A stretch of DNA of 59,820 nt from an uncultured Bacteroidia bacterium (lineage in GTDB: Bacteria > Bacteroidota > Bacteroidia > Bacteroidales > Prolixibacteraceae), in assembly GCA_903905505.1 (NCBI GenBank), contig CAIVGL010000019.1, forward strand, positions 1 through 59,820, read 5' to 3'. Positions 1 through 59,820 of this stretch are shown piece after piece. The notes below the pieces were generated by a model. The model was not told the DNA's origin, ran no database searches, and worked only from the letters and a program-made list of their open reading frames with translations. Made by a program: the position numbers and the translations under genes. Numbering within the stretch: the first letter of the stretch is position 1; each line of letters starts with the position of its first letter.

Positions 1-224
1 CAGACTCATATGATGTTATTTATGCTAATATTCAGCGAAATATTTTAATTCAGGATATGCCAAACTACAAGAACGTATTAAATCCAGGGGGAGAATTAAT
101 AATGAGTGGTTTTTATAGCGATGATTTAAAAGCAATACAGGAAAGAGCCACCCAAATCGGACTTGAATTTTCAAGATTCAAAGAGTTAGACACCTGGGTT
201 GCGGCAGTTTTTACATTGAAATAA
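1..224 (+). CDS. prmA: Ribosomal protein L11 methyltransferase, C-terminal part (partial)
   Basis: The gene enters from the left edge, so only the last 73 codons are present, ending at the TAA at 222-224. The visible protein carries the end of a class I SAM-dependent methyltransferase fold: a YANIQRNIL segment (the PrmA-type ANI motif after the cofactor site), then LNPGGELIMSGFY, then a D..I helix, and a final WVAAVF strand. In PrmA this fold transfers methyl groups from SAM to ribosomal protein L11 in the cytoplasm. The ANI and SGFY signatures are the basis of the call. Its last 14 bases overlap the end of the convergent phosphoesterase gene. The start and the SAM-binding glycine loop lie outside the window. 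Confidence 0.8.
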   Translation, partial: DSYDVIYANIQRNILIQDMPNYKNVLNPGGELIMSGFYSDDLKAIQERATQIGLEFSRFKELDTWVAAVFTLK

Positions 225-720
225 TCCCCTTCTGACCTAATTCAACCACCTCTAAATCTTTAATAATTGACTGATCAATTGTAAAGCGGATAATGGTTCG
301 AACCTGATGAAAACCTTGAATGCCTGCCGCACCAGGATTAATATGCAGACATTGGTATTTATCATCATAGATGACCTTTAGGATATGTGAATGACCGCAG
401 ATAAATAGCTTGGGTGCTTTTTCTATAAATTCAGCCCGAACCTCTGGGGCGTACTTACCCGGGTAACCACCAATATGGACCATAAAGACATCAACTTCTT
501 CGCAAACAAACCGCAACTTATCGGGATACCGATAGCGTAAATCAGATCCATCGATATTTCCAGAAACAGCTCTAAATGGCTTTAAAGCACTTAATTTATC
601 GGCGGTTAGTAGGTCACCGATATCACCTGCATGCCAGATCTCATCACATTCATTCAGTAGTTCTAGAATGCGATCATCCATATAGCCATGCGTATCTGAA
701 ATAAGACCAATCCGTTTCAT
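211..720 (-). CDS. YfcE/MJ0936-type metallophosphoesterase
   Basis: This 169-residue protein has the full set of calcineurin-like metal-binding motifs of the short YfcE/MJ0936 phosphodiesterases: SDTHG near residues 8-12, HAGDIGD near 30-36, SGNIDG near 53-58, an isolated MVHIGG histidine in the middle, and GHSH near 109-112 followed by INPGA. The family binds two divalent metals and hydrolyses phosphodiesters; the natural substrate is usually unknown. No signal peptide is visible, so it is probably cytoplasmic. Length is normal for the family. It starts at an ATG, with the OmpA gene upstream on the same strand, and a strong hairpin between them suggests separate transcripts. Its 3' end overlaps prmA tail to tail. 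Confidence 0.85.
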   Translation of the reverse strand: MKRIGLISDTHGYMDDRILELLNECDEIWHAGDIGDLLTADKLSALKPFRAVSGNIDGSDLRYRYPDKLRFVCEEVDVFMVHIGGYPGKYAPEVRAEFIEKAPKLFICGHSHILKVIYDDKYQCLHINPGAAGIQGFHQVRTIIRFTIDQSIIKDLEVVELGQKGIISM

Positions 721-751
721 TCTTTGATAATTTATCCTCCAGATATGCTTA

Positions 752-788
752 AAAAAATAGAGACTGTCGAAGACAATCTCTATTTTTT
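752..788 (-). terminator. Intrinsic terminator after the OmpA-family gene
   Basis: A long near-perfect inverted repeat: AAAAAATAGAGA pairs with TCTCTATTTTTT, and an inner TGTC/GACA extends the stem around a GAA loop. A T-run flanks the stem in either direction. It lies 33 bases past the stop of the OmpA gene on the minus strand and before the phosphoesterase start, so it most likely ends the OmpA transcript. Confidence 0.75.
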
Positions 789-820
789 ATATTATTTATT
801 CTCGGACTAGCGAGAATGAG

Positions 821-1969
821 TTATTCAATAATAATGGTCTCAGTTCTACGATTTAGAGCATGTTCAGCTTTAGAACAAGGAACACCATCTGTACATTTGT
901 TAACTGGCATAGTCTCGCCGTAAGCTTGTGCATCAACTCTAGAACTACTAATTCCTTTAGCCACTAAATAATCGATTACTGCCTTTCCACGTTTTTCAGA
1001 GAGTTTCATATTATAACTTGCTGGACCCCATGAGTCAGTATGAGATTTAATCGAAACTTTAACCGAAGGATTCTCAATCAAATCTTTAGCTAATTTATCT
1101 AAATCAGCTGAAGACTTTTCATTAAGTTTCCATTTATCAAAGGCAAAGTAAACTTTGTAGATGGTACCTAATACTGCAGGTTTTTCGATTGCCGCCGGTT
1201 TTGGCTCTGGCTTAGGTTCAGGCTTAGGTTCTTGTTTAGCGATTGCACGTGGCATTTCCACTTCTGGAGCATGTTTTTTCTTTTTTCCAAGTCTGATAGA
1301 AATACCTGCATAGGTATAAAGTTTTGTTCCATATATCTGAGGAGTCACTGCGCCTGGTTTAGTATTTCCTGGATTAGAAACTGTGGAATGACCATCTAAG
1401 CGATCAGAATTAACCCAACTCCATTGAGTTCCAACATTAAATCGCACATTTTGATTTACACGAACAGAAACACCTGTACCCAAAGGTATCGTAGGAATTT
1501 CAAGATTTTTATCTCCAGAATTTGGTCCGGTTACGTTTTTAACATGGGTAGCTCCAAGACCCAACTTAGCATACAAATAAAATTTACGGTCAAATTTATT
1601 TTTTGACAATAAATTATTCAAATTCCAAACCGTATTTAAATCATATTCATTCGCAAGAGATTTAAAATCTCCAGATGAAGTACCATTCGAAGAACCAATC
1701 AACGTGTTATTGTTATAACCTAATTCAATAGCAAATACATGAGTGAAATTCTTCTTCAAGGTAGCACCAAATCCAAATTCACCTTTACTATTCCAGCCAG
1801 TTGAAGGGGTAAAACTATTGTTTTTCAACATATTATACTCTCCAGAAAAACTACTTACACCCCCATTTAAACCAATTTCCCATTTATTAAAGGGCTCCGG
1901 TTTATCTTGAGCAAACAGATAAACGCAGTTTAAAAGCGTTGCTGCAAGAATTAAAATTAATTTTTTCAT
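821..1969 (-). CDS. OmpA-family outer membrane protein
   Basis: This 382-residue protein begins with a signal peptide (hydrophobic stretch ending LFAQ, cleavage near residue 21). Residues of about 25-230 have the alternating pattern of an eight-stranded beta-barrel, ending in GISIRLGKKKK. A Pro/Glu/Lys linker of repeated PEPK units follows (about 245-265). The last 115 residues form an OmpA C-terminal peptidoglycan-binding domain: VYFAFDKWKLN, then SHTDSWGPASYN, LSEKRGKAVIDYL and a final NRRTE. The domain normally holds diaminopimelate, anchoring the barrel to the cell wall. It is transcribed alone, with a terminator at 752-788. A TATCTTTG -7-like box lies at 2030-2037 with CTTG 22 bases further upstream, a weak promoter candidate. 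Confidence 0.85.
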   Translation of the reverse strand: MKKLILILAATLLNCVYLFAQDKPEPFNKWEIGLNGGVSSFSGEYNMLKNNSFTPSTGWNSKGEFGFGATLKKNFTHVFAIELGYNNNTLIGSSNGTSSGDFKSLANEYDLNTVWNLNNLLSKNKFDRKFYLYAKLGLGATHVKNVTGPNSGDKNLEIPTIPLGTGVSVRVNQNVRFNVGTQWSWVNSDRLDGHSTVSNPGNTKPGAVTPQIYGTKLYTYAGISIRLGKKKKHAPEVEMPRAIAKQEPKPEPKPEPKPAAIEKPAVLGTIYKVYFAFDKWKLNEKSSADLDKLAKDLIENPSVKVSIKSHTDSWGPASYNMKLSEKRGKAVIDYLVAKGISSSRVDAQAYGETMPVNKCTDGVPCSKAEHALNRRTETIIIE

Positions 1970-2380
1970 AGGATTTACATTTAATTTAAAAAAAGATACC
2001 GAATCCTAATTCAGTCCTATTTTGTCTTACAAAGATAATCAAAATAAGAACTATTTAATCAAGCAATTTGAAAAACAATTCAAGTTTTTCAACAATTATG
2101 TTAACAATTTAAAGGAAAAACAAAAACAAATAAGCTGCACATTTACAGACAAATAGACCACTGAAGCTAAACGTAAGAATTAAAAACTCCTTGAATTTAT
2201 TACAAATAAGGTAATCTATGATGCGATTTACAACTCGAGCAAACGGAGCATTATAACACATAGGCTAAATACACCAAATTTTATGCCAAAAAAATAGAAT
2301 AACGAAAGCCTGAATTACACTTTAAATATAGTGTATTTTTAGATTCAATTTCAATTAAGTATAACACACCTATTCAAACC
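1970..2380. other. Gene-free divergent intergenic region
   Basis: These 411 AT-rich bases separate the divergent OmpA and hemolysin-III genes. No coding frame or tRNA was recognised. The left end holds the OmpA promoter candidate. At 2316-2340 a 6-bp stem (TACACT/AGTGTA) is followed by five T on the plus strand, a weak terminator-like element with no recognised gene in front of it. Confidence 0.5.
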
Positions 2381-3019
2381 ATGGAAAAATCTAGAAATCA
2401 AACAGTTGAAGAAGAGAAGTTAAATTTTATTTCTCATGGAATCGGATTCGTTCTAGCTGTTTTCGGTTCTATTTATCTTTTGACATCAAAAACAACATTT
2501 AGTTTAAACCTAAAATTTATTAGTTATTTAATTTATTCGCTTGGATTATCCGCTCTCTATCTAGCTTCATCCTTGTACCACCATTCAAAAGACCAAAAGC
2601 AAAAAAATCAACTTAACATACTCGATCACTCAGCGATATATTTATTAATAGCAGGCACCTATACCCCAGTAACATTACTAACCATAGCAGGAATATGGGG
2701 CAAGGCTATATTCATAACAGTTTGGATAATCGCAATAGCAGGGATTATCTTAAAGCAATTTTATACTGGTCGTTTTCCCAAGCTATCAACAACGACTTAT
2801 GTCTTAATGGGCTGGATCATTCTTGTTGCCTTTAAACCCTTAGTAGACAACATGAAAATATCAGGTGTGATTTGGCTTGTTGTTGGAGGAGTTCTCTACA
2901 CCCTTGGAGCCTTACTTTACCAACGAAAAGAGATGAAATACAACCATGTCATATTTCATCTCTTTGTCTTGATTGGTAGCGCATGTCATTACATCATGAT
3001 ACTGAACTACACCAATTAA
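2381..3019 (+). CDS. Hemolysin III family (YqfA/PAQR-like) integral membrane protein
   Basis: A 212-residue protein with about seven hydrophobic segments and the family's conserved polar residues: EEKLNFISHGIGF at the N-terminus, a SLYHH motif near residues 64-68, LDHSAIYLLIAGTYTP near 81-96, and a C-terminal H..FH......CHY. These His/Asp/Ser positions form the presumed metal site shared with PAQR receptors. The family is named after a Bacillus cereus hemolysin, but most members are housekeeping membrane proteins of unclear role, so lytic activity should not be assumed. It stands alone, with its stop 27 bases from the end of the convergent sugar isomerase gene. Confidence 0.85.
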   Translation: MEKSRNQTVEEEKLNFISHGIGFVLAVFGSIYLLTSKTTFSLNLKFISYLIYSLGLSALYLASSLYHHSKDQKQKNQLNILDHSAIYLLIAGTYTPVTLLTIAGIWGKAIFITVWIIAIAGIILKQFYTGRFPKLSTTTYVLMGWIILVAFKPLVDNMKISGVIWLVVGGVLYTLGALLYQRKEMKYNHVIFHLFVLIGSACHYIMILNYTN

Positions 3020-3046
3020 TGAACTTGCCGAATCAGACCATCCTTA

Positions 3047-3928
3047 TTATTTCTGTTTAGAATAGCGTTTTTTGTACTCCTGCCAAGTCTGAAAAGACCC
3101 TTTTAGTACCTGCGTGGCCTCCCCTTTTAAGTTATAACATTGCAATCCAACAGGGCCTTTATAACCAGCATCCCATAACGCTCGCACAAAGTTATACGTA
3201 TCAAAAGAGCCTTCACCTAGCGGTTGAATTAACCTATCCCATCCTAATTGCTGGGTATTGCCACCATCAGCTCCACAAATATTTACTGCAGTTAGATATG
3301 GCATTAAGGTCATTATTTTTTGTTCAATCCCCTCTGATCCTTCAACTTTTAATAAATGGCAGAGATTAATGACGCATCCAAAATTGTTTCGAGATACCAA
3401 TTTAGCCAGTTTTAGACTATGCTCTAATGTTTCGCAATACAACGAAAGATGAGGATAAACACCTAATTTAACCCCGTAATTAGAAGCATAGTCAGATAAA
3501 TCTTGAAGAATTACGGACAATAGTTTATCGCCAGCATCCTTATTATTTTTATAATCATCACTTTGAACATTAAAGTAGACCACCGAGCCCTTTTCAGCAC
3601 CTTTAATCATCTCTTTGATCTCGGAAAGTGAAGCTGATCCCTTACTCAATTTTGATCCAAAACTTAGCGGAACATAGTTGGTAGGCATATGCAATCCCAC
3701 TTGTACTAAATCAGACTTAAGCTCATAGAAATCAGCTAAGCCAGCCCCTTCCAAACCATCAAAACCTATATTTTTCAATAGCTTAACCTTCTCCAACTTT
3801 TGACGAGGGATATGTTTAAATCCATCGATTGTATTTTGGACATAAAATACATTATCAACTTTTTTCTTCGCAGAAACGAAAAAAGAAATACTTAACAATG
3901 CAATAATAACAAGACTTTTCAATTTCAT
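3047..3928 (-). CDS. Secreted sugar phosphate isomerase/epimerase-like TIM-barrel protein
   Basis: This 293-residue protein starts with a Sec signal peptide (hydrophobic IIALLSISFFVSA, cleavage near residue 20). The rest fits the xylose isomerase-like (AP endonuclease 2) TIM barrel: KNIGFDGLEGAGL early on, VGLHMP, a Y.H strand, INLCHLL near residue 188, and the typical ending GEGSFDTYNFVRALWDAGYKGPVGLQ. Members bind a divalent metal and isomerise or epimerise sugars; exported versions are common in Bacteroidota and their substrates are mostly unknown. It appears to be a single-gene unit, ending next to the hemolysin-III gene. No specific reaction can be assigned. Confidence 0.75.
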   Translation of the reverse strand: MKLKSLVIIALLSISFFVSAKKKVDNVFYVQNTIDGFKHIPRQKLEKVKLLKNIGFDGLEGAGLADFYELKSDLVQVGLHMPTNYVPLSFGSKLSKGSASLSEIKEMIKGAEKGSVVYFNVQSDDYKNNKDAGDKLLSVILQDLSDYASNYGVKLGVYPHLSLYCETLEHSLKLAKLVSRNNFGCVINLCHLLKVEGSEGIEQKIMTLMPYLTAVNICGADGGNTQQLGWDRLIQPLGEGSFDTYNFVRALWDAGYKGPVGLQCYNLKGEATQVLKGSFQTWQEYKKRYSKQK

Positions 3929-4040
3929 TTTTGAACCTATTTTTGGTATTCTTGGATTTAAATTTCTCTCTTTTTAGCACCTCTATAGCACGAATCAAAT
4001 TTAGCAATACTAATTTACAAAAGGGACTACTTACAAAAAT

Positions 4041-4073
4041 CAAAAGCCGTCTTAGAAATTCTAAAACGGCTTT
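4041..4073 (-). terminator. Intrinsic terminator after the cyclophilin gene
   Basis: AAAGCCGT at 4043-4050 pairs with ACGGCTTT at 4066-4073, with an inner TTAG/CTAA pairing around an AAATT loop. On the minus strand the hairpin is followed by a T-rich stretch. It lies 24 bases past the cyclophilin stop codon. Confidence 0.7.
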
Positions 4074-4096
4074 AAAAAGTTTTTAAAAGCTCAATA

Positions 4097-4534
4097 TTAA
4101 GCCTCTATGATCACGACCTTTAGGATCTTATCACCTTGTTGGATCTCATCGATCACATCTAAACCTTCATATACCTTACCAAAGCAAGTATGTTTGCGAT
4201 CTAGATGGCTTGTGTTAGCGCGACTGTGGCATACAAAGAACTGCGAACCACCAGTATCTCTGCCGGCATGAGCCATAGACAAAACACCACGATCGTGGTA
4301 CTGATTTTCGCCATCTAACTCACATTTAATGGTGTATCCTGGTCCGCCCACACCGCTACCTTTAGGACATCCGCCTTGAATGACAAAATTTGGAATTACG
4401 CGATGAAAAGTCAAACCATCATAAAAACCATCTTTCGATAGTTTAACGAAGTTAGCCACGGCTAATGGGGCATCATTTTCAAAGAAATTAATCTTCATCA
4501 CCCCTTTTTCTGTATGAATCTCTGCTTGTATCAT
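4097..4534 (-). CDS. Peptidyl-prolyl cis-trans isomerase, cyclophilin type
   Basis: This 145-residue protein is a minimal cyclophilin that speeds cis-trans isomerisation of prolyl bonds during folding. The catalytic signature is intact: [15 protein letters not shown] with the active-site Arg, then [27 protein letters not shown] and HTCFGKV. There is no signal peptide, so it is probably cytoplasmic. I placed the start at the ATG at 4534 (protein begins MIQAEI) rather than an in-frame TTG at 4558, because family members begin right at this first beta strand. Transcribed alone, with a hairpin terminator downstream. Confidence 0.9.
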
Positions 4535-4604
4535 AATTATTTCGATTAAAAGCCTCAAAGGTACAATCTTTCGGCTAATTCACGAAAATTATTTCTTCAC
4601 TTGC

Positions 4605-4636
4605 TTTACAATAATCTACCAATAGGTTTATCTTTG
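4605..4636 (+). promoter_or_regulatory. Candidate Bacteroidota promoter for the PorE-like gene
   Basis: TATCTTTG at 4629-4636 matches the -7 box TAnnTTTG exactly, and TTTA at 4605-4608, with 20 bases between, matches three of four bases of the -33 TTTG box. The same 20-base spacing occurs at the metY and tetR promoters. It would start transcription about 24 bases before the ATG at 4667. Confidence 0.5.
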
Positions 4637-4666
4637 TCCATCAAGCCATCGGTAAACTTTTAGCAA

Positions 4667-6676
4667 ATGACTAGAATAAAGCATAAAGCAACAAAAAGAA
4701 TTCACTATTTACTATTCTATTTGCTACTTGGATGTTTCAGTTCATGCGGTGTTTCATACCACTTTAAAAAAGCGTTAACCTCATTTGAAATTGGAGAATA
4801 CTACAAGAGCATCGGTGCACTTCGGAAGGTCAACATGAAGACTGTTGATCGTCAAAAGAAAGCATTGATTCAATTTAAAATTGCCGAAGCGTACTATAAA
4901 ATCGGTCAATACCGATCTGCCGAAAGTTATTTTAAAAGTGCCTTAATCCACAATCCGGGTGACAATATCATTTGGCTTCATTATGCTGAAGTGCTTCGTG
5001 CAAATGGGAAATATGAAGAGGCAATTAAAAACTATACGGCATTCTTAGCTGTTGTACCTGGTGATCTAATGGCTTTAAATGGCATTGAGTCTTCCAAAAA
5101 AACAGTGGAATGGATCAATTCACCCACCCGCTATAAGATTGGGAATCTAAAAGAGATCAACTCCTACTACAACGATTTTTCGGCATCTTATGCTGGGGTT
5201 CACGACAATGAGATCTATTTCACCTCCTCGAGGAAAGGGGCCACTGGAAAATTAAAAAGCGCCATAACTGGGGAATACAATGCTGACCTATTTATAAGCA
5301 CCTATAACCTCCAAAAAAAGAGATGGAATAAACCACAGCTAATTGACGATCAAAAGATTATTGACACATTTGACGAAGAAGGTGCAGCGGCATTTAATAA
5401 AGCTGGAGATGAGATGTATTTCACCCGGTGTATTTATAAAAAATCGGATCAAGAGAGTTCCGATATCTTTTCATCCAAACAGCTCCTAGGAATCTGGGGA
5501 GAACCAACAAAAATCAAAGTTCGGGCAGACTCCTTAATGATGGCTCATCCCTCTGTATCGGCAGACGGAAATACACTCTATTTTGTTTCTGATTGCAAGG
5601 GTGGTTATGGCGGAAAGGATATCTGGTATACAACAAAACAAAAAGGAAACTCTTGGAGTAAACCAATCAATGCTGGGCCTGAAATCAACACCTCTGGCGA
5701 CGAGATGTTTCCCTATATTCATGAAAATGGAACGCTTTACTTCTCCTCAAATGGACAGATTGGGATGGGCGGCTTAGATTTATTTTCAGCAAAAAAAGAT
5801 TCTCAAAACAAATGGAACATCGAAAATCTTAAATACCCTTTAAACTCTACGGGGGATGATTTCGCCATAAGTTTTTATCCTGGTGAAGAACGGGGTTTAT
5901 TTTCAAGCAATCGCGAAGGCAGTTCTAAAGACGACATCTATACATTTGTTCTGCCACCCAAAGTATATGAAATAGAGGGGGATGTTTTCAGCAAAGAGAG
6001 TGGATCAAGAATCAATGATGCCACAGTAAAACTGATTGGTACAGATGGCACCATGCTTAAAGTAAAAGCGGAGAATGGAAAATTCAAGTTTAAGTTAAAA
6101 CCGCAAGTAGAATATATTATCGCGGCCTACCGCAAAGGCTTTTTAAATACTAAACATACTGCCTCGACCATAGGATTGGATGAAGGGAAACAATTTCAAG
6201 TGCGCCTTGAATTGAGTCCCGCAGATCTACCTATTAGTATTGATAATATTCAATATGCATTTGGAAAGTTCGATTTACTCCCTGAATCAAAATCATCGTT
6301 GGATAGCCTAACTTCCCTTTTAGCCCTCAATCCAACAATCGTAATAGAGTTAATGTCGCATTCCGACTGCCGAGGTGATGATGCCATAAATTCAGAGATA
6401 TCTCAAAAAAGAGCACAGTCAGTTGTGGCTTACCTAATTGCGAAAGGGATTCAACCAGGTCGACTCGTAGCTAAAGGATATGGAGAGAGCTCTCCGAAAA
6501 AGGTGACTAAGAAATCAGCAAAGAGCAATCCATTCTTAAAACCGGGCAACACCCTAACTTGCAAATTCATCGAATCTTTATCGGATGAAAAGCAACGTGA
6601 GATTTGTCACCAGATCAATCGACGAACTGAATTCAGAGTTTTATCGTCAGATTACCACGAGAAGTTTGAGAAATAG
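4667..6676 (+). CDS. porE: PorE-like lipoprotein: TPR, PD40 propeller, carboxypeptidase-regulatory and OmpA domains
   Basis: This 669-residue protein has four parts in order: an N-terminal lipoprotein signal (LLLGC, Cys near residue 23; a second Cys four residues on is an alternative), TPR helices at about 40-150, a beta-propeller of PD40 repeats at about 160-430 (YFTSSR, MYFTRC, LYFVSD, LYFSSNG blades), a carboxypeptidase-regulatory-like beta-sandwich at about 435-520, and a C-terminal OmpA peptidoglycan-binding domain (YAFGKFDLLPES, SHSDCRGDDAIN, NRRTEFRV). This order and length match PorE of the Porphyromonas type IX secretion system, which anchors the machinery to peptidoglycan. Similar proteins also occur beside PorP/SprF genes, and none is here, so the T9SS role is inferred. 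It precedes purM by 79 bases on the same strand. Confidence 0.7.
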   Translation: MTRIKHKATKRIHYLLFYLLLGCFSSCGVSYHFKKALTSFEIGEYYKSIGALRKVNMKTVDRQKKALIQFKIAEAYYKIGQYRSAESYFKSALIHNPGDNIIWLHYAEVLRANGKYEEAIKNYTAFLAVVPGDLMALNGIESSKKTVEWINSPTRYKIGNLKEINSYYNDFSASYAGVHDNEIYFTSSRKGATGKLKSAITGEYNADLFISTYNLQKKRWNKPQLIDDQKIIDTFDEEGAAAFNKAGDEMYFTRCIYKKSDQESSDIFSSKQLLGIWGEPTKIKVRADSLMMAHPSVSADGNTLYFVSDCKGGYGGKDIWYTTKQKGNSWSKPINAGPEINTSGDEMFPYIHENGTLYFSSNGQIGMGGLDLFSAKKDSQNKWNIENLKYPLNSTGDDFAISFYPGEERGLFSSNREGSSKDDIYTFVLPPKVYEIEGDVFSKESGSRINDATVKLIGTDGTMLKVKAENGKFKFKLKPQVEYIIAAYRKGFLNTKHTASTIGLDEGKQFQVRLELSPADLPISIDNIQYAFGKFDLLPESKSSLDSLTSLLALNPTIVIELMSHSDCRGDDAINSEISQKRAQSVVAYLIAKGIQPGRLVAKGYGESSPKKVTKKSAKSNPFLKPGNTLTCKFIESLSDEKQREICHQINRRTEFRVLSSDYHEKFEK

Positions 6677-6755
6677 CCGTAAAATATTAATTTTGCGAGG
6701 CTTGATTCAAACATTTGAAATAAGCAAAATATAGCGTAAATTACTGATTGTCAAT

Positions 6756-7925
6756 ATGGATTCCAATAATAGATATAATTTAAGAGGTGTTTCAGCTTCG
6801 AAAGAGGATGTGCACAATGCGATTAAAAATATTGACAAGGGCCTTTTTCCAAAAGCTTTTTGCAAGGTTGTGCCTGATTATCTTACGGGTGACCCTGAAT
6901 ATTGCAACATCATGCATGCCGATGGAGCAGGAACAAAATCAGCGTTAGCTTACCTTTACTGGAAAGAAACCGGTGACCTATCGGTCTGGAAAGGGATTGC
7001 TCAAGACGCGATCGTTATGAATCTTGACGATTTACTTTGTGTTGGTGCAATCGATAACATCCTCCTCTCATCAACCATTGGCAGAAACAAAAACCTTATA
7101 CCAGGAGAGGTCATTGCAGCAATAATTGAAGGGACCGAAGAGTTATGCAAAGAGCTTAGAGCTTTAGGGATAAATATCCAAGCCACAGGAGGCGAAACGG
7201 CCGATGTTGGAGATTTAGTTCGGACCATTATTGTTGACTCGACAGTTACCTGCAGAATGAAACGCAGCGATGTAGTATCTGCCGATCGAATTAAAGCAGG
7301 CGACTGCATCATTGGATTAGCCTCATCAGGCCAAGCCACGTATGAGAAAAGCTACAATGGTGGAATGGGAAGTAATGGACTAACCTCAGCTAGACATGAT
7401 GTCTTTGCCAACTACCTTGCCAAGAAATACCCAGAGAGCTATGATCCATCAGTACCGGAATCGTTAATCTATTCAGGAAACTGCAAATTAACAGATTCGG
7501 TCGAAGGGACTGATTTAGATGCTGGAAAACTTGTCTTAAGTCCAACCCGAACATATGCCCCAGTGGTTAAAAAAGTGTTAGAGCAATATAAGCACTCCCT
7601 CTCAGGTATGATTCATTGTTCAGGTGGAGCACAAACCAAAGTTCTTCATTTCGTTGATAATGTACATATTATAAAAGATAATCTTTTTGATACTCCCCCA
7701 TTATTTAAATTAATTCAGGAGCAAAGTCAAACATCTTGGCAAGAGATGTATAAAGTATTTAACATGGGTCATCGATTTGAATTTTACGCAGACCCCAAAG
7801 CGGCTGAGGGAATAATTGCCATTGCAAAATCTTTCAATATTGAGGCTCAAATAATCGGTCGTGTCGAGTCTTATTCAGGTAAAAAAGTGACCATCCACTC
7901 CGGATATGGAACTTTTGAGTATTAG
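6756..7925 (+). CDS. purM: Phosphoribosylformylglycinamidine cyclo-ligase (AIR synthase)
   Basis: This enzyme closes the imidazole ring in purine synthesis, turning FGAM into AIR with ATP. The 389-residue protein shows the PurM fold: MHADGAGTKS (substrate/ATP-binding loop, near residues 53-62), IAQDAIVMNLDDLLCVGA, a long helix ending in GINIQATGGETADV, and GDCIIGLASSGQATYEKS near the middle. The C-terminal half has MIHCSGGAQTKV and GHRFEFY. It is longer than the about 345 residues of the E. coli enzyme, as is common in Bacteroidota. It is followed by prfA (67 bases) and pyrF (34 bases), a likely operon. Confidence 0.9.
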   Translation: MDSNNRYNLRGVSASKEDVHNAIKNIDKGLFPKAFCKVVPDYLTGDPEYCNIMHADGAGTKSALAYLYWKETGDLSVWKGIAQDAIVMNLDDLLCVGAIDNILLSSTIGRNKNLIPGEVIAAIIEGTEELCKELRALGINIQATGGETADVGDLVRTIIVDSTVTCRMKRSDVVSADRIKAGDCIIGLASSGQATYEKSYNGGMGSNGLTSARHDVFANYLAKKYPESYDPSVPESLIYSGNCKLTDSVEGTDLDAGKLVLSPTRTYAPVVKKVLEQYKHSLSGMIHCSGGAQTKVLHFVDNVHIIKDNLFDTPPLFKLIQEQSQTSWQEMYKVFNMGHRFEFYADPKAAEGIIAIAKSFNIEAQIIGRVESYSGKKVTIHSGYGTFEY

Positions 7926-7992
7926 CAAAGTCGATACTTGCCTTAGATTTCCAATTCTGTTTATTTCACCCTTAAGTCTTAATTTTTAGTCC

Positions 7993-9078
7993 ATGTCAGA
8001 TCATTCACTTTTAGAAAAATACGAAGCAATTAAAATCCGTTTTGATGAGGTTAGTCAACAAATCTCAGATCCAGATGTCATGAAAGACATGAAGCGATAT
8101 GTCAGGTTAAACCAAGATTACAAGCAACTTGACTCGCTCGTAAAATCATTTCATCGGTATCAAAAGATGTTGAAAAACCTCTCTGATGCCAAGGAGATTT
8201 TAGACCAAGAATCAGATGAAGATTTGCGTGATATGGCTCGAGCAGAGCTGGAAGACAGTGAAAATATCATAAAAGAGCATGAGAATGAAATTAGATTCTT
8301 GCTCGTACCTGCTGATCCTGAGGATAGCAAGAATGCGATTTTAGAAATCCGTGGAGGGACAGGAGGCGATGAAGCCGCCATTTTCGCAGGTGATTTATTT
8401 CGAATGTACACTAAATTTTGCGATAAAATGAACTGGCGCCTAGAGGTTACAAGTTCTACGGAAGGGACATCGGGCGGATTTAAAGAGATTGTGGCAAAAA
8501 TCACAGGGGAGAATGTCTATGGGATACTTAAATTTGAATCAGGTGTTCATCGTGTCCAACGGGTTCCTCAAACAGAGACTGCTGGGCGAATACATACTTC
8601 GGCATCTACTGTGGCTGTATTGCCAGAAGCTGAAGAGTTCGACATCGACTTAAGAGAGTCGGATATTCGCAAGGATACCTATTGCTCTTCAGGACCTGGG
8701 GGACAGAGTGTAAATACGACCTATTCGGCCATACGACTTACCCATATTCCAACAGGAATCGTTGTGACGTGCCAAGATGAGAAATCCCAGATTAAAAATC
8801 TCTCTAAAGCGATGGGCGAGCTTCGTACTAGGATCTATAATATGGAGTACCAGAAATACATGGACGAAATAGCTTCAAAAAGAAAAACGATGGTCTCAAC
8901 AGGTGACCGATCTGCAAAGATTAGAACTTACAATTATCCACAAGGACGTATGACCGATCATCGAATTGGTCTTACCGTTTACAATCTTCCAGCCATTATG
9001 GATGGGGATATTGAAGAGATCATAGAGAAATTAAGGGTAGAAGAGAATACAGAACGGTTAAAGGAGACAGAACTCTAA
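7993..9078 (+). CDS. prfA: Peptide chain release factor 1
   Basis: RF1 recognises UAA and UAG and triggers release of the finished peptide. The 361-residue protein has the GGQ catalytic motif at 236-238 (in GPGGQSVNTT), whose Gln is normally methylated by PrmC. The stop-codon-reading tripeptide at 192-194 is PQT, fitting the P-x-T of RF1 rather than the SPF of RF2, which decides the name. GGTGGDEAAIFAGDLFRMY near 121-139 is also typical. Length is normal. It sits between purM and pyrF in a likely operon. Confidence 0.95.
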   Translation: MSDHSLLEKYEAIKIRFDEVSQQISDPDVMKDMKRYVRLNQDYKQLDSLVKSFHRYQKMLKNLSDAKEILDQESDEDLRDMARAELEDSENIIKEHENEIRFLLVPADPEDSKNAILEIRGGTGGDEAAIFAGDLFRMYTKFCDKMNWRLEVTSSTEGTSGGFKEIVAKITGENVYGILKFESGVHRVQRVPQTETAGRIHTSASTVAVLPEAEEFDIDLRESDIRKDTYCSSGPGGQSVNTTYSAIRLTHIPTGIVVTCQDEKSQIKNLSKAMGELRTRIYNMEYQKYMDEIASKRKTMVSTGDRSAKIRTYNYPQGRMTDHRIGLTVYNLPAIMDGDIEEIIEKLRVEENTERLKETEL

Positions 9079-9112
9079 AAGAAAACACAGAACGATTTAA
9101 AGGATTTAGATT

Positions 9113-9946
9113 ATGAACAATCAGCAGTTATTTGAAAATATTCAAAAAAAAGGATCATTCCTTTGTGTTGGATTAGATACAGATATTCGTAAAATTCCAA
9201 CCTTCTTATTAGAGCACCCTGATCCAATTTTCGAGTTCAATAAAGCGATCATTGATGCAACTGCTAAATATACTGTTGCCTACAAACCCAATCTGGCATT
9301 TTACGAATCTGAAGGGTTAGATGGATGGATAAGTCTAGAAAAAACAGTAAACTATCTCCGTGAAAACTATCCAGACATCTTTCTAATTGCGGATGCCAAA
9401 AGAGGAGATATCGGCAATACCTCTACGATGTATGCACGAGCATTCTTTGAAAAAATGAATTTCGATGCTGTAACAGTGGCACCTTATATGGGCGAAGATT
9501 CAGTCAAACCTTTCTTAGTCTACAAGGATAAATTTGTTATCCTACTTGCCTTGACCTCTAATATGGGAGCATATGATTTTCAATTTGGTGTTGATAACCA
9601 AACTTCTGAGAAATTATTTGAAAAAGTACTTCGTATATCACAAACGTGGGGAGATGAAAATAGCCTAATGTATGTTATCGGGGCAACCAAAGCCGAAGAG
9701 CTAGCGGGAATTCGCAAAATTATCCCAAATCACTTCCTACTCGTCCCTGGCGTAGGAGCACAAGGTGGAAGTCTTCAAGAGGTGGCAAAATATGGTTTAA
9801 ACAAGCAGTGTGGGTTACTGGTCAATTCATCAAGAGCTATTATTTATGCTTCAAATGAAAAAGACTTTGCCTTAAAAGCGGAAGAGAGTGCCAAGGAAAC
9901 TAGAGATGAAATGCAGCTGTTATTAAATTCAGCTGGTCTTATTTAA
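9113..9946 (+). CDS. pyrF: Orotidine 5'-phosphate decarboxylase, type 2
   Basis: PyrF removes CO2 from OMP to give UMP, the last step of UMP synthesis. The 277-residue length and the [15 protein letters not shown] motif (catalytic Lys/Asp network, near residues 92-106) place it in the longer type 2 group. [10 protein letters not shown] at the N-terminus, VAPYMGEDS in the middle, and PGVGAQGG with [12 protein letters not shown] near the C-terminus form the phosphate-binding end of the barrel. It closes the purM-prfA-pyrF run; 253 bases follow with only a weak GAGGT/ACCTC stem near 9960-9980. Confidence 0.93.
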
Positions 9947-10199
9947 GCCCAAAGCCTGAGGTTTTATTCAAGACCTCCTCTTGCCTAAAACAGTAAAAAA
10001 GCTCCGTTTCACCCTAAAATTAGCTGCGAATGCCTGAAATTCAATCAAAAATCATCCTGTTCGCAAAAGACTAGGAAACAAAGAATTACCGCTTAAAGTT
10101 TTTCGAATTCAATGTTAAATAATTCTAAAACTTACGATACTGCTTCATTTATAGGATATTATTGCTAAATTTGTACTTTAATCATTAACAGGACAACGT

Positions 10200-11120
10200 A
10201 TGAAAATAATAGCCCTGGTAACTCTTTTAAGTTTTACACTCGCACTTTCAGCCAAAACACCGGTTGGAAACTCTCCTTTGACAGTTGAGAAATCAAAAAC
10301 ATATCCATACCTAGCGTACCTTCCAGACGGATATGAAAAAAGCAACGCAAAAGCTTGGCCATTAATTATCTACCTTCATGGAAGCTCATGCAAAGGGAAT
10401 AATCTTGACCGTTTAAAAAAATATGGCCCTCCGTTCTATATTGAACGCGGAATGGGTGTTGATGCCATCGTAATCTCACCTCAGTGCCCATCAAATAGAA
10501 ATTGGACTGCTGGAAGTTGGTTCGAATCATTCTATAAAGAACTAAAAGACAAATACAACATTGACCCATCTCGTGTTTATTTAACGGGGATGAGTCTAGG
10601 TGGATTTGGAACCTGGGATATTGCGTCTCGTTATCCAGAGTATTTTGCCGCTATCATGCCACTTTGTGGTGGAGGTCAAACAGGTATGGTTGAAACTTTA
10701 AAAGACATTCCAACCTGGGTTTTCCATGGCGAGGTAGATAAAAAAGTTAAGCTTAAACGCTCTACCGATATGGTTGAAGCACTTCAAGAAATAGGTTCTA
10801 AACCTCTGTTCTCCGTGTTAAAAGGAGAAGGTCATGGAATTCAGAAAGTTTATTCAGATCAAAACATCTACAAATGGCTACTAAGTCAGCATAAACACGC
10901 TTACGAACGGTTCATCGAGATCACATCATTATGGACTCCTAAGGCTGAAGCAGTTAATTCTCCAAAGGACGATAAAACTCAGAAAGAACTTGTTATCAAA
11001 AGCGAACCTGCGAAAGCTCCTGAAGTTCCAGAAACTCAAGAAAATAAAACAGGCGTTAAATCATTTATTTATAACTTGTTTAACAAGAAAGAGCCCTACG
11101 TGCAATCAACCTTGCACTAA
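10200..11120 (+). CDS. Secreted alpha/beta-hydrolase (esterase / PHB depolymerase-like)
   Basis: A 306-residue protein with a Sec signal peptide (ALVTLLSFTLALSA, cleavage near residue 18) and an alpha/beta-hydrolase fold. The likely catalytic triad is Ser132 in GMSLGG, Asp180 in HGEVDKKV and His212 in GEGHG; the oxyanion region is YLHGSSCKG near 59-66. Domain order resembles LpqC/esterase-D-type exported esterases. After about residue 230 there is a charged, Pro/Glu/Lys-rich tail that the fold does not need, ending in a short FIYNLFNKKE helix. A TAAATTTG -7-like box lies at 10166-10173. The gene stands alone with a clear terminator. The substrate is unknown. Confidence 0.8.
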   Translation: MKIIALVTLLSFTLALSAKTPVGNSPLTVEKSKTYPYLAYLPDGYEKSNAKAWPLIIYLHGSSCKGNNLDRLKKYGPPFYIERGMGVDAIVISPQCPSNRNWTAGSWFESFYKELKDKYNIDPSRVYLTGMSLGGFGTWDIASRYPEYFAAIMPLCGGGQTGMVETLKDIPTWVFHGEVDKKVKLKRSTDMVEALQEIGSKPLFSVLKGEGHGIQKVYSDQNIYKWLLSQHKHAYERFIEITSLWTPKAEAVNSPKDDKTQKELVIKSEPAKAPEVPETQENKTGVKSFIYNLFNKKEPYVQSTLH

Positions 11121-11140
11121 GTATCCCCCACTCACATCAC

Positions 11141-11182
11141 AACAATCCCCGATACGATTTTCGCATCGGGGATTGTTGTTTT
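11141..11182 (+). terminator. Intrinsic terminator after the secreted esterase
   Basis: AACAATCCCCGAT (11141-11153) pairs perfectly with ATCGGGGATTGTT, ending at 11178, with an inner CG/CG, and is followed by GTTTT. It is GC-rich against an AT-rich background and lies 20 bases past the esterase stop. Confidence 0.85.
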
Positions 11183-11247
11183 AAAGATCTCTCTATCCTA
11201 AAACAATTCATCAGTTGTCCACATTTGATTACCTTTTTAAATTTATT

Positions 11248-11276
11248 TTAACTAAATGGTTAAACTAATTGGTTAA
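11248..11276. promoter_or_regulatory. Tandem operator-like repeats upstream of the TetR gene
   Basis: Two head-to-tail 13-base copies, ACTAAATGGTTAA (11251-11263) and ACTAATTGGTTAA (11264-11276), differ at one base. Each has a near-palindromic core of the form ACTAATTGGT, the usual symmetry of a TetR-dimer site. The second copy covers the -33 box of the promoter that drives tetR and the efflux genes, so binding there would block transcription. Confidence 0.6.
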
Positions 11277-11299
11277 TTCAAATATTAACCTTAGTTTTG
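11268..11299 (+). promoter_or_regulatory. Candidate promoter of the tetR-efflux operon
   Basis: TAGTTTTG at 11292-11299 matches the -7 box TAnnTTTG. ATTG at 11268-11271 matches three of four bases of the -33 TTTG box with a 20-base spacer. The predicted start is near 11306, about 14 bases before the tetR ATG. Confidence 0.55.
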
Positions 11300-11319
11300 T
11301 CCTATAACAAGATTAAACA

Positions 11320-11919
11320 ATGGACAAATCCACGGAGGAAAAGATTTACGAAGCAGCACGTAAAGTCTTTATTTTAAAAGGAATGGAAGGAGCTAGAATG
11401 CAAGAGATTGCTGACCAAGCAGGGATGAACAAAGCCTTATTACACTACTACTTCCGAAGCAAGGAGAATCTATTTAAAGCGGTATTCCAGGATATCTTCA
11501 CGAAATTCTTTGCCAAACTAAAAGACACGTTGTTTTCAACTGCATCCACTAGGGACAAACTTTCAGTCTTTATTGACAATTACATTGACTTAATCACTGC
11601 CAACCCATATGTACCAAGTTTTATCATCAATGAAATCAATCGTGATCCCAAGGTATTAAGTTCCCTGATGTTTCAGAATTTTATGGAGCCGGCTAAAGTT
11701 TTGAAGTTGTTTTTCAATGAAGTAGAATCAGCTAACAAATCGATTGTTGACCCAAGACATATCTTAACTAGCTTAATGGGGATGTTAGTTTTTCCATTTG
11801 TTGCCCGGCCTATATTGCAAATGGTTTTATTTCAAGATGATAAAGTAGCCTACACTAGATTTCTAGAAGAACGTAAAGAGGTTGTAAAAAATATGATGTT
11901 TAAACTTATTGAAGTATGA
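11320..11919 (+). CDS. TetR/AcrR family transcriptional regulator
   Basis: This 199-residue protein has an N-terminal TetR DNA-binding domain: KIYEAARKVFILKGMEGARMQEIADQ leading into a helix-turn-helix with the recognition-helix signature NKALLHYYFRSKENLF near residues 34-49. The C-terminal helices form the ligand-binding and dimer domain and are not informative by eye. Its stop overlaps the TolC start by four bases (ATGA), so it is the first gene of the efflux operon. Tandem near-palindromes over its own promoter suggest it represses the whole operon. By position it corresponds to CecR of the enterobacterial YbhGFSR exporter. The inducer is unknown. Confidence 0.9.
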   Translation: MDKSTEEKIYEAARKVFILKGMEGARMQEIADQAGMNKALLHYYFRSKENLFKAVFQDIFTKFFAKLKDTLFSTASTRDKLSVFIDNYIDLITANPYVPSFIINEINRDPKVLSSLMFQNFMEPAKVLKLFFNEVESANKSIVDPRHILTSLMGMLVFPFVARPILQMVLFQDDKVAYTRFLEERKEVVKNMMFKLIEV

Positions 11920-13184
11920 AAATAAACCTATTCATTCTCACCTTGATCTTGTTTACACTTCAGGTGCAGGCACAAGAGTTAACCTTAGACAGCTGTCAGA
12001 ATCTAGCTCGTAAAAACCATCCATTATTAAGGCAAGCAGGCATAATAGATCAGCTATCTGAATTAAAGCAGCAAAATTTAGAAACAAATAGCCTGCCTCA
12101 ATTTGATTTAGTGGCTAAAGCTTCATGGCAATCGGATGTCACCAAATTAGTCTTGAAGACACCAGGTTTTGCAGGCCCAACGCCATTATCTAAAGATCAA
12201 TACAAGACTTATGTTGAGCTTAAACAGCGAATTTACGATGGCGGAGTGACCAAGAAAAGCAAAGAAGTGGAGGAGGCTGATCGGTTAGTCTCAAAACAAC
12301 AGAATGAAACAGAGTTATATAAAATCAAAGAGACCGTAAATACACTTTATTTTAATGCCTTAATCATTCAGCAGCAGCTTGAGATCGTAAATCTTAAGCG
12401 GTCAACTTTAGCAGAGCAAATCAAACAAATTGAATCAGCAGTCGCAAATGGAGTCTCCCTACCTAACAACTTAGACCAGCTTAGGGCAGAGAATATCATG
12501 ACCGATCAACAAGAGATAGAGTTAAGGTCATCTTTTCAGACCATAAATGGACTTATAGAAATCATAACAGGCCAAACGATCACTGATAAAACAACTTACA
12601 AAAAGCCCTTACAGGCTACTATTGATTTGAATCTTGAATCAAACAGACCTGAATTCATCCTTTTTACACTTCAACAAGCAAAGATCAGCAAAAGTGAAGA
12701 GTTGCTAAAGAATTCCAGAAATCCATTTATTTATGCATTTGGTCAGGGCGGATATGGTCGACCTGGGTTAAATATGTTAGACAATAACTTTGCTGATTTC
12801 TATATGGTTGGGGCTGGATTATCCTGGAATATGTGGGACTGGCACAAGAGTAAGCGAGAACGCTCTGCGCTAAAGCTTCAAAAAGATCTTGTTCAGGTTA
12901 ATCTTGAAAATTTCAATCGTTCTATTCAGCTTCAGCTGAAGCAAGAGGAGAACAATGCAAAAAAAATTAGCCAATTAATTGGAAGTGATGTGCAGCTAGT
13001 AGAGATTAAAACCAACATTCTAAATAGGTCAGCCTCCGCCTTAAAAAATGGAGTTATAACTTCGGCAGATTACCTTAGAGACCTCAACAGCTCGCTGCAA
13101 GCTAAAGCCAATCTGGAGACTCATAAAATTCAATTCGCTCAGACTTCTATAAACTATCTCACTATTAAAGGAAATAAGCAATAA
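11916..13184 (+). CDS. TolC-family outer membrane efflux protein
   Basis: A 422-residue protein with a signal peptide (hydrophobic LFILTLILFTLQVQAQ) and the pattern of an outer membrane efflux duct: ELTLDSCQNLARKNHPLLRQA at the start of the mature protein, long alpha-helical hairpins rich in Gln/Glu/Leu (about 35-90, 110-215, 310-400), and short barrel strands with aromatic residues (AGLSWNMWDWHKSKRE near 300). It should trimerise into a channel across the outer membrane, docked to the HlyD adaptor encoded next. It overlaps tetR by four bases and precedes the adaptor by 25 bases. The E. coli YbhGFSR operon has no such gene, so this operon carries its own exit duct. Confidence 0.87.
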   Translation: MKINLFILTLILFTLQVQAQELTLDSCQNLARKNHPLLRQAGIIDQLSELKQQNLETNSLPQFDLVAKASWQSDVTKLVLKTPGFAGPTPLSKDQYKTYVELKQRIYDGGVTKKSKEVEEADRLVSKQQNETELYKIKETVNTLYFNALIIQQQLEIVNLKRSTLAEQIKQIESAVANGVSLPNNLDQLRAENIMTDQQEIELRSSFQTINGLIEIITGQTITDKTTYKKPLQATIDLNLESNRPEFILFTLQQAKISKSEELLKNSRNPFIYAFGQGGYGRPGLNMLDNNFADFYMVGAGLSWNMWDWHKSKRERSALKLQKDLVQVNLENFNRSIQLQLKQEENNAKKISQLIGSDVQLVEIKTNILNRSASALKNGVITSADYLRDLNSSLQAKANLETHKIQFAQTSINYLTIKGNKQ

Positions 13185-13209
13185 TCAGAATCTCAAAAAG
13201 AATTAAACT

Positions 13210-14082
13210 ATGAAAGCAATCGTATATTTTTCGTTGGTGTTGATTTTAGGAGCTTGTGCAAGCCGTCAAACAAAATCTGATGGATTTGGCAACTTCGAAA
13301 CAGATGAAGTGATTATCTCGGCGGAAAATGGAGGAAGGATACTAGCCTTATCGCACCATGAAGGGGAGAAAATCACCAAGGGCACTCTTGTCGCCGTTAC
13401 TGATACCTCCAACCTTGTACTTCAACGCAGTCAGCTATCAGCACAGAAAGAGTCTATTTTGGCTCAAAAAGCTGGTCTTTATGCTCAGATTGGTGTATCA
13501 GATCAGCAAATAACAAATGCTCAAAAGGATCAAGTTCGAATTCATACAATGCTGGCCGAAGGTGCGGCTACGCCAAAGCAATTAGATGATATTGATGGAC
13601 AGATAGCTCTTTATGGGAAACAAAAGAAAGCGTTTTCAGCACAACTTATAACAATTGACAAAAATAGTTCAGCCATAGAAGCGCAAATAGCCGTTTTGAA
13701 TGACCGTATTGATGCCTGTTCGATTAAAGCTCCAATTGATGGTGTTATTCTCGAAAAATACGCCCAGGCTGGTGAATTAGCGACGCCAGGTAAGTCACTT
13801 TATAAAATGGCAAATATCGACAATCTAATCCTAAGGGTATATATTAGTGAAAATCAGCTTACACAAGTTAAACTTGGAAGTCAAGTAAAGGTTATAGTGG
13901 ATAGCCATGGAGGGTTAAAAGAGACTACTGGCGTTGTAGAGTGGGTTTCTTCAGAAGCAGAATTTACACCAAAGATCATACAAACCAGAGAAGAACGGGT
14001 CAAGCTTGTATATGCAACAAAGATAAGAGTGGCCAATGATGGTTCGCTAAAGATTGGCATGCCAGGCGAAATAAAATTTTAA
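13210..14082 (+). CDS. HlyD/YbhG-like periplasmic adaptor lipoprotein
   Basis: This 290-residue membrane-fusion protein starts with a lipoprotein signal (LILGAC, Cys18). The order is typical: a first lipoyl half with ENGGRILALSHHEGEKITKGTLVAVTD, a helical hairpin at about 75-165 (Gln/Ala/Lys-rich), the second lipoyl half with CSIKAPIDGVILEKYAQAGE, then a beta-barrel domain with LRVYISENQLTQVKLGSQVKV. It would bridge the inner membrane ABC transporter and the TolC duct. It lies 13 bases upstream of the first ATPase gene. Length and order match YbhG of the CecR-YbhGFSR system. Confidence 0.87.
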   Translation: MKAIVYFSLVLILGACASRQTKSDGFGNFETDEVIISAENGGRILALSHHEGEKITKGTLVAVTDTSNLVLQRSQLSAQKESILAQKAGLYAQIGVSDQQITNAQKDQVRIHTMLAEGAATPKQLDDIDGQIALYGKQKKAFSAQLITIDKNSSAIEAQIAVLNDRIDACSIKAPIDGVILEKYAQAGELATPGKSLYKMANIDNLILRVYISENQLTQVKLGSQVKVIVDSHGGLKETTGVVEWVSSEAEFTPKIIQTREERVKLVYATKIRVANDGSLKIGMPGEIKF

Positions 14083-14095
14083 GGAATTACACTCG

Positions 14096-15013
14096 ATGAT
14101 TGAGGTTCAAAATATCAGAAAGCAGTACGGCGATGTAGTAGCCTTAGAAAATGTATCCCTTTCGATACAAAGAGGTGAGCTATTTGGCCTTATTGGCCCA
14201 GACGGAGCAGGTAAAACCTCGTTAATGCGCATCCTTATGTCCCTTTTACTTCCAACAGGAGGAACAGCTGCTATGAACAATCTAGACGTTGTTAAGGACT
14301 ATAAAAAAGTGAGATTGATCACGGGTTATATGCCTGGTCGATTCTCACTCTATCCAGACTTAACAGTAGAAGAAAACTTAAAATTCTTTGCGACGGTATT
14401 TGGAACGACGATTGAAGAAAACTATTATCTCATCAAGGATATTTACCAGCAGATTGAACCCTTTAAAACAAGAAGAGCAGGACAATTATCTGGTGGAATG
14501 AAGCAAAAGCTTGCGCTGTCTTGTGCCTTGATTCACAAACCTGAGATTCTAATTCTTGATGAGCCCACCACAGGTGTAGATGCGGTATCGCGAAAAGAGT
14601 TCTGGGAGATGCTTAAAAGGCTTAAAAACATGGGGATAACCATACTTGTCTCCACGCCCTATATGGATGAAGCCACATTATGTGATCGAATAGCCTTGAT
14701 TCAAGAGGGAAAAATAATGTCGATTGCCACACCAGAGACGATGATGCACTCATTCCCTGAAGATCTTTGGACAATTAGTTCTAGGAAAATTTACAATACC
14801 TCTAAAATATTGGAGCTAATCCCATCATTAATTTCAGTGAATAGTTTTGGACAGGCTTTACACCTGGTTACCACAAAAGGGCAACATACATCAAAATCCA
14901 TTCAAGGATTCTTAACCCAGCATGGGGAACATGACATAACTGTTGAATCGGAAAAGGCTACCATTGAAGATGTATTTATTTTGTTGATGCAAAAACACAA
15001 TCAGACGGCATGA
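14096..15013 (+). CDS. ABC exporter ATP-binding subunit, YbhF N-half-like
   Basis: This 305-residue ATPase has Walker A GPDGAGKTS near residues 36-44, a good signature LSGGMKQK near 136-143 and Walker B LILDEPTTG near 157-165 with the catalytic Glu. The H-loop reads VSTPYMDEA: the switch histidine is replaced by Pro, so its own ATP site should be poorly active. A C-terminal extension of about 80 residues follows the ATPase core. It corresponds to the first half of the fused E. coli ATPase YbhF. Its stop overlaps the next ATPase gene by four bases. Together they should form a heterodimer. Confidence 0.88.
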   Translation: MIEVQNIRKQYGDVVALENVSLSIQRGELFGLIGPDGAGKTSLMRILMSLLLPTGGTAAMNNLDVVKDYKKVRLITGYMPGRFSLYPDLTVEENLKFFATVFGTTIEENYYLIKDIYQQIEPFKTRRAGQLSGGMKQKLALSCALIHKPEILILDEPTTGVDAVSRKEFWEMLKRLKNMGITILVSTPYMDEATLCDRIALIQEGKIMSIATPETMMHSFPEDLWTISSRKIYNTSKILELIPSLISVNSFGQALHLVTTKGQHTSKSIQGFLTQHGEHDITVESEKATIEDVFILLMQKHNQTA

Positions 15014-15738
15014 TCAGTAACGAAGCCGTCATAACGGTAAAAAATATGATGAAGAGGTTTGGAACATTTGTTGCAAACGACAACCTTAATTTCGAAGTAT
15101 ACAAAGGGGAAATCTTTGGATTCATAGGGGCCAATGGTGCAGGAAAAACGACTGCCATCCGCATTTTATGCGGTCTCTCCACTCCCACTTCTGGTGAGAT
15201 GAGTGTGGCCGGTTATGATATTTACCACCAGACAGAAAAGATTAAGAAAAACATAGGCTATATGAGCCAAAAATTCTCACTCTATGAAGATCTAACCGTA
15301 GCTGAGAACATTCGCTTTTTTGGTGGAGTTTATGGGATGAAAATTTCGGATCGAAAGGCTAGAACAGAAGAGATGCTCGAAAGACTTGACCTAATGGCAT
15401 TTAAGAATCGGAAAATTGGCGATTTACCACTCGGATGGAAGCAAAAACTAGCCTTTTCTATTGCCATACTCCATAATCCAAAAATCGTCTTTCTCGATGA
15501 GCCAACAGGAGGTGTTGACCCGATCACGAGAAGACAATTTTGGAATCTAATTTATGAAGCGGTACAAAAAGGGATTACTGTTTTTGTCACCACGCATTAT
15601 ATGGACGAAGCCGAATATTGCGACCGCGTTTCAATCATGTCTGAAGGTCGAATTGTGGCACTTGATACTCCGGAGAACCTGAAGAAGCAATATAATGCAA
15701 TCAATATGGATGAAGTATTCTTAAAAATTGCAAGATGA
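15010..15738 (+). CDS. ABC exporter ATP-binding subunit, YbhF C-half-like
   Basis: This 242-residue ATPase has Walker A GANGAGKTTA, Walker B IVFLDEPTGG and an intact H-loop (VTTHYMDEA). Its signature reads LPLGWKQK instead of LSGGQ. A degenerate LPLGW signature is also what I recall from the second half of YbhF. The defects in the two ATPases are complementary: this subunit's Walker and H-loop residues would face the good signature of the preceding subunit, giving one consensus site and one degenerate site. It overlaps its neighbours on both sides by four bases, so the three genes are translationally coupled. Confidence 0.88.
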   Translation: MISNEAVITVKNMMKRFGTFVANDNLNFEVYKGEIFGFIGANGAGKTTAIRILCGLSTPTSGEMSVAGYDIYHQTEKIKKNIGYMSQKFSLYEDLTVAENIRFFGGVYGMKISDRKARTEEMLERLDLMAFKNRKIGDLPLGWKQKLAFSIAILHNPKIVFLDEPTGGVDPITRRQFWNLIYEAVQKGITVFVTTHYMDEAEYCDRVSIMSEGRIVALDTPENLKKQYNAINMDEVFLKIAR

Positions 15739-16841
15739 AAAGATTTCTAGCCTTTCTTAGAAAAGAGTTTCTCCATATTTTCCGCGATCCAAGAACCTTA
15801 GTCATACTTTTTGGAATCCCGATCGCTCAATTATTACTTTTTGGTTTTGTTTTAACCAATGAAGTGCGTAATGTAAAAATTGCAGTGGTAGACCATTCAA
15901 GAGACTACCTCAGTATAAGACTAACGCAGCAATTAGTCTCTTCCGGATTTTTTCAGGTTGCAGCAACACCTACCTCTGAGTCTGAATATGAAGGATTGTT
16001 TAGAAGCGGGAAAGTAAAAGAAATTGTAATCTTTGAGCCGAACTTTGCTAGTCGTCTAGTAAATGAAAACAAAGCTGACATTCAATTAATTGCGGACGCA
16101 TCGGAACCAAATACAGCACAACTTGTAGTAAATTACACCACAGCCATTACAAATAATTTTGTAAAAACTGAGTTTAGAAAAGAGCAGAAACAACCTGGAA
16201 TAAACATTAAAGCTCGCATGCTTTTTAATGAAGACATGCTCGACTCTTATAATTTCATCCCAGGACTAATCGCAGTTATCCTAATGCTAATATCCGCGAT
16301 GATGACCGCCATCACCATTACGCGTGAAAAAGAGTCAGGCACGATGGAGATTCTTCTTGCATCGCCTTTAAAACCGATACAAATCATACTTGGAAAAGTC
16401 ACACCTTACATGATCCTTTCCATAGTCAATGCCTTGGTGGTGCTGCTGATTGGATATTTTGTCTTTAATGTCCCTATCATTGGTAGTCTAGCGCTGTTAT
16501 TAGCCGAAATACTCTTGTTTATCTTCTTGGCCTTATCACTAGGAATATTGATTTCAACCTTTGCCACCAATCAAGTTACGGCCTTAGCGATATCTGGATT
16601 TGTATTGATGCTTCCAAGTATTCTATTATCCGGATTTATCTTTCCTGTGAAAAATATGCCAGCTCCGCTAGAATTTATCTCTAATTTCATTCCGCCACGC
16701 TGGTTTATCGAGATCAATAGGACAGTCATGTTAAAAGGTGGTGGACTTGCCGAAGTGTGGCCTAACACTCTAATATTATTGGGCATGTCTGCCCTATTTA
16801 TTGCAATTAGCATTCGGAAATTCAAAATCAGACTTCAATAA
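15735..16841 (+). CDS. ABC-2 type permease, YbhS-like
   Basis: A 368-residue ABC-2 permease: one membrane segment near the N-terminus (residues about 20-42, after KEFLHIFRDPRT), a large periplasmic region of about 130 residues (VDHSRDYLSIRL...), then five hydrophobic segments from about 175 to 360. After the second comes TREKESGTMEILLASPLKP, the cytoplasmic coupling motif that contacts the ATPases. FIFPVKNMPAPLEFISNFIPPRWF is typical of the drug-export branch. It overlaps the second ATPase gene by four bases and pairs with the permease encoded next. The substrate is unknown; relatives handle hydrophobic drugs or cations. Confidence 0.87.
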   Translation: MKRFLAFLRKEFLHIFRDPRTLVILFGIPIAQLLLFGFVLTNEVRNVKIAVVDHSRDYLSIRLTQQLVSSGFFQVAATPTSESEYEGLFRSGKVKEIVIFEPNFASRLVNENKADIQLIADASEPNTAQLVVNYTTAITNNFVKTEFRKEQKQPGINIKARMLFNEDMLDSYNFIPGLIAVILMLISAMMTAITITREKESGTMEILLASPLKPIQIILGKVTPYMILSIVNALVVLLIGYFVFNVPIIGSLALLLAEILLFIFLALSLGILISTFATNQVTALAISGFVLMLPSILLSGFIFPVKNMPAPLEFISNFIPPRWFIEINRTVMLKGGGLAEVWPNTLILLGMSALFIAISIRKFKIRLQ

Positions 16842-16847
16842 TTGAGT

Positions 16848-17963
16848 ATGCGGACCTTATTCTATATTCTTCAAAAAGAGTTTACTCAGATCTTTCGAAA
16901 TAAATCGATGTTACCGATTATATTCGTTATGCCTTTAGTTCAGATGCTTATTCTTGTTTTTGCAGCTACCAATGAACTTAAGCAAGTCGATTTAGCCCTA
17001 GTCGATTACGACCACTCTGCTTCCTCACGAAATCTGATCCATGAGATAAGTGGAAATCCATTTTTTAAAGTGGTAACAGGTCTTAATAATTCCCAGGAAG
17101 CTGAGGATTTATTGATGCGGAACAAAGTAAACTTAGCTTTAGTCATACCAAAAGAGTTCGACAAAGAACTCACAACGCTTAAGAGAACAGAAGTCCAAGT
17201 ACTTGTAGATGCCATAAATGGCAATGCTGCACAATTGTCATTGGCATATTTATCAAATGTAATTGGCGCATATAGTCAGAAGGTTTTGATTAAACCCATC
17301 AAACCCGAATTTAGGCAAGCTAAGACCATTGAAATTAAGTCGACTTACTGGTTTAATCCCGAGTTGAATTATAAATTCTATATGGCTCCGGGGATATTAG
17401 TGGTATTAATTACGGTAGTTGGGATGTTATTAGGTGGCATGAATCTGGTGCGCGAAAAAGAGCTGGGAACTATTGAGCAGATCAATGTTACTCCGATTAA
17501 GAAATGGCAATTTATTGCGGGCAAGCTCCTACCCTTTCTGATCATTGGTTTATTTGATTTAGCTTTTGGACTTTTATTGGCTAAGTTAGCTTTCAATATT
17601 CCCCTTCGAGGAAGCTTATTGCTATTGTTTAGTTTAGCTGCCGTTTATCTGATCTTGGTATTATCGTGGGGACTTTTTATTTCGACCATTAGCGATACGC
17701 AGCAGCAAGCAACTTTTGTTTCGTTTTTCTCACTTATCGTATTCATTCTGATGAGTGGTTTGTTTACTCCTGTTGAGAGTATGCCGCAATGGGCACAGAA
17801 TCTTGACTTTATAAATCCGCTATTTTATTTTGTAAAGATCATGAGGTCTGTTCTATTAAAAGGGTCAAATTTCATCGATATTGTGAATGAATTTGCAGCA
17901 TTATCGGCCTTTGCCATATCAATGTTTAGCCTTGCTATATTTAGATATCGAAAAACCTCCTAA
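16848..17963 (+). CDS. ABC-2 type permease, YbhR-like
   Basis: The second permease, 371 residues, has the same layout: an N-terminal membrane helix after QKEFTQIFRNKS, a periplasmic domain (VDYDHSASSRNL...), then five membrane segments with NLVREKELGTIEQINVTPIKKWQF as coupling motif and SGLFTPVESMPQWAQNLDFINPL near the end. I chose the ATG at 16848; a TTG six bases upstream also keeps the frame, but ATG start and spacing to the preceding stop are better. It is the last gene of the operon; no strong terminator hairpin was seen in the 126 bases that follow. Confidence 0.87.
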   Translation: MRTLFYILQKEFTQIFRNKSMLPIIFVMPLVQMLILVFAATNELKQVDLALVDYDHSASSRNLIHEISGNPFFKVVTGLNNSQEAEDLLMRNKVNLALVIPKEFDKELTTLKRTEVQVLVDAINGNAAQLSLAYLSNVIGAYSQKVLIKPIKPEFRQAKTIEIKSTYWFNPELNYKFYMAPGILVVLITVVGMLLGGMNLVREKELGTIEQINVTPIKKWQFIAGKLLPFLIIGLFDLAFGLLLAKLAFNIPLRGSLLLLFSLAAVYLILVLSWGLFISTISDTQQQATFVSFFSLIVFILMSGLFTPVESMPQWAQNLDFINPLFYFVKIMRSVLLKGSNFIDIVNEFAALSAFAISMFSLAIFRYRKTS

Positions 17964-18089
17964 TGAAACTTTCTTATCAAATTTCGAGCTGAACGAGAAT
18001 GTTCAACCAACAATAACTCGTCACAAATAGGTAGTTTAATAGTTTTGATTACCTTTGCGCCCTTATAAATTATTCATCTTAGCCATTTT

Positions 18090-18533
18090 ATGAAGCGCAT
18101 TATCGAATACCGAAGATTATTGAATATCACACCTGATACTGATTTAACTGTATTAAAATCGACCTACCGTAATTTAATCAAAGAGTGGCATCCAGATAAA
18201 TTTGTTGGCGATGAAGAGCGCAAAGCAGAGGCCGAGCATAAAAGCAAGACCATCATTGAAGCTTATCATTTCTTGGTAAGTATTGCTCCAGAAACACAGG
18301 CGTTTAACTTAGAGGCCTACACGGCAACGACAAACAGCTCTAACATAGATGATTATTCCTACAAAGGACAAACCTTAAAGATCACCTTTCAGGATGGAAG
18401 CATCTATGAGTACTTTGGAGTACCGAAAAGCATCTACAACAAATTCTGTAGTTCATCAACCGTGCTTCGGTTTGCAAGACGTCATATTTTCTTCAATTAC
18501 ACCTATAGAAACGTCAGTAAACAAGCTGCTTAA
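18090..18533 (+). CDS. J-domain/KTSC-domain fusion protein
   Basis: This 147-residue protein joins two modules. Residues of about 5-68 form a DnaJ-like J domain with the essential HPD tripeptide (KEWHPDKFVGDEE) and a following helix ending in AYHFLVS. Residues of about 85-142 fit a KTSC domain: YKGQTLKITFQDGSIYEYFGVP, then FCSSSTVLRFARRHI and a YTYR end. The J domain should stimulate an Hsp70; KTSC domains are small and their role is unclear. There is no Gly/Phe linker or zinc-finger, so this is not a full DnaJ. A TACCTTTG -7-like box lies at 18050-18057. No operon partner. Confidence 0.75.
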   Translation: MKRIIEYRRLLNITPDTDLTVLKSTYRNLIKEWHPDKFVGDEERKAEAEHKSKTIIEAYHFLVSIAPETQAFNLEAYTATTNSSNIDDYSYKGQTLKITFQDGSIYEYFGVPKSIYNKFCSSSTVLRFARRHIFFNYTYRNVSKQAA

Positions 18534-18554
18534 AGCACTTTAGTTGTTTACTGA

Positions 18555-20621
18555 TTAGTTTATCCAAATTATTTCTGAGGCATAGCTTCCGATCATCCCT
18601 TTCACGTCAAGACCTTCAGTCATAAGCTCAGCGCCTGACTTAACGGAGTTTTGTTCTGTTCGATCTTGGAAAGTTAAGGTATACTTCTTCTTCTTTTCTA
18701 ACCCGCGAAGCTTTATAACTTTCGAAGTAGCTACACTTTCTGAAGGTTTAAAGAGCAAGATCGATCCCTTATTCAGCGAAGTATTGTAATATTCAATCCC
18801 ATCCCAGTTAATACCATCGGGAGCTGGCAAAATATGATACACATCGGCTGGTGCATCTCCAACCTTCAAACCCCTTAAGATTGGTCGTTGTTTGGATTTA
18901 TATAAAGGCCAATGCTCTTTAACCCCTACAATCTGATTTGGCGTATAGACACACCAGTTTGTAGCCATATTAGCCCCCATAAAACCTGTCCTCAAAATAT
19001 ATTTTACCCATTGAGGCGAATCATTGATCGTTCCTCCGCTTGGCGCATATCCAGCTTTATTCGGCACCTCACCCAATGGACCTAAATTCATCCCAACATC
19101 AGTCTTCAATTGAACTGGATTGATCATATAAGAGCAAGAATAAAAAGATTCACGATGACATTCTGGTCCTCCCGAATCCTCATTCGTCAAAACCGTTATC
19201 CGTTGTAGGGTTGTAAAATCTTTTAGTAGACCACCGTTTCCGCAGTGTTCATATCTGAAATTCGGTCTTTTATCGATCATATAGTCCAGGATTTCCAACA
19301 GCCCTTCATGACTTAAGTAATCAAATTTAGCTTCAAGTTTCATATCGCTTCGCCAATAGTCGTAGTGCCAATTGTCGTATCTTTCCAAGAGCGCCTTTTT
19401 CTCCTTTTCTCGTCCTTCTTTAGTTGCAATGTCAGTCCATTCGAAGGTGAAATTCATATAAAGCGACAGTTTTTGGCTGTTCTGATGAACAATATCTCCT
19501 GCGGTCATCCCTTTGGGCCATTTTAAACTATCGGGCCTCCAAAAAGCATATTTCTTAAAATCACCCTTTGTCCAATCTGTGCTTGCCCCATCTAACCAGT
19601 CGATATCTATCTTACCTAATTCGGCTCCCCATTGAGCCACCGGGTATTTCTGATAATATTCGGTTAATTGAGCTTCATTACCAGGAATACAATATTCGAT
19701 CAAAGGCTCATTAGGATGATCTTTTAAAGTCTGGGTAATCTTATGGTTCCAGAACCAACGTTTCATCCGATTACTGCCATCATCGACATTACCACGATAA
19801 GTACCAAAGAAGACTGCTGGCATTTTAAAAACCTTCTCGCTATCAATAACCACAGCTAAAGAATCCCACAGATAGGATTTATAATTAATTTGAAGTGGAT
19901 TCTTACCCGTTTTATTCTTAAACTGACCGAAGCTCCATTCATAGCCTACGTATAACCCGTGTCTACCATTCACATCATACACCTGAAATGGCAACTGACT
20001 ATTTAAACCCTTTGGGGAACCTCCATTTGCATCGTTTGAAAGATAGTACGAGATCTCGCTATTCTCCTTCATGATATCCGCATTTACAATTGGCTTATCC
20101 TCTTTAAATTTTCGGACTAAATATCTCCCTTTATTAAAATGCCAGAGGGTAATAAGCGAATCTGAAGTAAAAGTCAGATCTGCAGATACAACGTCCTGAT
20201 CCTTGATTTGTAAACTCTTTCCAGATTTATTAATGAGCGAGACTTGATTTTCAATTGGACCAATCCCACGTTTAGCTTGCCACACCGATACTAGGAAAAG
20301 AGCAGGTTTATCGGAACTAAAGCGAACAGTTAGCTTAGTTCCATTAACTTGTTCAATTTTAGCATCTTGAAACGTCCAATTAACTAATGTATTTTCGTTA
20401 CCCATCTGAATCTGTTTTGGCAAAGGCATTTCAGCAGGTTCCTTAATCCAGTTCCATCCATTCTGGACATTCTTGAGCTCAAGAACGAACAGACGATTAT
20501 GCTCAACCGATAAAGATAACTGGGTATCTTCGGTCTTTAACTGCCATTTAATGGCGTTTTTTTTATTTGCACCATACCCAAGTTGGACTATGAGTAATAG
20601 GGCAACAATTACATACTTCAT
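18555..20621 (-). CDS. Secreted GH36-like alpha-galactosidase family glycosidase
   Basis: A 688-residue protein with a signal peptide (VIVALLLIVQLGYG) and three parts: an N-terminal beta-sandwich (about 20-290), a TIM barrel (about 310-580) and a small C-terminal beta domain ending GLDVKGMIGSYASEIIW, as in clan GH-D enzymes. In the barrel, IDIDWLDG, HYDYWRSDMK (candidate nucleophile Asp) and HCGNGGLLKDF (candidate acid/base Asp) line up with the GH36 active-site order. It differs from classical melibiases, so alpha-galactosidase activity is only probable. I chose the ATG at 20621 because the signal peptide begins there; an ATG at 20657 would add 12 residues in front of it. It follows aroK on the same strand with a 49-base gap. 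Confidence 0.65.
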   Translation of the reverse strand: MKYVIVALLLIVQLGYGANKKNAIKWQLKTEDTQLSLSVEHNRLFVLELKNVQNGWNWIKEPAEMPLPKQIQMGNENTLVNWTFQDAKIEQVNGTKLTVRFSSDKPALFLVSVWQAKRGIGPIENQVSLINKSGKSLQIKDQDVVSADLTFTSDSLITLWHFNKGRYLVRKFKEDKPIVNADIMKENSEISYYLSNDANGGSPKGLNSQLPFQVYDVNGRHGLYVGYEWSFGQFKNKTGKNPLQINYKSYLWDSLAVVIDSEKVFKMPAVFFGTYRGNVDDGSNRMKRWFWNHKITQTLKDHPNEPLIEYCIPGNEAQLTEYYQKYPVAQWGAELGKIDIDWLDGASTDWTKGDFKKYAFWRPDSLKWPKGMTAGDIVHQNSQKLSLYMNFTFEWTDIATKEGREKEKKALLERYDNWHYDYWRSDMKLEAKFDYLSHEGLLEILDYMIDKRPNFRYEHCGNGGLLKDFTTLQRITVLTNEDSGGPECHRESFYSCSYMINPVQLKTDVGMNLGPLGEVPNKAGYAPSGGTINDSPQWVKYILRTGFMGANMATNWCVYTPNQIVGVKEHWPLYKSKQRPILRGLKVGDAPADVYHILPAPDGINWDGIEYYNTSLNKGSILLFKPSESVATSKVIKLRGLEKKKKYTLTFQDRTEQNSVKSGAELMTEGLDVKGMIGSYASEIIWIN

Positions 20622-20670
20622 AAGAGATAAGTTTAAGTCGTATAGAGCTATTGGCAAACAAATTTCGGGA

Positions 20671-21189
20671 TTATCCGTTCAATCCCAGTGATTGAATTTC
20701 ACTTACAACAAATTGAGGATCGAGATCTTGTTGATCCCGGATAGTTATGGTGGCTTTCTCGTAAAATGGAGCTCGAATAATTAAGGCTTGATTGATAAAG
20801 GTGATTAGTTCAGCTCTTTTTTTACCAGCAATCAGAGGGCGTTCAGTTTTTGAATTTAATAGTCGCGTTGCCAAAACTTCGGTCTCAGGAGCAATATAGA
20901 TCGTTACTCCATTGGCATTCATAAAGTCCATATTATCGAAGAAGCAAGGAGCCCCCCCTCCGGTTCCAATGACAATATCTTCAAATTGAGAAACCTCTAA
21001 CAAAGCCAATTTTTCTTTTTCACGAAAAGCGGCCTCGCCCTCCTCGGCAAAAATAGTTGGGACACTCTTGAAATGACGCTCTTCAATAAATTTATCGAGA
21101 TCGATAAAATTAAAAGACAATATTTCAGCAACTTGCCTTCCGATGGTTGACTTTCCGCAACCCATATATCCAACAAGATAGATTCTCAT
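20671..21189 (-). CDS. aroK: Shikimate kinase
   Basis: Shikimate kinase phosphorylates shikimate at the 3-OH in the aromatic amino acid pathway. The 172-residue protein has the P-loop GYMGCGKST (residues 7-15), the substrate-binding FIDLDKFIEE (Asp near 32 and 34), GEAAFREKE with the conserved Arg, VIGTGGGAP, and a lid with Arg in KTERPLIAG. Length is normal. Its ATG overlaps the stop of parC by one base (TAATG), so it is translationally coupled to the topoisomerase gene. Confidence 0.93.
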   Translation of the reverse strand: MRIYLVGYMGCGKSTIGRQVAEILSFNFIDLDKFIEERHFKSVPTIFAEEGEAAFREKEKLALLEVSQFEDIVIGTGGGAPCFFDNMDFMNANGVTIYIAPETEVLATRLLNSKTERPLIAGKKRAELITFINQALIIRAPFYEKATITIRDQQDLDPQFVVSEIQSLGLNG

Positions 21190-23873
21190 TAGTCGAAATT
21201 TAGAAGCATCTGACTAGACTCACTGTCATCACTTGGACGATTTATCTCGAAAGGGACCTCCAAGATTGGACCTTGGGGCTCCACAATAAAAGACTCAACC
21301 TCCTCCTCTACAGCGGCTATCTCCTCTGGTGCAACTTCCTCATCCTCTTTAACAGGCTCTAATTCTACAATCTTGCTAACTTGGTAACTCGACAAACGTT
21401 TACCCTTAGCTTTATAGGACTTAACGCCTATAAATTCAGCTATATCAACCACTTCATTTTCTCGACCATTTTTCTCTCCACCAAATACCAATTCTATTCT
21501 AGGGTAGGAGACCCAGGTGATGCTGATCAGTTTATTACTCGAATTTTCACCAATAAAATTAGACAACTTACCTCCATTAACCTCAATAGCAAATCGCTTC
21601 ACGTAGTAGAAACTTTGTTCTGCATCATAATAGACAACCGTTGCAATTTTGGCAGGATGGAATTTCTCTATGGAAAGGATATTTTTCTCAAAATGATTTT
21701 CAAGATCATAACTATAAACTTGGTAATCACCATCCTTATCAATAGCCAATATTTTTTCATCCCCGGTAAATTCACCTAGATACTTACCTCTACCATCGGC
21801 ATTCAAGCGCAATACATCCTCGTCGAACCAGATTTTTCGACCTCCGAGTGTAGACATCCCCTTCTCTTTTAAAGTAACCTTATGAACTTCATTCTTGGTC
21901 ACAAGGTTACCCATCGACTGTCGACCTTTGATGGCAAGCTGCGCGATATCAAGCTCGTCAACTAATTTTTTAAGCTTTGGTTTTGGCTTAAAGGTGATAC
22001 GAAGAACTTCAGATTCACCATTTGGATTAACACTGAAATAATGTATCCTCGACCCTTCGGTGCCTATGGTCATGTTGTACTCTTTATCCCTAGTAACACC
22101 TGTCACGCTAAAACGTTTCATATAGGTATAGCCAGCTTTACCATCACGATAAACAAGGTTATAGATGGTGCGATTGTCATTCTTCTCGAATATCGCCACA
22201 TGAAGAACATTCTTTCCGATAAAAGCTTTCTCCGTAACTTTGGTTACAAAATAAGAGCCATCACGGCGGAAAACGATAATTTCATCAATGTCAGAGCATT
22301 CGCATAAATATTCAGCTTTCTTCAGTCCAGTACCAATGAAGCCCTCTTCACGATCGATGTAAAGTTTCTCATTCGCGATGATCACCTTTACGGCTTCAAT
22401 ATTTTCAAAACTTCGAATCTCAGTCTTACGCTCTCTCCCTTTAGAATACTTCGTCTTAAGATGCTCGTACCAAGCAATACTATAAGGGATTAGATTATTT
22501 AAATTAGCCAATACACCCATAATACTATCTTCGATACCTTTGATAATCTCGTTGGCTTTGTCGGTGTTAAACTTCAATATTCGTCCCATTCGGATCTCCA
22601 GAAGCTTAACAATATCTTCTCTTACAATTTCTCGTCTAAACTTAGGTTTAAAAGGGGTTAACCGATTGTCGATATGACTAATAGCTTGATCAATACTAGC
22701 AGATTCCTCGAATGCCTTATCCTTATAGATCCGTTCATCGATAAAGATTTGCTCTAAGGATGCAAAGTGCCATTGGTCTTCAAGTTCACTCATTTGAATC
22801 TCCAGCTCAAGTTTGAGGAGTTCAATGGTTTTATCGACCGATCGTTTTAAAATATCTGTTACATTAATAAATTTCGGCTTATCGTCCTCTACAATGCAAG
22901 CATTAGGCGACACTGAAACCTCACAATCGGTAAAGGCGTATAATGCGTCAATTGTTTTATCAGAGCTAATACCGGGCATAAGGTGAATAAGAATCTCCAC
23001 ATTTGCCGCCGTATTATCATCAATCTTCTTGACTTTAATTTTCCCCTTTTCATTGGCCTTAACGATTGATTCTATCAATGAAGATGTTGTTCTTCCAAAA
23101 GGAATCTCGGTTATGGCTAATGTTTTACTATCAACTTTTTCAATCTTGGCTCTAATTTTTACGGCTCCTCCACGTAAACCATCGTTATATTTTAAAACAT
23201 CGATATAACCTCCTGTTAAGAAGTCGGGATAGAGTTCAAAATCTTTCTTTTTCAAGTAAGAGATACAGGCATTTAGCAGCTCAATAAAATTATGAGGAAG
23301 AATTTTCGAAGCTAATCCAACAGCAATACCTTCGACACCCTGAGCCAACAGCAGTGGAAATTTAACCGGTAAGGTGACAGGCTCACGGTTACGACTGTCG
23401 TAAGAGAGTTGCCATTTAGTCGTCTTGGGATTAAACACAACCTCCAAAGCAAATTTTGAAAGTCGCGCTTCGATATATCGAGGTGCAGCAGCCCCATCTC
23501 CAGTGAGAATATTACCCCAGTTTCCTTGGGCATCAATCAATAAATCTTTTTGACCTAACTGCACTAAGGCATCCCCAATTGACGCATCACCGTGAGGATG
23601 ATACATCATTGTCTGTCCGATAATATTAGCCACTTTAGTATACCTTCCATCATCCATCTGCCTCATAGCATGAAGGATACGACGCTGAACAGGTTTCAGT
23701 CCATCGTTAACATAAGGTACCGCGCGCTCCAATATGACATACGAAGCATAGTCAAGGAACCAGTTCTGATACATTGACGATAAGTAGACAATGTGATGCA
23801 GTTCCTTTTTAGCCTCTTTGGCCTCATGCTCTTCAGGTGCAGATAATCGCTCGATATCTTCTTCGTTAGACAT
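21189..23873 (-). CDS. parC: DNA topoisomerase IV subunit A
   Basis: ParC is the cleaving subunit of topoisomerase IV, which decatenates daughter chromosomes. The 894-residue protein starts its breakage-reunion domain with YASYVILERAVPYVNDGLKPVQRRILHAM; the catalytic tyrosine is Tyr133 in AAPRYIE. The quinolone region YHPHGDASIGDALV keeps the susceptible-type Ser98. The C-terminal part (about 530-830) has beta-propeller-like repeats, followed by an acidic Glu/Val-rich tail. Pairing with parE directly upstream (63 bases) and the absence of gyrase-box-like repeats favour ParC over GyrA. It is followed by aroK with a one-base overlap. Confidence 0.87.
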   Translation of the reverse strand: MSNEEDIERLSAPEEHEAKEAKKELHHIVYLSSMYQNWFLDYASYVILERAVPYVNDGLKPVQRRILHAMRQMDDGRYTKVANIIGQTMMYHPHGDASIGDALVQLGQKDLLIDAQGNWGNILTGDGAAAPRYIEARLSKFALEVVFNPKTTKWQLSYDSRNREPVTLPVKFPLLLAQGVEGIAVGLASKILPHNFIELLNACISYLKKKDFELYPDFLTGGYIDVLKYNDGLRGGAVKIRAKIEKVDSKTLAITEIPFGRTTSSLIESIVKANEKGKIKVKKIDDNTAANVEILIHLMPGISSDKTIDALYAFTDCEVSVSPNACIVEDDKPKFINVTDILKRSVDKTIELLKLELEIQMSELEDQWHFASLEQIFIDERIYKDKAFEESASIDQAISHIDNRLTPFKPKFRREIVREDIVKLLEIRMGRILKFNTDKANEIIKGIEDSIMGVLANLNNLIPYSIAWYEHLKTKYSKGRERKTEIRSFENIEAVKVIIANEKLYIDREEGFIGTGLKKAEYLCECSDIDEIIVFRRDGSYFVTKVTEKAFIGKNVLHVAIFEKNDNRTIYNLVYRDGKAGYTYMKRFSVTGVTRDKEYNMTIGTEGSRIHYFSVNPNGESEVLRITFKPKPKLKKLVDELDIAQLAIKGRQSMGNLVTKNEVHKVTLKEKGMSTLGGRKIWFDEDVLRLNADGRGKYLGEFTGDEKILAIDKDGDYQVYSYDLENHFEKNILSIEKFHPAKIATVVYYDAEQSFYYVKRFAIEVNGGKLSNFIGENSSNKLISITWVSYPRIELVFGGEKNGRENEVVDIAEFIGVKSYKAKGKRLSSYQVSKIVELEPVKEDEEVAPEEIAAVEEEVESFIVEPQGPILEVPFEINRPSDDSESSQMLLNFD

Positions 23874-23936
23874 TTGACAGTCGGAATAATTTGGTTATTG
23901 GTTTAAGACCTTGAATTTATTGATCGTATAATTTTG

Positions 23937-25769
23937 TTAAACTTCATCTTTCTCCACATGAAGATGTTCTATAATAAAATCCTGACGATCAGGTGTATTT
24001 TTACCCATATAGAATTCAAGCATATCTGCCACAGATTCATTTTTATTTAAAATAACAGAGTCTAGGCGAATATCTTCTCCGATGAAATTCTTAAACTCAT
24101 CGGGAGAGATTTCTCCTAGTCCTTTAAATCGGGTTATCTCGATGCTTGTTCCAAGTACTTTAACTGCAGCATCACGCTCTTGGGCAGAGTAGCAATACAT
24201 CGTTTTTTTCTTATTTCGAACCCTAAATAGCGGTGTCTGAAGGATATAGAGATGCCCTTTTTTGATCAATTCAGGAAAAAACTGTAAAAAGAAAGTTATC
24301 AATAGCAGTCTGATATGCATCCCATCAACATCGGCATCTGTAGAGATGATCACCTTATTGTAGCGCAACTCCTCAATACCTTCTTCGATGTTTAGGGCAG
24401 CTTGAAGAAGATTAAACTCTTCGTTTTCATAGACAATCTTCTTTGTCAACCCGTAGCTATTCAATGGCTTACCTCGCAAACTAAATACGGCTTGAGTCGT
24501 CACATCGCGTGATTTTGTAATTGATCCACTTGCTGAATCACCCTCGGTAATAAAGATGGAGCTATTCTCTTTTAGCTCGTGAGTGGTATTGTAGTGAATT
24601 CGGCAATCACGTAATTTTTTATTGTGTAGACTAACCTTCTTTGCTCGTTGCTTTGCTAGCTTTTGAATCCCGGAGATCGCTTTACGCTCGCGTTCTGATT
24701 CTTGAATACGTTTAAGCAGAATATCTGCCGTTTGTCCATTTTTATGCAAGAAATTGCCCAATTCCTTCTGAATAAAATTCATAATGAAATTACGGACTGA
24801 AGGACCCTCTGGTCCCATATCTTTAGATCCCAATTTTGTTTTAGTCTGTGACTCAAACATAGGTTCTTCAACTTTAATACTTAAGGCCGAAACGATAGAG
24901 GCACGTATATCTGAGGCATCAAACTCTTTGTGGTAATAGTCGCGGATCGTTTTTACTAATGCTTCGCGGAAGGCCGCTAGATGGGTGCCTCCTTGTGGGG
25001 TAAACTGACCATTCACGAAGGTGTAATAGTCTTCCCCATATTGGTTACTATGGGTCAGCGCGAATTCAATATCTTCACCTTTAAGATGAATAATTGGGTA
25101 GACTGGATCTTGATCGAGATTCTCTTCTAGAAGATCATACAACCCATTTTTCGAAATATATTTCTCCCCGTTGAAATTTATGATCAAGCCAGCATTTAAA
25201 AACGTATAGTTTTTCAATAATGGGACAATAAACTCTTCAATGTAATGGTAGTTCTTGAATATTTCGGTATCTGGAGTGAAAATGACCTCGGTTCCATTCG
25301 GCTCTTCTGTATCGACCTCTTCAAAATCATGAACTAGTTCACCTTTGGAAAAATCGATTTGTTTAAGTTTTCCTTCGCGAATGGAGCGGATAGAAAACTC
25401 ATTAGAAAGGGCATTTACCGCCTTAATACCCACGCCATTGAGTCCAACTGATTTCTTGAAGACTTTTGAGTCATATTTAGCCCCTGTATTCATTCGAGAA
25501 GCCACGTCCATAAGTTTTCCAAGTGGAATACCTCGACCAAAATCGCGGACAGACACAAGTTCATCGGCCACAGTCACTTCAATCTTGCGACCATTGCCCA
25601 TCATAAATTCGTCGATAGAGTTATCGAGAACCTCTTTTAATAAGACATAAATACCATCATCAGCTGCTGAGCCATCGCCTAATTTGCCAATATACATGCC
25701 TGGCCGCTTGCGGATATGCTCTTTCCAATCAAGGGTACGAATTGACTCTTCAGAATAACCTGGGACCAT
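23937..25769 (-). CDS. parE: DNA topoisomerase IV subunit B
   Basis: ParE supplies ATPase activity and the TOPRIM metal site of topoisomerase IV. The 610-residue protein has the GHKL ATP fold ([36 protein letters not shown], then QTKTKLGS) and the TOPRIM segment [10 protein letters not shown] with [10 protein letters not shown] near the C-terminus. I chose the ATG at 25769: a TTG at 25790 is in frame, but it falls inside a TATATTTG -7-like promoter box (25788-25795), so it would lie at or before the transcript start. The short length, without the extra GyrB insert, and the parC neighbour support ParE. Confidence 0.87.
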
Positions 25770-26164
25770 TTTTATAACGATTTTGCACAAATATAATGAA
25801 AAACAAAAGGCCTCCGCCCCTATTTAACATCCAGTAATTAACACATTTAAGTTGATAAGTTTTTTACCCCACCCAAATAAATCATTTAAGATAAATGACC
25901 AATCAAAATTGATCCTGTCAATCAGAAATAAAATATCTTTTGTTATACAATATGTTACCAGATTTGAATAATTTTATACTCAAAATCGATTGGACTAATC
26001 GACTCTAACTTCGAAACAAATAGGATCACAAAGATGATCTTAAATAGCTAATTATTAAAAATATAATCAGAATAACAACCCATAATTTTATTAAAAACCA
26101 TTAAGTTTGCCAATAATTATTTGATCCGACTTTTGGATCTTTTACGTATCGAATTCAGATTAGT
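25770..26164. other. Gene-free divergent region between parE and the antiporter
   Basis: About 395 AT-rich bases with no recognisable gene. It holds the parE -7-like box at 25788-25795 and an inverted repeat TCGATT/AATCGA around GGACT at 25986-26002, which might be a regulator site. No tRNA or conserved RNA was seen. Confidence 0.5.
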
Positions 26165-28306
26165 ATGAATAAAGTAATTGAGAATCTACAGCGCGTCTTT
26201 CAAACACCCTTCCAGAGCAATGTTTTGGTGTTTGCTGTTATCTTATTTATCATACTCCTCGCCCCATTAATCTTTAGACGGATAAAAATTCCTGGAATTA
26301 TTGGTTTAATCCTAGCCGGAGTAATTATTGGTCCTCATGGACTCAATTTAATCGCAAAAAATTCAGCCATTGACCTATTCTCGACAATTGGTCTACTTTA
26401 CATTATGTTTTTGGCTGGATTAGAGCTCGATTTAAAAGGATTTTCAGACTATAAGCATAAGAGTCTAGTATTTGGGTTCTTCACCTTTGCAGTCCCCTTA
26501 TCGATCGGTTATCCGGTATGCCGTTATTTATTAGAATTTAGCTTTGAGACAAGTTTTCTTGTTTCGAGCATGTTTGCGACTCACACCTTAGTAACCTACC
26601 CAATTGTTAGTCGATTAGGGATTTCAAGAAATGAAGCTGTAGGAATTACCGTTGGTGGAACCATGCTGACTGATACAGCCGTGCTAATTATTTTGGCAAT
26701 AATTACTGGGTCGGTAGGTGGTGAGATTTCGACTGATTTCTGGATTAAATTTTCCATATCTGTCTTGTTGTTTTTGGTCATCGTTTTAATGGTTATTCCC
26801 AAGCTAGCAGCTTGGTTTTTCAAGAATTTTGAAGGAGAAAAGAATTCCCATTTTATCTTTGTACTGGCCATGGTTTTCTTGGCCGCATTTTTATCTGAGC
26901 TAGCTGGTTTAGAACCGATCATTGGTGCATTTGCTGCAGGTATTGCCTTGAATAAATTGATCCCTTCCACTTCGGCTTTAATGAACAGACTAGAATTCGT
27001 AGGCAACTCCCTATTTATCCCATTCTTCTTGATAAGTGTTGGAATGCTTATCAACTTGATGGTGTTATTGAAAGGGCAACATGCCTTAATGATTGCTGGA
27101 ACTCTAACCATTGTTGCCTTGATTGGGAAATATCTGGCAGCGTGGCTAACAGCCTTCTTCTTTAACTATTCAAAAGCCAATCGCAATTTAATTTTCGGAT
27201 TAAGCAGTTCTCATGCTGCAGCAACCATTGCGGTTATCATGGTTGGTTTTCGAATCGGCATTGTAGATGAAAACATACTTAACGGGACAATCGTTTTAAT
27301 TTTAATTACCTGTCTTGTTGCCTCATTTGTTACAGAGTATTCAGCCAAAAAGGTGATCATTGCGGATAAACTAAATGCTCCGATCCTACCAACTGTTCGG
27401 GATCAAAAGATTTTAGTCCCGATTTCGAATCCGAGCACCATGGAGCGATTACTTGATTTAGCAATTGCGATAAAGAATCCTAAAAATCGCTTTCCAATTG
27501 TCAGCTTATCGGTGGTAGAAGATGACTTAGAAGCGAGACAAAAGCTTGTCGAAGCGAAGAAGACATTAGAAAAAGCCATTGTACATGCCGCCGCAGTTGA
27601 TCAGGAAGTTGAGATTATTACCAGAATAAGTCAGAATATTTCCAGTGGAATTAAACGAGTTGCAACAGAGATATTTGCTTCTGAAATAATCATTGGTTAT
27701 GCACTGAAAAGTCAGTTTACAGATATTCTCTTTGGCAACACCATAAGTTATATCGTCGACAATACCAACCAAGCGGTATGGGTAGGAAGTTTATCTGAGC
27801 ATCTCAATGAGCGTAAAAAAATTGTCGTTGTTTGTCCGCGTTATGCCGACCGAGAATATGGTTTTAATCTTTGGCTAGATCGAGTTTTCAGACTCGCCAA
27901 AACATTGCAGGTTAGTTGTGATATCTTATCTACACCTGAATCATTTAAGTATATCAAGGAGTATATGCAGACTCACAAGCTAAATATTTCTCTAACTCAC
28001 GTTGAATTTGAAGATTGGTCTAATTTCTTAGAGATTGCAAATTTCATTCAGCCGAGCGATCTTGTCGTCATTGTGCTCCCACGCAATGGGAGTATTTCAT
28101 ACAAAGCAAATCAAGAAGCAATACCTCGTTTAATGGCGAAAAATTTCGAAAATCACGACTTTATCTTAATCTACCCGAATGAGTTAGAGCAGGGGTCCGA
28201 AACGATGTTTACGTCTGATTTTGATAAGAACATGATCCAAGAAGGGATCAATCAACTCTCACAAAAAGCCAGATCACTCTCCGGAATTTTCCGAAAAAAA
28301 CAATAA
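26165..28306 (+). CDS. CPA2-family cation:proton antiporter with C-terminal USP-like region
   Basis: A 713-residue protein. Residues of about 20-395 form the 12-13 membrane helices of a KefB/NapA-type Na+(K+)/H+ antiporter: PGIIGLILAGVIIGPHGL near 39-56, FLAGLELDLKG near 83, and the GLEPIIGAFAAGIAL helix in the middle. The remaining 310 residues are cytoplasmic and look like two universal-stress-protein-like units, the first starting KILVPISNPSTMERLLDLA and the second KIVVVCPRYADREYG. Such tails are thought to sense nucleotide or stress signals. It should exchange monovalent cations for protons; the ion cannot be told. Transcribed away from parE, with a hairpin after the stop. Confidence 0.85.
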   Translation: MNKVIENLQRVFQTPFQSNVLVFAVILFIILLAPLIFRRIKIPGIIGLILAGVIIGPHGLNLIAKNSAIDLFSTIGLLYIMFLAGLELDLKGFSDYKHKSLVFGFFTFAVPLSIGYPVCRYLLEFSFETSFLVSSMFATHTLVTYPIVSRLGISRNEAVGITVGGTMLTDTAVLIILAIITGSVGGEISTDFWIKFSISVLLFLVIVLMVIPKLAAWFFKNFEGEKNSHFIFVLAMVFLAAFLSELAGLEPIIGAFAAGIALNKLIPSTSALMNRLEFVGNSLFIPFFLISVGMLINLMVLLKGQHALMIAGTLTIVALIGKYLAAWLTAFFFNYSKANRNLIFGLSSSHAAATIAVIMVGFRIGIVDENILNGTIVLILITCLVASFVTEYSAKKVIIADKLNAPILPTVRDQKILVPISNPSTMERLLDLAIAIKNPKNRFPIVSLSVVEDDLEARQKLVEAKKTLEKAIVHAAAVDQEVEIITRISQNISSGIKRVATEIFASEIIIGYALKSQFTDILFGNTISYIVDNTNQAVWVGSLSEHLNERKKIVVVCPRYADREYGFNLWLDRVFRLAKTLQVSCDILSTPESFKYIKEYMQTHKLNISLTHVEFEDWSNFLEIANFIQPSDLVVIVLPRNGSISYKANQEAIPRLMAKNFENHDFILIYPNELEQGSETMFTSDFDKNMIQEGINQLSQKARSLSGIFRKKQ

Positions 28307-28330
28307 TATCCAAGCTAGAAATCTTAATGC

Positions 28331-28363
28331 GAAGCAGCTAAATATTCTTAATTTAGCCGCTTC
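28331..28363 (+). terminator. Hairpin between antiporter and DMT genes (possible weak terminator)
   Basis: GAAGCAGCTAAAT (28331-28343) pairs with ATTTAGCCGCTTC (28351-28363) with one mismatch and a seven-base loop. No clear U-run follows on the plus strand. It ends 12 bases before the DMT start codon, so it could instead affect translation of that gene. Confidence 0.4.
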
Positions 28364-28375
28364 AAAATTCTATTT

Positions 28376-29272
28376 ATGTGGGCACTTTTCGCCGTAGCTT
28401 CGGCACTATTTCTTGGCACTTACGATGTTTTCAAAAAATTAGCACTAAATAAAAATGCCGTATTGCCGGTACTTTTCTTTTCAACCTCTACCTATGCGCT
28501 GATTATGTTGGTGCCAACACTAATCTCAGCCGTTAGTCCCGAAACATTACGAAATACGCTATTCTTTGTTCCCACTGTGCCGCTTATTCAACATGGTTTT
28601 TTCTTTATCAAAGCTATTATTGTAACCTCTTCTTGGATATTTGCCTTTTTTGCCCTTAAACACCTCCCTTTGACCATTGTTTCGCCAATTCGGGCAACTG
28701 GTCCAATATGGGTTATTATAGGGGCTATCATCATCTTTTCGGAGCATCTTTCGATGTTACAATGGATTGGGACAGCCATTACACTAATCTTTTTTTATCT
28801 GCTCTCTTTGGCAGGCAAATCGGAAGGTTTTCATTTTAGAACCAATAAATGGATCTTATTTCTGATCGCAGGAACGCTACTGGGTTCAATTAGTGGACTA
28901 TATGATAAGTTTCTAATTCAGCATTTCGATCGTATGGCCATGCAGGCTTGGTCGACGATTTATCAGATTTTGTTATTAGCACCGATTGTAATGCTTTTGT
29001 GGTATCCTAAAAGAAAGGAGAACACGCCTTTTCAATGGCGCTGGTCGATACCCATGATTGGCCTATTCCTTGTGGTGGCAGATTTCCTCTATTTCTATGC
29101 TATCGGCTATGAAGATTCTTTAATCTCAGTTATCTCAGCACTTCGTCGAGGTGGTGTCATAATCTCATTTACCCTCGGAGCAATAATCTTCAAAGAAAAT
29201 AATGTGCTAAAAAAAGCATGGCTTTTATTAGGCATTATCACTGGCGTAATCATATTGCTACTAGGTAGTTAA
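28376..29272 (+). CDS. DMT superfamily (EamA-like) transporter
   Basis: A 298-residue protein with ten hydrophobic helices in two repeated EamA halves. The first half starts FAVASALFLGTYDVFKKLAL; the second starts WILFLIAGTLLGSISGLYDKFLI. Conserved Pro and Gly occur near the ends of helices (LPLTIVSPIRATGPIWVIIGA). Members export metabolites or amino acids; the substrate cannot be told. The gene begins 69 bases after the antiporter stop and may be cotranscribed with it. It ends 28 bases from galM, which converges. Confidence 0.8.
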   Translation: MWALFAVASALFLGTYDVFKKLALNKNAVLPVLFFSTSTYALIMLVPTLISAVSPETLRNTLFFVPTVPLIQHGFFFIKAIIVTSSWIFAFFALKHLPLTIVSPIRATGPIWVIIGAIIIFSEHLSMLQWIGTAITLIFFYLLSLAGKSEGFHFRTNKWILFLIAGTLLGSISGLYDKFLIQHFDRMAMQAWSTIYQILLLAPIVMLLWYPKRKENTPFQWRWSIPMIGLFLVVADFLYFYAIGYEDSLISVISALRRGGVIISFTLGAIIFKENNVLKKAWLLLGIITGVIILLLGS

Positions 29273-29300
29273 TGAAAAAAAACACGCTTTTTTAAAAATG

Positions 29301-30425
29301 TTACTTAACCGAAAACTTATACAGACAGGCAGATGAATAGATCTGACCTGGTCTTAAGACGACAGAAGGAAATTCAGGATGATTCGGAGAATCAGGGAAA
29401 TGCTGGGTTTCTAGGCATAATGCTGAACGAAATCCATAAGGCTTATTGTTCTTTCCAATCTCTTTTCCCTTCAAGAAATTGCCACAATAAAACTGCACCC
29501 CTGGCTCATTGGTAAACACTTGCATAAACCGACCACTTATTGGATCATAAACTGATGCTGCCAGAGATATTTTCTGATCTGCCTCTTTATTAAGCACGAA
29601 ATTATGATCATACCCTAAACCAAAAGAAAGTTGCTCATGTTTGTCGTTGATTCTAGAACCAACAGTGGTTGGTGAAGTGAAATCAAACGGAGTACCTTTT
29701 ACGGGCTCCAATTTACCCGTCGGGATAAGTGTAGAATCAACAGGGGTAAAATGATCGGCATTAATCATCAACACATGATCAAGAATATCGCTATTTCCTG
29801 CACCATGAAGATTGAAATAGCTATGATTCGTTAGGTTAATTACAGTTGGTTTATTGGTGCTTGCCGAATAATAGATAGAGACTTCATTTTGGTCAGTCAG
29901 ACGGTAAACGATCATCACTTTTAGCATTCCTGGATACCCTTCATCCATATCTGGAGACACCAAGGTTAGTTCAAGTTCTTGATCACTATTTAGTTGGGCA
30001 TCCCAAATCTTCATAGAAAAACCTTTAATCCCACCGTGTAGGGCATTTGGACCATTGTTTACTGCGATTTTGTAACTTACATCATCTAGTTTAAATCCAC
30101 CCTTCGCAATTCGATTGCCATAACGACCAATGGCTGCGCCAAAATATTGCTCATTACCGTTTAGGTAGCCATCTAAACTACTATAGCCGAGCACCACATC
30201 TTCGAGTTTTCCACTCCGATCTGGAACCATCAGAGAAACTATTCGACCACCATAATTTGTTATACTAAGCTCTAAACCATTCTTATTTTTTAGGGTATAG
30301 AGTTTTGCGGTACTCCCATTTATTGTTTTATTAAATGCCTCAGGATCGATACCAGATTTTAATTTCTGAGGGCTGCAATATACAAGTGATAAGGCAAGGA
30401 GTAAGGAGAGAGTAATTAATTTCAT
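29301..30425 (-). CDS. galM: Aldose 1-epimerase (galactose mutarotase), exported
   Basis: GalM interconverts alpha and beta anomers of aldoses. The 374-residue protein has an N-terminal signal (LLLALSLVYC) whose Cys17 suggests a lipoprotein, though Tyr before the Cys is unusual. Core motifs are present: ITNYGGRIVSLMVPDRSG, GAAIGRYGNRIAKGGF, LTNHSYFNLHG with the catalytic His, and the catalytic Glu in ALCLETQHFPDSPNHPEFPS. Export fits periplasmic sugar handling. A TATCTTTG -7-like box lies at 30456-30463. Transcribed alone. Confidence 0.87.
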   Translation of the reverse strand: MKLITLSLLLALSLVYCSPQKLKSGIDPEAFNKTINGSTAKLYTLKNKNGLELSITNYGGRIVSLMVPDRSGKLEDVVLGYSSLDGYLNGNEQYFGAAIGRYGNRIAKGGFKLDDVSYKIAVNNGPNALHGGIKGFSMKIWDAQLNSDQELELTLVSPDMDEGYPGMLKVMIVYRLTDQNEVSIYYSASTNKPTVINLTNHSYFNLHGAGNSDILDHVLMINADHFTPVDSTLIPTGKLEPVKGTPFDFTSPTTVGSRINDKHEQLSFGLGYDHNFVLNKEADQKISLAASVYDPISGRFMQVFTNEPGVQFYCGNFLKGKEIGKNNKPYGFRSALCLETQHFPDSPNHPEFPSVVLRPGQIYSSACLYKFSVK

Positions 30426-30592
30426 CGGTTAATTATTTAGCAGGTTGAATAGTTACAAAGATAAACAATATATTTTATTGGTTTTGAAGTTAAAATCTCA
30501 CTAAAAAAAATTAATTTGCACCATCTAAACAAGAATAAATAGTTCTTCGATCGATCTATTTTCCAATACGAACCCTCAAAAACTAACAATTC

Positions 30593-31897
30593 ATGAAAGA
30601 AACAAACCAAGCAACACGTCGAGATTTCCTTAAGAAATCGGCTGCGGCATCAGCCATTCTGACGATCCCCAGCATTATTCCAGCTCAGGCATTTGGAGCC
30701 AATGATCGCATCAATGCGGCTGTCTTAGGTCTAAATAGCCGAGGAAAGAGTCATATTGAAGGATTGATGAAGCAGAAAAATGTGCAAATCAAAACATTTG
30801 TTGATCCTGATCTTATTGTCGCGAATGAAAGAGCGAAAGAATTTGAGAAAACTTACGGCTCAAAAGTTAATGTCATTCAAGATATGCGCAGGGTTTTCGA
30901 CAACAAGGACATTGATGTGGTTACCATTGCAACGCCGAATCACTGGCATGCATTAGCTACGATATGGGCTTGTCAGGCGGGTAAAGATGTCTATGTTGAG
31001 AAACCTGGATCGCATAATATCTGGGAAGGACGTAAGATGGTTGAAGCGGTTCACAAATACGACCGTATCGTACAACATGGTGTTCAACTGCGCAGTTCTG
31101 TGGCTATTCGAGAGGCCATGCAGCTTCTACGCGACGGATATATTGGCAAAGTATATATGGCAAGAGGGCTTGTATTTAGAAAGAGGCCTGATATTGGAAA
31201 TAAGCCTTTAGAAAATGTTCCGGAAGGATTAAACTATGATTTATGGACTGGTCCAGCACCGAAACGTCCATTTACCAAAAATCTCGTCCATTACAACTGG
31301 CATTGGCATTGGGATTATGGCAATGGTGATGTTGGAAACCAAGGAATCCATGAGACAGACCTTTGTATGTGGGGATTAAATGTTGGTTTACCATCAAAGA
31401 TTACTGCTATGGGTGGAAAATTCTTATGGGATGATTGCAAGGAGACTCCTGAACTACTAAGTTCTATTTACCACTATCCAGATGAGAAAAAAATCATCCA
31501 GTTTGAAGTACGTCCTTGGCATACCAATGCTGAAGATGGCTCAACAGTTGGAAACATCTTTTATGGCGATAAAGGTTATATGGTTATCAAAGGTTACGAC
31601 AGCTATGAGACCTTCCTTGGAGATGACAAAACACCAGGAAAAAAAGGGAAAGAAGGTGGCGATCACTTTAAGAACTTTATTGATGCCGTGCGGGCTCATG
31701 ACTCTTCGATGTTGCATGGTCCAGTTGAAAGTGCACACCTCTCCTCTTCATTAGCTCATTTAGGAAATATAGCTTATCGGACTGGCAGAGTCTTAACCTT
31801 CAATCCAAAATCGGAATCTTTCGTAAACGACCCGGAAGCCGACCGAATGCTAACTCGCAATTATAGAGCACCATACATTGTTCCTGAAAACGTATAA
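30593..31897 (+). CDS. Tat-exported Gfo/Idh/MocA family oxidoreductase
   Basis: A 434-residue NAD(P)-dependent oxidoreductase. The N-terminus has a Tat signal (TRRDFLKKSAAASAIL, cut near AQAFG at about 34). The Rossmann fold follows: NAAVLGLNSRGKSHIEGL, a VDPD strand, VTIATPNHWHA, and the family EKP motif with its catalytic Lys in VYVEKPGSH. The C-terminal alpha/beta domain carries NWHWHWDYGNGDVGNQGIHETDLCMWGL, which holds the candidate catalytic His. Such folded, cofactor-loaded periplasmic dehydrogenases are common in Bacteroidota and act on sugars or polyols; some act as glycosidases. It has its own terminator. Confidence 0.87.
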   Translation: MKETNQATRRDFLKKSAAASAILTIPSIIPAQAFGANDRINAAVLGLNSRGKSHIEGLMKQKNVQIKTFVDPDLIVANERAKEFEKTYGSKVNVIQDMRRVFDNKDIDVVTIATPNHWHALATIWACQAGKDVYVEKPGSHNIWEGRKMVEAVHKYDRIVQHGVQLRSSVAIREAMQLLRDGYIGKVYMARGLVFRKRPDIGNKPLENVPEGLNYDLWTGPAPKRPFTKNLVHYNWHWHWDYGNGDVGNQGIHETDLCMWGLNVGLPSKITAMGGKFLWDDCKETPELLSSIYHYPDEKKIIQFEVRPWHTNAEDGSTVGNIFYGDKGYMVIKGYDSYETFLGDDKTPGKKGKEGGDHFKNFIDAVRAHDSSMLHGPVESAHLSSSLAHLGNIAYRTGRVLTFNPKSESFVNDPEADRMLTRNYRAPYIVPENV

Positions 31898-31910
31898 ATT
31901 AGGACTGTCA

Positions 31911-31946
31911 CAAAAAAAGGGGATGCCAACGCATCCCCTTTTTTTG
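31911..31946 (+). terminator. Intrinsic terminator after the Gfo/Idh oxidoreductase
   Basis: GGGGATGC pairs perfectly with GCATCCCC around a CAAC loop, with flanking A7/T7 runs extending the stem. It lies 13 bases past the stop codon and is the strongest terminator in the window. Confidence 0.9.
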
Positions 31947-32230
31947 TCTAATTTAAAGTCATTCTAACATCAAAAAGCGTCTAAATCATTGAACAAATAT
32001 TTATATATTTGATAGGTGTAAGTTTATTTTAAACTAAATACCTCAAAAAAAGCCATACTCTCTAGGCAATAAAAATGATCGAGTATTCAGAATAAACGAA
32101 AGGTCTTTTTAGACCATAATAGATTAAATGCAACCACTAAATAGATTTCGGGACACAGAAGAATAGATGCAGTACATGAATGCTTGACATTAAATGATTG
32201 ACCCAGATTTGATAATTTAATTTTGAACCA
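31947..32230. other. Gene-free region upstream of the DUF4954 gene
   Basis: About 280 AT-rich bases. GGTCT/AGACC around TTTT forms a short hairpin near 32101-32116. TAATTTTG at 32218-32225 matches a -7 box only six bases before the DUF4954 ATG; if used, the mRNA would have almost no leader. Nothing else is recognisable. Confidence 0.4.
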
Positions 32231-34249
32231 ATGGAGCTAAATAAATATCGAAAGCTAACCACTAACGAGATTGACCGTTTAATAAATCAGCATTGTGGTT
32301 GTGATAACTGGAACGCTATTGATGTCACACTGGATTTCATCACCGATCAGATTAAATCTACACTATTTTCAGGATTTAATTTCCTAGGAAGATTCGACCA
32401 AGAGATAACCCTTCCTGGTGGAGTAAAGCTTAAGACAGGTCTAATTAATTCTCGCATACACAACTGTACGATTAAACATAATGCATTAGTCAGTAATGTT
32501 AAAAGCTATATTGCGAACTACACAATCAACGAGAACGTTATAATCTACAATCTAAATGAGCTTGCAGTGGAAAACCGCAGTTCGTTTGGCAATGGTGTTC
32601 GTGTGAAGGTTATTAATGAATCTGGTGGTCGAGAAATTCCAATTTACGACCACCTCTCCTCTCACGTAGCCTATATTCTAGCGTTATACCGGCATCGTAC
32701 TAAGGCCAATCAAATCATTGAAAAATACATTTCAGAGTACACAGAAAGCGTTACGAGTAATTGTGGTGAAATTGGGATAGGTGTTCAGATAATTAATTGC
32801 GGTATTATTCGCAATGTAAATATTGGAGCATATGCTAAGCTTGAAGGAGTTTCAAAACTTACAAATGGAACGATTAATAGTTCCATAGAAGATCCAGTAC
32901 AAATTGGACAAAGTGTGATTCTTGATAATTTCATCATTTGTTCAGGAACTCGAATTACAGATTCAACCTTAGTTTCCAACTGTTTTGTTGGACAAGGATG
33001 TTTACTAGATAAACATTACTCAGCTGTTGACTCTGTATTTTTTGCCAATTGCCAAGGACTTCATGGTGAAGCATGTTCAATTTTCGCTGGACCATATACC
33101 GTTTCACATCACAAATCCACCCTGTTAATCGCCGGATTATTTTCCTTTATGAATGCAGGAAGTGGCTCTAATCAAAGCAATCATCTTTACAAGCTTGGTC
33201 CAATTCACCAAGGAATAGTTGAGAGGGGGACAAAAACTGCGAGTGATTCCTATATCTTATGGCCATCAAGAATTGGAGCATTCTCATTAGTCATAGGGCG
33301 TCATTATCGTCATTCCGACACCACAGACTTCCCCTTCTCCTATTTAATTGAAGAGAAAGATGAAAGTCGATTAGTTCCAGGAATAAACATTCAAAGTATT
33401 GGGACTATACGCGACTCACAAAAATGGCCAAAACGAGAACGGAGAAAGGATCCTAAGTTACTCGATTATATAAATTTCAATTTACTTAGCCCCTATACCA
33501 TTCAAAAAATGATTAAAGGTAGAGCTATATTACTTGACCTATTGAAGGCATCAGGTGATACAGCTCCCTATTACACTTACCATGGCCTTATAATTAAAAA
33601 TAGCTCACTCGTAAGAGGCATTCACCTTTACGAAAAAGCCATTTGGAAATTTTTAGGTAACTCCATGATTTCTAGACTTCAGAATAATTCCATCAACACC
33701 GTTCAAGATATAAACAAAGCTTTCAGCAAGGATACACCTATTGGAAGCAATTGTCAATGGCTCGATATAAGTGGTCTAATTTGTCCATCTGATGCGATAA
33801 ATCAACTACTCGATTCAATTGAAAATGGAGAAATAAATTCTTTAGAGATGATTAATTCGAGTATTGAGTCTATTCATCAAAATTATTATTCCTACGAATG
33901 GTCATGGGCTACCGAAATAATTAAACAATTCTATGGAGTTCGGGTAGAAGACTTAACGCCCAATGATGTAATTGAGATTACAAAAAAGTGGATATCTGCG
34001 GTAATAACCATTGATGAACTACTGTACAATGATGCAAAAAAAGAGTTTGCTCTGATCAAGCAAACTGGGTTTGGACTTGATGGAGATAAAAGTGTTCAAC
34101 AAATTGACTTCAATAATGTCATGGGTGAATTTGAAACGCACAAAGAGATTCAATCCATTCTAGAGCATATGGCTAAGAAAAAAGCCCTTGGAGACGAAAT
34201 AATTTCAAGTATGCTAGGTTTAGTCGAATCTGAACCTATCAAAATTTAA
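32231..34249 (+). CDS. DUF4954 family protein with left-handed beta-helix repeats
   Basis: This 672-residue protein fits DUF4954, a family seen mainly in Bacteroidota. After an N-terminal helical region, residues of about 55-330 have irregular hexapeptide-like repeats with Asn/Cys/Ile ladders (LINSRIHNCTIKHNALVSN, GVQIINCGIIRNVNIGAYAKL, GTRITDSTLVSNCFVGQGC), as in the left-handed beta-helix of nucleotidyl- and acyltransferases. The middle has conserved motifs VSHHKSTLLIAGLFSFMNAGSGSNQSNH and GRHYRHSDTTDFPFSYLIE. The C-terminal 250 residues are helical. Sugar-nucleotide or acyl transfer would fit the fold, but no activity is known. No signal peptide. Its end overlaps the convergent membrane-protein gene by 11 bases. 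Confidence 0.75.
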   Translation: MELNKYRKLTTNEIDRLINQHCGCDNWNAIDVTLDFITDQIKSTLFSGFNFLGRFDQEITLPGGVKLKTGLINSRIHNCTIKHNALVSNVKSYIANYTINENVIIYNLNELAVENRSSFGNGVRVKVINESGGREIPIYDHLSSHVAYILALYRHRTKANQIIEKYISEYTESVTSNCGEIGIGVQIINCGIIRNVNIGAYAKLEGVSKLTNGTINSSIEDPVQIGQSVILDNFIICSGTRITDSTLVSNCFVGQGCLLDKHYSAVDSVFFANCQGLHGEACSIFAGPYTVSHHKSTLLIAGLFSFMNAGSGSNQSNHLYKLGPIHQGIVERGTKTASDSYILWPSRIGAFSLVIGRHYRHSDTTDFPFSYLIEEKDESRLVPGINIQSIGTIRDSQKWPKRERRKDPKLLDYINFNLLSPYTIQKMIKGRAILLDLLKASGDTAPYYTYHGLIIKNSSLVRGIHLYEKAIWKFLGNSMISRLQNNSINTVQDINKAFSKDTPIGSNCQWLDISGLICPSDAINQLLDSIENGEINSLEMINSSIESIHQNYYSYEWSWATEIIKQFYGVRVEDLTPNDVIEITKKWISAVITIDELLYNDAKKEFALIKQTGFGLDGDKSVQQIDFNNVMGEFETHKEIQSILEHMAKKKALGDEIISSMLGLVESEPIKI

Positions 34250-35063
34250 GGATCATCCTTGGATTTAGAGGTAGAGCCTTATACAGAATTGTGGCATCAG
34301 TTTTCGAAACTACGATCTCTATCTGAGGCTTAATAGGCTCGCGATTGAGATGTGTCAACGCATCAAGCGAGCGCGATACTTCAAGCTTACTATAACTTTT
34401 ACGTAGTTCGGTGATCGCTTTTAATCCATCCGGGTCAGGAAGCTCACTTTGCGAAATAATGAATCGAAGATTCCGTTGAAAATCCATAATCACCAATACA
34501 TCACCTTGTTTGGTGATCTTAGGCTCTAGTGACATTTTATTCGCTTCTAAGGTATCTTTTGGAGCAATTTTTTCAAAGAAAACAATCTTAGGTATTGTAG
34601 CTTCAATATTTTTCACAGAAAAAGGTTCAGAAGCCCAATTAATTAGCGACTCTGCATGTTGCTGTTTAATCGAATTGCTCAAGGTTAATTTAACAATTTT
34701 AGCTTCGTGTAGGACAATACCTTTGAGTTCTAAGATCGCTAGTTTATTGCTTAAGTCCAGAACCAAATAGTTTGAATCTTCCGTCGCTAGTGCAAGACGA
34801 GACTGGGTTAAGAACTCCCTTTTCTTTAATTCAAGCAGCTTATCCACAGACTCTTTCGAACTGCCTCCATTCGAAGTATCGGCTGAATCATCTGCATTCT
34901 TACTTGGCTTACCATTTTTCTCCTTCTCTTCAACCGTATGCACCACAACCTTAGGAAGTGCCGATTTCGTGAATACAGGCAGGATTACTGTACTGGTAAG
35001 AATATAAATACAACAAACACCCAGGACTGCTGTAACGATCCAAAAAACTAGTTTATTATTCAT
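34239..35063 (-). CDS. Unknown membrane-anchored protein in the L,D-transpeptidase cluster
   Basis: I do not recognise this 274-residue protein. It has one N-terminal membrane helix (about 6-28), then a Lys/Glu/Asp/Ser-rich linker (about 45-75) that probably spans periplasm, then a mixed alpha/beta domain (about 85-274) containing TQSRLALATEDSNYLVLDLSN and a strand ending LYKALPLNPRMILKF. The gene starts 10 bases after the stop of the second L,D-transpeptidase, so it is almost certainly in that operon and acts at the cell envelope. It ends in an 11-base overlap with DUF4954. No catalytic motif was seen. Confidence 0.65.
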   Translation of the reverse strand: MNNKLVFWIVTAVLGVCCIYILTSTVILPVFTKSALPKVVVHTVEEKEKNGKPSKNADDSADTSNGGSSKESVDKLLELKKREFLTQSRLALATEDSNYLVLDLSNKLAILELKGIVLHEAKIVKLTLSNSIKQQHAESLINWASEPFSVKNIEATIPKIVFFEKIAPKDTLEANKMSLEPKITKQGDVLVIMDFQRNLRFIISQSELPDPDGLKAITELRKSYSKLEVSRSLDALTHLNREPIKPQIEIVVSKTDATILYKALPLNPRMILKF

Positions 35064-35073
35064 GTCAATCTCT

Positions 35074-35769
35074 TTAATAAATAAACACTTTAGAACCTTT
35101 ACTTAAGGTATTATAAATCAACTCTAAATCTTTATCTCCCAGACGGACACAACCGTGCGTGACAGGAAGTCCCAAGAAACGCTGATAAAGTGTACCATGA
35201 AGCATATATCCATTCCCTATTTCAAGCGCATAATCCCCTAAGGTTGCATAATCTATCCGTTCAGAGGAGCGAGCAGACGGAATAGGCAAACCATCTTCGA
35301 TAAAGGCCCAGTCAGGCTTAATCCAAGGTCTTGATTGTTGTTTATTGCGAACCATAAAGATCCCTTTAGGAGTTTTAAAAACAATTCTTTTGGTACCCGA
35401 GATTAGCAATTCATTCTTCCCTGTTGAACACATCCCGGTCTTAATGGTATCCCCAGCAGCGTTGCGCAGCGAGAATCGGTTCTCGGTAGTATTGACCACA
35501 ATAAAAGGTTTTACAGGTTTTAACTTATCTATTCGACTTTCAAGAGAGGCAATATTTCGTCTTGATTTTTGTGCCAGTTTGTCAATACTCTTTTGTGATT
35601 TCTCTTGATAAGACGATGAATCGCCAAACCAACCCTTAACTTGATAAGCTGGCTCTTGATAATCTGGCGTATTGGTGATCATACGAATAGAGAGAATCAA
35701 AAAAACTAGTGGAATAATCCATTTAGCGATGCTTAGGACTAACCGATAAGGTTTCTCTTCGATTTCCAT
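35074..35769 (-). CDS. L,D-transpeptidase (ErfK/YbiS/YkuD family), membrane-anchored
   Basis: A 231-residue protein with one N-terminal membrane helix (about 10-28), a Ser/Lys/Gln-rich helical spacer, and a YkuD domain from about 92. The catalytic region reads MLHGTLYQRFLGLPVTHGCVRLGDKD: His and the nucleophilic Cys of the HGxx...THGCVR motif are intact. Such enzymes make 3-3 cross-links in peptidoglycan or attach lipoproteins to it. It lies between the larger L,D-transpeptidase (11 bases upstream) and the unknown membrane protein (10 bases downstream). It differs from that neighbour in motif type (THGCVRL versus TSGCVAL), so the two are not a recent duplication. Confidence 0.87.
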   Translation of the reverse strand: MEIEEKPYRLVLSIAKWIIPLVFLILSIRMITNTPDYQEPAYQVKGWFGDSSSYQEKSQKSIDKLAQKSRRNIASLESRIDKLKPVKPFIVVNTTENRFSLRNAAGDTIKTGMCSTGKNELLISGTKRIVFKTPKGIFMVRNKQQSRPWIKPDWAFIEDGLPIPSARSSERIDYATLGDYALEIGNGYMLHGTLYQRFLGLPVTHGCVRLGDKDLELIYNTLSKGSKVFIY

Positions 35770-35780
35770 TTTATTATAAG

Positions 35781-36896
35781 TTAGTTTAATAATTCAGCGA
35801 GTGATTGCATTGATCCAACTATTGTAACGGGAGTACCAACAGACATACGACTAAAAAGCTCATCCATCTCACTATTTTCAAGTGCGACACAACCACTAGT
35901 CCAATCGGCCCCTTTACCCCCCTCACCATGTATTTCTATTAATCCACCAATATTACTATTTCTGGATAAGGAACCTTGTTTTTTCTTTCGGTAAAAAGCC
36001 GCATAATCTTCCTCATTGGGATAATTAATTAACATGGCCTTATAATAGCGTGAATCTCCACTACCTTTCTTCTTGATTACCCGGTATATCCCTTCTGGAG
36101 TAGCTTTATCACCTGCAAAGGCCTTATCTCCAATCCAGTTACGACCAAATTCCACATCGTATTCTTTAGAGAGTTTTCCACGATAATATAAATATCCCTT
36201 ATGCTTCATCTTATCAACAATAAATGCATAAGCATTATTCTGAGCAGATGATCGAATGGTTGAAGCGAACCACTCTTGCCATTTGGGGAAGTTATTAAAA
36301 TATTCTTTAATAAGGATGTTAACCTCCTTATCAGCAATACCAATACGTAATTTTCCTTCGTTTAACTTTTTGGTAGCAAGCATAATATCCCCGCTACTAA
36401 AAGCATTTAGACCTTGATCTAAAAAGAGTTTACCAAACTCATAATTTTTTCGAACATTAACTTTCAATGGAAGGTGAATAAACACCTCGTGATAGTTATC
36501 CAGTTTATGTTTAAGCAACTCTATTTCCTGAAGATATTTCATCTTCATCGAATTTTTATTGGTACCTGAGGAGGCATTCGCTTGCTCCGCTTTTAATTTA
36601 GCGGCTAAGATCAGTTCTTTAGATTTTGAATAATTTCGAAAGAAGAAGAACCGCTGATTTTGCATTTTCCACTCGATAAGTGCAGCCTTGTATTTCTTAT
36701 CCGCAGCGCTATAATATTCGGGAGAATAAACATCTGCATTTGCACGCTTTGCTATAGCCAAAATAGACTGACACGTTTTAAATTCAGCTAGTGGGGGATT
36801 ATTCATGGTCAACAGTAGGATCACATAAACGATCACAAAAATTGAGAGTAGGATGCCAACACTAATAAATAACTTCTTTTTCCAACCCAGTTTCAT
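35781..36896 (-). CDS. L,D-transpeptidase with N-terminal DUF4398-like module
   Basis: A 371-residue protein: membrane helix at about 10-31, a helical region, and a YkuD catalytic domain at about 225-371 with IEIHGEGGKGADWTSGCVAL (His and catalytic Cys present). Residues 49-96 align without gaps with residues 38-85 of the lipoprotein encoded just upstream, with 20 identical positions including D.Y.PE, QN..F and FRNY. The pattern resembles DUF4398. I chose the ATG at 36896; a TTG six bases earlier is in frame but weaker. It heads a three-gene operon and may act on the shared-module lipoprotein, but that is inference. Confidence 0.83.
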   Translation of the reverse strand: MKLGWKKKLFISVGILLSIFVIVYVILLLTMNNPPLAEFKTCQSILAIAKRANADVYSPEYYSAADKKYKAALIEWKMQNQRFFFFRNYSKSKELILAAKLKAEQANASSGTNKNSMKMKYLQEIELLKHKLDNYHEVFIHLPLKVNVRKNYEFGKLFLDQGLNAFSSGDIMLATKKLNEGKLRIGIADKEVNILIKEYFNNFPKWQEWFASTIRSSAQNNAYAFIVDKMKHKGYLYYRGKLSKEYDVEFGRNWIGDKAFAGDKATPEGIYRVIKKKGSGDSRYYKAMLINYPNEEDYAAFYRKKKQGSLSRNSNIGGLIEIHGEGGKGADWTSGCVALENSEMDELFSRMSVGTPVTIVGSMQSLAELLN

Positions 36897-36954
36897 GCGC
36901 AATAGATAAAATCAAATAAATAGTTTTCCACTTGGAGCGGTAGCAAAGTAACTT

Positions 36955-36989
36955 AAAAAAAACGTTCTGTAAAAGTACTATTACAGAAC
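36955..36989 (-). terminator. Second intrinsic terminator between lipoprotein and transpeptidase genes
   Basis: GTTCTGTAA (36964-36972) pairs perfectly with TTACAGAAC (36981-36989). On the minus strand the stem is followed by an eight-base T-run (36955-36962). It stands between another terminator and the transpeptidase start. Confidence 0.75.
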
Positions 36990-37008
36990 AATGACCAAAA
37001 TAAATCTC

Positions 37009-37040
37009 AAAAAGAACCCCCGGAAGTGATTCCGAGGGTT
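37009..37040 (-). terminator. First intrinsic terminator after the lipoprotein gene
   Basis: AACCC and CGGAA at 37015-37025 pair with TTCCG and GGGTT at 37030-37040 with a single C/A mismatch. On the minus strand a T5 run follows directly. It lies 28 bases past the lipoprotein stop. Confidence 0.8.
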
Positions 37041-37068
37041 TAAATCTTTTTTAGCTTAAAAAGAATTA

Positions 37069-37683
37069 TTATTTCTTCTTGCCACCTTTAGATTTAGCTT
37101 TTTCAATAACGTCTGTTAATTCAGTGTTGATTGATTTAGCTTTTTCTACAGCTGGTTTAACTTTTCCAGCAAGAGTTAAGATGTCTTCGTTGTTGGTAAC
37201 ACCAGCAGTAACTTCAGTACTGATAGTTTCAACAGCAGCGATTTCTAGGCCAATTGCTTCTAGAGCAGCTTTACCTTCTTTACCCTTAGGTGCTTTAGCT
37301 AACAATTCTTTGTTAGAAGCAACAACAGTAGCGATTTCAGCTAGAGCAGCAGTAACTTCAGCTTTCAAAGCAGCTTTCTTAGCAGTAGTTTCTTCAACAG
37401 CTTTACCTGCAAGAGTGTTTACAGATACAAGAGTTGTTTTAGCAGCATCGTAGTTTCTGAACAATACAAATTTAGAATTTTGTTCTTCAACTGCAGTTAC
37501 AGCAGATTTAAGCGCTTCAGAAGCAGCGTTGAATGATTCAGGTACATAACGATCAGCACCTGCAGTTTTTGCAGCTTCGATAGCAACGTTCGCAGCATCG
37601 ATTTCAGCTTGTGGTGCTTTTGCACAAGAAGCCAAAGTAACAACTAATACACTAAAAGCAACCAGTTTTAATAAATTTTTCAT
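37069..37683 (-). CDS. Ala-rich envelope lipoprotein with DUF4398-like module and Lys-ended tail
   Basis: A 204-residue protein with a clear lipoprotein signal (TLASC, Cys20). The mature part is almost all helix, very rich in Ala, Glu, Lys, Val and Thr. Residues 38-85 match residues 49-96 of the neighbouring L,D-transpeptidase without gaps. The C-terminus is KSKGGKKK, so a free terminal lysine is available, as in Braun's lipoprotein, where L,D-transpeptidases link the last Lys to peptidoglycan. Codons look strongly biased (Ala mainly GCT/GCA), which suggests high expression. I chose the ATG at 37683 because the signal peptide starts there; a longer frame reaching 37755 would put 24 residues in front of it. 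Two terminators follow. The tether role is inference. Confidence 0.75.
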   Translation of the reverse strand: MKNLLKLVAFSVLVVTLASCAKAPQAEIDAANVAIEAAKTAGADRYVPESFNAASEALKSAVTAVEEQNSKFVLFRNYDAAKTTLVSVNTLAGKAVEETTAKKAALKAEVTAALAEIATVVASNKELLAKAPKGKEGKAALEAIGLEIAAVETISTEVTAGVTNNEDILTLAGKVKPAVEKAKSINTELTDVIEKAKSKGGKKK

Positions 37684-37846
37684 AATTTTGAAGATAAATT
37701 TAAAGTAATAAAAGTTTTTGCAATTCTTAAAAATATATGATTTAGACGCAAACACAGGCCAAGGTCACATTATTTTCCATTTTTTTTTTAATTTTGCCGA
37801 ACGAAATTTTCTATATTCTTAATTATTAATGACTTATCTGTTTTAA

Positions 37847-38416
37847 ATGGTGACAATAAAAAGTTCAGTAAAGGACTATTCAGATATAGAAATCATCAGA
37901 CTTATTAAGCAAGAGCACAATACTAACCTATTTGAAGAGCTTTATAAGCGTTATTCAGATAAAGTTTTCGATAAATGTTACTCTCTGCTTAAGGATAAAA
38001 CACTAGCCCAAGAATTCGTACAAGATATTTTCTGCAAAGTCTTTGAACGATTAGCCGATTTTAGAGGCGAATCAAACTTCTCAACCTGGCTCTATGCGAT
38101 AACCTATAACAATTGCATCGAATATCTTCGGACAAAAAAGAAAATGAACTACCCCGACTGGAATAGTCAACATGAATTACCCGACGTTATTGATGAACTA
38201 AATGAAAAGGAGATCAACAGCGAACGACTGATGCAAATCCTTGAATTGATCCATCCTGAAGAGAAAGCATTGCTTACGATGCATTACATCGATAACGTTC
38301 CAATTGCCTATATCAAAACCGCCTTGAAAATCAGCGAAAGTGCTGCTAAAATGCGACTTAAACGTGCTCGAGACCGAGTTGCTTTCCTCTATAAAGAACA
38401 ATACAAGCACGACTAG
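37847..38416 (+). CDS. ECF-type RNA polymerase sigma factor
   Basis: A 189-residue ECF sigma factor: region 2 with LFEELYKRYSDKVFDKCYSLL, then AQEFVQDIFCKVFERLADFRGESNFSTWLYAITYNNCIEYLR, and region 4 with LLTMHYIDNVPIAYIKTALKISESAAKMRLKRAR, a helix-turn-helix for the -35-type box. Between them is a short acidic linker. It starts about 160 bases from the divergent lipoprotein gene; a TAATTTTG -7-like box lies at 37789-37796. The gene downstream (56 bases) is a small PepSY-like protein, not a classical zinc-binding anti-sigma factor. Confidence 0.9.
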   Translation: MVTIKSSVKDYSDIEIIRLIKQEHNTNLFEELYKRYSDKVFDKCYSLLKDKTLAQEFVQDIFCKVFERLADFRGESNFSTWLYAITYNNCIEYLRTKKKMNYPDWNSQHELPDVIDELNEKEINSERLMQILELIHPEEKALLTMHYIDNVPIAYIKTALKISESAAKMRLKRARDRVAFLYKEQYKHD

Positions 38417-38472
38417 TCACCATTTTTATTGTGACTTTTAAATAATATTCCGTCAAAAGAGAAAAATATTCC

Positions 38473-38898
38473 ATGAAAGATTTTATCCTAAAATATTTAT
38501 TTCGGATTAATCCCAATACCCCCGGACAGAATTTACTTAAATCGTTTACCACCTTGTTTCCTGAAGCAACCAATGTTGAATGGTCTAAGGAAAAAGAGGA
38601 TCGATTTGAAGTTATTTTTCGCATCAATGGCAATGAAAAGATCGCCTTATTCGAAAAATCAGGCACCTGGTTAAGGACAGAAACGAATTTCAAAATCGAG
38701 GAGCTCGACGAGTTAATTCGAGTAAAACTTGAAGCTTTCGGACAAATCATGAGTTCTATTTACAGGGAAAAAACGAATAATAGTGCTAGTTACGAGTTTA
38801 TTATCCGGGATCATTTTCAAGTAAGACATATCTTTATTACCGACTCAGAAGGCAATATCACGGAGAGAAGAAATTTCGACGAAGGAGAGCTACTCTAA
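38473..38898 (+). CDS. PepSY-like (DUF2874-type) protein next to ECF sigma gene
   Basis: A 141-residue protein without a signal peptide or membrane helix. Residues of about 25-75 (LFPEATNVEWSKEKEDRFEV, then ALFEKSGTWLRTE) carry the pattern of PepSY-like DUF2874/BLIP-type domains, and the C-terminal half (FIIRDHFQVRHIFITDSEGNITE) looks like a second copy of the same fold. Most relatives are exported; this one appears cytoplasmic. Position 56 bases after the sigma gene suggests cotranscription and perhaps control of the sigma factor, but nothing in the sequence proves it. Confidence 0.6.
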   Translation: MKDFILKYLFRINPNTPGQNLLKSFTTLFPEATNVEWSKEKEDRFEVIFRINGNEKIALFEKSGTWLRTETNFKIEELDELIRVKLEAFGQIMSSIYREKTNNSASYEFIIRDHFQVRHIFITDSEGNITERRNFDEGELL

Positions 38899-38937
38899 TT
38901 AAACGTCTATAATAGGCTCACTTATCCCAGCTAAAGC

Positions 38938-39504
38938 CTATATAGTTCCACCCAGTTCGCGGTGGCGATTACAAGAACAATAATGATCATTGACCATCCC
39001 AACAGCTTGCATAAAAGCATAAATGATGGTAGAACCAACAAAGGAGAACCCTCGCCTCTTTAAATCTTTAGAGATCTGACGTGATATTTCCGAATCAGAT
39101 GGCAAATCCTTTATTGTTTTAAAGTTATTCTGAATCGGCTTACCATCCACAAAATCCCAGATATAGGCATCAAAACTACCGCTCTGCTCTTGAATGGCTA
39201 AAAACCCTTGCGCATTTTTTATCGTCGAGGCAATTTTTAGTCGATTTCGGATAATTCCCGCATCATTCATCAAGGATGCAACCTTAGTCGAATTATAACT
39301 AGCTATTATCTCAGGCTTAAACTGATCAAAGACTTTTCGGTAATGTTCTCGTTTACGTAGTACCGTTAGCCAACTTAATCCCGCCTGAGCACCCTCGAGT
39401 GTTAAAAATTCAAAAAGCTTTACATCATCATGTACCGGAACACCCCATTCAAAATCATGATAATGAATATATTGCTCATCACCCAAACACCAAACGCATC
39501 TCAT
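38938..39504 (-). CDS. tag: DNA-3-methyladenine glycosylase I
   Basis: Tag excises 3-methyladenine from alkylated DNA in base excision repair. The 188-residue protein begins MRCVWCLGDEQYIHYHDFEWGVPVHDD; the Cys near the start and HYCSCNRH near the end supply the zinc-binding site, and the Glu in DFEWG matches the base-recognition Glu38 of E. coli Tag. LEGAQAGLSWLTVLRKRE and FVGSTIIYAFMQAVGMVNDH are also family signatures. Length is normal. It is convergent with the PepSY-like gene and divergent from the TPR gene. Confidence 0.93.
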   Translation of the reverse strand: MRCVWCLGDEQYIHYHDFEWGVPVHDDVKLFEFLTLEGAQAGLSWLTVLRKREHYRKVFDQFKPEIIASYNSTKVASLMNDAGIIRNRLKIASTIKNAQGFLAIQEQSGSFDAYIWDFVDGKPIQNNFKTIKDLPSDSEISRQISKDLKRRGFSFVGSTIIYAFMQAVGMVNDHYCSCNRHRELGGTI

Positions 39505-39597
39505 TTTAGTAGTTTTAACATTAATATCCTAATATTATAGAACCATTCCAAGTCAGCAAAAACTATTTTGTTATTTTTGTAAGCAACCAAAATAGAC

Positions 39598-41613
39598 ATG
39601 CTCTTTCGGATGAAAAAAATTATCGCCCTACTTTTACTTTCAGCCCTTTCATTTCCAGCCTTTTCACAGCTTAACTTAGATCAATATTTCTACATTGGTA
39701 GAAGTAGGATCTATTTTGGAAACTATGTAAGTGCTATTGAAAATCTAAATATAGTCATAAAGCTTAGACCTAGCCTGCCCGAGCCTTATTATTACAGAGG
39801 TATGGCGAAGCATTATATCGATGATTTTAGGGGAGCTAAAAATGATTACGATAAGGCCATCGATATTAAACCTTTTTATCCAGAGGCTTATATGTATCGA
39901 GGAATGGCCAATTATGAGCTTAAAAATTACAAAGAAGCGATAAGTGATTATACCAAAGCATTAGAATTTAAAACCGACGATCAAGCGACCTACAGCAATC
40001 GCGGTATTACTAAAGCTGCCATGGAAGACCTCACAGGTGCCATTGAGGATTATACCAAAGCACTGGAGATAGATCCAACATTAGCAAACACCTATCTGAA
40101 TAGAAGCTCGGCTAAGCAAATGAAGAACGATCTCGACGGTGCTATCAAAGATTGTGATGCGGCCATAAAGATCAGACCTCACTATGCCGGAGCTTATCTT
40201 ATGCGCGGAATAGCTAGATTTGAGAAGCTAGACTATGCGGGCGCTTTAAAAGATTACGACCTTTGTATTAGACTAGATCCCAAGATGGCACAGGCATTTG
40301 TCAATAGAGGTATTGTAAAGCATAAATTAGAAGACACAAAAGGGGCCATTCCTGATTACGACATGGCGATTAAATTAAATCCAGAGATCGCAGTCGCTTG
40401 GCTAAACAGAGGAATCGCGAAAGAAACACTTAAGATTACTGGATTTGAAAATGATTTTGCCATGGCAGAACAGTTAGATCCAAACTATGCCCAGTTTAGA
40501 AAACGGCTCGATGCCGAACAAGAACGTGAAAGACAAAGACGCCAATATGGCTTTGTCCTTCCAACAAGCAATCCAAATCAAAACGGACAAAACAAAGGAT
40601 CGGCCAAGACAGCTAATCAGCCTGCCAATGGTTCACCCGCTGCTAGTACAGCTGCTGCTACCGCTCAAAATCAGACAACAGCCATCCCATATAAAGCAGC
40701 ACCTGATACCACGGCATCAAAACAGCCAGATCAAAAAGGTCCAGTTACTCAAAAACGAGCACGTAGAAACATAGTGGTTCGAACGGGTGGTGAGGTTACG
40801 GAGACAGAGATAGCAAGAGGAATGGTTCAAAATAGAAATGTTAAAATCGAGCTGAAACCTGAATTTATCATCTCAATTTTCCACAAAGACTCGGTTAACT
40901 TTGAACGTTTACAGTATTACAGCTTAGAGGTCGATGCTTTAAATCGAAAGAACAACAATCAACCGTTCATGTTGATTACCAATAAGCCGGTAAAGAATGA
41001 CGATTGGAGAACCGAAGAGTACAACGAAAGCATCACGCTGAGCAATAAAACGGTTCAAAACAACAAGAAAAATCCAGATGCCTATTTCAATCGTGCTGTA
41101 TATTATGAGTTACTCAAGAATTACGATCAAGCTATCGAAGATTACAACAAAACGATTAAGATCGATAATCATAATATCCTCGCCTATTTCAGTCGAGCCA
41201 ACGCACTAATGAAAAGGGTTGACTACATCCTTAAACCTGGTCTTTTGCCAGAGCCCACAACATTGAACATAAATGGAACTAAAGCCTCTTCAAATGCTCC
41301 AAAAGAAGAAAAAGTTCTAGATTACGATGATATTATTAAAGACTACGAGTCGATCTTATACATGAATCCACGATTTATCTTTGCTTGGTTTAACATGGCC
41401 AATACCAAAGTTAAAAAGAAAGATTATCTCTCAGCGATCAATGATTTCTCGAAAGCCATTGAGCTTGAACCTGACTTTGCAGAGGCTTATTTCAATAGAG
41501 GATTAACTCGGATTTTCCTTGATGATATGGAGGGAGGATCGCTTGATTTAAGTAAGGCAGGGGAGCTTGGTCTGGTAGAGGCTTATAACGTGATTAAACG
41601 ATATTGCAACTAG
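39598..41613 (+). CDS. Exported TPR-repeat protein with two repeat blocks
   Basis: A 671-residue protein with a signal peptide (IIALLLLSALSFPAFSQ) and about eight tetratricopeptide repeats at about 25-300 (units such as YRGMAKHYIDDFRGAKNDYD and TYSNRGITKAAMEDLTGAIE). A low-complexity Gln/Asn/Ala/Thr linker at about 310-395 follows, then a beta-rich segment at about 395-460 and a second TPR block at about 490-665. TPRs are protein-binding scaffolds; no enzyme domain is seen. A second ATG at 39610 would start directly at the signal peptide. TATTTTTG at 39572-39579 is a -7-like box. RarA follows after 2 bases, so they are likely cotranscribed. Confidence 0.8.
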   Translation: MLFRMKKIIALLLLSALSFPAFSQLNLDQYFYIGRSRIYFGNYVSAIENLNIVIKLRPSLPEPYYYRGMAKHYIDDFRGAKNDYDKAIDIKPFYPEAYMYRGMANYELKNYKEAISDYTKALEFKTDDQATYSNRGITKAAMEDLTGAIEDYTKALEIDPTLANTYLNRSSAKQMKNDLDGAIKDCDAAIKIRPHYAGAYLMRGIARFEKLDYAGALKDYDLCIRLDPKMAQAFVNRGIVKHKLEDTKGAIPDYDMAIKLNPEIAVAWLNRGIAKETLKITGFENDFAMAEQLDPNYAQFRKRLDAEQERERQRRQYGFVLPTSNPNQNGQNKGSAKTANQPANGSPAASTAAATAQNQTTAIPYKAAPDTTASKQPDQKGPVTQKRARRNIVVRTGGEVTETEIARGMVQNRNVKIELKPEFIISIFHKDSVNFERLQYYSLEVDALNRKNNNQPFMLITNKPVKNDDWRTEEYNESITLSNKTVQNNKKNPDAYFNRAVYYELLKNYDQAIEDYNKTIKIDNHNILAYFSRANALMKRVDYILKPGLLPEPTTLNINGTKASSNAPKEEKVLDYDDIIKDYESILYMNPRFIFAWFNMANTKVKKKDYLSAINDFSKAIELEPDFAEAYFNRGLTRIFLDDMEGGSLDLSKAGELGLVEAYNVIKRYCN

Positions 41614-41615
41614 CC

Positions 41616-42893
41616 ATGTCAAACCAACCCTTAGCAGAAAGACTTAGACCCTCAAATCTCGAGGAGTACATCGGTCAGAAACATTTAGTTGGGGAAGGGG
41701 CCATACTGCGTAAAATGATCGATTCGGGCAACCTATCGTCGATCATCCTTTGGGGACCTCCAGGGGTTGGAAAGACCACATTGGCCAAGATCATAGCCAA
41801 CTCCTTAAATAGACCATTCTATATCCTGAGTGCTATCAATTCAGGGGTGAAAGATATTCGTGAGGTAATTGACAAAGCAAAAAGCAACTCTTTTTTCAGT
41901 GCTCCTAATCCGATCCTCTTTATAGATGAGATACACCGTTTTAGCAAGGCACAGCAAGACTCGTTACTTGGCGCTGTAGAACAAGGGCTGGTCACCTTAA
42001 TTGGTGCCACCACCGAAAACCCATCTTTTGAGGTCATCTCTCCCCTACTCTCACGCTGTCAAGTCTATATCCTAAAATCGTTGGAAAAAGACGATTTATT
42101 GCAACTCTTAGATCAGGCGCTTAAGCTTGACTACGAGCTTAAAACAAAAAATATCACCCTGAAGGAGACCGAGGCACTACTTCGTTTTTCAGGCGGTGAT
42201 GCCCGTAAGCTTTTAAATGTCTTAGAGATTGTGCTCAATGCCGAAACCGAGTCCAAGATCGTACTTACCAACGACAAGGTGACTTCACGACTTCAAGAGA
42301 ACCTTGCTCTTTATGACAAGAATGGGGAGATGCATTACGACATTATCTCAGCCTTTATTAAGAGTATTCGTGGCGGTGATCCTGATGGAGCGGTCTATTA
42401 CTTGGCCAGAATGCTTGAAGGTGGTGAGGACATTAAATTTATTGCCCGCCGACTCTTGATCTTATCCTCAGAAGACATCGGCTTAGCTAATCCAAATGCT
42501 TTATTAATCGCTCAAAGCACCTTTGATGCGGTTCATAAAATTGGTATGCCTGAATCGCGTATTATCCTATCTGAATGCACCATTTATCTAGCCACTTCAC
42601 CCAAAAGTAACTCCGCCTATCTGGCTATTGATGCGGCGCTTGACGAGGTGCGAACAACTGGACACCTGCCTATACCACTACATCTGCGCAATGCGCCCAC
42701 AAAACTGATGAAAGATATTGGTTATGGCAAGGAGTATAAATATGCGCACTCCTATGAAGGGAATTTTGTGGAGCAAGAATTTTTACCCAAAAAGATCGCG
42801 AAGAAAAGATTTTACACCCCTCAAAACAATTCAACAGAGCTCAAGATTCTGGAACGCCTTCAGGCCTGGTGGAAAACCAGATACGGGAAATAG
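41616..42893 (+). CDS. rarA: Replication-associated recombination protein A (AAA+ ATPase)
   Basis: RarA/MgsA acts at stalled replication forks with SSB. The 425-residue protein has NQPLAERLRPSNLEEYIGQKH, Walker A GPPGVGKTT, Walker B LFIDEIHRF, sensor 1 GATTENPSFEV, and the C-terminal tetramer region with IISAFIKSIRGGDPDGAVYYLARMLEGGED and SPKSNSAYLAIDAAL, all family hallmarks. I chose the ATG at 41616 over an in-frame TTG at 41604, which lies inside the TPR gene. Its stop lies 2 bases from the end of the convergent metA. Confidence 0.92.
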   Translation: MSNQPLAERLRPSNLEEYIGQKHLVGEGAILRKMIDSGNLSSIILWGPPGVGKTTLAKIIANSLNRPFYILSAINSGVKDIREVIDKAKSNSFFSAPNPILFIDEIHRFSKAQQDSLLGAVEQGLVTLIGATTENPSFEVISPLLSRCQVYILKSLEKDDLLQLLDQALKLDYELKTKNITLKETEALLRFSGGDARKLLNVLEIVLNAETESKIVLTNDKVTSRLQENLALYDKNGEMHYDIISAFIKSIRGGDPDGAVYYLARMLEGGEDIKFIARRLLILSSEDIGLANPNALLIAQSTFDAVHKIGMPESRIILSECTIYLATSPKSNSAYLAIDAALDEVRTTGHLPIPLHLRNAPTKLMKDIGYGKEYKYAHSYEGNFVEQEFLPKKIAKKRFYTPQNNSTELKILERLQAWWKTRYGK

Positions 42894-42895
42894 TC

Positions 42896-43813
42896 CTACT
42901 TAATATCGTGCAGATCGTAGGGTGTTTCCTGGTAGACGTAATAATTCAACCAATTCAGGAATAGCAAATTTGCATGTGATCTCCAGCTTAAGACCGGATT
43001 TTGAGATGGGTCATTGCCTTTGTAATAGTTATGTGGAAGTTCTATTGGAAGCCCTTTTTCAAAATCACGTTTGTATTCACGACCCAATGTTCCTCTCGAA
43101 TATTCAGGATGACCGGTGATAAAAAGCTGCTTTCCTTTGTTTGCCATCACCATATGAACGCCTGCTTGTTCGGAATAGGAGATCAATTCGAGCTCTTTAA
43201 TTTTTCGAATATCTTCTGCTAAGATCTGAGTATGACGCGAGTGTGGTGCTTTAAAAATATCATCAAAACCTCGGAAAATTGGAAGTTTAGGATCTGAAAA
43301 AGAGTGCTCAAAGATCCCAAACATTTTCTTATCCAATGGATATTTCTCAACACCAAAAAAATGATGCAGCCCTGCCTGAGCACCCCAACAGATAAACATC
43401 GTTGAAGTGACATGGTTTTTCGTCCAATCAAAAATCTTGCAGATCTCATTCCAATAGTCAACCTCTTCGAATGGAAGATGCTCCACTGGGGCACCCGTGA
43501 TAATCATACCATCGTATTTGTTCTCTTTAATCTCTGAAAAAGTATGGTAGAAGGTATTGAGATGGTCTTTGGAGGTATTTTTTGAGATATGCCCCTCAAT
43601 CTGAAGAAAATCAATCTCGATCTGAATGGGTGAATTTGAAAGTAACCTCAACAAGTCGGTCTCGGTGGCAATCTTCAACGGCATTAGATTGAGAATAATT
43701 AGCTTTAATGGACGAATATCCTGATGTGCAGCTTGGGTTTCATTCATCACAAAGATGTTCTCTTTGCTTAGAAGATCAATTGCAGGAAGGCCGTCTGGCA
43801 GATTTAATGGCAT
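42896..43813 (-). CDS. metA: Homoserine O-acetyltransferase, MetA type
   Basis: MetA acylates homoserine, the first committed step of methionine synthesis. The 305-residue protein has the catalytic Cys142 in MFICWGAQAG, with HEHSF-like and GHPEYSRGTL segments for the rest of the active site. Residue 111 is Glu (in GAPVEHLPF), where E. coli MetA has Gly. Work on MetA proteins ties Glu111 to acetyl-CoA use, so the product is predicted to be O-acetylhomoserine even though automatic annotation usually says succinyltransferase. That fits metY immediately upstream. The gene is separated from metY by a terminator hairpin and an inverted repeat. Confidence 0.88.
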   Translation of the reverse strand: MPLNLPDGLPAIDLLSKENIFVMNETQAAHQDIRPLKLIILNLMPLKIATETDLLRLLSNSPIQIEIDFLQIEGHISKNTSKDHLNTFYHTFSEIKENKYDGMIITGAPVEHLPFEEVDYWNEICKIFDWTKNHVTSTMFICWGAQAGLHHFFGVEKYPLDKKMFGIFEHSFSDPKLPIFRGFDDIFKAPHSRHTQILAEDIRKIKELELISYSEQAGVHMVMANKGKQLFITGHPEYSRGTLGREYKRDFEKGLPIELPHNYYKGNDPSQNPVLSWRSHANLLFLNWLNYYVYQETPYDLHDIK

Positions 43814-43830
43814 GGTATGATTTTTAAAAT

Positions 43831-43854
43831 TTATTCAAACTTGAACTTGAATAA
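43831..43854. repeat. Inverted repeat between metY terminator and metA
   Basis: TTATTCAA (43831-43838) pairs perfectly with TTGAATAA (43847-43854) around ACTTGAAC. It lies 18 bases before the metA start codon, so it could be an operator or a hairpin that controls metA translation. Confidence 0.5.
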
Positions 43855-43905
43855 GAAAAAGTAAACAAAGGTAAGCACACTTTTGGTATGCTCTACCTTT
43901 GTTTA
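43855..43905 (-). terminator. Intrinsic terminator after metY
   Basis: TAAACAAAGGTA (43862-43873) pairs perfectly over 12 bases with TACCTTTGTTTA (43894-43905); inner AGCA/TGCT extends it with one bulged base. On the minus strand CTTTTTC follows. It starts 12 bases past the metY stop. Confidence 0.8.
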
Positions 43906-43916
43906 TCAGAATATAC

Positions 43917-45236
<1,320 letters not shown>

Positions 45237-45317
45237 CTATTTATTTTATTTCAAATTCTAATTTATAATTCTGAATCTAGCTGTAAGAGTATAACTCAAT
45301 TCCCTAGCTCTTTGTTT

Positions 45318-45348
45318 AAAAAGTTTATGACATCGAGAGTTGTCGATG
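45318..45348 (-). promoter_or_regulatory. Distal hairpin in the metY leader, possible terminator
   Basis: CATCGA (45331-45336) pairs with TCGATG (45343-45348). On the minus strand five T (45318-45322) follow 8 bases later. Its left arm, CTTCA plus CATCGA, can also pair in part with TGAAG near the first hairpin, so alternative folds are possible. It lies about 100 bases upstream of metY. Confidence 0.4.
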
Positions 45349-45389
45349 AAGTTGTATTTAATTTTCACAGATAATTTTGATTTTGAGAT

Positions 45390-45401
45390 GCTCAATTGAG
45401 C
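45390..45401. repeat. Perfect 12-base palindrome in the metY leader
   Basis: GCTCAATTGAGC reads the same on both strands. It may be a small hairpin (4-bp stem, AATT loop) in the RNA or a protein-binding site in the DNA. Confidence 0.4.
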
Positions 45402-45411
45402 TGTTGGTAAA

Positions 45412-45444
45412 AGCCTTCAAACAGGGGTAGCCCGCAAGAAGGCT
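45412..45444 (-). promoter_or_regulatory. Hairpin overlapping the leader stop codon (attenuator candidate)
   Basis: On the minus strand AGCCTTC (45444-45438) pairs with GAAGGCT (45418-45412), followed by TTTTACC; an inner GGG/CCC can stack. The left arm starts inside the TAG stop of the leader ORF, so a ribosome at the stop would melt it. A second AGCCTT (45510-45505) inside the leader ORF can compete for the same GAAGGCT. Confidence 0.6.
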
Positions 45445-45556
45445 ATCGCATGCACATGGTCATTTGGCGCATCATCTTTGAGGAACAAGCAAAAGAAGAA
45501 GAACAAGGCTGTTCTCCCCGTGTAAGACCCACACTATTTTTGTTTATTCTTTTCAT
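45443..45556 (-). CDS. Met-rich leader peptide upstream of metY (37 aa)
   Basis: A short ORF (ATG at 45556-45554, TAG at 45445-45443) of 37 residues. It begins MKRINKNS, contains Cys at 18 and 24 in the middle, and ends MMRQMTMCMR: five Met and one Cys in the last ten codons. It starts 35 bases after a consensus promoter and ends at a hairpin, 227 bases before metY. Met is a rare residue, so this cluster ahead of a methionine-synthesis gene is what a translated attenuator would need to sense charged tRNA-Met (and perhaps tRNA-Cys). No known riboswitch motif (such as SAM-I) was seen in this leader. Translation is not proved; an internal ATG at 45475 would give only the Met-rich end. Confidence 0.65.
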   Translation of the reverse strand: MKRINKNSVGLTRGEQPCSSSFACSSKMMRQMTMCMR

Positions 45557-45591
45557 GCTACTAAATCACCTTTTTATTGCTAAATGAATCG

Positions 45592-45623
45592 CAAACATAA
45601 CGAGGGTAAACTAGAATTCCAAA
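45592..45623 (-). promoter_or_regulatory. Bacteroidota-type promoter of the metY leader
   Basis: On the minus strand TTTG (45623-45620) and TATGTTTG (45599-45592) are separated by 20 bases: both boxes of the -33/-7 consensus match exactly. Transcription should start near 45585, giving a leader of about 370 bases before metY and about 30 before the leader ORF. Confidence 0.7.
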
Positions 45624-45737
45624 TTTCTTTGCAAATTTTCTGCTAAAAAGAGAGGCAGCATAAATTTAAAATGCTTCATATCAGAATAATATACAGATAC
45701 CATCTTAAATTCAAGCAGAAATAGAGCGAGAATATCG

Positions 45738-46136
45738 TTAAAGTTTTGCCTGTCGTTCGATTCGGATTAAAAAAGAATCAGCAATTGTTTTTCCGCGGTG
45801 CTTAGCCCTTTCTGCAATTATTCCTTCAAATTGACGATCGACAGTTTGGCACCAAATATCCAGCCAACGGTTAAAATGAAGTTCGGTAAGGTTCATATGA
45901 AAATGAATTGGCACAGGATTACCGACATAGCTAGGCCGACGTAGAAGAACCGTTGTCCAAAAGCGATAAAGAATCTGATGATGATTGTACCATCGACCCT
46001 TTAAATGAGCATTAAAAATTGGTCCAATCAGGTTATCTTTCTGAACAGCTGTATAAAACTGATCAATTAAAAGCTCAATATCGGTTGTATTTACAAGGTC
46101 ATGTTTCATAATTCGGCTATTGAGTTCAAATTTCAT
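45738..46136 (-). CDS. Group III truncated hemoglobin
   Basis: A 132-residue globin of the short 2-on-2 type. IELLIDQFYTAVQKDNLIGPIFN, then a W.HH..LYRFWTTVLL segment, YVGNPVPIHFHMNLTELHFNRWLDIW and VDRQFEGIIAERAKHRG match group III truncated hemoglobins; the proximal His is the one in ELHFNRW. The role (oxygen, NO or peroxide chemistry) is unknown for this group. The start is uncertain: ATG at 46136 is used here; ATG at 46109 would begin right at the first helix (MKHDLVNTTDIELL), and a TTG at 46157 is less likely. About 115 bases separate it from the metY promoter. Confidence 0.8.
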   Translation of the reverse strand: MKFELNSRIMKHDLVNTTDIELLIDQFYTAVQKDNLIGPIFNAHLKGRWYNHHQILYRFWTTVLLRRPSYVGNPVPIHFHMNLTELHFNRWLDIWCQTVDRQFEGIIAERAKHRGKTIADSFLIRIERQAKL

Positions 46137-46237
46137 AAATTTATCGGTATCAATCAAATTATGAAGGATTATATTTGATGAATATTTAAAGATTAAACTT
46201 TTTAAAATTGGAGTAATTAATAAGCAACCTGTCGAAT

Positions 46238-47071
46238 ATGATTATTGATGATATTAATGGAACCGTAGAGCTATCAAATGGGGTGAAGATGCCCTATTTC
46301 GGATTGGGTGTATTTAAAACCAAGGATGGCGAAGAGGTCGAGAATGCTATAAAATGGGCCCTTGAAGCTGGGTATCGCCATATCGATACAGCCTCTATCT
46401 ATAACAATGAACATGGAGTTGGCAATGCCATTAAAGCAAGTGGCATCCCGCGAGAAGAGCTTTTCATTACGACCAAAATATGGAATGATCGACAACGCAA
46501 CCAAACCGTCCTTGAGGGTTTTGAGGAGAGTTTAAACCTTTTGCAAACCGATTACGTCGATCTATACTTGATTCATTGGCCTGTTAAAGAGCATTTTACT
46601 GAGTCGTGGAAAGTTCTCGAAGAGATATACCATTCAGGAAGAGCCAGAGCCATTGGAGTGAGCAATTTCCTAGAACATCATCTGAGAGAACTATTACCTA
46701 CAGCTGAAATCATGCCCATGGTGAATCAGGTGGAGTGTCATCCCTATCTTGTTCAGCAATCGCTAATCGATTTCTGTAAATCGTACGACATCGTCTATGA
46801 GGCTTGGAGCCCAATTATGCGGGGCAAGGTGAATGAACTACCCCTATTTATCAAGCTAGCAGAAAAATACCAAAAATCACCCGTTCAGATCGTCTTGCGA
46901 TGGGATCTGCAGAAAGGGATTGTCACCATACCTAAGTCTGTTCAACGAGAACGGATCATTCACAATGCCAATATTTTTGATTTTACTTTGACTGGTCAAG
47001 ATATGGATCTCATTGATGCCTTAGATCGAGATGAGCATTTTGGGGCGCACCCCGACACATTTGATTTTTAA
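46238..47071 (+). CDS. Aldo/keto reductase
   Basis: A 277-residue NAD(P)H-dependent oxidoreductase of the AKR TIM-barrel family. The catalytic tetrad is visible: Asp50 and Tyr55 (HIDTASIYNNE), Lys80 (FITTKIW) and His113 (LYLIHWPV). AIGVSNFL, QVECHPYL and the cofactor loop VTIPKSVQRERI near 230 are also family motifs. It resembles the AKR5 group (2,5-diketo-gluconate reductase-like), but the substrate cannot be assigned. It is divergent from the truncated hemoglobin gene and is followed by pepF after 57 bases. Confidence 0.88.
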   Translation: MIIDDINGTVELSNGVKMPYFGLGVFKTKDGEEVENAIKWALEAGYRHIDTASIYNNEHGVGNAIKASGIPREELFITTKIWNDRQRNQTVLEGFEESLNLLQTDYVDLYLIHWPVKEHFTESWKVLEEIYHSGRARAIGVSNFLEHHLRELLPTAEIMPMVNQVECHPYLVQQSLIDFCKSYDIVYEAWSPIMRGKVNELPLFIKLAEKYQKSPVQIVLRWDLQKGIVTIPKSVQRERIIHNANIFDFTLTGQDMDLIDALDRDEHFGAHPDTFDF

Positions 47072-47128
47072 CATCGATTAAAACGTTACTTTGATTCTCA
47101 TTAATTACAAACTAATAATCAAGCTTAT

Positions 47129-49000
47129 ATGAAATTTCTATTTTTAGTATGTCTATTTTTAAGTTCTATTTTAGTAGCATCAGCCCAAAAAGAGCGCAGT
47201 TTAATTGAGAGCCAATATAAAGTTAATCTAACACCGGTTTATCCCTCAGATCAGGCATGGGAAGCAGCGAAACAAAAATTAATCGCTGAGATGCCGAAGA
47301 TCGAACAGTTCAAGGGGAAGCTCACCCAGTCAGCCTCAAAACTGCTTGAGTGCCTTGAATTCTCCACGAAGCTTGACAAAGAATCCTCTCGTTTGTATAT
47401 CTATACAAGTCTGAATAGTGATGTCGACACCAGAGACATGAAATTTATGTCGATGCAGCAGAGCCTAGATCAGCTGCTTAACGACTATAGCACCAAGACA
47501 GCCTTTATTGAGCCCGAACTTTTAAAGGTCGACTGGAAAGTTATTGAAGGGTTTATCAGCAAAGAAAAAGGACTTGAGATCTATCGGAAAGATCTTACCG
47601 ATCTATTCAAAAAGAAACAACACACCTTATCGGAACCTGAAGAGCGCATTTTAGCTCGCTCGTCGATGATCGAAAGCGTACCAAACGATGTTTACGGGAC
47701 CTTTAAAGATGCAGAGATGCCATCACCAACTGTTACCTTATCAGATGGGAGTAAAGTTGAGTTAACCAGCAGTGCTTTTAATCACGTTCGGACCTCTAGC
47801 AATCGTGCAGATCGTAAGATTGCCTTTGAGGCTTTCTGGAATAATTTTGCCAAATTTAAAGGGACTTATGGTCAGATGATGTATGGCAACGTAAAGGATC
47901 ACAGCTATCGGGCACAATCCAGGAAGTACAGCTCATCTATCGAGGCTTCCTTAGCTCCCAATGACATACCAGTTCGTGTTTACAAGAGTCTTGTCGACAA
48001 TGTGAATAAAAATCTTCCTGCCTTACATCGCTATCTAGCCCTAAAAAAGCGAATGCTTGGAGTAGACACCCTAAAATACTATGACCTTTATGCGCCAGTG
48101 GTCAAGAATGTGGATTTAAAATACACCTATGCGCAAGGAAGCGATCTAGTTATAAAAGCGTTGGAGCCACTTGGAAGTGAATATACCCGAACGCTAAGCA
48201 AAGCGATAAACGAAGGGTGGATCGATGTCTATCCGAATGTAGGCAAGCGCTCTGGAGCCTATTCCAATGGTGGAGCGTATGATGTGCATCCGTATATCCT
48301 GATGAATTACAACGAGTCGTATAATGATGTGAGTACCTTAGCGCACGAACTGGGCCATACGATGCAGAGCTATTTCTCAAATAAAACTCAGCCCTATCCC
48401 TTATCGCATTACAAAACGTTTGTGGCTGAAGTAGCTTCAACCTTTAATGAGGTGTTACTTTTTAACTATATGCTTAAAAATGTCAAGAATGACGATGTTA
48501 AACTTTCGATCTTAATGAATTGGCTTGATGGGTTCAAGGGGACTTTATTTAGACAAACACAGTTTGCTGAGTTTGAGCAAAAGATTCACGAGACGGTGGA
48601 AAAAGGGACCCCGCTTACTGGAGATTATCTTTCAGAGACCTATGGTGAGATTCTCAAGAAATATTATGGAAACACAGCAAATACGTGCATTATTGACGAT
48701 TACACGAGCATTGAATGGGCTAACATCCCCCATTTCTACATGAATTTCTATGTTTTCCAGTATAGCACTTCGTTTACAGCATCGTTCTCTTTAGCTGAGA
48801 AGGTTATGAACAAAGAACCTAAGGCTCTTGAGCGCTACTTAAAGTTCTTAGCCTCTGGTGGATCAGACTACCCTATTGAACAACTTAAAAGTGCAGGTGT
48901 AGATATGACCACCTCAGTACCTTTTGATAAAGCCATTCAGGCAATGAACAAGGTGATGGATGAGATTGAGGTAATCTTGAATAAAAAGGGGAAGCAGTAG
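47129..49000 (+). CDS. pepF: Oligoendopeptidase F (M3 metallopeptidase), exported
   Basis: A 623-residue M3 zinc peptidase. The catalytic site is STLAHELGHTMQS with a Glu further downstream in FVAEVASTFNEV, completing the HExxH...E zinc site. A Sec signal peptide (FLVCLFLSSILVASAQ) makes it periplasmic, unlike the cytoplasmic PepF of Gram-positives. The N-terminal half is the helical M3 fold (LSEPEERILARSSMIESV), and the C-terminal NIPHFYMNFYVFQYSTSF substrate-binding region is intact. It should cut short oligopeptides. The gene converges on ychF with two bases between the stops. Confidence 0.9.
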   Translation: MKFLFLVCLFLSSILVASAQKERSLIESQYKVNLTPVYPSDQAWEAAKQKLIAEMPKIEQFKGKLTQSASKLLECLEFSTKLDKESSRLYIYTSLNSDVDTRDMKFMSMQQSLDQLLNDYSTKTAFIEPELLKVDWKVIEGFISKEKGLEIYRKDLTDLFKKKQHTLSEPEERILARSSMIESVPNDVYGTFKDAEMPSPTVTLSDGSKVELTSSAFNHVRTSSNRADRKIAFEAFWNNFAKFKGTYGQMMYGNVKDHSYRAQSRKYSSSIEASLAPNDIPVRVYKSLVDNVNKNLPALHRYLALKKRMLGVDTLKYYDLYAPVVKNVDLKYTYAQGSDLVIKALEPLGSEYTRTLSKAINEGWIDVYPNVGKRSGAYSNGGAYDVHPYILMNYNESYNDVSTLAHELGHTMQSYFSNKTQPYPLSHYKTFVAEVASTFNEVLLFNYMLKNVKNDDVKLSILMNWLDGFKGTLFRQTQFAEFEQKIHETVEKGTPLTGDYLSETYGEILKKYYGNTANTCIIDDYTSIEWANIPHFYMNFYVFQYSTSFTASFSLAEKVMNKEPKALERYLKFLASGGSDYPIEQLKSAGVDMTTSVPFDKAIQAMNKVMDEIEVILNKKGKQ

Positions 49001-49002
49001 CC

Positions 49003-50103
49003 CTATACGTTGAAGCGGAAGTGCATAATGTCGCCATCTTGAACGACATACTCTTTCCCTTCGATGGAGATCTTACCATTATCGCGACAAGCCGATTCAG
49101 ACCCTAATCGGATATAATCGTCATACTTGATAACCTCCGCACGAATAAAGCCCTTTTCGAAGTCGCTATGGATGATTCCAGCGGCTTTAGGGGCTTTAAT
49201 ACCTTTGACAAATGTCCAAGCACGGCTCTCTTCAACACCGGTGGTAAAGTAAGTCTGAAGGTTAAGCAATTTATACGCCGAGTGGATAAGTTTGTTTACT
49301 CCCGGCTCATCTAAGCCAAGGTCTTCAAGAAATAGCTGTTTCTCCTCATAGCTATCTAATCCAGCGATATCAGCTTCTGTAGCAGCAGCCACGATCAATA
49401 TCTCAGCTTTCTCGTCAGCGGTATTTTGAATCAGGGCCTCCGTATATTTATTTCCTTTGACAGCTGATCCTTCATCTACGTTACAGACGTATAATACTGG
49501 TTTTTTAGTCAGCAAGAAGAAGTCATGTATCAAACCCTCTTCATCCTCAGTAAGCTCAACTGTGCGTGCGCTTTTTCCGGTTAGAAGTGCCGCTTTAATC
49601 CGCTCAGCGATAGCGACTGTTTTCTGAGCGATCTTATCATTTCCCACCTTGGCCTGTTTTTGAAGCTTTGCTATACGTCCTTCAACCGTCTCAAGGTCTT
49701 TTAATTGCAATTCAATATCAACAACTTCTTTGTCGCGAACTGGGTTTATAGACCCATCGACATGGATAATATTTTCATTTTCGAAACACCTAACAACATG
49801 TATTATGGCATCAACTTCGCGGATATTGGCTAAAAACTGATTTCCAAGACCTTCACCTTTGCTCGCCCCTTTAACCAACCCAGCAATATCCACAATCTCT
49901 ACGGTTGTTGGAATCGCACGCTTCGGATTATCTATCTCAGCTAGCTTGATCAACCGTTTATCTGGAACAGTAATCACGCCAACATTCGGCTCGATAGTAC
50001 AAAAAGGGAAGTTTGCCGCTTGTGCTTTCGCATTCGACAAGCAATTAAAAAGGGTAGATTTTCCAACATTAGGAAGTCCGACGATGCCACACTGTAAAGC
50101 CAT
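49003..50103 (-). CDS. ychF: Redox-regulated ribosome-associated ATPase YchF/OLA1
   Basis: An OBG-family P-loop ATPase of 366 residues. G1 is [16 protein letters not shown]2/G3 include [12 protein letters not shown] and [21 protein letters not shown], and the G4 region reads VLYVCNVDE, with the noncanonical NVDE that fits ATP rather than GTP preference. The C-terminal TGS-like domain has [28 protein letters not shown] and ends in [11 protein letters not shown]. It binds ribosomes and takes part in oxidative stress responses. Length is normal. Transcribed alone; the ECF sigma gene diverges from it. Confidence 0.93.
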
Positions 50104-50249
50104 TCTGAAAGGGTATATTTATATGGCGCAAAATTACTATTTTCACCGGTAAATAAAACTGTTGACCGTTTTAAGCATCGATTTAATTAAACCATTGGCT
50201 TAGATTGGTGTCTGACTAAGATTAAATTAGAAAAGAATTAGTTTCCAGA

Positions 50250-50801
50250 ATGCACGTCGATGAAACAGATCTGATTGCCCAACTCAAAGGGGAAAAGAGC
50301 AGAGAGCAGGCATTTAAAGTTCTGGTAAACACCTATCAGCAAAGATTATACTGGCATATTCGGAAGATTGTGATCAACCATGATGATGCTGACGACATCC
50401 TTCAGAATGTCTACCTAAAAGTCTGGAATAATGTGGCAAACTTCAGAGAAGACTCCTCCTTATTTACTTGGCTATTCCGCATTGCGACCAATGAATCACT
50501 GAGTCATTTGCAAAAACAAAAGCGGTACTCGATCAGCTCGATCAACGACACAAGTAATTATCTGGTAGAAAACTTAGAGACTGACGTTTATTTCGAAGGT
50601 GACAAGCTAGAAAATAAATTACAAGAAGCTTTAGCACAGCTTCCGAATAAACAACGGATCGTATTTAACATGAAATATTTCGACGAGATGAAATATGAGG
50701 AAATGTCTAAAATATTAAACACCTCGGTTGGAGCATTAAAGGCATCGTATCATTTTGCAGTTAAGAAGATTGAAGATTATTTAAAAGAACATCAAGATTA
50801 A
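50250..50801 (+). CDS. ECF-type RNA polymerase sigma factor
   Basis: A 183-residue ECF sigma factor: region 2 has VNTYQQRLYWHIRKIVINHDDADDILQNVYLKVWNNVANFREDSSLFTWLFRIATNESLSHL, and region 4 LAQLPNKQRIVFNMKYFDEMKYEEMSKILNTSVGALKASYHFAVKKI. It leads a compact set with a membrane protein (43 bases on) and a small periplasmic protein (10 bases after that). This three-gene layout is common in Bacteroidota and suggests an envelope stress circuit. No consensus promoter was clear. Confidence 0.92.
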   Translation: MHVDETDLIAQLKGEKSREQAFKVLVNTYQQRLYWHIRKIVINHDDADDILQNVYLKVWNNVANFREDSSLFTWLFRIATNESLSHLQKQKRYSISSINDTSNYLVENLETDVYFEGDKLENKLQEALAQLPNKQRIVFNMKYFDEMKYEEMSKILNTSVGALKASYHFAVKKIEDYLKEHQD

Positions 50802-50844
50802 TATTTAAACCATTTAACCTGAATCGTGTCAAAGCGATATACAC

Positions 50845-51288
50845 ATGAAAACGACTATCGGAAATATCGAAAATGGATTGGGAGATCGTTATAAACGAAA
50901 TCCTTTTACAGTGCCAGAGGGCTACTTCGAAGGGTTTGAAGCGCGATTAAACCAGCGTATCAAACAACAAGCGATAAAGGCAAGCAACCCGTTCATGGCT
51001 TATCTCAAGCCAATCGTTGCTATTGCTGCTGTATTAGTCTTAGCTTTGGTTCTTACAACGATTCAATTCCCTAACCTATTCAAGTCTTCAGAGACTAATG
51101 CGTTGGCAGATAATGAAGAGTTGAATAATTCGATTGGACAAGCATTTATGTCAAATCCTTCTGATGATCAGATTCTAGCTGCATTTTCAGAATCAGATCA
51201 AGTTGAAGCGAAAAAGATAACATCAGATAATTTAACAGACTATATTGCCGATAACTCAACTGAATACGAAATCATTTCGAACCATTAA
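50845..51288 (+). CDS. Small single-pass membrane protein, likely partner of the ECF sigma factor
   Basis: A 147-residue protein with a cytoplasmic N-terminus (about 1-53; NPFTVPEGYFEGFEARLNQRI is the recognisable segment), one membrane helix at about 54-72 and a 75-residue, acidic, Ser/Asp/Glu-rich periplasmic tail. The NPF.VPEGYFE segment occurs in proteins behind ECF sigma genes in Bacteroidota. A role as anti-sigma factor is likely from position and topology, but there is no zinc motif. The next gene begins 10 bases after its stop. Confidence 0.7.
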   Translation: MKTTIGNIENGLGDRYKRNPFTVPEGYFEGFEARLNQRIKQQAIKASNPFMAYLKPIVAIAAVLVLALVLTTIQFPNLFKSSETNALADNEELNNSIGQAFMSNPSDDQILAAFSESDQVEAKKITSDNLTDYIADNSTEYEIISNH

Positions 51289-51298
51289 TTTTAAAGCC

Positions 51299-51808
51299 AT
51301 GAAGAAAACTATGACACTGAGAAATGTATTGAGCGTTTCGAATAAGGCAGTTTTAACTGTGCTTCTTCTAAGCACTATTTCAATTGGGGTAATGGCACAA
51401 CGAAACTTAGATCCCAAGACTTTGGAAGCTATCAAGATTAGAAAAATTGGCTTTCTAACCGATCAATTGAATCTAACCCCAGCAGAAGCCGAGAAATTCT
51501 GGCCGTTATACAATGAGTTAGAGAAAAAGAAAATAGCCTTAGAGAATAAAAAGCGCGAATTAGAGGAGTTGGTCACTGAGCCAAAACCAGGACTAACGGC
51601 TGCTGATTACCGTAAATTAGCCATTGAGTTAGCTACGACCCATGTCACAGAAGGGAAGCTAATTGAAGAATATAATTTGAAAATGATGGATGTAATTCCT
51701 GCTGAAAAAGTGGTTCGGATATACGCTTCAGAACGAAAGTTTAGAACAACGCTAATGCGCGAATTTCGCAAAAACCAGCAGGATAAAAAAGAGAGTGAGA
51801 CCAAGTAA
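51299..51808 (+). CDS. Exported helical protein, Spy/CpxP-like
   Basis: A 169-residue exported protein: basic start, hydrophobic core (AVLTVLLLSTISIGVMAQ, cleavage near residue 34), then a helical mature part rich in Glu/Lys/Leu: FLTDQLNLTPAEAEKFWPLYNELEKKKIALENKKREL. The LNLT..EA..FWPLYNELE pattern recalls Spy/CpxP-type periplasmic sensors/chaperones. I chose the ATG at 51299, directly at the signal peptide; a frame from 51245 would overlap the membrane-protein gene. It ends the sigma cassette and has a terminator. It may feed back to the sigma/membrane-protein pair. Confidence 0.7.
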   Translation: MKKTMTLRNVLSVSNKAVLTVLLLSTISIGVMAQRNLDPKTLEAIKIRKIGFLTDQLNLTPAEAEKFWPLYNELEKKKIALENKKRELEELVTEPKPGLTAADYRKLAIELATTHVTEGKLIEEYNLKMMDVIPAEKVVRIYASERKFRTTLMREFRKNQQDKKESETK

Positions 51809-51848
51809 TTGAGCTCAAAAATACTTTTGTTTAAGTTTAGTTTAAGAA

Positions 51849-51896
51849 CAAGAGGTTGTCACGGATGTAAATTTGCTGACAGCCTCTTTTGTTTTT
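51849..51896 (+). terminator. Intrinsic terminator after the sigma cassette
   Basis: AAGAGG (51850-51855) and TGTC pair with GACA and CCTCTT (51883-51888), with one mismatch between the two blocks; TTGTTTTT follows. It lies 41 bases past the stop of the Spy-like gene. Confidence 0.7.
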
Positions 51897-51903
51897 AATT
51901 CAA

Positions 51904-53271
51904 CTAGAGACCTTTCAACTGAGAAACAATATCCTCAATGCCAACAAGTTGCTGTTCGCCAGACTCCATATTCTTAAAGTTTATTAGTCCTGACTCCAAC
52001 TCCGACTCACCGATTAAAGCGACAAATTTTATCCCTTTTCGATTGGCATAATTCATTTGCTTCTTCATCTTATCTGAATCAGGATAAAGCTCGCTACTAA
52101 TCCCTTCACCCCTCAATCGAGCAACCAAAGGGAGACAAAATTGTTCCTCTTTAGACCCAAAATTCACAAACATGACCTGAGCGGCACTAAGAGCATCTTT
52201 TGGAAAAAGATCTAGCTGCATCATCACATCATAAATACGGTCGGCTCCAAAGGAGATTCCTACCCCTGAAACACCAGTGAGACCAAAAATACCAGTCAGA
52301 TCATCATACCGTCCACCGCCAGTTATCGAGCCAATAGCCACATCTTTCGATTTAACCTCAAAAATAGCTCCTGTATAATAATTCAGTCCTCGAGCTAAGG
52401 TAAGATCCAGCTCTAACTCTGCCTTCAAATCCATCGAGGAGAGATAGTCGAAAATAGTACGCACCTCACCTACCCCTTTAACACCAATCGCAGAACTGGA
52501 AATCACCCGTTCGATCTGGTCTAACTTTTCGCCATTACTTCCGGTAAGATTTAAAATTGGCTGCAGCTTCTCGATGGCTTGAGTGGTGACACCCTTCAGC
52601 GCTAACTCCTCATTAACTTTCTCTATTCCTATCTTATCGAGTTTATCAATGGCTACTGTAATATCTACAATTCGATCGGCCTCACCAATTGTTTCAGCGA
52701 TGCCAGCCAAGATTTTACGATTATTTATCTTAATTATAACTTCAAGTCTGAGCTTGCGATAGACCTGATCAATGATCTGGATTAATTCAACCTCATTCAG
52801 GAGTGCATCAGAGCCAATAATATCAACATCGCACTGGTAAAATTCGCGGTAACGACCTTTCTGTGGTCGATCAGCACGCCAGACAGGTTGGATCTGAAAA
52901 CGGCGAAATGGAAAAACAAGGTCGTTTTGGTTCTGCACCACATAACGCGCAAAAGGGACCGTGAGATCATAACGCAACCCTTTTTCCGATATCTTAGTGG
53001 TAAGCTTTGTGCTGCTGGCCTGTTGTAGTGATTCGCCATCTAAAGCAGAGAGGTAGTCACCGGAGTTCAAGATCTTAAACAAGAGCTTATCCCCTTCCTC
53101 CCCATACTTACCCATAAGCGTAGATAGGTTCTCCATAGCAGGGGTCTCAATCTGTTGAAATCCGTAGACTTGGAATACCTGTTTTACCGTGTCGAAGATG
53201 TAATTTCTCCGAGCCATTTCATTGGGTGAAAAGTCACGCGTTCCTTTAGGTATAGATGGTTTCTGTGCCAT
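51904..53271 (-). CDS. hisS: Histidyl-tRNA synthetase
   Basis: A 455-residue class II synthetase that charges tRNA-His. [16 protein letters not shown] at the start, motif 2 in [26 protein letters not shown], the histidine-binding [15 protein letters not shown] (HisA) and motif 3 [29 protein letters not shown] are all present; the anticodon domain with [22 protein letters not shown] closes the protein. I chose the ATG at 53271; a longer frame from 53322 would add 17 hydrophobic residues that other HisRS lack. Its stop lies close to a terminator shared with the convergent sigma cassette. Confidence 0.93.
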
Positions 53272-53432
53272 GCTGCAAATAAATAGTAAAACGCAAAGGT
53301 AGGGAATATTCCTAAAATACATCGAAGGACAAAATATGGGCTAAATCTGATTAAATATTGGTTATTCGTGAATGTTTTAGTCGATGGTGTAGATTGAATT
53401 CGTATTTTTGCATCGTTGCAAATTACCAATTC

Positions 53433-54422
53433 ATGTTACAAGCAAACTTCGATCAATTAATAGTTGCCCACGGCTATGTCAACCAGCCTATAGCGCCTGG
53501 TCTCGATTTAATTCAAGAGATCAATCGCTTGAAGAAGGAAAAAAATGCAGTTATCCTGGGTCATTATTACATCACGGGTGAATTACAAGATATCTCCGAT
53601 ATTCTGGGCGATTCCTTAGCGTTAGCACAGGCAGCTCAAAAGACGGAGGCTGACCTTATTGTTTTTGTCGGCGTTCATTTTATGGGTGAGACGGCCAAAA
53701 TTCTCAATCCCAACAAAAAAGTGGTCGTGCCCGATATGAATGCAGGCTGCTCTTTAGCGAGTTCAGCTCCTGCCGATGCTTTTCAGGCGTTTAAAGACCA
53801 ACATCCCAATCATAAAGTGATCTCATACATCAACTGTTCTGCTGAGATCAAAGCCTTATCAGACGTTATTGTGACCTCTTCGAATGCGATGAAGATTGTG
53901 GAGTCGTTTCCAAAAGACCAACCCTTGATCTTTGCACCAGACAAAAACTTAGGCAACTACATCAACTCGGTGACTGGCCGTGAGATGGTCCTCTGGGATG
54001 GAGCCTGCATGGTGCATGAGAAATATTCGTTAGAGAAGATCGTCGCTTTAATGGATGAGCATCCTAAAGCAATCTTTATTGCCCATCCAGAATGTGAAAA
54101 GCAGGTGTTGTTAGTCGCTGATTTCATTGGCTCAACCACCGCTTTATTAAACTACGTGGCCCAAAGCGACAAGAAAGAGTTTATTGTAGCTACCGAGAGC
54201 GGTATTTTGCACCAGATGCAGAAGTCGTGCCCCGACAAAACGTTTATTCCTGCGCCATCTATCGATTCTACTTGTGGATGCAACGACTGCAGCTTTATGA
54301 AATTAAACACGATTCAAAAGCTTTACCTGGCTTTAAAATACGAACGACCTGAGATCATCCTCGATCCAGTGATACTTGAAAGAGCCAAATTACCCATCTT
54401 AAGAATGCTTGAACTATCGTAG
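53433..54422 (+). CDS. nadA: Quinolinate synthase
   Basis: NadA makes quinolinate from iminoaspartate and dihydroxyacetone phosphate in NAD synthesis; it carries a [4Fe-4S] cluster. The 329-residue protein has [26 protein letters not shown] and the expected cluster cysteines in [20 protein letters not shown] and [10 protein letters not shown]; the HPEC.KQV motif is also present. I chose the ATG at 53433: TATTTTTG at 53403-53410 is a -7-like box, putting the transcript start near 53417, after the in-frame ATG at 53358. It diverges from hisS. nadB and nadC are not in the window. Confidence 0.92.
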
Positions 54423-54459
54423 CAAAAAGAGTCTCGTAAAAATCGGGTTATATTGGATT

Positions 54460-54486
54460 GATAAGGGCGAAAAAAGCCTTATCTTT
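54460..54486 (+). terminator. Intrinsic terminator after nadA
   Basis: GATAAGG (54460-54466) pairs with CCTTATC (54477-54483) around GCGAAAAAAG, followed by TTT. It lies 38 bases past the nadA stop. Confidence 0.6.
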
Positions 54487-54569
54487 AGACTATTACAATG
54501 CTTTTTAGAGTTGGATTTTAAAATTCTAAAAGCCAAGTGGTAAATCAAGTTACTTAAATTCAATCCAAC

Positions 54570-54773
54570 ATGAACTTCTTTAAGATTAAGACCACCTGGT
54601 CGAATTCCGAATTCATCGTATTTAAGCTCTGCGTAGCATCCGCCTACATCTTAATCGGAGCCTATTTTCACACATTTATTTGTCAATATTACATACCGAT
54701 CTTAATCCTATTTGGGATTAGTGTCGTCTGGGTCGTTTCTCTCTGGTTGAAGAAGATGAGAGAGAGCAAATAG
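54570..54773 (+). CDS. Small two-helix membrane protein of unknown function
   Basis: A 67-residue protein that I do not recognise by family. Two hydrophobic segments (about 17-37 and 41-59) are flanked by charged residues and it ends in LKKMRESK, consistent with a small two-pass inner membrane protein. Codon use does not look foreign. It lies between nadA (with terminator) and ilvE (convergent, stop 7 bases away), so it is probably a single-gene unit. Confidence 0.5.
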   Translation: MNFFKIKTTWSNSEFIVFKLCVASAYILIGAYFHTFICQYYIPILILFGISVVWVVSLWLKKMRESK

Positions 54774-54779
54774 GGCTAG

Positions 54780-55793
54780 TTATTCAATGATTGTGGTCCA
54801 ACCGTAAGGATCGGGCTCTAATCCGTATTGAATACCGCGAAGCTTCTCATATAACGCCACACAAACCTTTCCTGGCTCGGTGCCGTAGTTGTATTCTAGA
54901 TCATTATCGGCGTCGTAAATGCGCTTTATCGGAGAGATAACAGCAGCAGTACCGCACGCTCCAACCTCATCAAAATCAGCTAACTCCTCAACAGGAATCT
55001 GGCGATCTTCAACTTTAAAACCCATATCAGCAGCCAATTGACGAAGACTCATATTGGTAATTGAAGGGAGGATAGACTCTGATTTAGGGGTTACGTAGCT
55101 ATTTCCTTTGATGGCAAAGAAATTAGCAGGTCCACATTCGTCGATGTATTTTTTCTCACGTGCATCAAGATAAAGCACAGCAGAGAAACCATTTTGGTGA
55201 GCTCGTTGACCAGCAACCATACTTGCGGCATAGTTCCCACCAACTTTTATCTTCCCAGTACCCAGTGGTGCGGCACGATCATATTCGCGATAGATAACTA
55301 AATCGGTAGGCTTAAAACCTTCTTTAAAATAAGGACCAACAGGCATGACTATCACAGCAAAAAGATATTCATCAGCAGGCTTAACACCTATCTGTGCACC
55401 TGCGCCAATAAGCATTGGACGGATATAGAGTGAAGCCCCTGAATCAAATGGAGGGACTAAAGATTCATTAAGCTTAACGACTTTTTTTATTGCATCGGTA
55501 AATAAAGATGTTGGCACTTCAGCCATCATCACACCTTGAGCTGAGCGTTGCATCCGTTTTGCATTCTCATCCATTCGGAAAACCCGAATTTTGCCATCCT
55601 GACCTCTGAAAGCTTTTAAACCTTCAAAAGCCTCTTGTCCATAATGAAACGAAGTGGCGGCAATAGGAAGCGTGATATGCTCAGAGTCAGAGACTTCTAA
55701 TGGACCCCATTGACCATCGCGGTACCAGGTGCGAACATTATAGTCAGCTTTAAGATATCCAAATCCAAGGTTTTTCCAGTCTGTAATTTCCAT
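54780..55793 (-). CDS. ilvE: Branched-chain amino acid aminotransferase
   Basis: A PLP enzyme of fold type IV, 337 residues, that transaminates Leu, Ile and Val. TSFHYGQEAFEGLKAF, VFRMDENAKRM, LYIRPMLIGAGAQIGVKP and the expected PLP-lysine segment GKIKVGGNYAAS are present, with KYIDECGPANFFAI and GTAAVISPI near the C-terminus. This is the group II length and pattern. It starts with MEITDWKNLGFGYLKADYN, a usual start. No leader ORF was seen before it, unlike metY. Confidence 0.92.
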   Translation of the reverse strand: MEITDWKNLGFGYLKADYNVRTWYRDGQWGPLEVSDSEHITLPIAATSFHYGQEAFEGLKAFRGQDGKIRVFRMDENAKRMQRSAQGVMMAEVPTSLFTDAIKKVVKLNESLVPPFDSGASLYIRPMLIGAGAQIGVKPADEYLFAVIVMPVGPYFKEGFKPTDLVIYREYDRAAPLGTGKIKVGGNYAASMVAGQRAHQNGFSAVLYLDAREKKYIDECGPANFFAIKGNSYVTPKSESILPSITNMSLRQLAADMGFKVEDRQIPVEELADFDEVGACGTAAVISPIKRIYDADNDLEYNYGTEPGKVCVALYEKLRGIQYGLEPDPYGWTTIIE

Positions 55794-55907
55794 AATCTAA
55801 TTTTGTAGCACAAATTCTGCGGGTAAAAATACAATTAATCCTTAAAATCTTCGATTTATCACCTCAACAAAGTGATTCGAAAATTAAAATTGATCGGATT
55901 ATTGCAA

Positions 55908-56489
55908 TTATTCAACCTCTTCGTATGAAATATCCTCAACGGTTGGCTCATTGGGATTTTTAGGTTGCTTAGGACCTTTAAAATACTTTAGTAGGTCTGT
56001 GAGTCCATTGAGCAGGATTAATCCACCAAGGAAAGGCAAGATCGCTTCTGCACTTTTAAAAGGATCAGACAATAAATAAGAACCACTTATAAGGGTTAGG
56101 AAGCCAATGATCATAAAGAACCAAGCCCATACCGAGCGTCCTAAGGCACGCATAGAACCAAAGAGCTGGGCAAGACCCATCATCACCAAGACAATACCGA
56201 TGATCACCATAAATATCTTGACCATTGCCCCTGGTGAAGAGATCAGGATTAATCCAAAAATAATACTCACCGTCCCTTGTACCGAAACAAATCCACCTTG
56301 ATAACTTTTAGTACTAAAATTAGACAATAACAGGGTTAACAGACCGCTAAAGGCCAACATTGAACCCATTACCACGACTACTGTTTTCATGGTTAATCCC
56401 GGTACAAAAAGCAGAATAGATCCTGTGACTATGGTTGAAAGAATTCGTACGATAGACTTTCGAGAATTGGAAGCAAACATGACTGCCAT
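55908..56489 (-). CDS. DUF308/HdeD-like membrane protein
   Basis: A 193-residue protein with six hydrophobic helices in pairs (about 15-95 and 100-170), with GLILISSPGAMVKIFMVIIGIVLVMMGLAQLFGSMRAL as a family-like segment, and an acidic tail ending VEDISYEEVE. HdeD-type proteins are linked to acid or envelope stress, but the molecular role is unknown. It is 115 bases upstream of ilvE on the same strand, and its own 5' side faces yebC across a divergent region that holds a strong inverted repeat. Confidence 0.75.
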   Translation of the reverse strand: MAVMFASNSRKSIVRILSTIVTGSILLFVPGLTMKTVVVVMGSMLAFSGLLTLLLSNFSTKSYQGGFVSVQGTVSIIFGLILISSPGAMVKIFMVIIGIVLVMMGLAQLFGSMRALGRSVWAWFFMIIGFLTLISGSYLLSDPFKSAEAILPFLGGLILLNGLTDLLKYFKGPKQPKNPNEPTVEDISYEEVE

Positions 56490-56592
56490 AATAAAGCTTT
56501 AATAATCAATTTATTAGACTAATACACACGAGCCAAAGCGTAAAAAAATCTAGCTTTAGCATCCCGAAATAGCCATTCAGTTATTCAAAACG

Positions 56593-56627
56593 AAATTAAC
56601 TGAAAATATCAAGATTTCAGTTAATTT
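56593..56627. repeat. Perfect 13-base inverted repeat in the DUF308-yebC divergent region
   Basis: AAATTAACTGAAA (56593-56605) and TTTCAGTTAATTT (56615-56627) are perfect reverse complements around a nine-base loop. It is about 100 bases from either start, with no gene before it, so an operator or the end of a small RNA are both possible. Confidence 0.55.
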
Positions 56628-56751
56628 TCAACTTCAAATAATATCCATGCTGCGCTAGAAATCAATGACCTTTAATATTTCAGTCAATATGATTCTAAAT
56701 TTAGAAAATCAGTTTAAATTTGTGGGCTATAAAAACTGAACTAATTAAGAT

Positions 56752-57465
56752 ATGGGACGCGCATTTGAATACCGAAAAGCGAGAAAGATGAAACGCTGGG
56801 GCTCTATGGCCAGAACGTTTACTAAGATTGGGAAAGAGATAGCTATTGCCATAAAGGCAGGTGGTCCGGATCCAGCAGCGAATTCACGGTTACGTGTTTT
56901 AATGGTAAACGCAAAAAATGCGAGTATGCCGAAAGAAAATATCGAGCGTGCGATAAAAAAAGCCACTTCCAAAGACCAATCCGACTACAAAGAAGTTGTT
57001 TATGAAGGGTATGCAGCTCATGGCATTGCGGTTTTAGTTGAAACGGCAACCGATAATACCACAAGAACTGTTGCAAACGTTAGAAGTTACTTTAATAAAT
57101 GCAATGGTTCTTTAGGCACCTCAGGGTGCGTTGAGTATCTTTTCGAGCATAAATGTCTATTCAAAGTTAAAAACAAGGAGGGTATTGACCTAGAAGAACT
57201 TGAGTTAGAGATGATCGACTTAGGTATTCAAGAGGTATTCCCTGAAGATGACAACATCATCATCTATGGTGATTTTGAAGCGTTTGGCCCAATACAAAAA
57301 TACATAGAAGACAATGATTTCGAGATCGTTAACGCCGAGTTTGAGCGCATACCGTCTGAAGTTAAAGAACTTACAGAAGAGCAAATCTTAGATGTAGAGA
57401 AATTATTAGAGAAACTAGAAGACGACGAAGACGTGACGAATGTCTACCATAATTTGAAGGAATAA
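56752..57465 (+). CDS. yebC: YebC/PmpR (TACO1) family regulator
   Basis: A 237-residue member of the YebC/TACO1 family. MGRAFEYRKARKMKRWGSMARTFTKIGKEI, then GGPDPAANSRLR, NAKNASMPKENIERAIKKAT and the domain with VYEGYAAHGIAVLVETATDNTTRT are hallmarks. The family includes transcription regulators and proteins that help ribosomes at proline stretches. The long acidic C-terminal part (ELTEEQILDVEKLLEKLEDDEDV) is typical. A TAAATTTG -7-like box lies at 56715-56722. A terminator follows near 57619. Confidence 0.92.
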   Translation: MGRAFEYRKARKMKRWGSMARTFTKIGKEIAIAIKAGGPDPAANSRLRVLMVNAKNASMPKENIERAIKKATSKDQSDYKEVVYEGYAAHGIAVLVETATDNTTRTVANVRSYFNKCNGSLGTSGCVEYLFEHKCLFKVKNKEGIDLEELELEMIDLGIQEVFPEDDNIIIYGDFEAFGPIQKYIEDNDFEIVNAEFERIPSEVKELTEEQILDVEKLLEKLEDDEDVTNVYHNLKE

Positions 57466-57618
57466 ATAGGTTAATATTCTACCACTTTTTATCAACTTAT
57501 TATTAATATCACCTTGTTTTAATATCTAAAATTGTAAGATAATTGCAGGATTAAAAATCCAAAGATATTTAAGACTTCCTTTCACTTGTTGAAAGGTTAT
57601 TTAGGTTAGGTTAGGTAG

Positions 57619-57650
57619 AGGAAGGGGTCTTACGACTCCTTCCTTGTTTT
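57619..57650 (+). terminator. Intrinsic terminator after yebC
   Basis: AGGAAGG/GTC (57619-57629) pairs with GAC/CCTTCCT (57634-57644) around a TTAC loop with one mismatch, followed by TTGTTTTT. It lies between the convergent yebC and ppk2 and is oriented for yebC, 154 bases past its stop. Confidence 0.75.
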
Positions 57651-57662
57651 TAGACCTCTCGA

Positions 57663-58541
57663 TCAAGACTCCTCAAGTAACAATTCCTTACTTTTTTCGA
57701 TATTCGCACGTTGGTTAGCCGTTAATTGAGGATACTCAATACCCAAGGATTCCAGACGATCGACAATAATTTGACTAACCAGAAGCTGCATCACCCATTT
57801 ATGATCGGCAGGGATGATATACCAAGGGGACGAAGCAGTGGAAGTATGGAAAAATGCCTGTTCATAGGCCTCCTGATATTCTTTCCAATGTTTCCGCTCC
57901 ACCACATCACGATCTGAAAATTTCCAGTTTTTCTCTGGATCTTCAATCCGTTTTAAGAACCGTTTCTTCTGCTCCTCTTTCGAAACGTGCAAGAAAAATT
58001 TCAGCACTAGGGTCCCATTATTGGTTAAGTAGTGTTCGAAATTATTGATATCCCCATACCGTTGTAGCCAAAAACTCTCATCGGGGGTTTGCTTGCTATA
58101 GTCAAAAGGTAGTTTCTGATTAGCCAATAGTTCAGGGTGAACGCGGGTTACCAAGACTTCCTCGTAATACGAACGGTTAAAAATGCCAATATCCCCTTTT
58201 GCTGGAGTCACTTTCATACAGCGCCACAGGTACGCATGGTCTAACTCTTCGGCAGATGGGGCTTTAAACGAGGTTACATTGCACCCTTGCGGATTTATTC
58301 CCGACATCACATGCTTGATGGTCGAATCTTTTCCCGCTGCATCCATGGCTTGAAAAATGATCAACACCGAGAATTTATCTTGAGCATAAAGTACATTCTG
58401 AATCTTCGAAAGCCGTTCAACGCTATGCTGAAGCATCTCTTCAGCATTATCGGAGTCACCGTAACCATTCTTATTACTGGTGGAGAAATCAGATAACGAT
58501 CGGCTCCGATCACTTGGAAAGCGGTACTTTGAATAATTCAT
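57663..58541 (-). CDS. ppk2: Polyphosphate kinase 2 family (polyphosphate:nucleotide phosphotransferase)
   Basis: PPK2 moves phosphate between polyphosphate and nucleotides. The 292-residue protein has Walker A FQAMDAAGKDSTIKHVM, GCNVTSFKAPSAEELDHAYLWR and Walker B GIFNRSYYEEVLVTRVHPE, plus a lid region with KKRFLKRIEDPEKNWKFSDRDVVER. The single-domain length (about 290) fits one-domain PPK2 classes; class III (AMP/ADP phosphorylation) is the best guess by length, not proved. No signal peptide; cytoplasmic. It converges on the yebC terminator and diverges from mnmE. Confidence 0.85.
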   Translation of the reverse strand: MNYSKYRFPSDRSRSLSDFSTSNKNGYGDSDNAEEMLQHSVERLSKIQNVLYAQDKFSVLIIFQAMDAAGKDSTIKHVMSGINPQGCNVTSFKAPSAEELDHAYLWRCMKVTPAKGDIGIFNRSYYEEVLVTRVHPELLANQKLPFDYSKQTPDESFWLQRYGDINNFEHYLTNNGTLVLKFFLHVSKEEQKKRFLKRIEDPEKNWKFSDRDVVERKHWKEYQEAYEQAFFHTSTASSPWYIIPADHKWVMQLLVSQIIVDRLESLGIEYPQLTANQRANIEKSKELLLEES

Positions 58542-58647
58542 AACTTAATGATTTAGGAATTGTAGTGCGAACAAAGGTGCAACGGATTAAAGTTAAGGAA
58601 TATTTTTGTTTTAGTTATCTTTGTCGAAGGTTCGCTAAAAAGAAGCT

Positions 58648-59820
58648 ATGTTAGATCAGAAAACTATTTGTGCCATATCGACACCACCAGGAATTGGCGG
58701 GATAGCTGTCATACGCGTATCAGGGAAAGAGGCGATCACCCTTACTGATCTAGTATTTAAGTCTCCAAACGGAGATAAGAAACTAATTGACCAAAAGGCA
58801 AACACACTCCATTTTGGATCCATCGTTTCGGAGGGACAAATTATTGACGAGGTGATTGTAGCCCTATTTAAGACCCCACACTCCTTTACTGGAGAAAATA
58901 TTGTTGAGATCTCTTGTCATGGTTCGGTATTTATCCAGCAGCAGATTTTGCAGTTATTAATCACCAAAGGGGCGCGGATGGCGCAGCCAGGTGAGTTTAC
59001 GCAACGGGCCTTTTTGAATGGCAAGATGGATCTTTCGCAAGCTGAGGCGGTGGCTGATCTAATTGCCTCAGGTAATGCTGCAGCACATAAGATGGCTCTG
59101 AATCAGATGAGAGGTGGATTTTCGAAAGAGCTTATCCAGCTTCGATCGGAGTTATTGCGCTTTGCAGCCCTTGTAGAGCTGGAACTCGATTTCAGTGAGG
59201 AAGATGTTGAATTTGCCGATCGGACCTTACTCATCAAGCTCTCTACGCAAGTTGCTGGATTATTACAACGACTGACCGAATCGTTTAAATTAGGAAATGT
59301 CATTAAGAATGGGATTCCGGTAGCTATTATTGGGGAGACCAACGTGGGCAAGTCCACGCTGCTGAATGCACTATTAAATGAGGATAAGGCCATTGTATCC
59401 GACATCCACGGCACCACACGCGATGTAATTGAGGATGTGGTAACCATTGGAGGGACGCTATTCCGATTTTCGGATACGGCAGGAATTCGTGATACCGCAG
59501 ATGTGATTGAGAATATGGGTATTGAGCGCAGTTACCTGCAGCTCGATAAAGCTGAGATTGTGATCCTGGTAACCGATATCAGTCGTGCTATTTTGCCAAT
59601 CACCGAACGGATCAAGAGTATTCGGGAGAAGATCACCCATCAGCAGTTGATAATTGTTGCCAACAAGGATGATCTTGCTACGGACAAGGCTCGCGCAGAA
59701 CTTTCAGCTTTTCCGCTGCTACCCAATGAATGTTTAATCTATTTAGCGGCCAAGAGTCGTTTGAATCTTGAGCAGCTTATCGGGAAGATGACAAGCACCT
59801 TTGATTTAAATGGCTTAGGA
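58648..59820 (+). CDS. mnmE: tRNA modification GTPase MnmE (partial, 3' end outside)
   Basis: MnmE, with MnmG, modifies U34 of certain tRNAs at the 5 position. The 391 codons present read without a stop to the window edge. The N-terminal folate-binding domain shows TICAISTPPGIGGIAVIRVSG, PHSFTGENIVEISCHG and PGEFTQRAFLNGKMDLSQAEAVADLIA; the G domain has GETNVGKST (G1), DIHGTTRDV (G2) and DTAGIRDT (G3), and NKDD (G4) before the edge. The C-terminal Cys motif is missing because the window ends. ATG at 58648 is the normal family start. A TATCTTTG -7-like box is at 58616-58623. Confidence 0.92.
   Translation, partial: MLDQKTICAISTPPGIGGIAVIRVSGKEAITLTDLVFKSPNGDKKLIDQKANTLHFGSIVSEGQIIDEVIVALFKTPHSFTGENIVEISCHGSVFIQQQILQLLITKGARMAQPGEFTQRAFLNGKMDLSQAEAVADLIASGNAAAHKMALNQMRGGFSKELIQLRSELLRFAALVELELDFSEEDVEFADRTLLIKLSTQVAGLLQRLTESFKLGNVIKNGIPVAIIGETNVGKSTLLNALLNEDKAIVSDIHGTTRDVIEDVVTIGGTLFRFSDTAGIRDTADVIENMGIERSYLQLDKAEIVILVTDISRAILPITERIKSIREKITHQQLIIVANKDDLATDKARAELSAFPLLPNECLIYLAAKSRLNLEQLIGKMTSTFDLNGLG

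Follow-up and report, generated by a model that had tools for sequence, protein, structure and literature searches.

Ribosome-mediated attenuation by leader peptides is well known for trp, his, leu, thr, and ilv, and the control of methionine genes is mostly ascribed to riboswitches, T-boxes, and repressors. Polycysteine ORFs of mycobacteria are reportedly the subject of one published study. The excerpted text on metL of Streptomyces lividans proposes a methionine leader before metNIQ, 29 amino acids long and with Met and Cys near its end (PMC8079986), and the available part of a study of Actinobacteria describes cysteine leader peptides with sulfur amino acid codons in runs close to the stop and without conserved terminator hairpins, suggesting Rho-dependent termination as a possibility (PMC1262725). 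The exchange of one sensor for another, specifically of a T-box or riboswitch for a leader peptide or the reverse, is documented for other genes in the excerpt of a further source (PMC2965389), and leader-like short ORFs are described in Bacteroides 5′ UTRs, in passages that do not name the genes treated here (PMC7366714). Among the matches listed in the open PMC literature, outside of which most subscription papers lie, none reports leaders coded for Met or Cys in Bacteroidota, or a SAM-I riboswitch followed by a leader peptide there. As far as these excerpts go, the nearest described case is the single Met leader predicted in Streptomyces.

The leader described here lies upstream of metY in a window (the whole stretch of DNA analysed) of 59,820 nucleotides from the draft genome of an uncultured member of the Prolixibacteraceae (G000, 2.9 Mb, 97.3% complete). 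Its parts and the two genes that follow are:

45592–45623, minus strand: promoter of Bacteroidota type, TTTG (45623–45620), 20 nt, TATGTTTG (45599–45592); from a pattern match and recurrence in alignment A3.
45443–45556, minus strand: leader ORF of 37 codons, MKRINKNSVGLTRGEQPCSSSFACSSKMMRQMTMCMR, ending MMRQMTMCMR-UAG; frame, Met codons of the tail, and UAG conserved in the family.
45496–45519, minus strand: hairpin A within the ORF, GGGGAGAACA-GCCT-TGTTCTTCTT, with a T-rich tail; from pairing and covariation.
45412–45444, minus strand: hairpin B over the stop codon, AGCCTTC (45444–45438) / GAAGGCT (45418–45412); from covariation and a match to model R1.
45390–45401, minus strand: hairpin C, GCTC-AATT-GAGC; paired in all 14 rows with letters, gapped in G024.
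45216–45411, minus strand: rest of the leader up to metY, including the hairpin CATCGA/TCGATG (45348–45331); lysC sits here in relatives.
43917–45215, minus strand: metY, O-acetylhomoserine aminocarboxypropyltransferase; NCBIfam TIGR01326, 667.8 bits, cut-off 495.1.
42896–43813, minus strand: metA, homoserine O-acetyltransferase, the next gene; NCBIfam NF047918, 488.4 bits, cut-off 460.5.

The leader ORF starts 35 nt past the −7 box, carries Met at codons 28, 29, 32, 34, and 36, and ends ∼200 nt before metY. The left arm of hairpin B begins inside the stop codon, on the G of UAG; the inner stem is GCGGG/CCTGT, and the right arm is followed by TTTTACC. The features that an earlier, sequence-only reading of the window had listed, namely the promoter boxes, the 37-codon ORF with its Met-rich end, the stop-codon hairpin, an upstream AGCCTT, and two further hairpins, are all present. 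The TTTG/TATGTTTG box type is that of Bacteroidota promoters; the pattern matched four times in the window against 1.18 expected and is by itself poor evidence. Both boxes stood at the same place across the 15 rows of alignment A3, with slight deviations in two of them (TTAG for TTTG in G005, and TAAGTTTG in G012). Upstream of the promoter, and likewise on the minus strand, lies a 139-aa ORF without an NCBIfam match (45738–46157), which ends ∼110 nt before the promoter begins. The gene across the promoter in G010, presumably an aldo-keto reductase by its appearance, is plainly that at 46238–47071 of the window, and the locus is thus syntenic.

Five Met codons among the last ten set the leader apart from all other ORFs of 10–100 codons in the window (1351 in total), the runners-up having three. 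The leader was read in 18 genomes, comprising 14 of the genus, G024 (a member of the genus nearest by metY identity), G021, G031, and G023, and the frame and UAG stop were retained in all 18, UAG being favored by the search patterns. In the 13 genus rows of 37 codons, Met occupied positions 34 and 36 in all 13, position 29 in 12, and position 32 in nine; the leader of G015 has a deletion of exactly 6 nt, or two codons. Of 68 collected leaders, one of which is a chance pattern match in L070, 67 had Met at position −4 counted back from the stop, 55 at −9, and 44 at −6; none had Met at −1, −3, or −5, and all 68 had it at −2, where the search pattern demanded it. The first members were found by patterns that required M-[S/T]-M-x-M and, in a later round, UAG, and the position counts thus arise partly by selection. 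The near-constant Met at −4 accords with the conservation of the ORF and its Met codons in relatives that the sequence-only reading had named as a check. Inspection of 52 further loci, seven of them training records again, found 49 that end in M-x-M-[R/Q]-UAG with the hairpin; the exceptions were L246 (G320), in which the UAG is missing and the frame continues for five more codons to another stop; L239, with Met-Cys at its end; and L249 (G035), which ends M-x-M-L and had no start within the stretch examined.

This regular ending bears on the idea of an arrest peptide, in which the nascent chain (M-x-M-R/Q-stop) would sense Met or SAM within the ribosome and stall it at the stop codon, as the nascent chain of TnaC does with tryptophan. 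Such a peptide would suit the fixed spacing of Met in the 68 leaders, which form no free run, as well as the Arg or Gln before the stop in 49 of the 52 inspected loci, a residue that the search pattern also favored, and a ribosome held at the stop codon would cover hairpin B. Outside of the Met tail, however, the peptide is poorly conserved between genera, and leaders further removed look different (MNMMCMMMRMLLRMSK in L026, runs of Cys in others) in a manner that fits codon counting better, and we consider arrest by the peptide itself unlikely.

Whether the leader is a coding frame is judged better from its openness than from substitution rates. Of the 68 leaders, 67 kept the frame open over 25 codons or more, vs. 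36 and 22 for the other two frames, and an in-frame ATG start was present in 66 (none was found for L203). Substitution rates gave a mild coding signature: within the genus, the median dN/dS was 0.56, with values below 1 in 70 of 77 usable pairs (of 78), and the three codon positions held 21, 23, and 25 variable columns. Conservation of the Met codons cannot be separated from conservation of the bases, because ATG has no synonym, and the bases ATGCGATAGCCTTC are strongly conserved, as they would be in a structured RNA that is not translated (a protein site or an unlisted riboswitch) and in which the ATG triplets were incidental. The open frame, the ATG starts, and the two-codon deletion in G015 all speak against such an RNA, as do the presence of simple hairpins only and the lack of any Rfam match at the gathering score in the window (SAM-I, T-box, SAM-II, SAM/SAH, and others), leaving it hardly credible.

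The 56-nt stretch containing hairpin B had a folding energy of −17.4 kcal/mol (z −2.59). Across 27 aligned sequences, 87.3% of the cells pair and seven of 13 pairs changed on both sides; the covariation score was 0.234, compared with 0.112 for shuffled alignments, none of 500 shuffles scored as high, and slid versions reached 0.101 at most, in agreement with the covarying stems that the sequence-only reading had proposed to look for in relatives. The base stem, GCCUUC/GAAGGC, is almost fixed, and changes in the inner stem are compensated. In 67 of 68 family folds, five or more pairs form a stem that starts at the last base of the stop codon, or one or two bases later, and when the whole leader was folded freely to minimum energy, hairpin B was present in 17 of 18 genomes, being absent in G021. 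Similar stems built of other bases were seen farther afield. In another family (G182, L154), the stem GCUUCUUC/GAAGAAGC (UAG-CUUCUUC/GAAGAAGC) follows MCMR; its row is included in alignment A2, from which L073, with a row identical to that of G031, was omitted. Sphingobacterium leaders that end RMR (L115, L116, L126, and L145) have a GUCGUC/GACGAC stem (UAG-UCGUC/GACGA).

A covariance model of the last leader codons and the stop-codon hairpin (R1), built from the 27 sequences, matched the window at 45413–45469 (E = 2.0e-14). In the family set, R1 matched 101 of 120 genomes at E ≤ 0.1; at E ≤ 1e-3, it matched 94 of 120, each at a single locus; excluding the training genomes (25 of the 94), it was found in 69 of 95 other family genomes at E ≤ 1e-3. 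Seven family genomes had weak matches only, and 19 of the 120 had none. Of the 344 genomes other than G000 in a phylum sample, none matched at E ≤ 1e-3, the best value being 0.00335. Two of the 19 family genomes that R1 did not match carry a different Met-rich ORF before metY, specifically MNNRIHTVSFRCMMPMGMMMRMLSRMSK in L044 (G020), read from an inner start of the ORF, and MNNRIENITSFCFMNMMCMMMRMLLRMSK in L026 (G032). Hairpins A and C are conserved more narrowly than hairpin B; in the genus and G024, 95% of the cells of hairpin A are paired and three pairs changed on both sides, and this hairpin may be a pause site for RNA polymerase.

From comparison of these leaders, it is probable that the leader serves as a methionine sensor, read by the ribosome, for metY, or for lysC-metY in relatives. 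When Met-tRNA is scarce, the ribosome would stall at the terminal Met codons with its footprint over the left arm, so that hairpin B could not form and expression of metY would continue; a ribosome with Met −2 in its A site would, at the ordinary footprint size, cover that arm. When methionine is plentiful, the ribosome would end at UAG and leave, hairpin B would fold, and transcription would end early, most likely by Rho, given the lack of a conserved U-tract and the G-poor RNA behind the hairpin. For the feedback to have the right sign, the closed hairpin B must reduce expression, and the means by which it does so is the weak point of the mechanism. The comparison supports the main point of the sequence-only reading, that stalling at Met codons acts through RNA folding on metY, and does not support its terminator and antiterminator detail, as described below.

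That detail held that hairpin B and the TTTT behind it form a terminator, with the upstream AGCCTT as the competing strand. Among 18 species, a TTTT directly after the right arm was found only in the three closest, G000, G004, and G007; in other leaders, TTCATC, ACATC, CCAGC, ACCTC, ATTCC, and similar sequences come after the right arm, and most family members read have no T-run behind hairpin B. The upstream AGCCTT proved to be the loop of the conserved hairpin A, and with the ribosome footprint masked, no alternative partner of the right arm was common to the 18 species in folding without pseudoknots or co-transcriptional folding. A classical attenuator, in which hairpin B is an intrinsic terminator and AGCCTT pairs with the right arm as antiterminator, is favored by the TTTT of three genomes but not by most of the family members read, which lack the T-run, nor by the masked folding, which gave no conserved competing pairing. 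Hairpin A, within the ORF, was listed as terminator-like by a consensus scan that was unable to list hairpin B, the stem of which is interrupted, and at a Sphingobacterium locus (L127) the Met codons contain, by eye, the left arm of a hairpin that a T-run follows, both of which would suit such an attenuator. Against it, terminator-like hairpins of ≤ −8 kcal/mol after 48 SAM-type leaders numbered six, vs. three after mononucleotide shuffling, no clear excess in a scan that is strict and undercounts (it missed L127, and its stop coordinate was off by one base). We regard a classical attenuator as quite improbable. In Thermophagus xiamenensis (L121), a Met leader without SAM-I has the arms GTTGACGCA/TGCGTCAAC and a TTTTTTT run further on, and may be a more classical attenuator.

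The composition of the RNA downstream of hairpin B is unusual. C exceeded G in 66 of 68 regions, compared with 209 of 358 control upstream regions, and this arises through low G rather than raised C (C 0.179 and G 0.083, vs. 0.185 and 0.161 in controls). The difference is small in the window itself (C 0.152, G 0.112), and after Cys-type leaders C exceeded G in 40 of 41 regions (C 0.251, G 0.161). RNA so poor in G leaves room for Rho loading, and its composition hints weakly that Rho may act after hairpin B. Hairpin B might alternatively act on translation or RNA stability, such that a stalled ribosome alters access to the lysC or metY start or protects the mRNA. The lack of a conserved terminator agrees with this, as does a complementarity, noticed by eye in L073 and L079, between bases at the lysC start (GAAGGCTATG) and the leader (AUAGCCUUC). 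The complementarity was noticed in just two of 15 loci, however, and metY is ∼200 nt distant in the window, and an effect of this kind is doubtful.

The sequence-only reading treated metY as the natural first gene behind the leader, yet in most relatives lysC comes first, the order being leader, lysC, metY. Within the 18 genomes, the leader precedes an aspartokinase-like gene (called lysC here) in all but G000, G004, and G007, where it directly precedes metY, and metY follows lysC on the same contig in every lysC-bearing genome except G006, where the contig ends. The operon lysC is absent from G000, G004, and G007, in which only paralogs with 29–33% identity were found. Both leader and hairpin were retained directly before metY after this loss; that the leader outlives the first gene and stays with metY argues for a role tied to the operon and not to lysC alone. 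In G005, the lysC of the met operon (L259, G005:C83:7634-9013) is reported with one in-frame TAA; three other species of the genus have lost lysC. Additionally, the aspartokinase-like protein in Draconibacterium-like genomes (L218–L222, L072, and others) begins VIRLGGSHIGN instead of VVKFGGSNL, and the protein of this type behind the leader is possibly a relative without kinase activity.

To place the leader among other metY loci, 79 were fetched by similarity; these are the nearest to the query and not evenly sampled, and L069, where the contig starts inside metY, was excluded throughout. SAM-I (RF00162) was found by cmscan of all 79 at 60 loci, a count made up of 18 loci and 42 others that were also matched by regular expression. 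At 57 of the 60, an ORF of 20–70 codons starts 3–25 nt (median 10) behind the aptamer, compared with 284 of 3000 random same-strand positions, and at least three Cys or Met codons fall within the last 14 codons of the ORF at 48 of the 60, compared with 19 of 3000 random positions. At least three Cys codons are found there at 41 of the 60 SAM-I loci. In this sample, SAM-I is thus usually followed by a short ORF in which codons for sulfur amino acids abound, and MEKGTKPTQLLLFSTLADQLPVISHAHTCATICCSRMCMCCCCC of Pontibacter virosus (L102) is an example of the Cys type. Poly-Cys leaders behind SAM-I and before metY occur in Pedobacter, Mucilaginibacter, Hymenobacter, Pontibacter, and relatives (L080–L147, e.g., L102, L138, and L147). 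A stop-codon hairpin as a trait of all leaders that follow SAM-I was considered and set aside, being no commoner there (nine of 57) than in shuffles (156 of 1140).

Repeats of one codon in the 79 loci, counted as at least four identical codons in the last 14 on the sense strand, were formed by TGT at 18 loci, ATG at 15, and TGC at seven, followed by AAA at four; on the antisense strand, ATG formed none, and AGT, GAT, and GTA formed none at any of the 79 loci. One of the 15 ATG loci, L140, is probably spurious; its Met match lies ∼940 nt upstream, and its riboswitch is followed directly by an ORF rich in Cys. Met-rich leaders were present at 10 of 16 loci without SAM-I vs. five of 60 with it (Fisher p = 1.6e-5, uncorrected for kinship), a comparison that omits the loci with short upstream sequence (L068, L076, and L081) and counts the probably spurious L140 among the five. 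Eight of the 10 belong to or closely resemble one family. In G000, under stricter filters, no SAM-I match was found anywhere in the 97.3% complete genome. Prolixibacter bellariivorans (L071, the same as L223) and G298 (L227) have both the riboswitch and a Met leader, and plausibly represent intermediates. At three loci (L157, L168, and L172), a gene start presumably of metH follows the SAM-I aptamer within ∼20 nt, a distance resembling that from aptamer to leader ATG at other loci, which fits translational control by the aptamer.

The leader can be placed next to a broader group of Bacteroidota leaders coded for Cys or Met, the majority of them directly behind SAM-I, and in G000 it appears, from these comparisons, to take the Met-sensing role that SAM-I has at most of the sampled Bacteroidota metY loci. 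We tentatively propose, as an idea somewhat short of probable, that many Bacteroidota metY genes carry an RNA device with two inputs, in which SAM-I gates translation of the leader instead of that of the gene and the Cys or Met codons form a second gate, and that the riboswitch was lost in the lineage of the window, leaving the Met leader with its stop-codon hairpin as the sole Met sensor, a swap of sensors on one promoter. If true, these loci would show one sensor replacing another at the same gene, and would raise the question of how attenuation works without conserved terminator hairpins. Leader peptides would, moreover, be one of the main routes by which Bacteroidota control sulfur amino acids, given the family-wide Met leader and the Cys ORFs behind SAM-I at 41 of 60 metY loci.

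Among known systems, SAM-I precedes metY or lysC-metY in related Bacteroidota and is without a match in the window or in G000. The Bacteroid-trp motif (RF01692), interpreted as a Trp leader, is a candidate cis-regulatory RNA of Bacteroidetes, with no Rfam match in the window. The metL leader resembles the present one in having no typical Rho-independent terminator, but it belongs to Actinobacteria and to methionine import, and was predicted from RNA-seq in one species; in the excerpted text, no conserved counterpart of the stop-codon hairpin is described for it (PMC8079986). The actinobacterial Cys leaders are of another phylum and other genes, and the available part of their description includes neither a SAM riboswitch in front nor a Met type (PMC1262725). 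Unlike the classical amino acid attenuators, the leader described here uses Met codons, has its hairpin over the stop, and yielded no conserved terminator or antiterminator. Like them, it is a short ORF behind a promoter with codons of the pathway's amino acid beside a hairpin that would lie within the footprint of a stalled ribosome: a conserved ORF stands between promoter and biosynthetic gene, codons for the product lie near its end, and, within the family, a conserved hairpin is placed where the ribosome could mask it.
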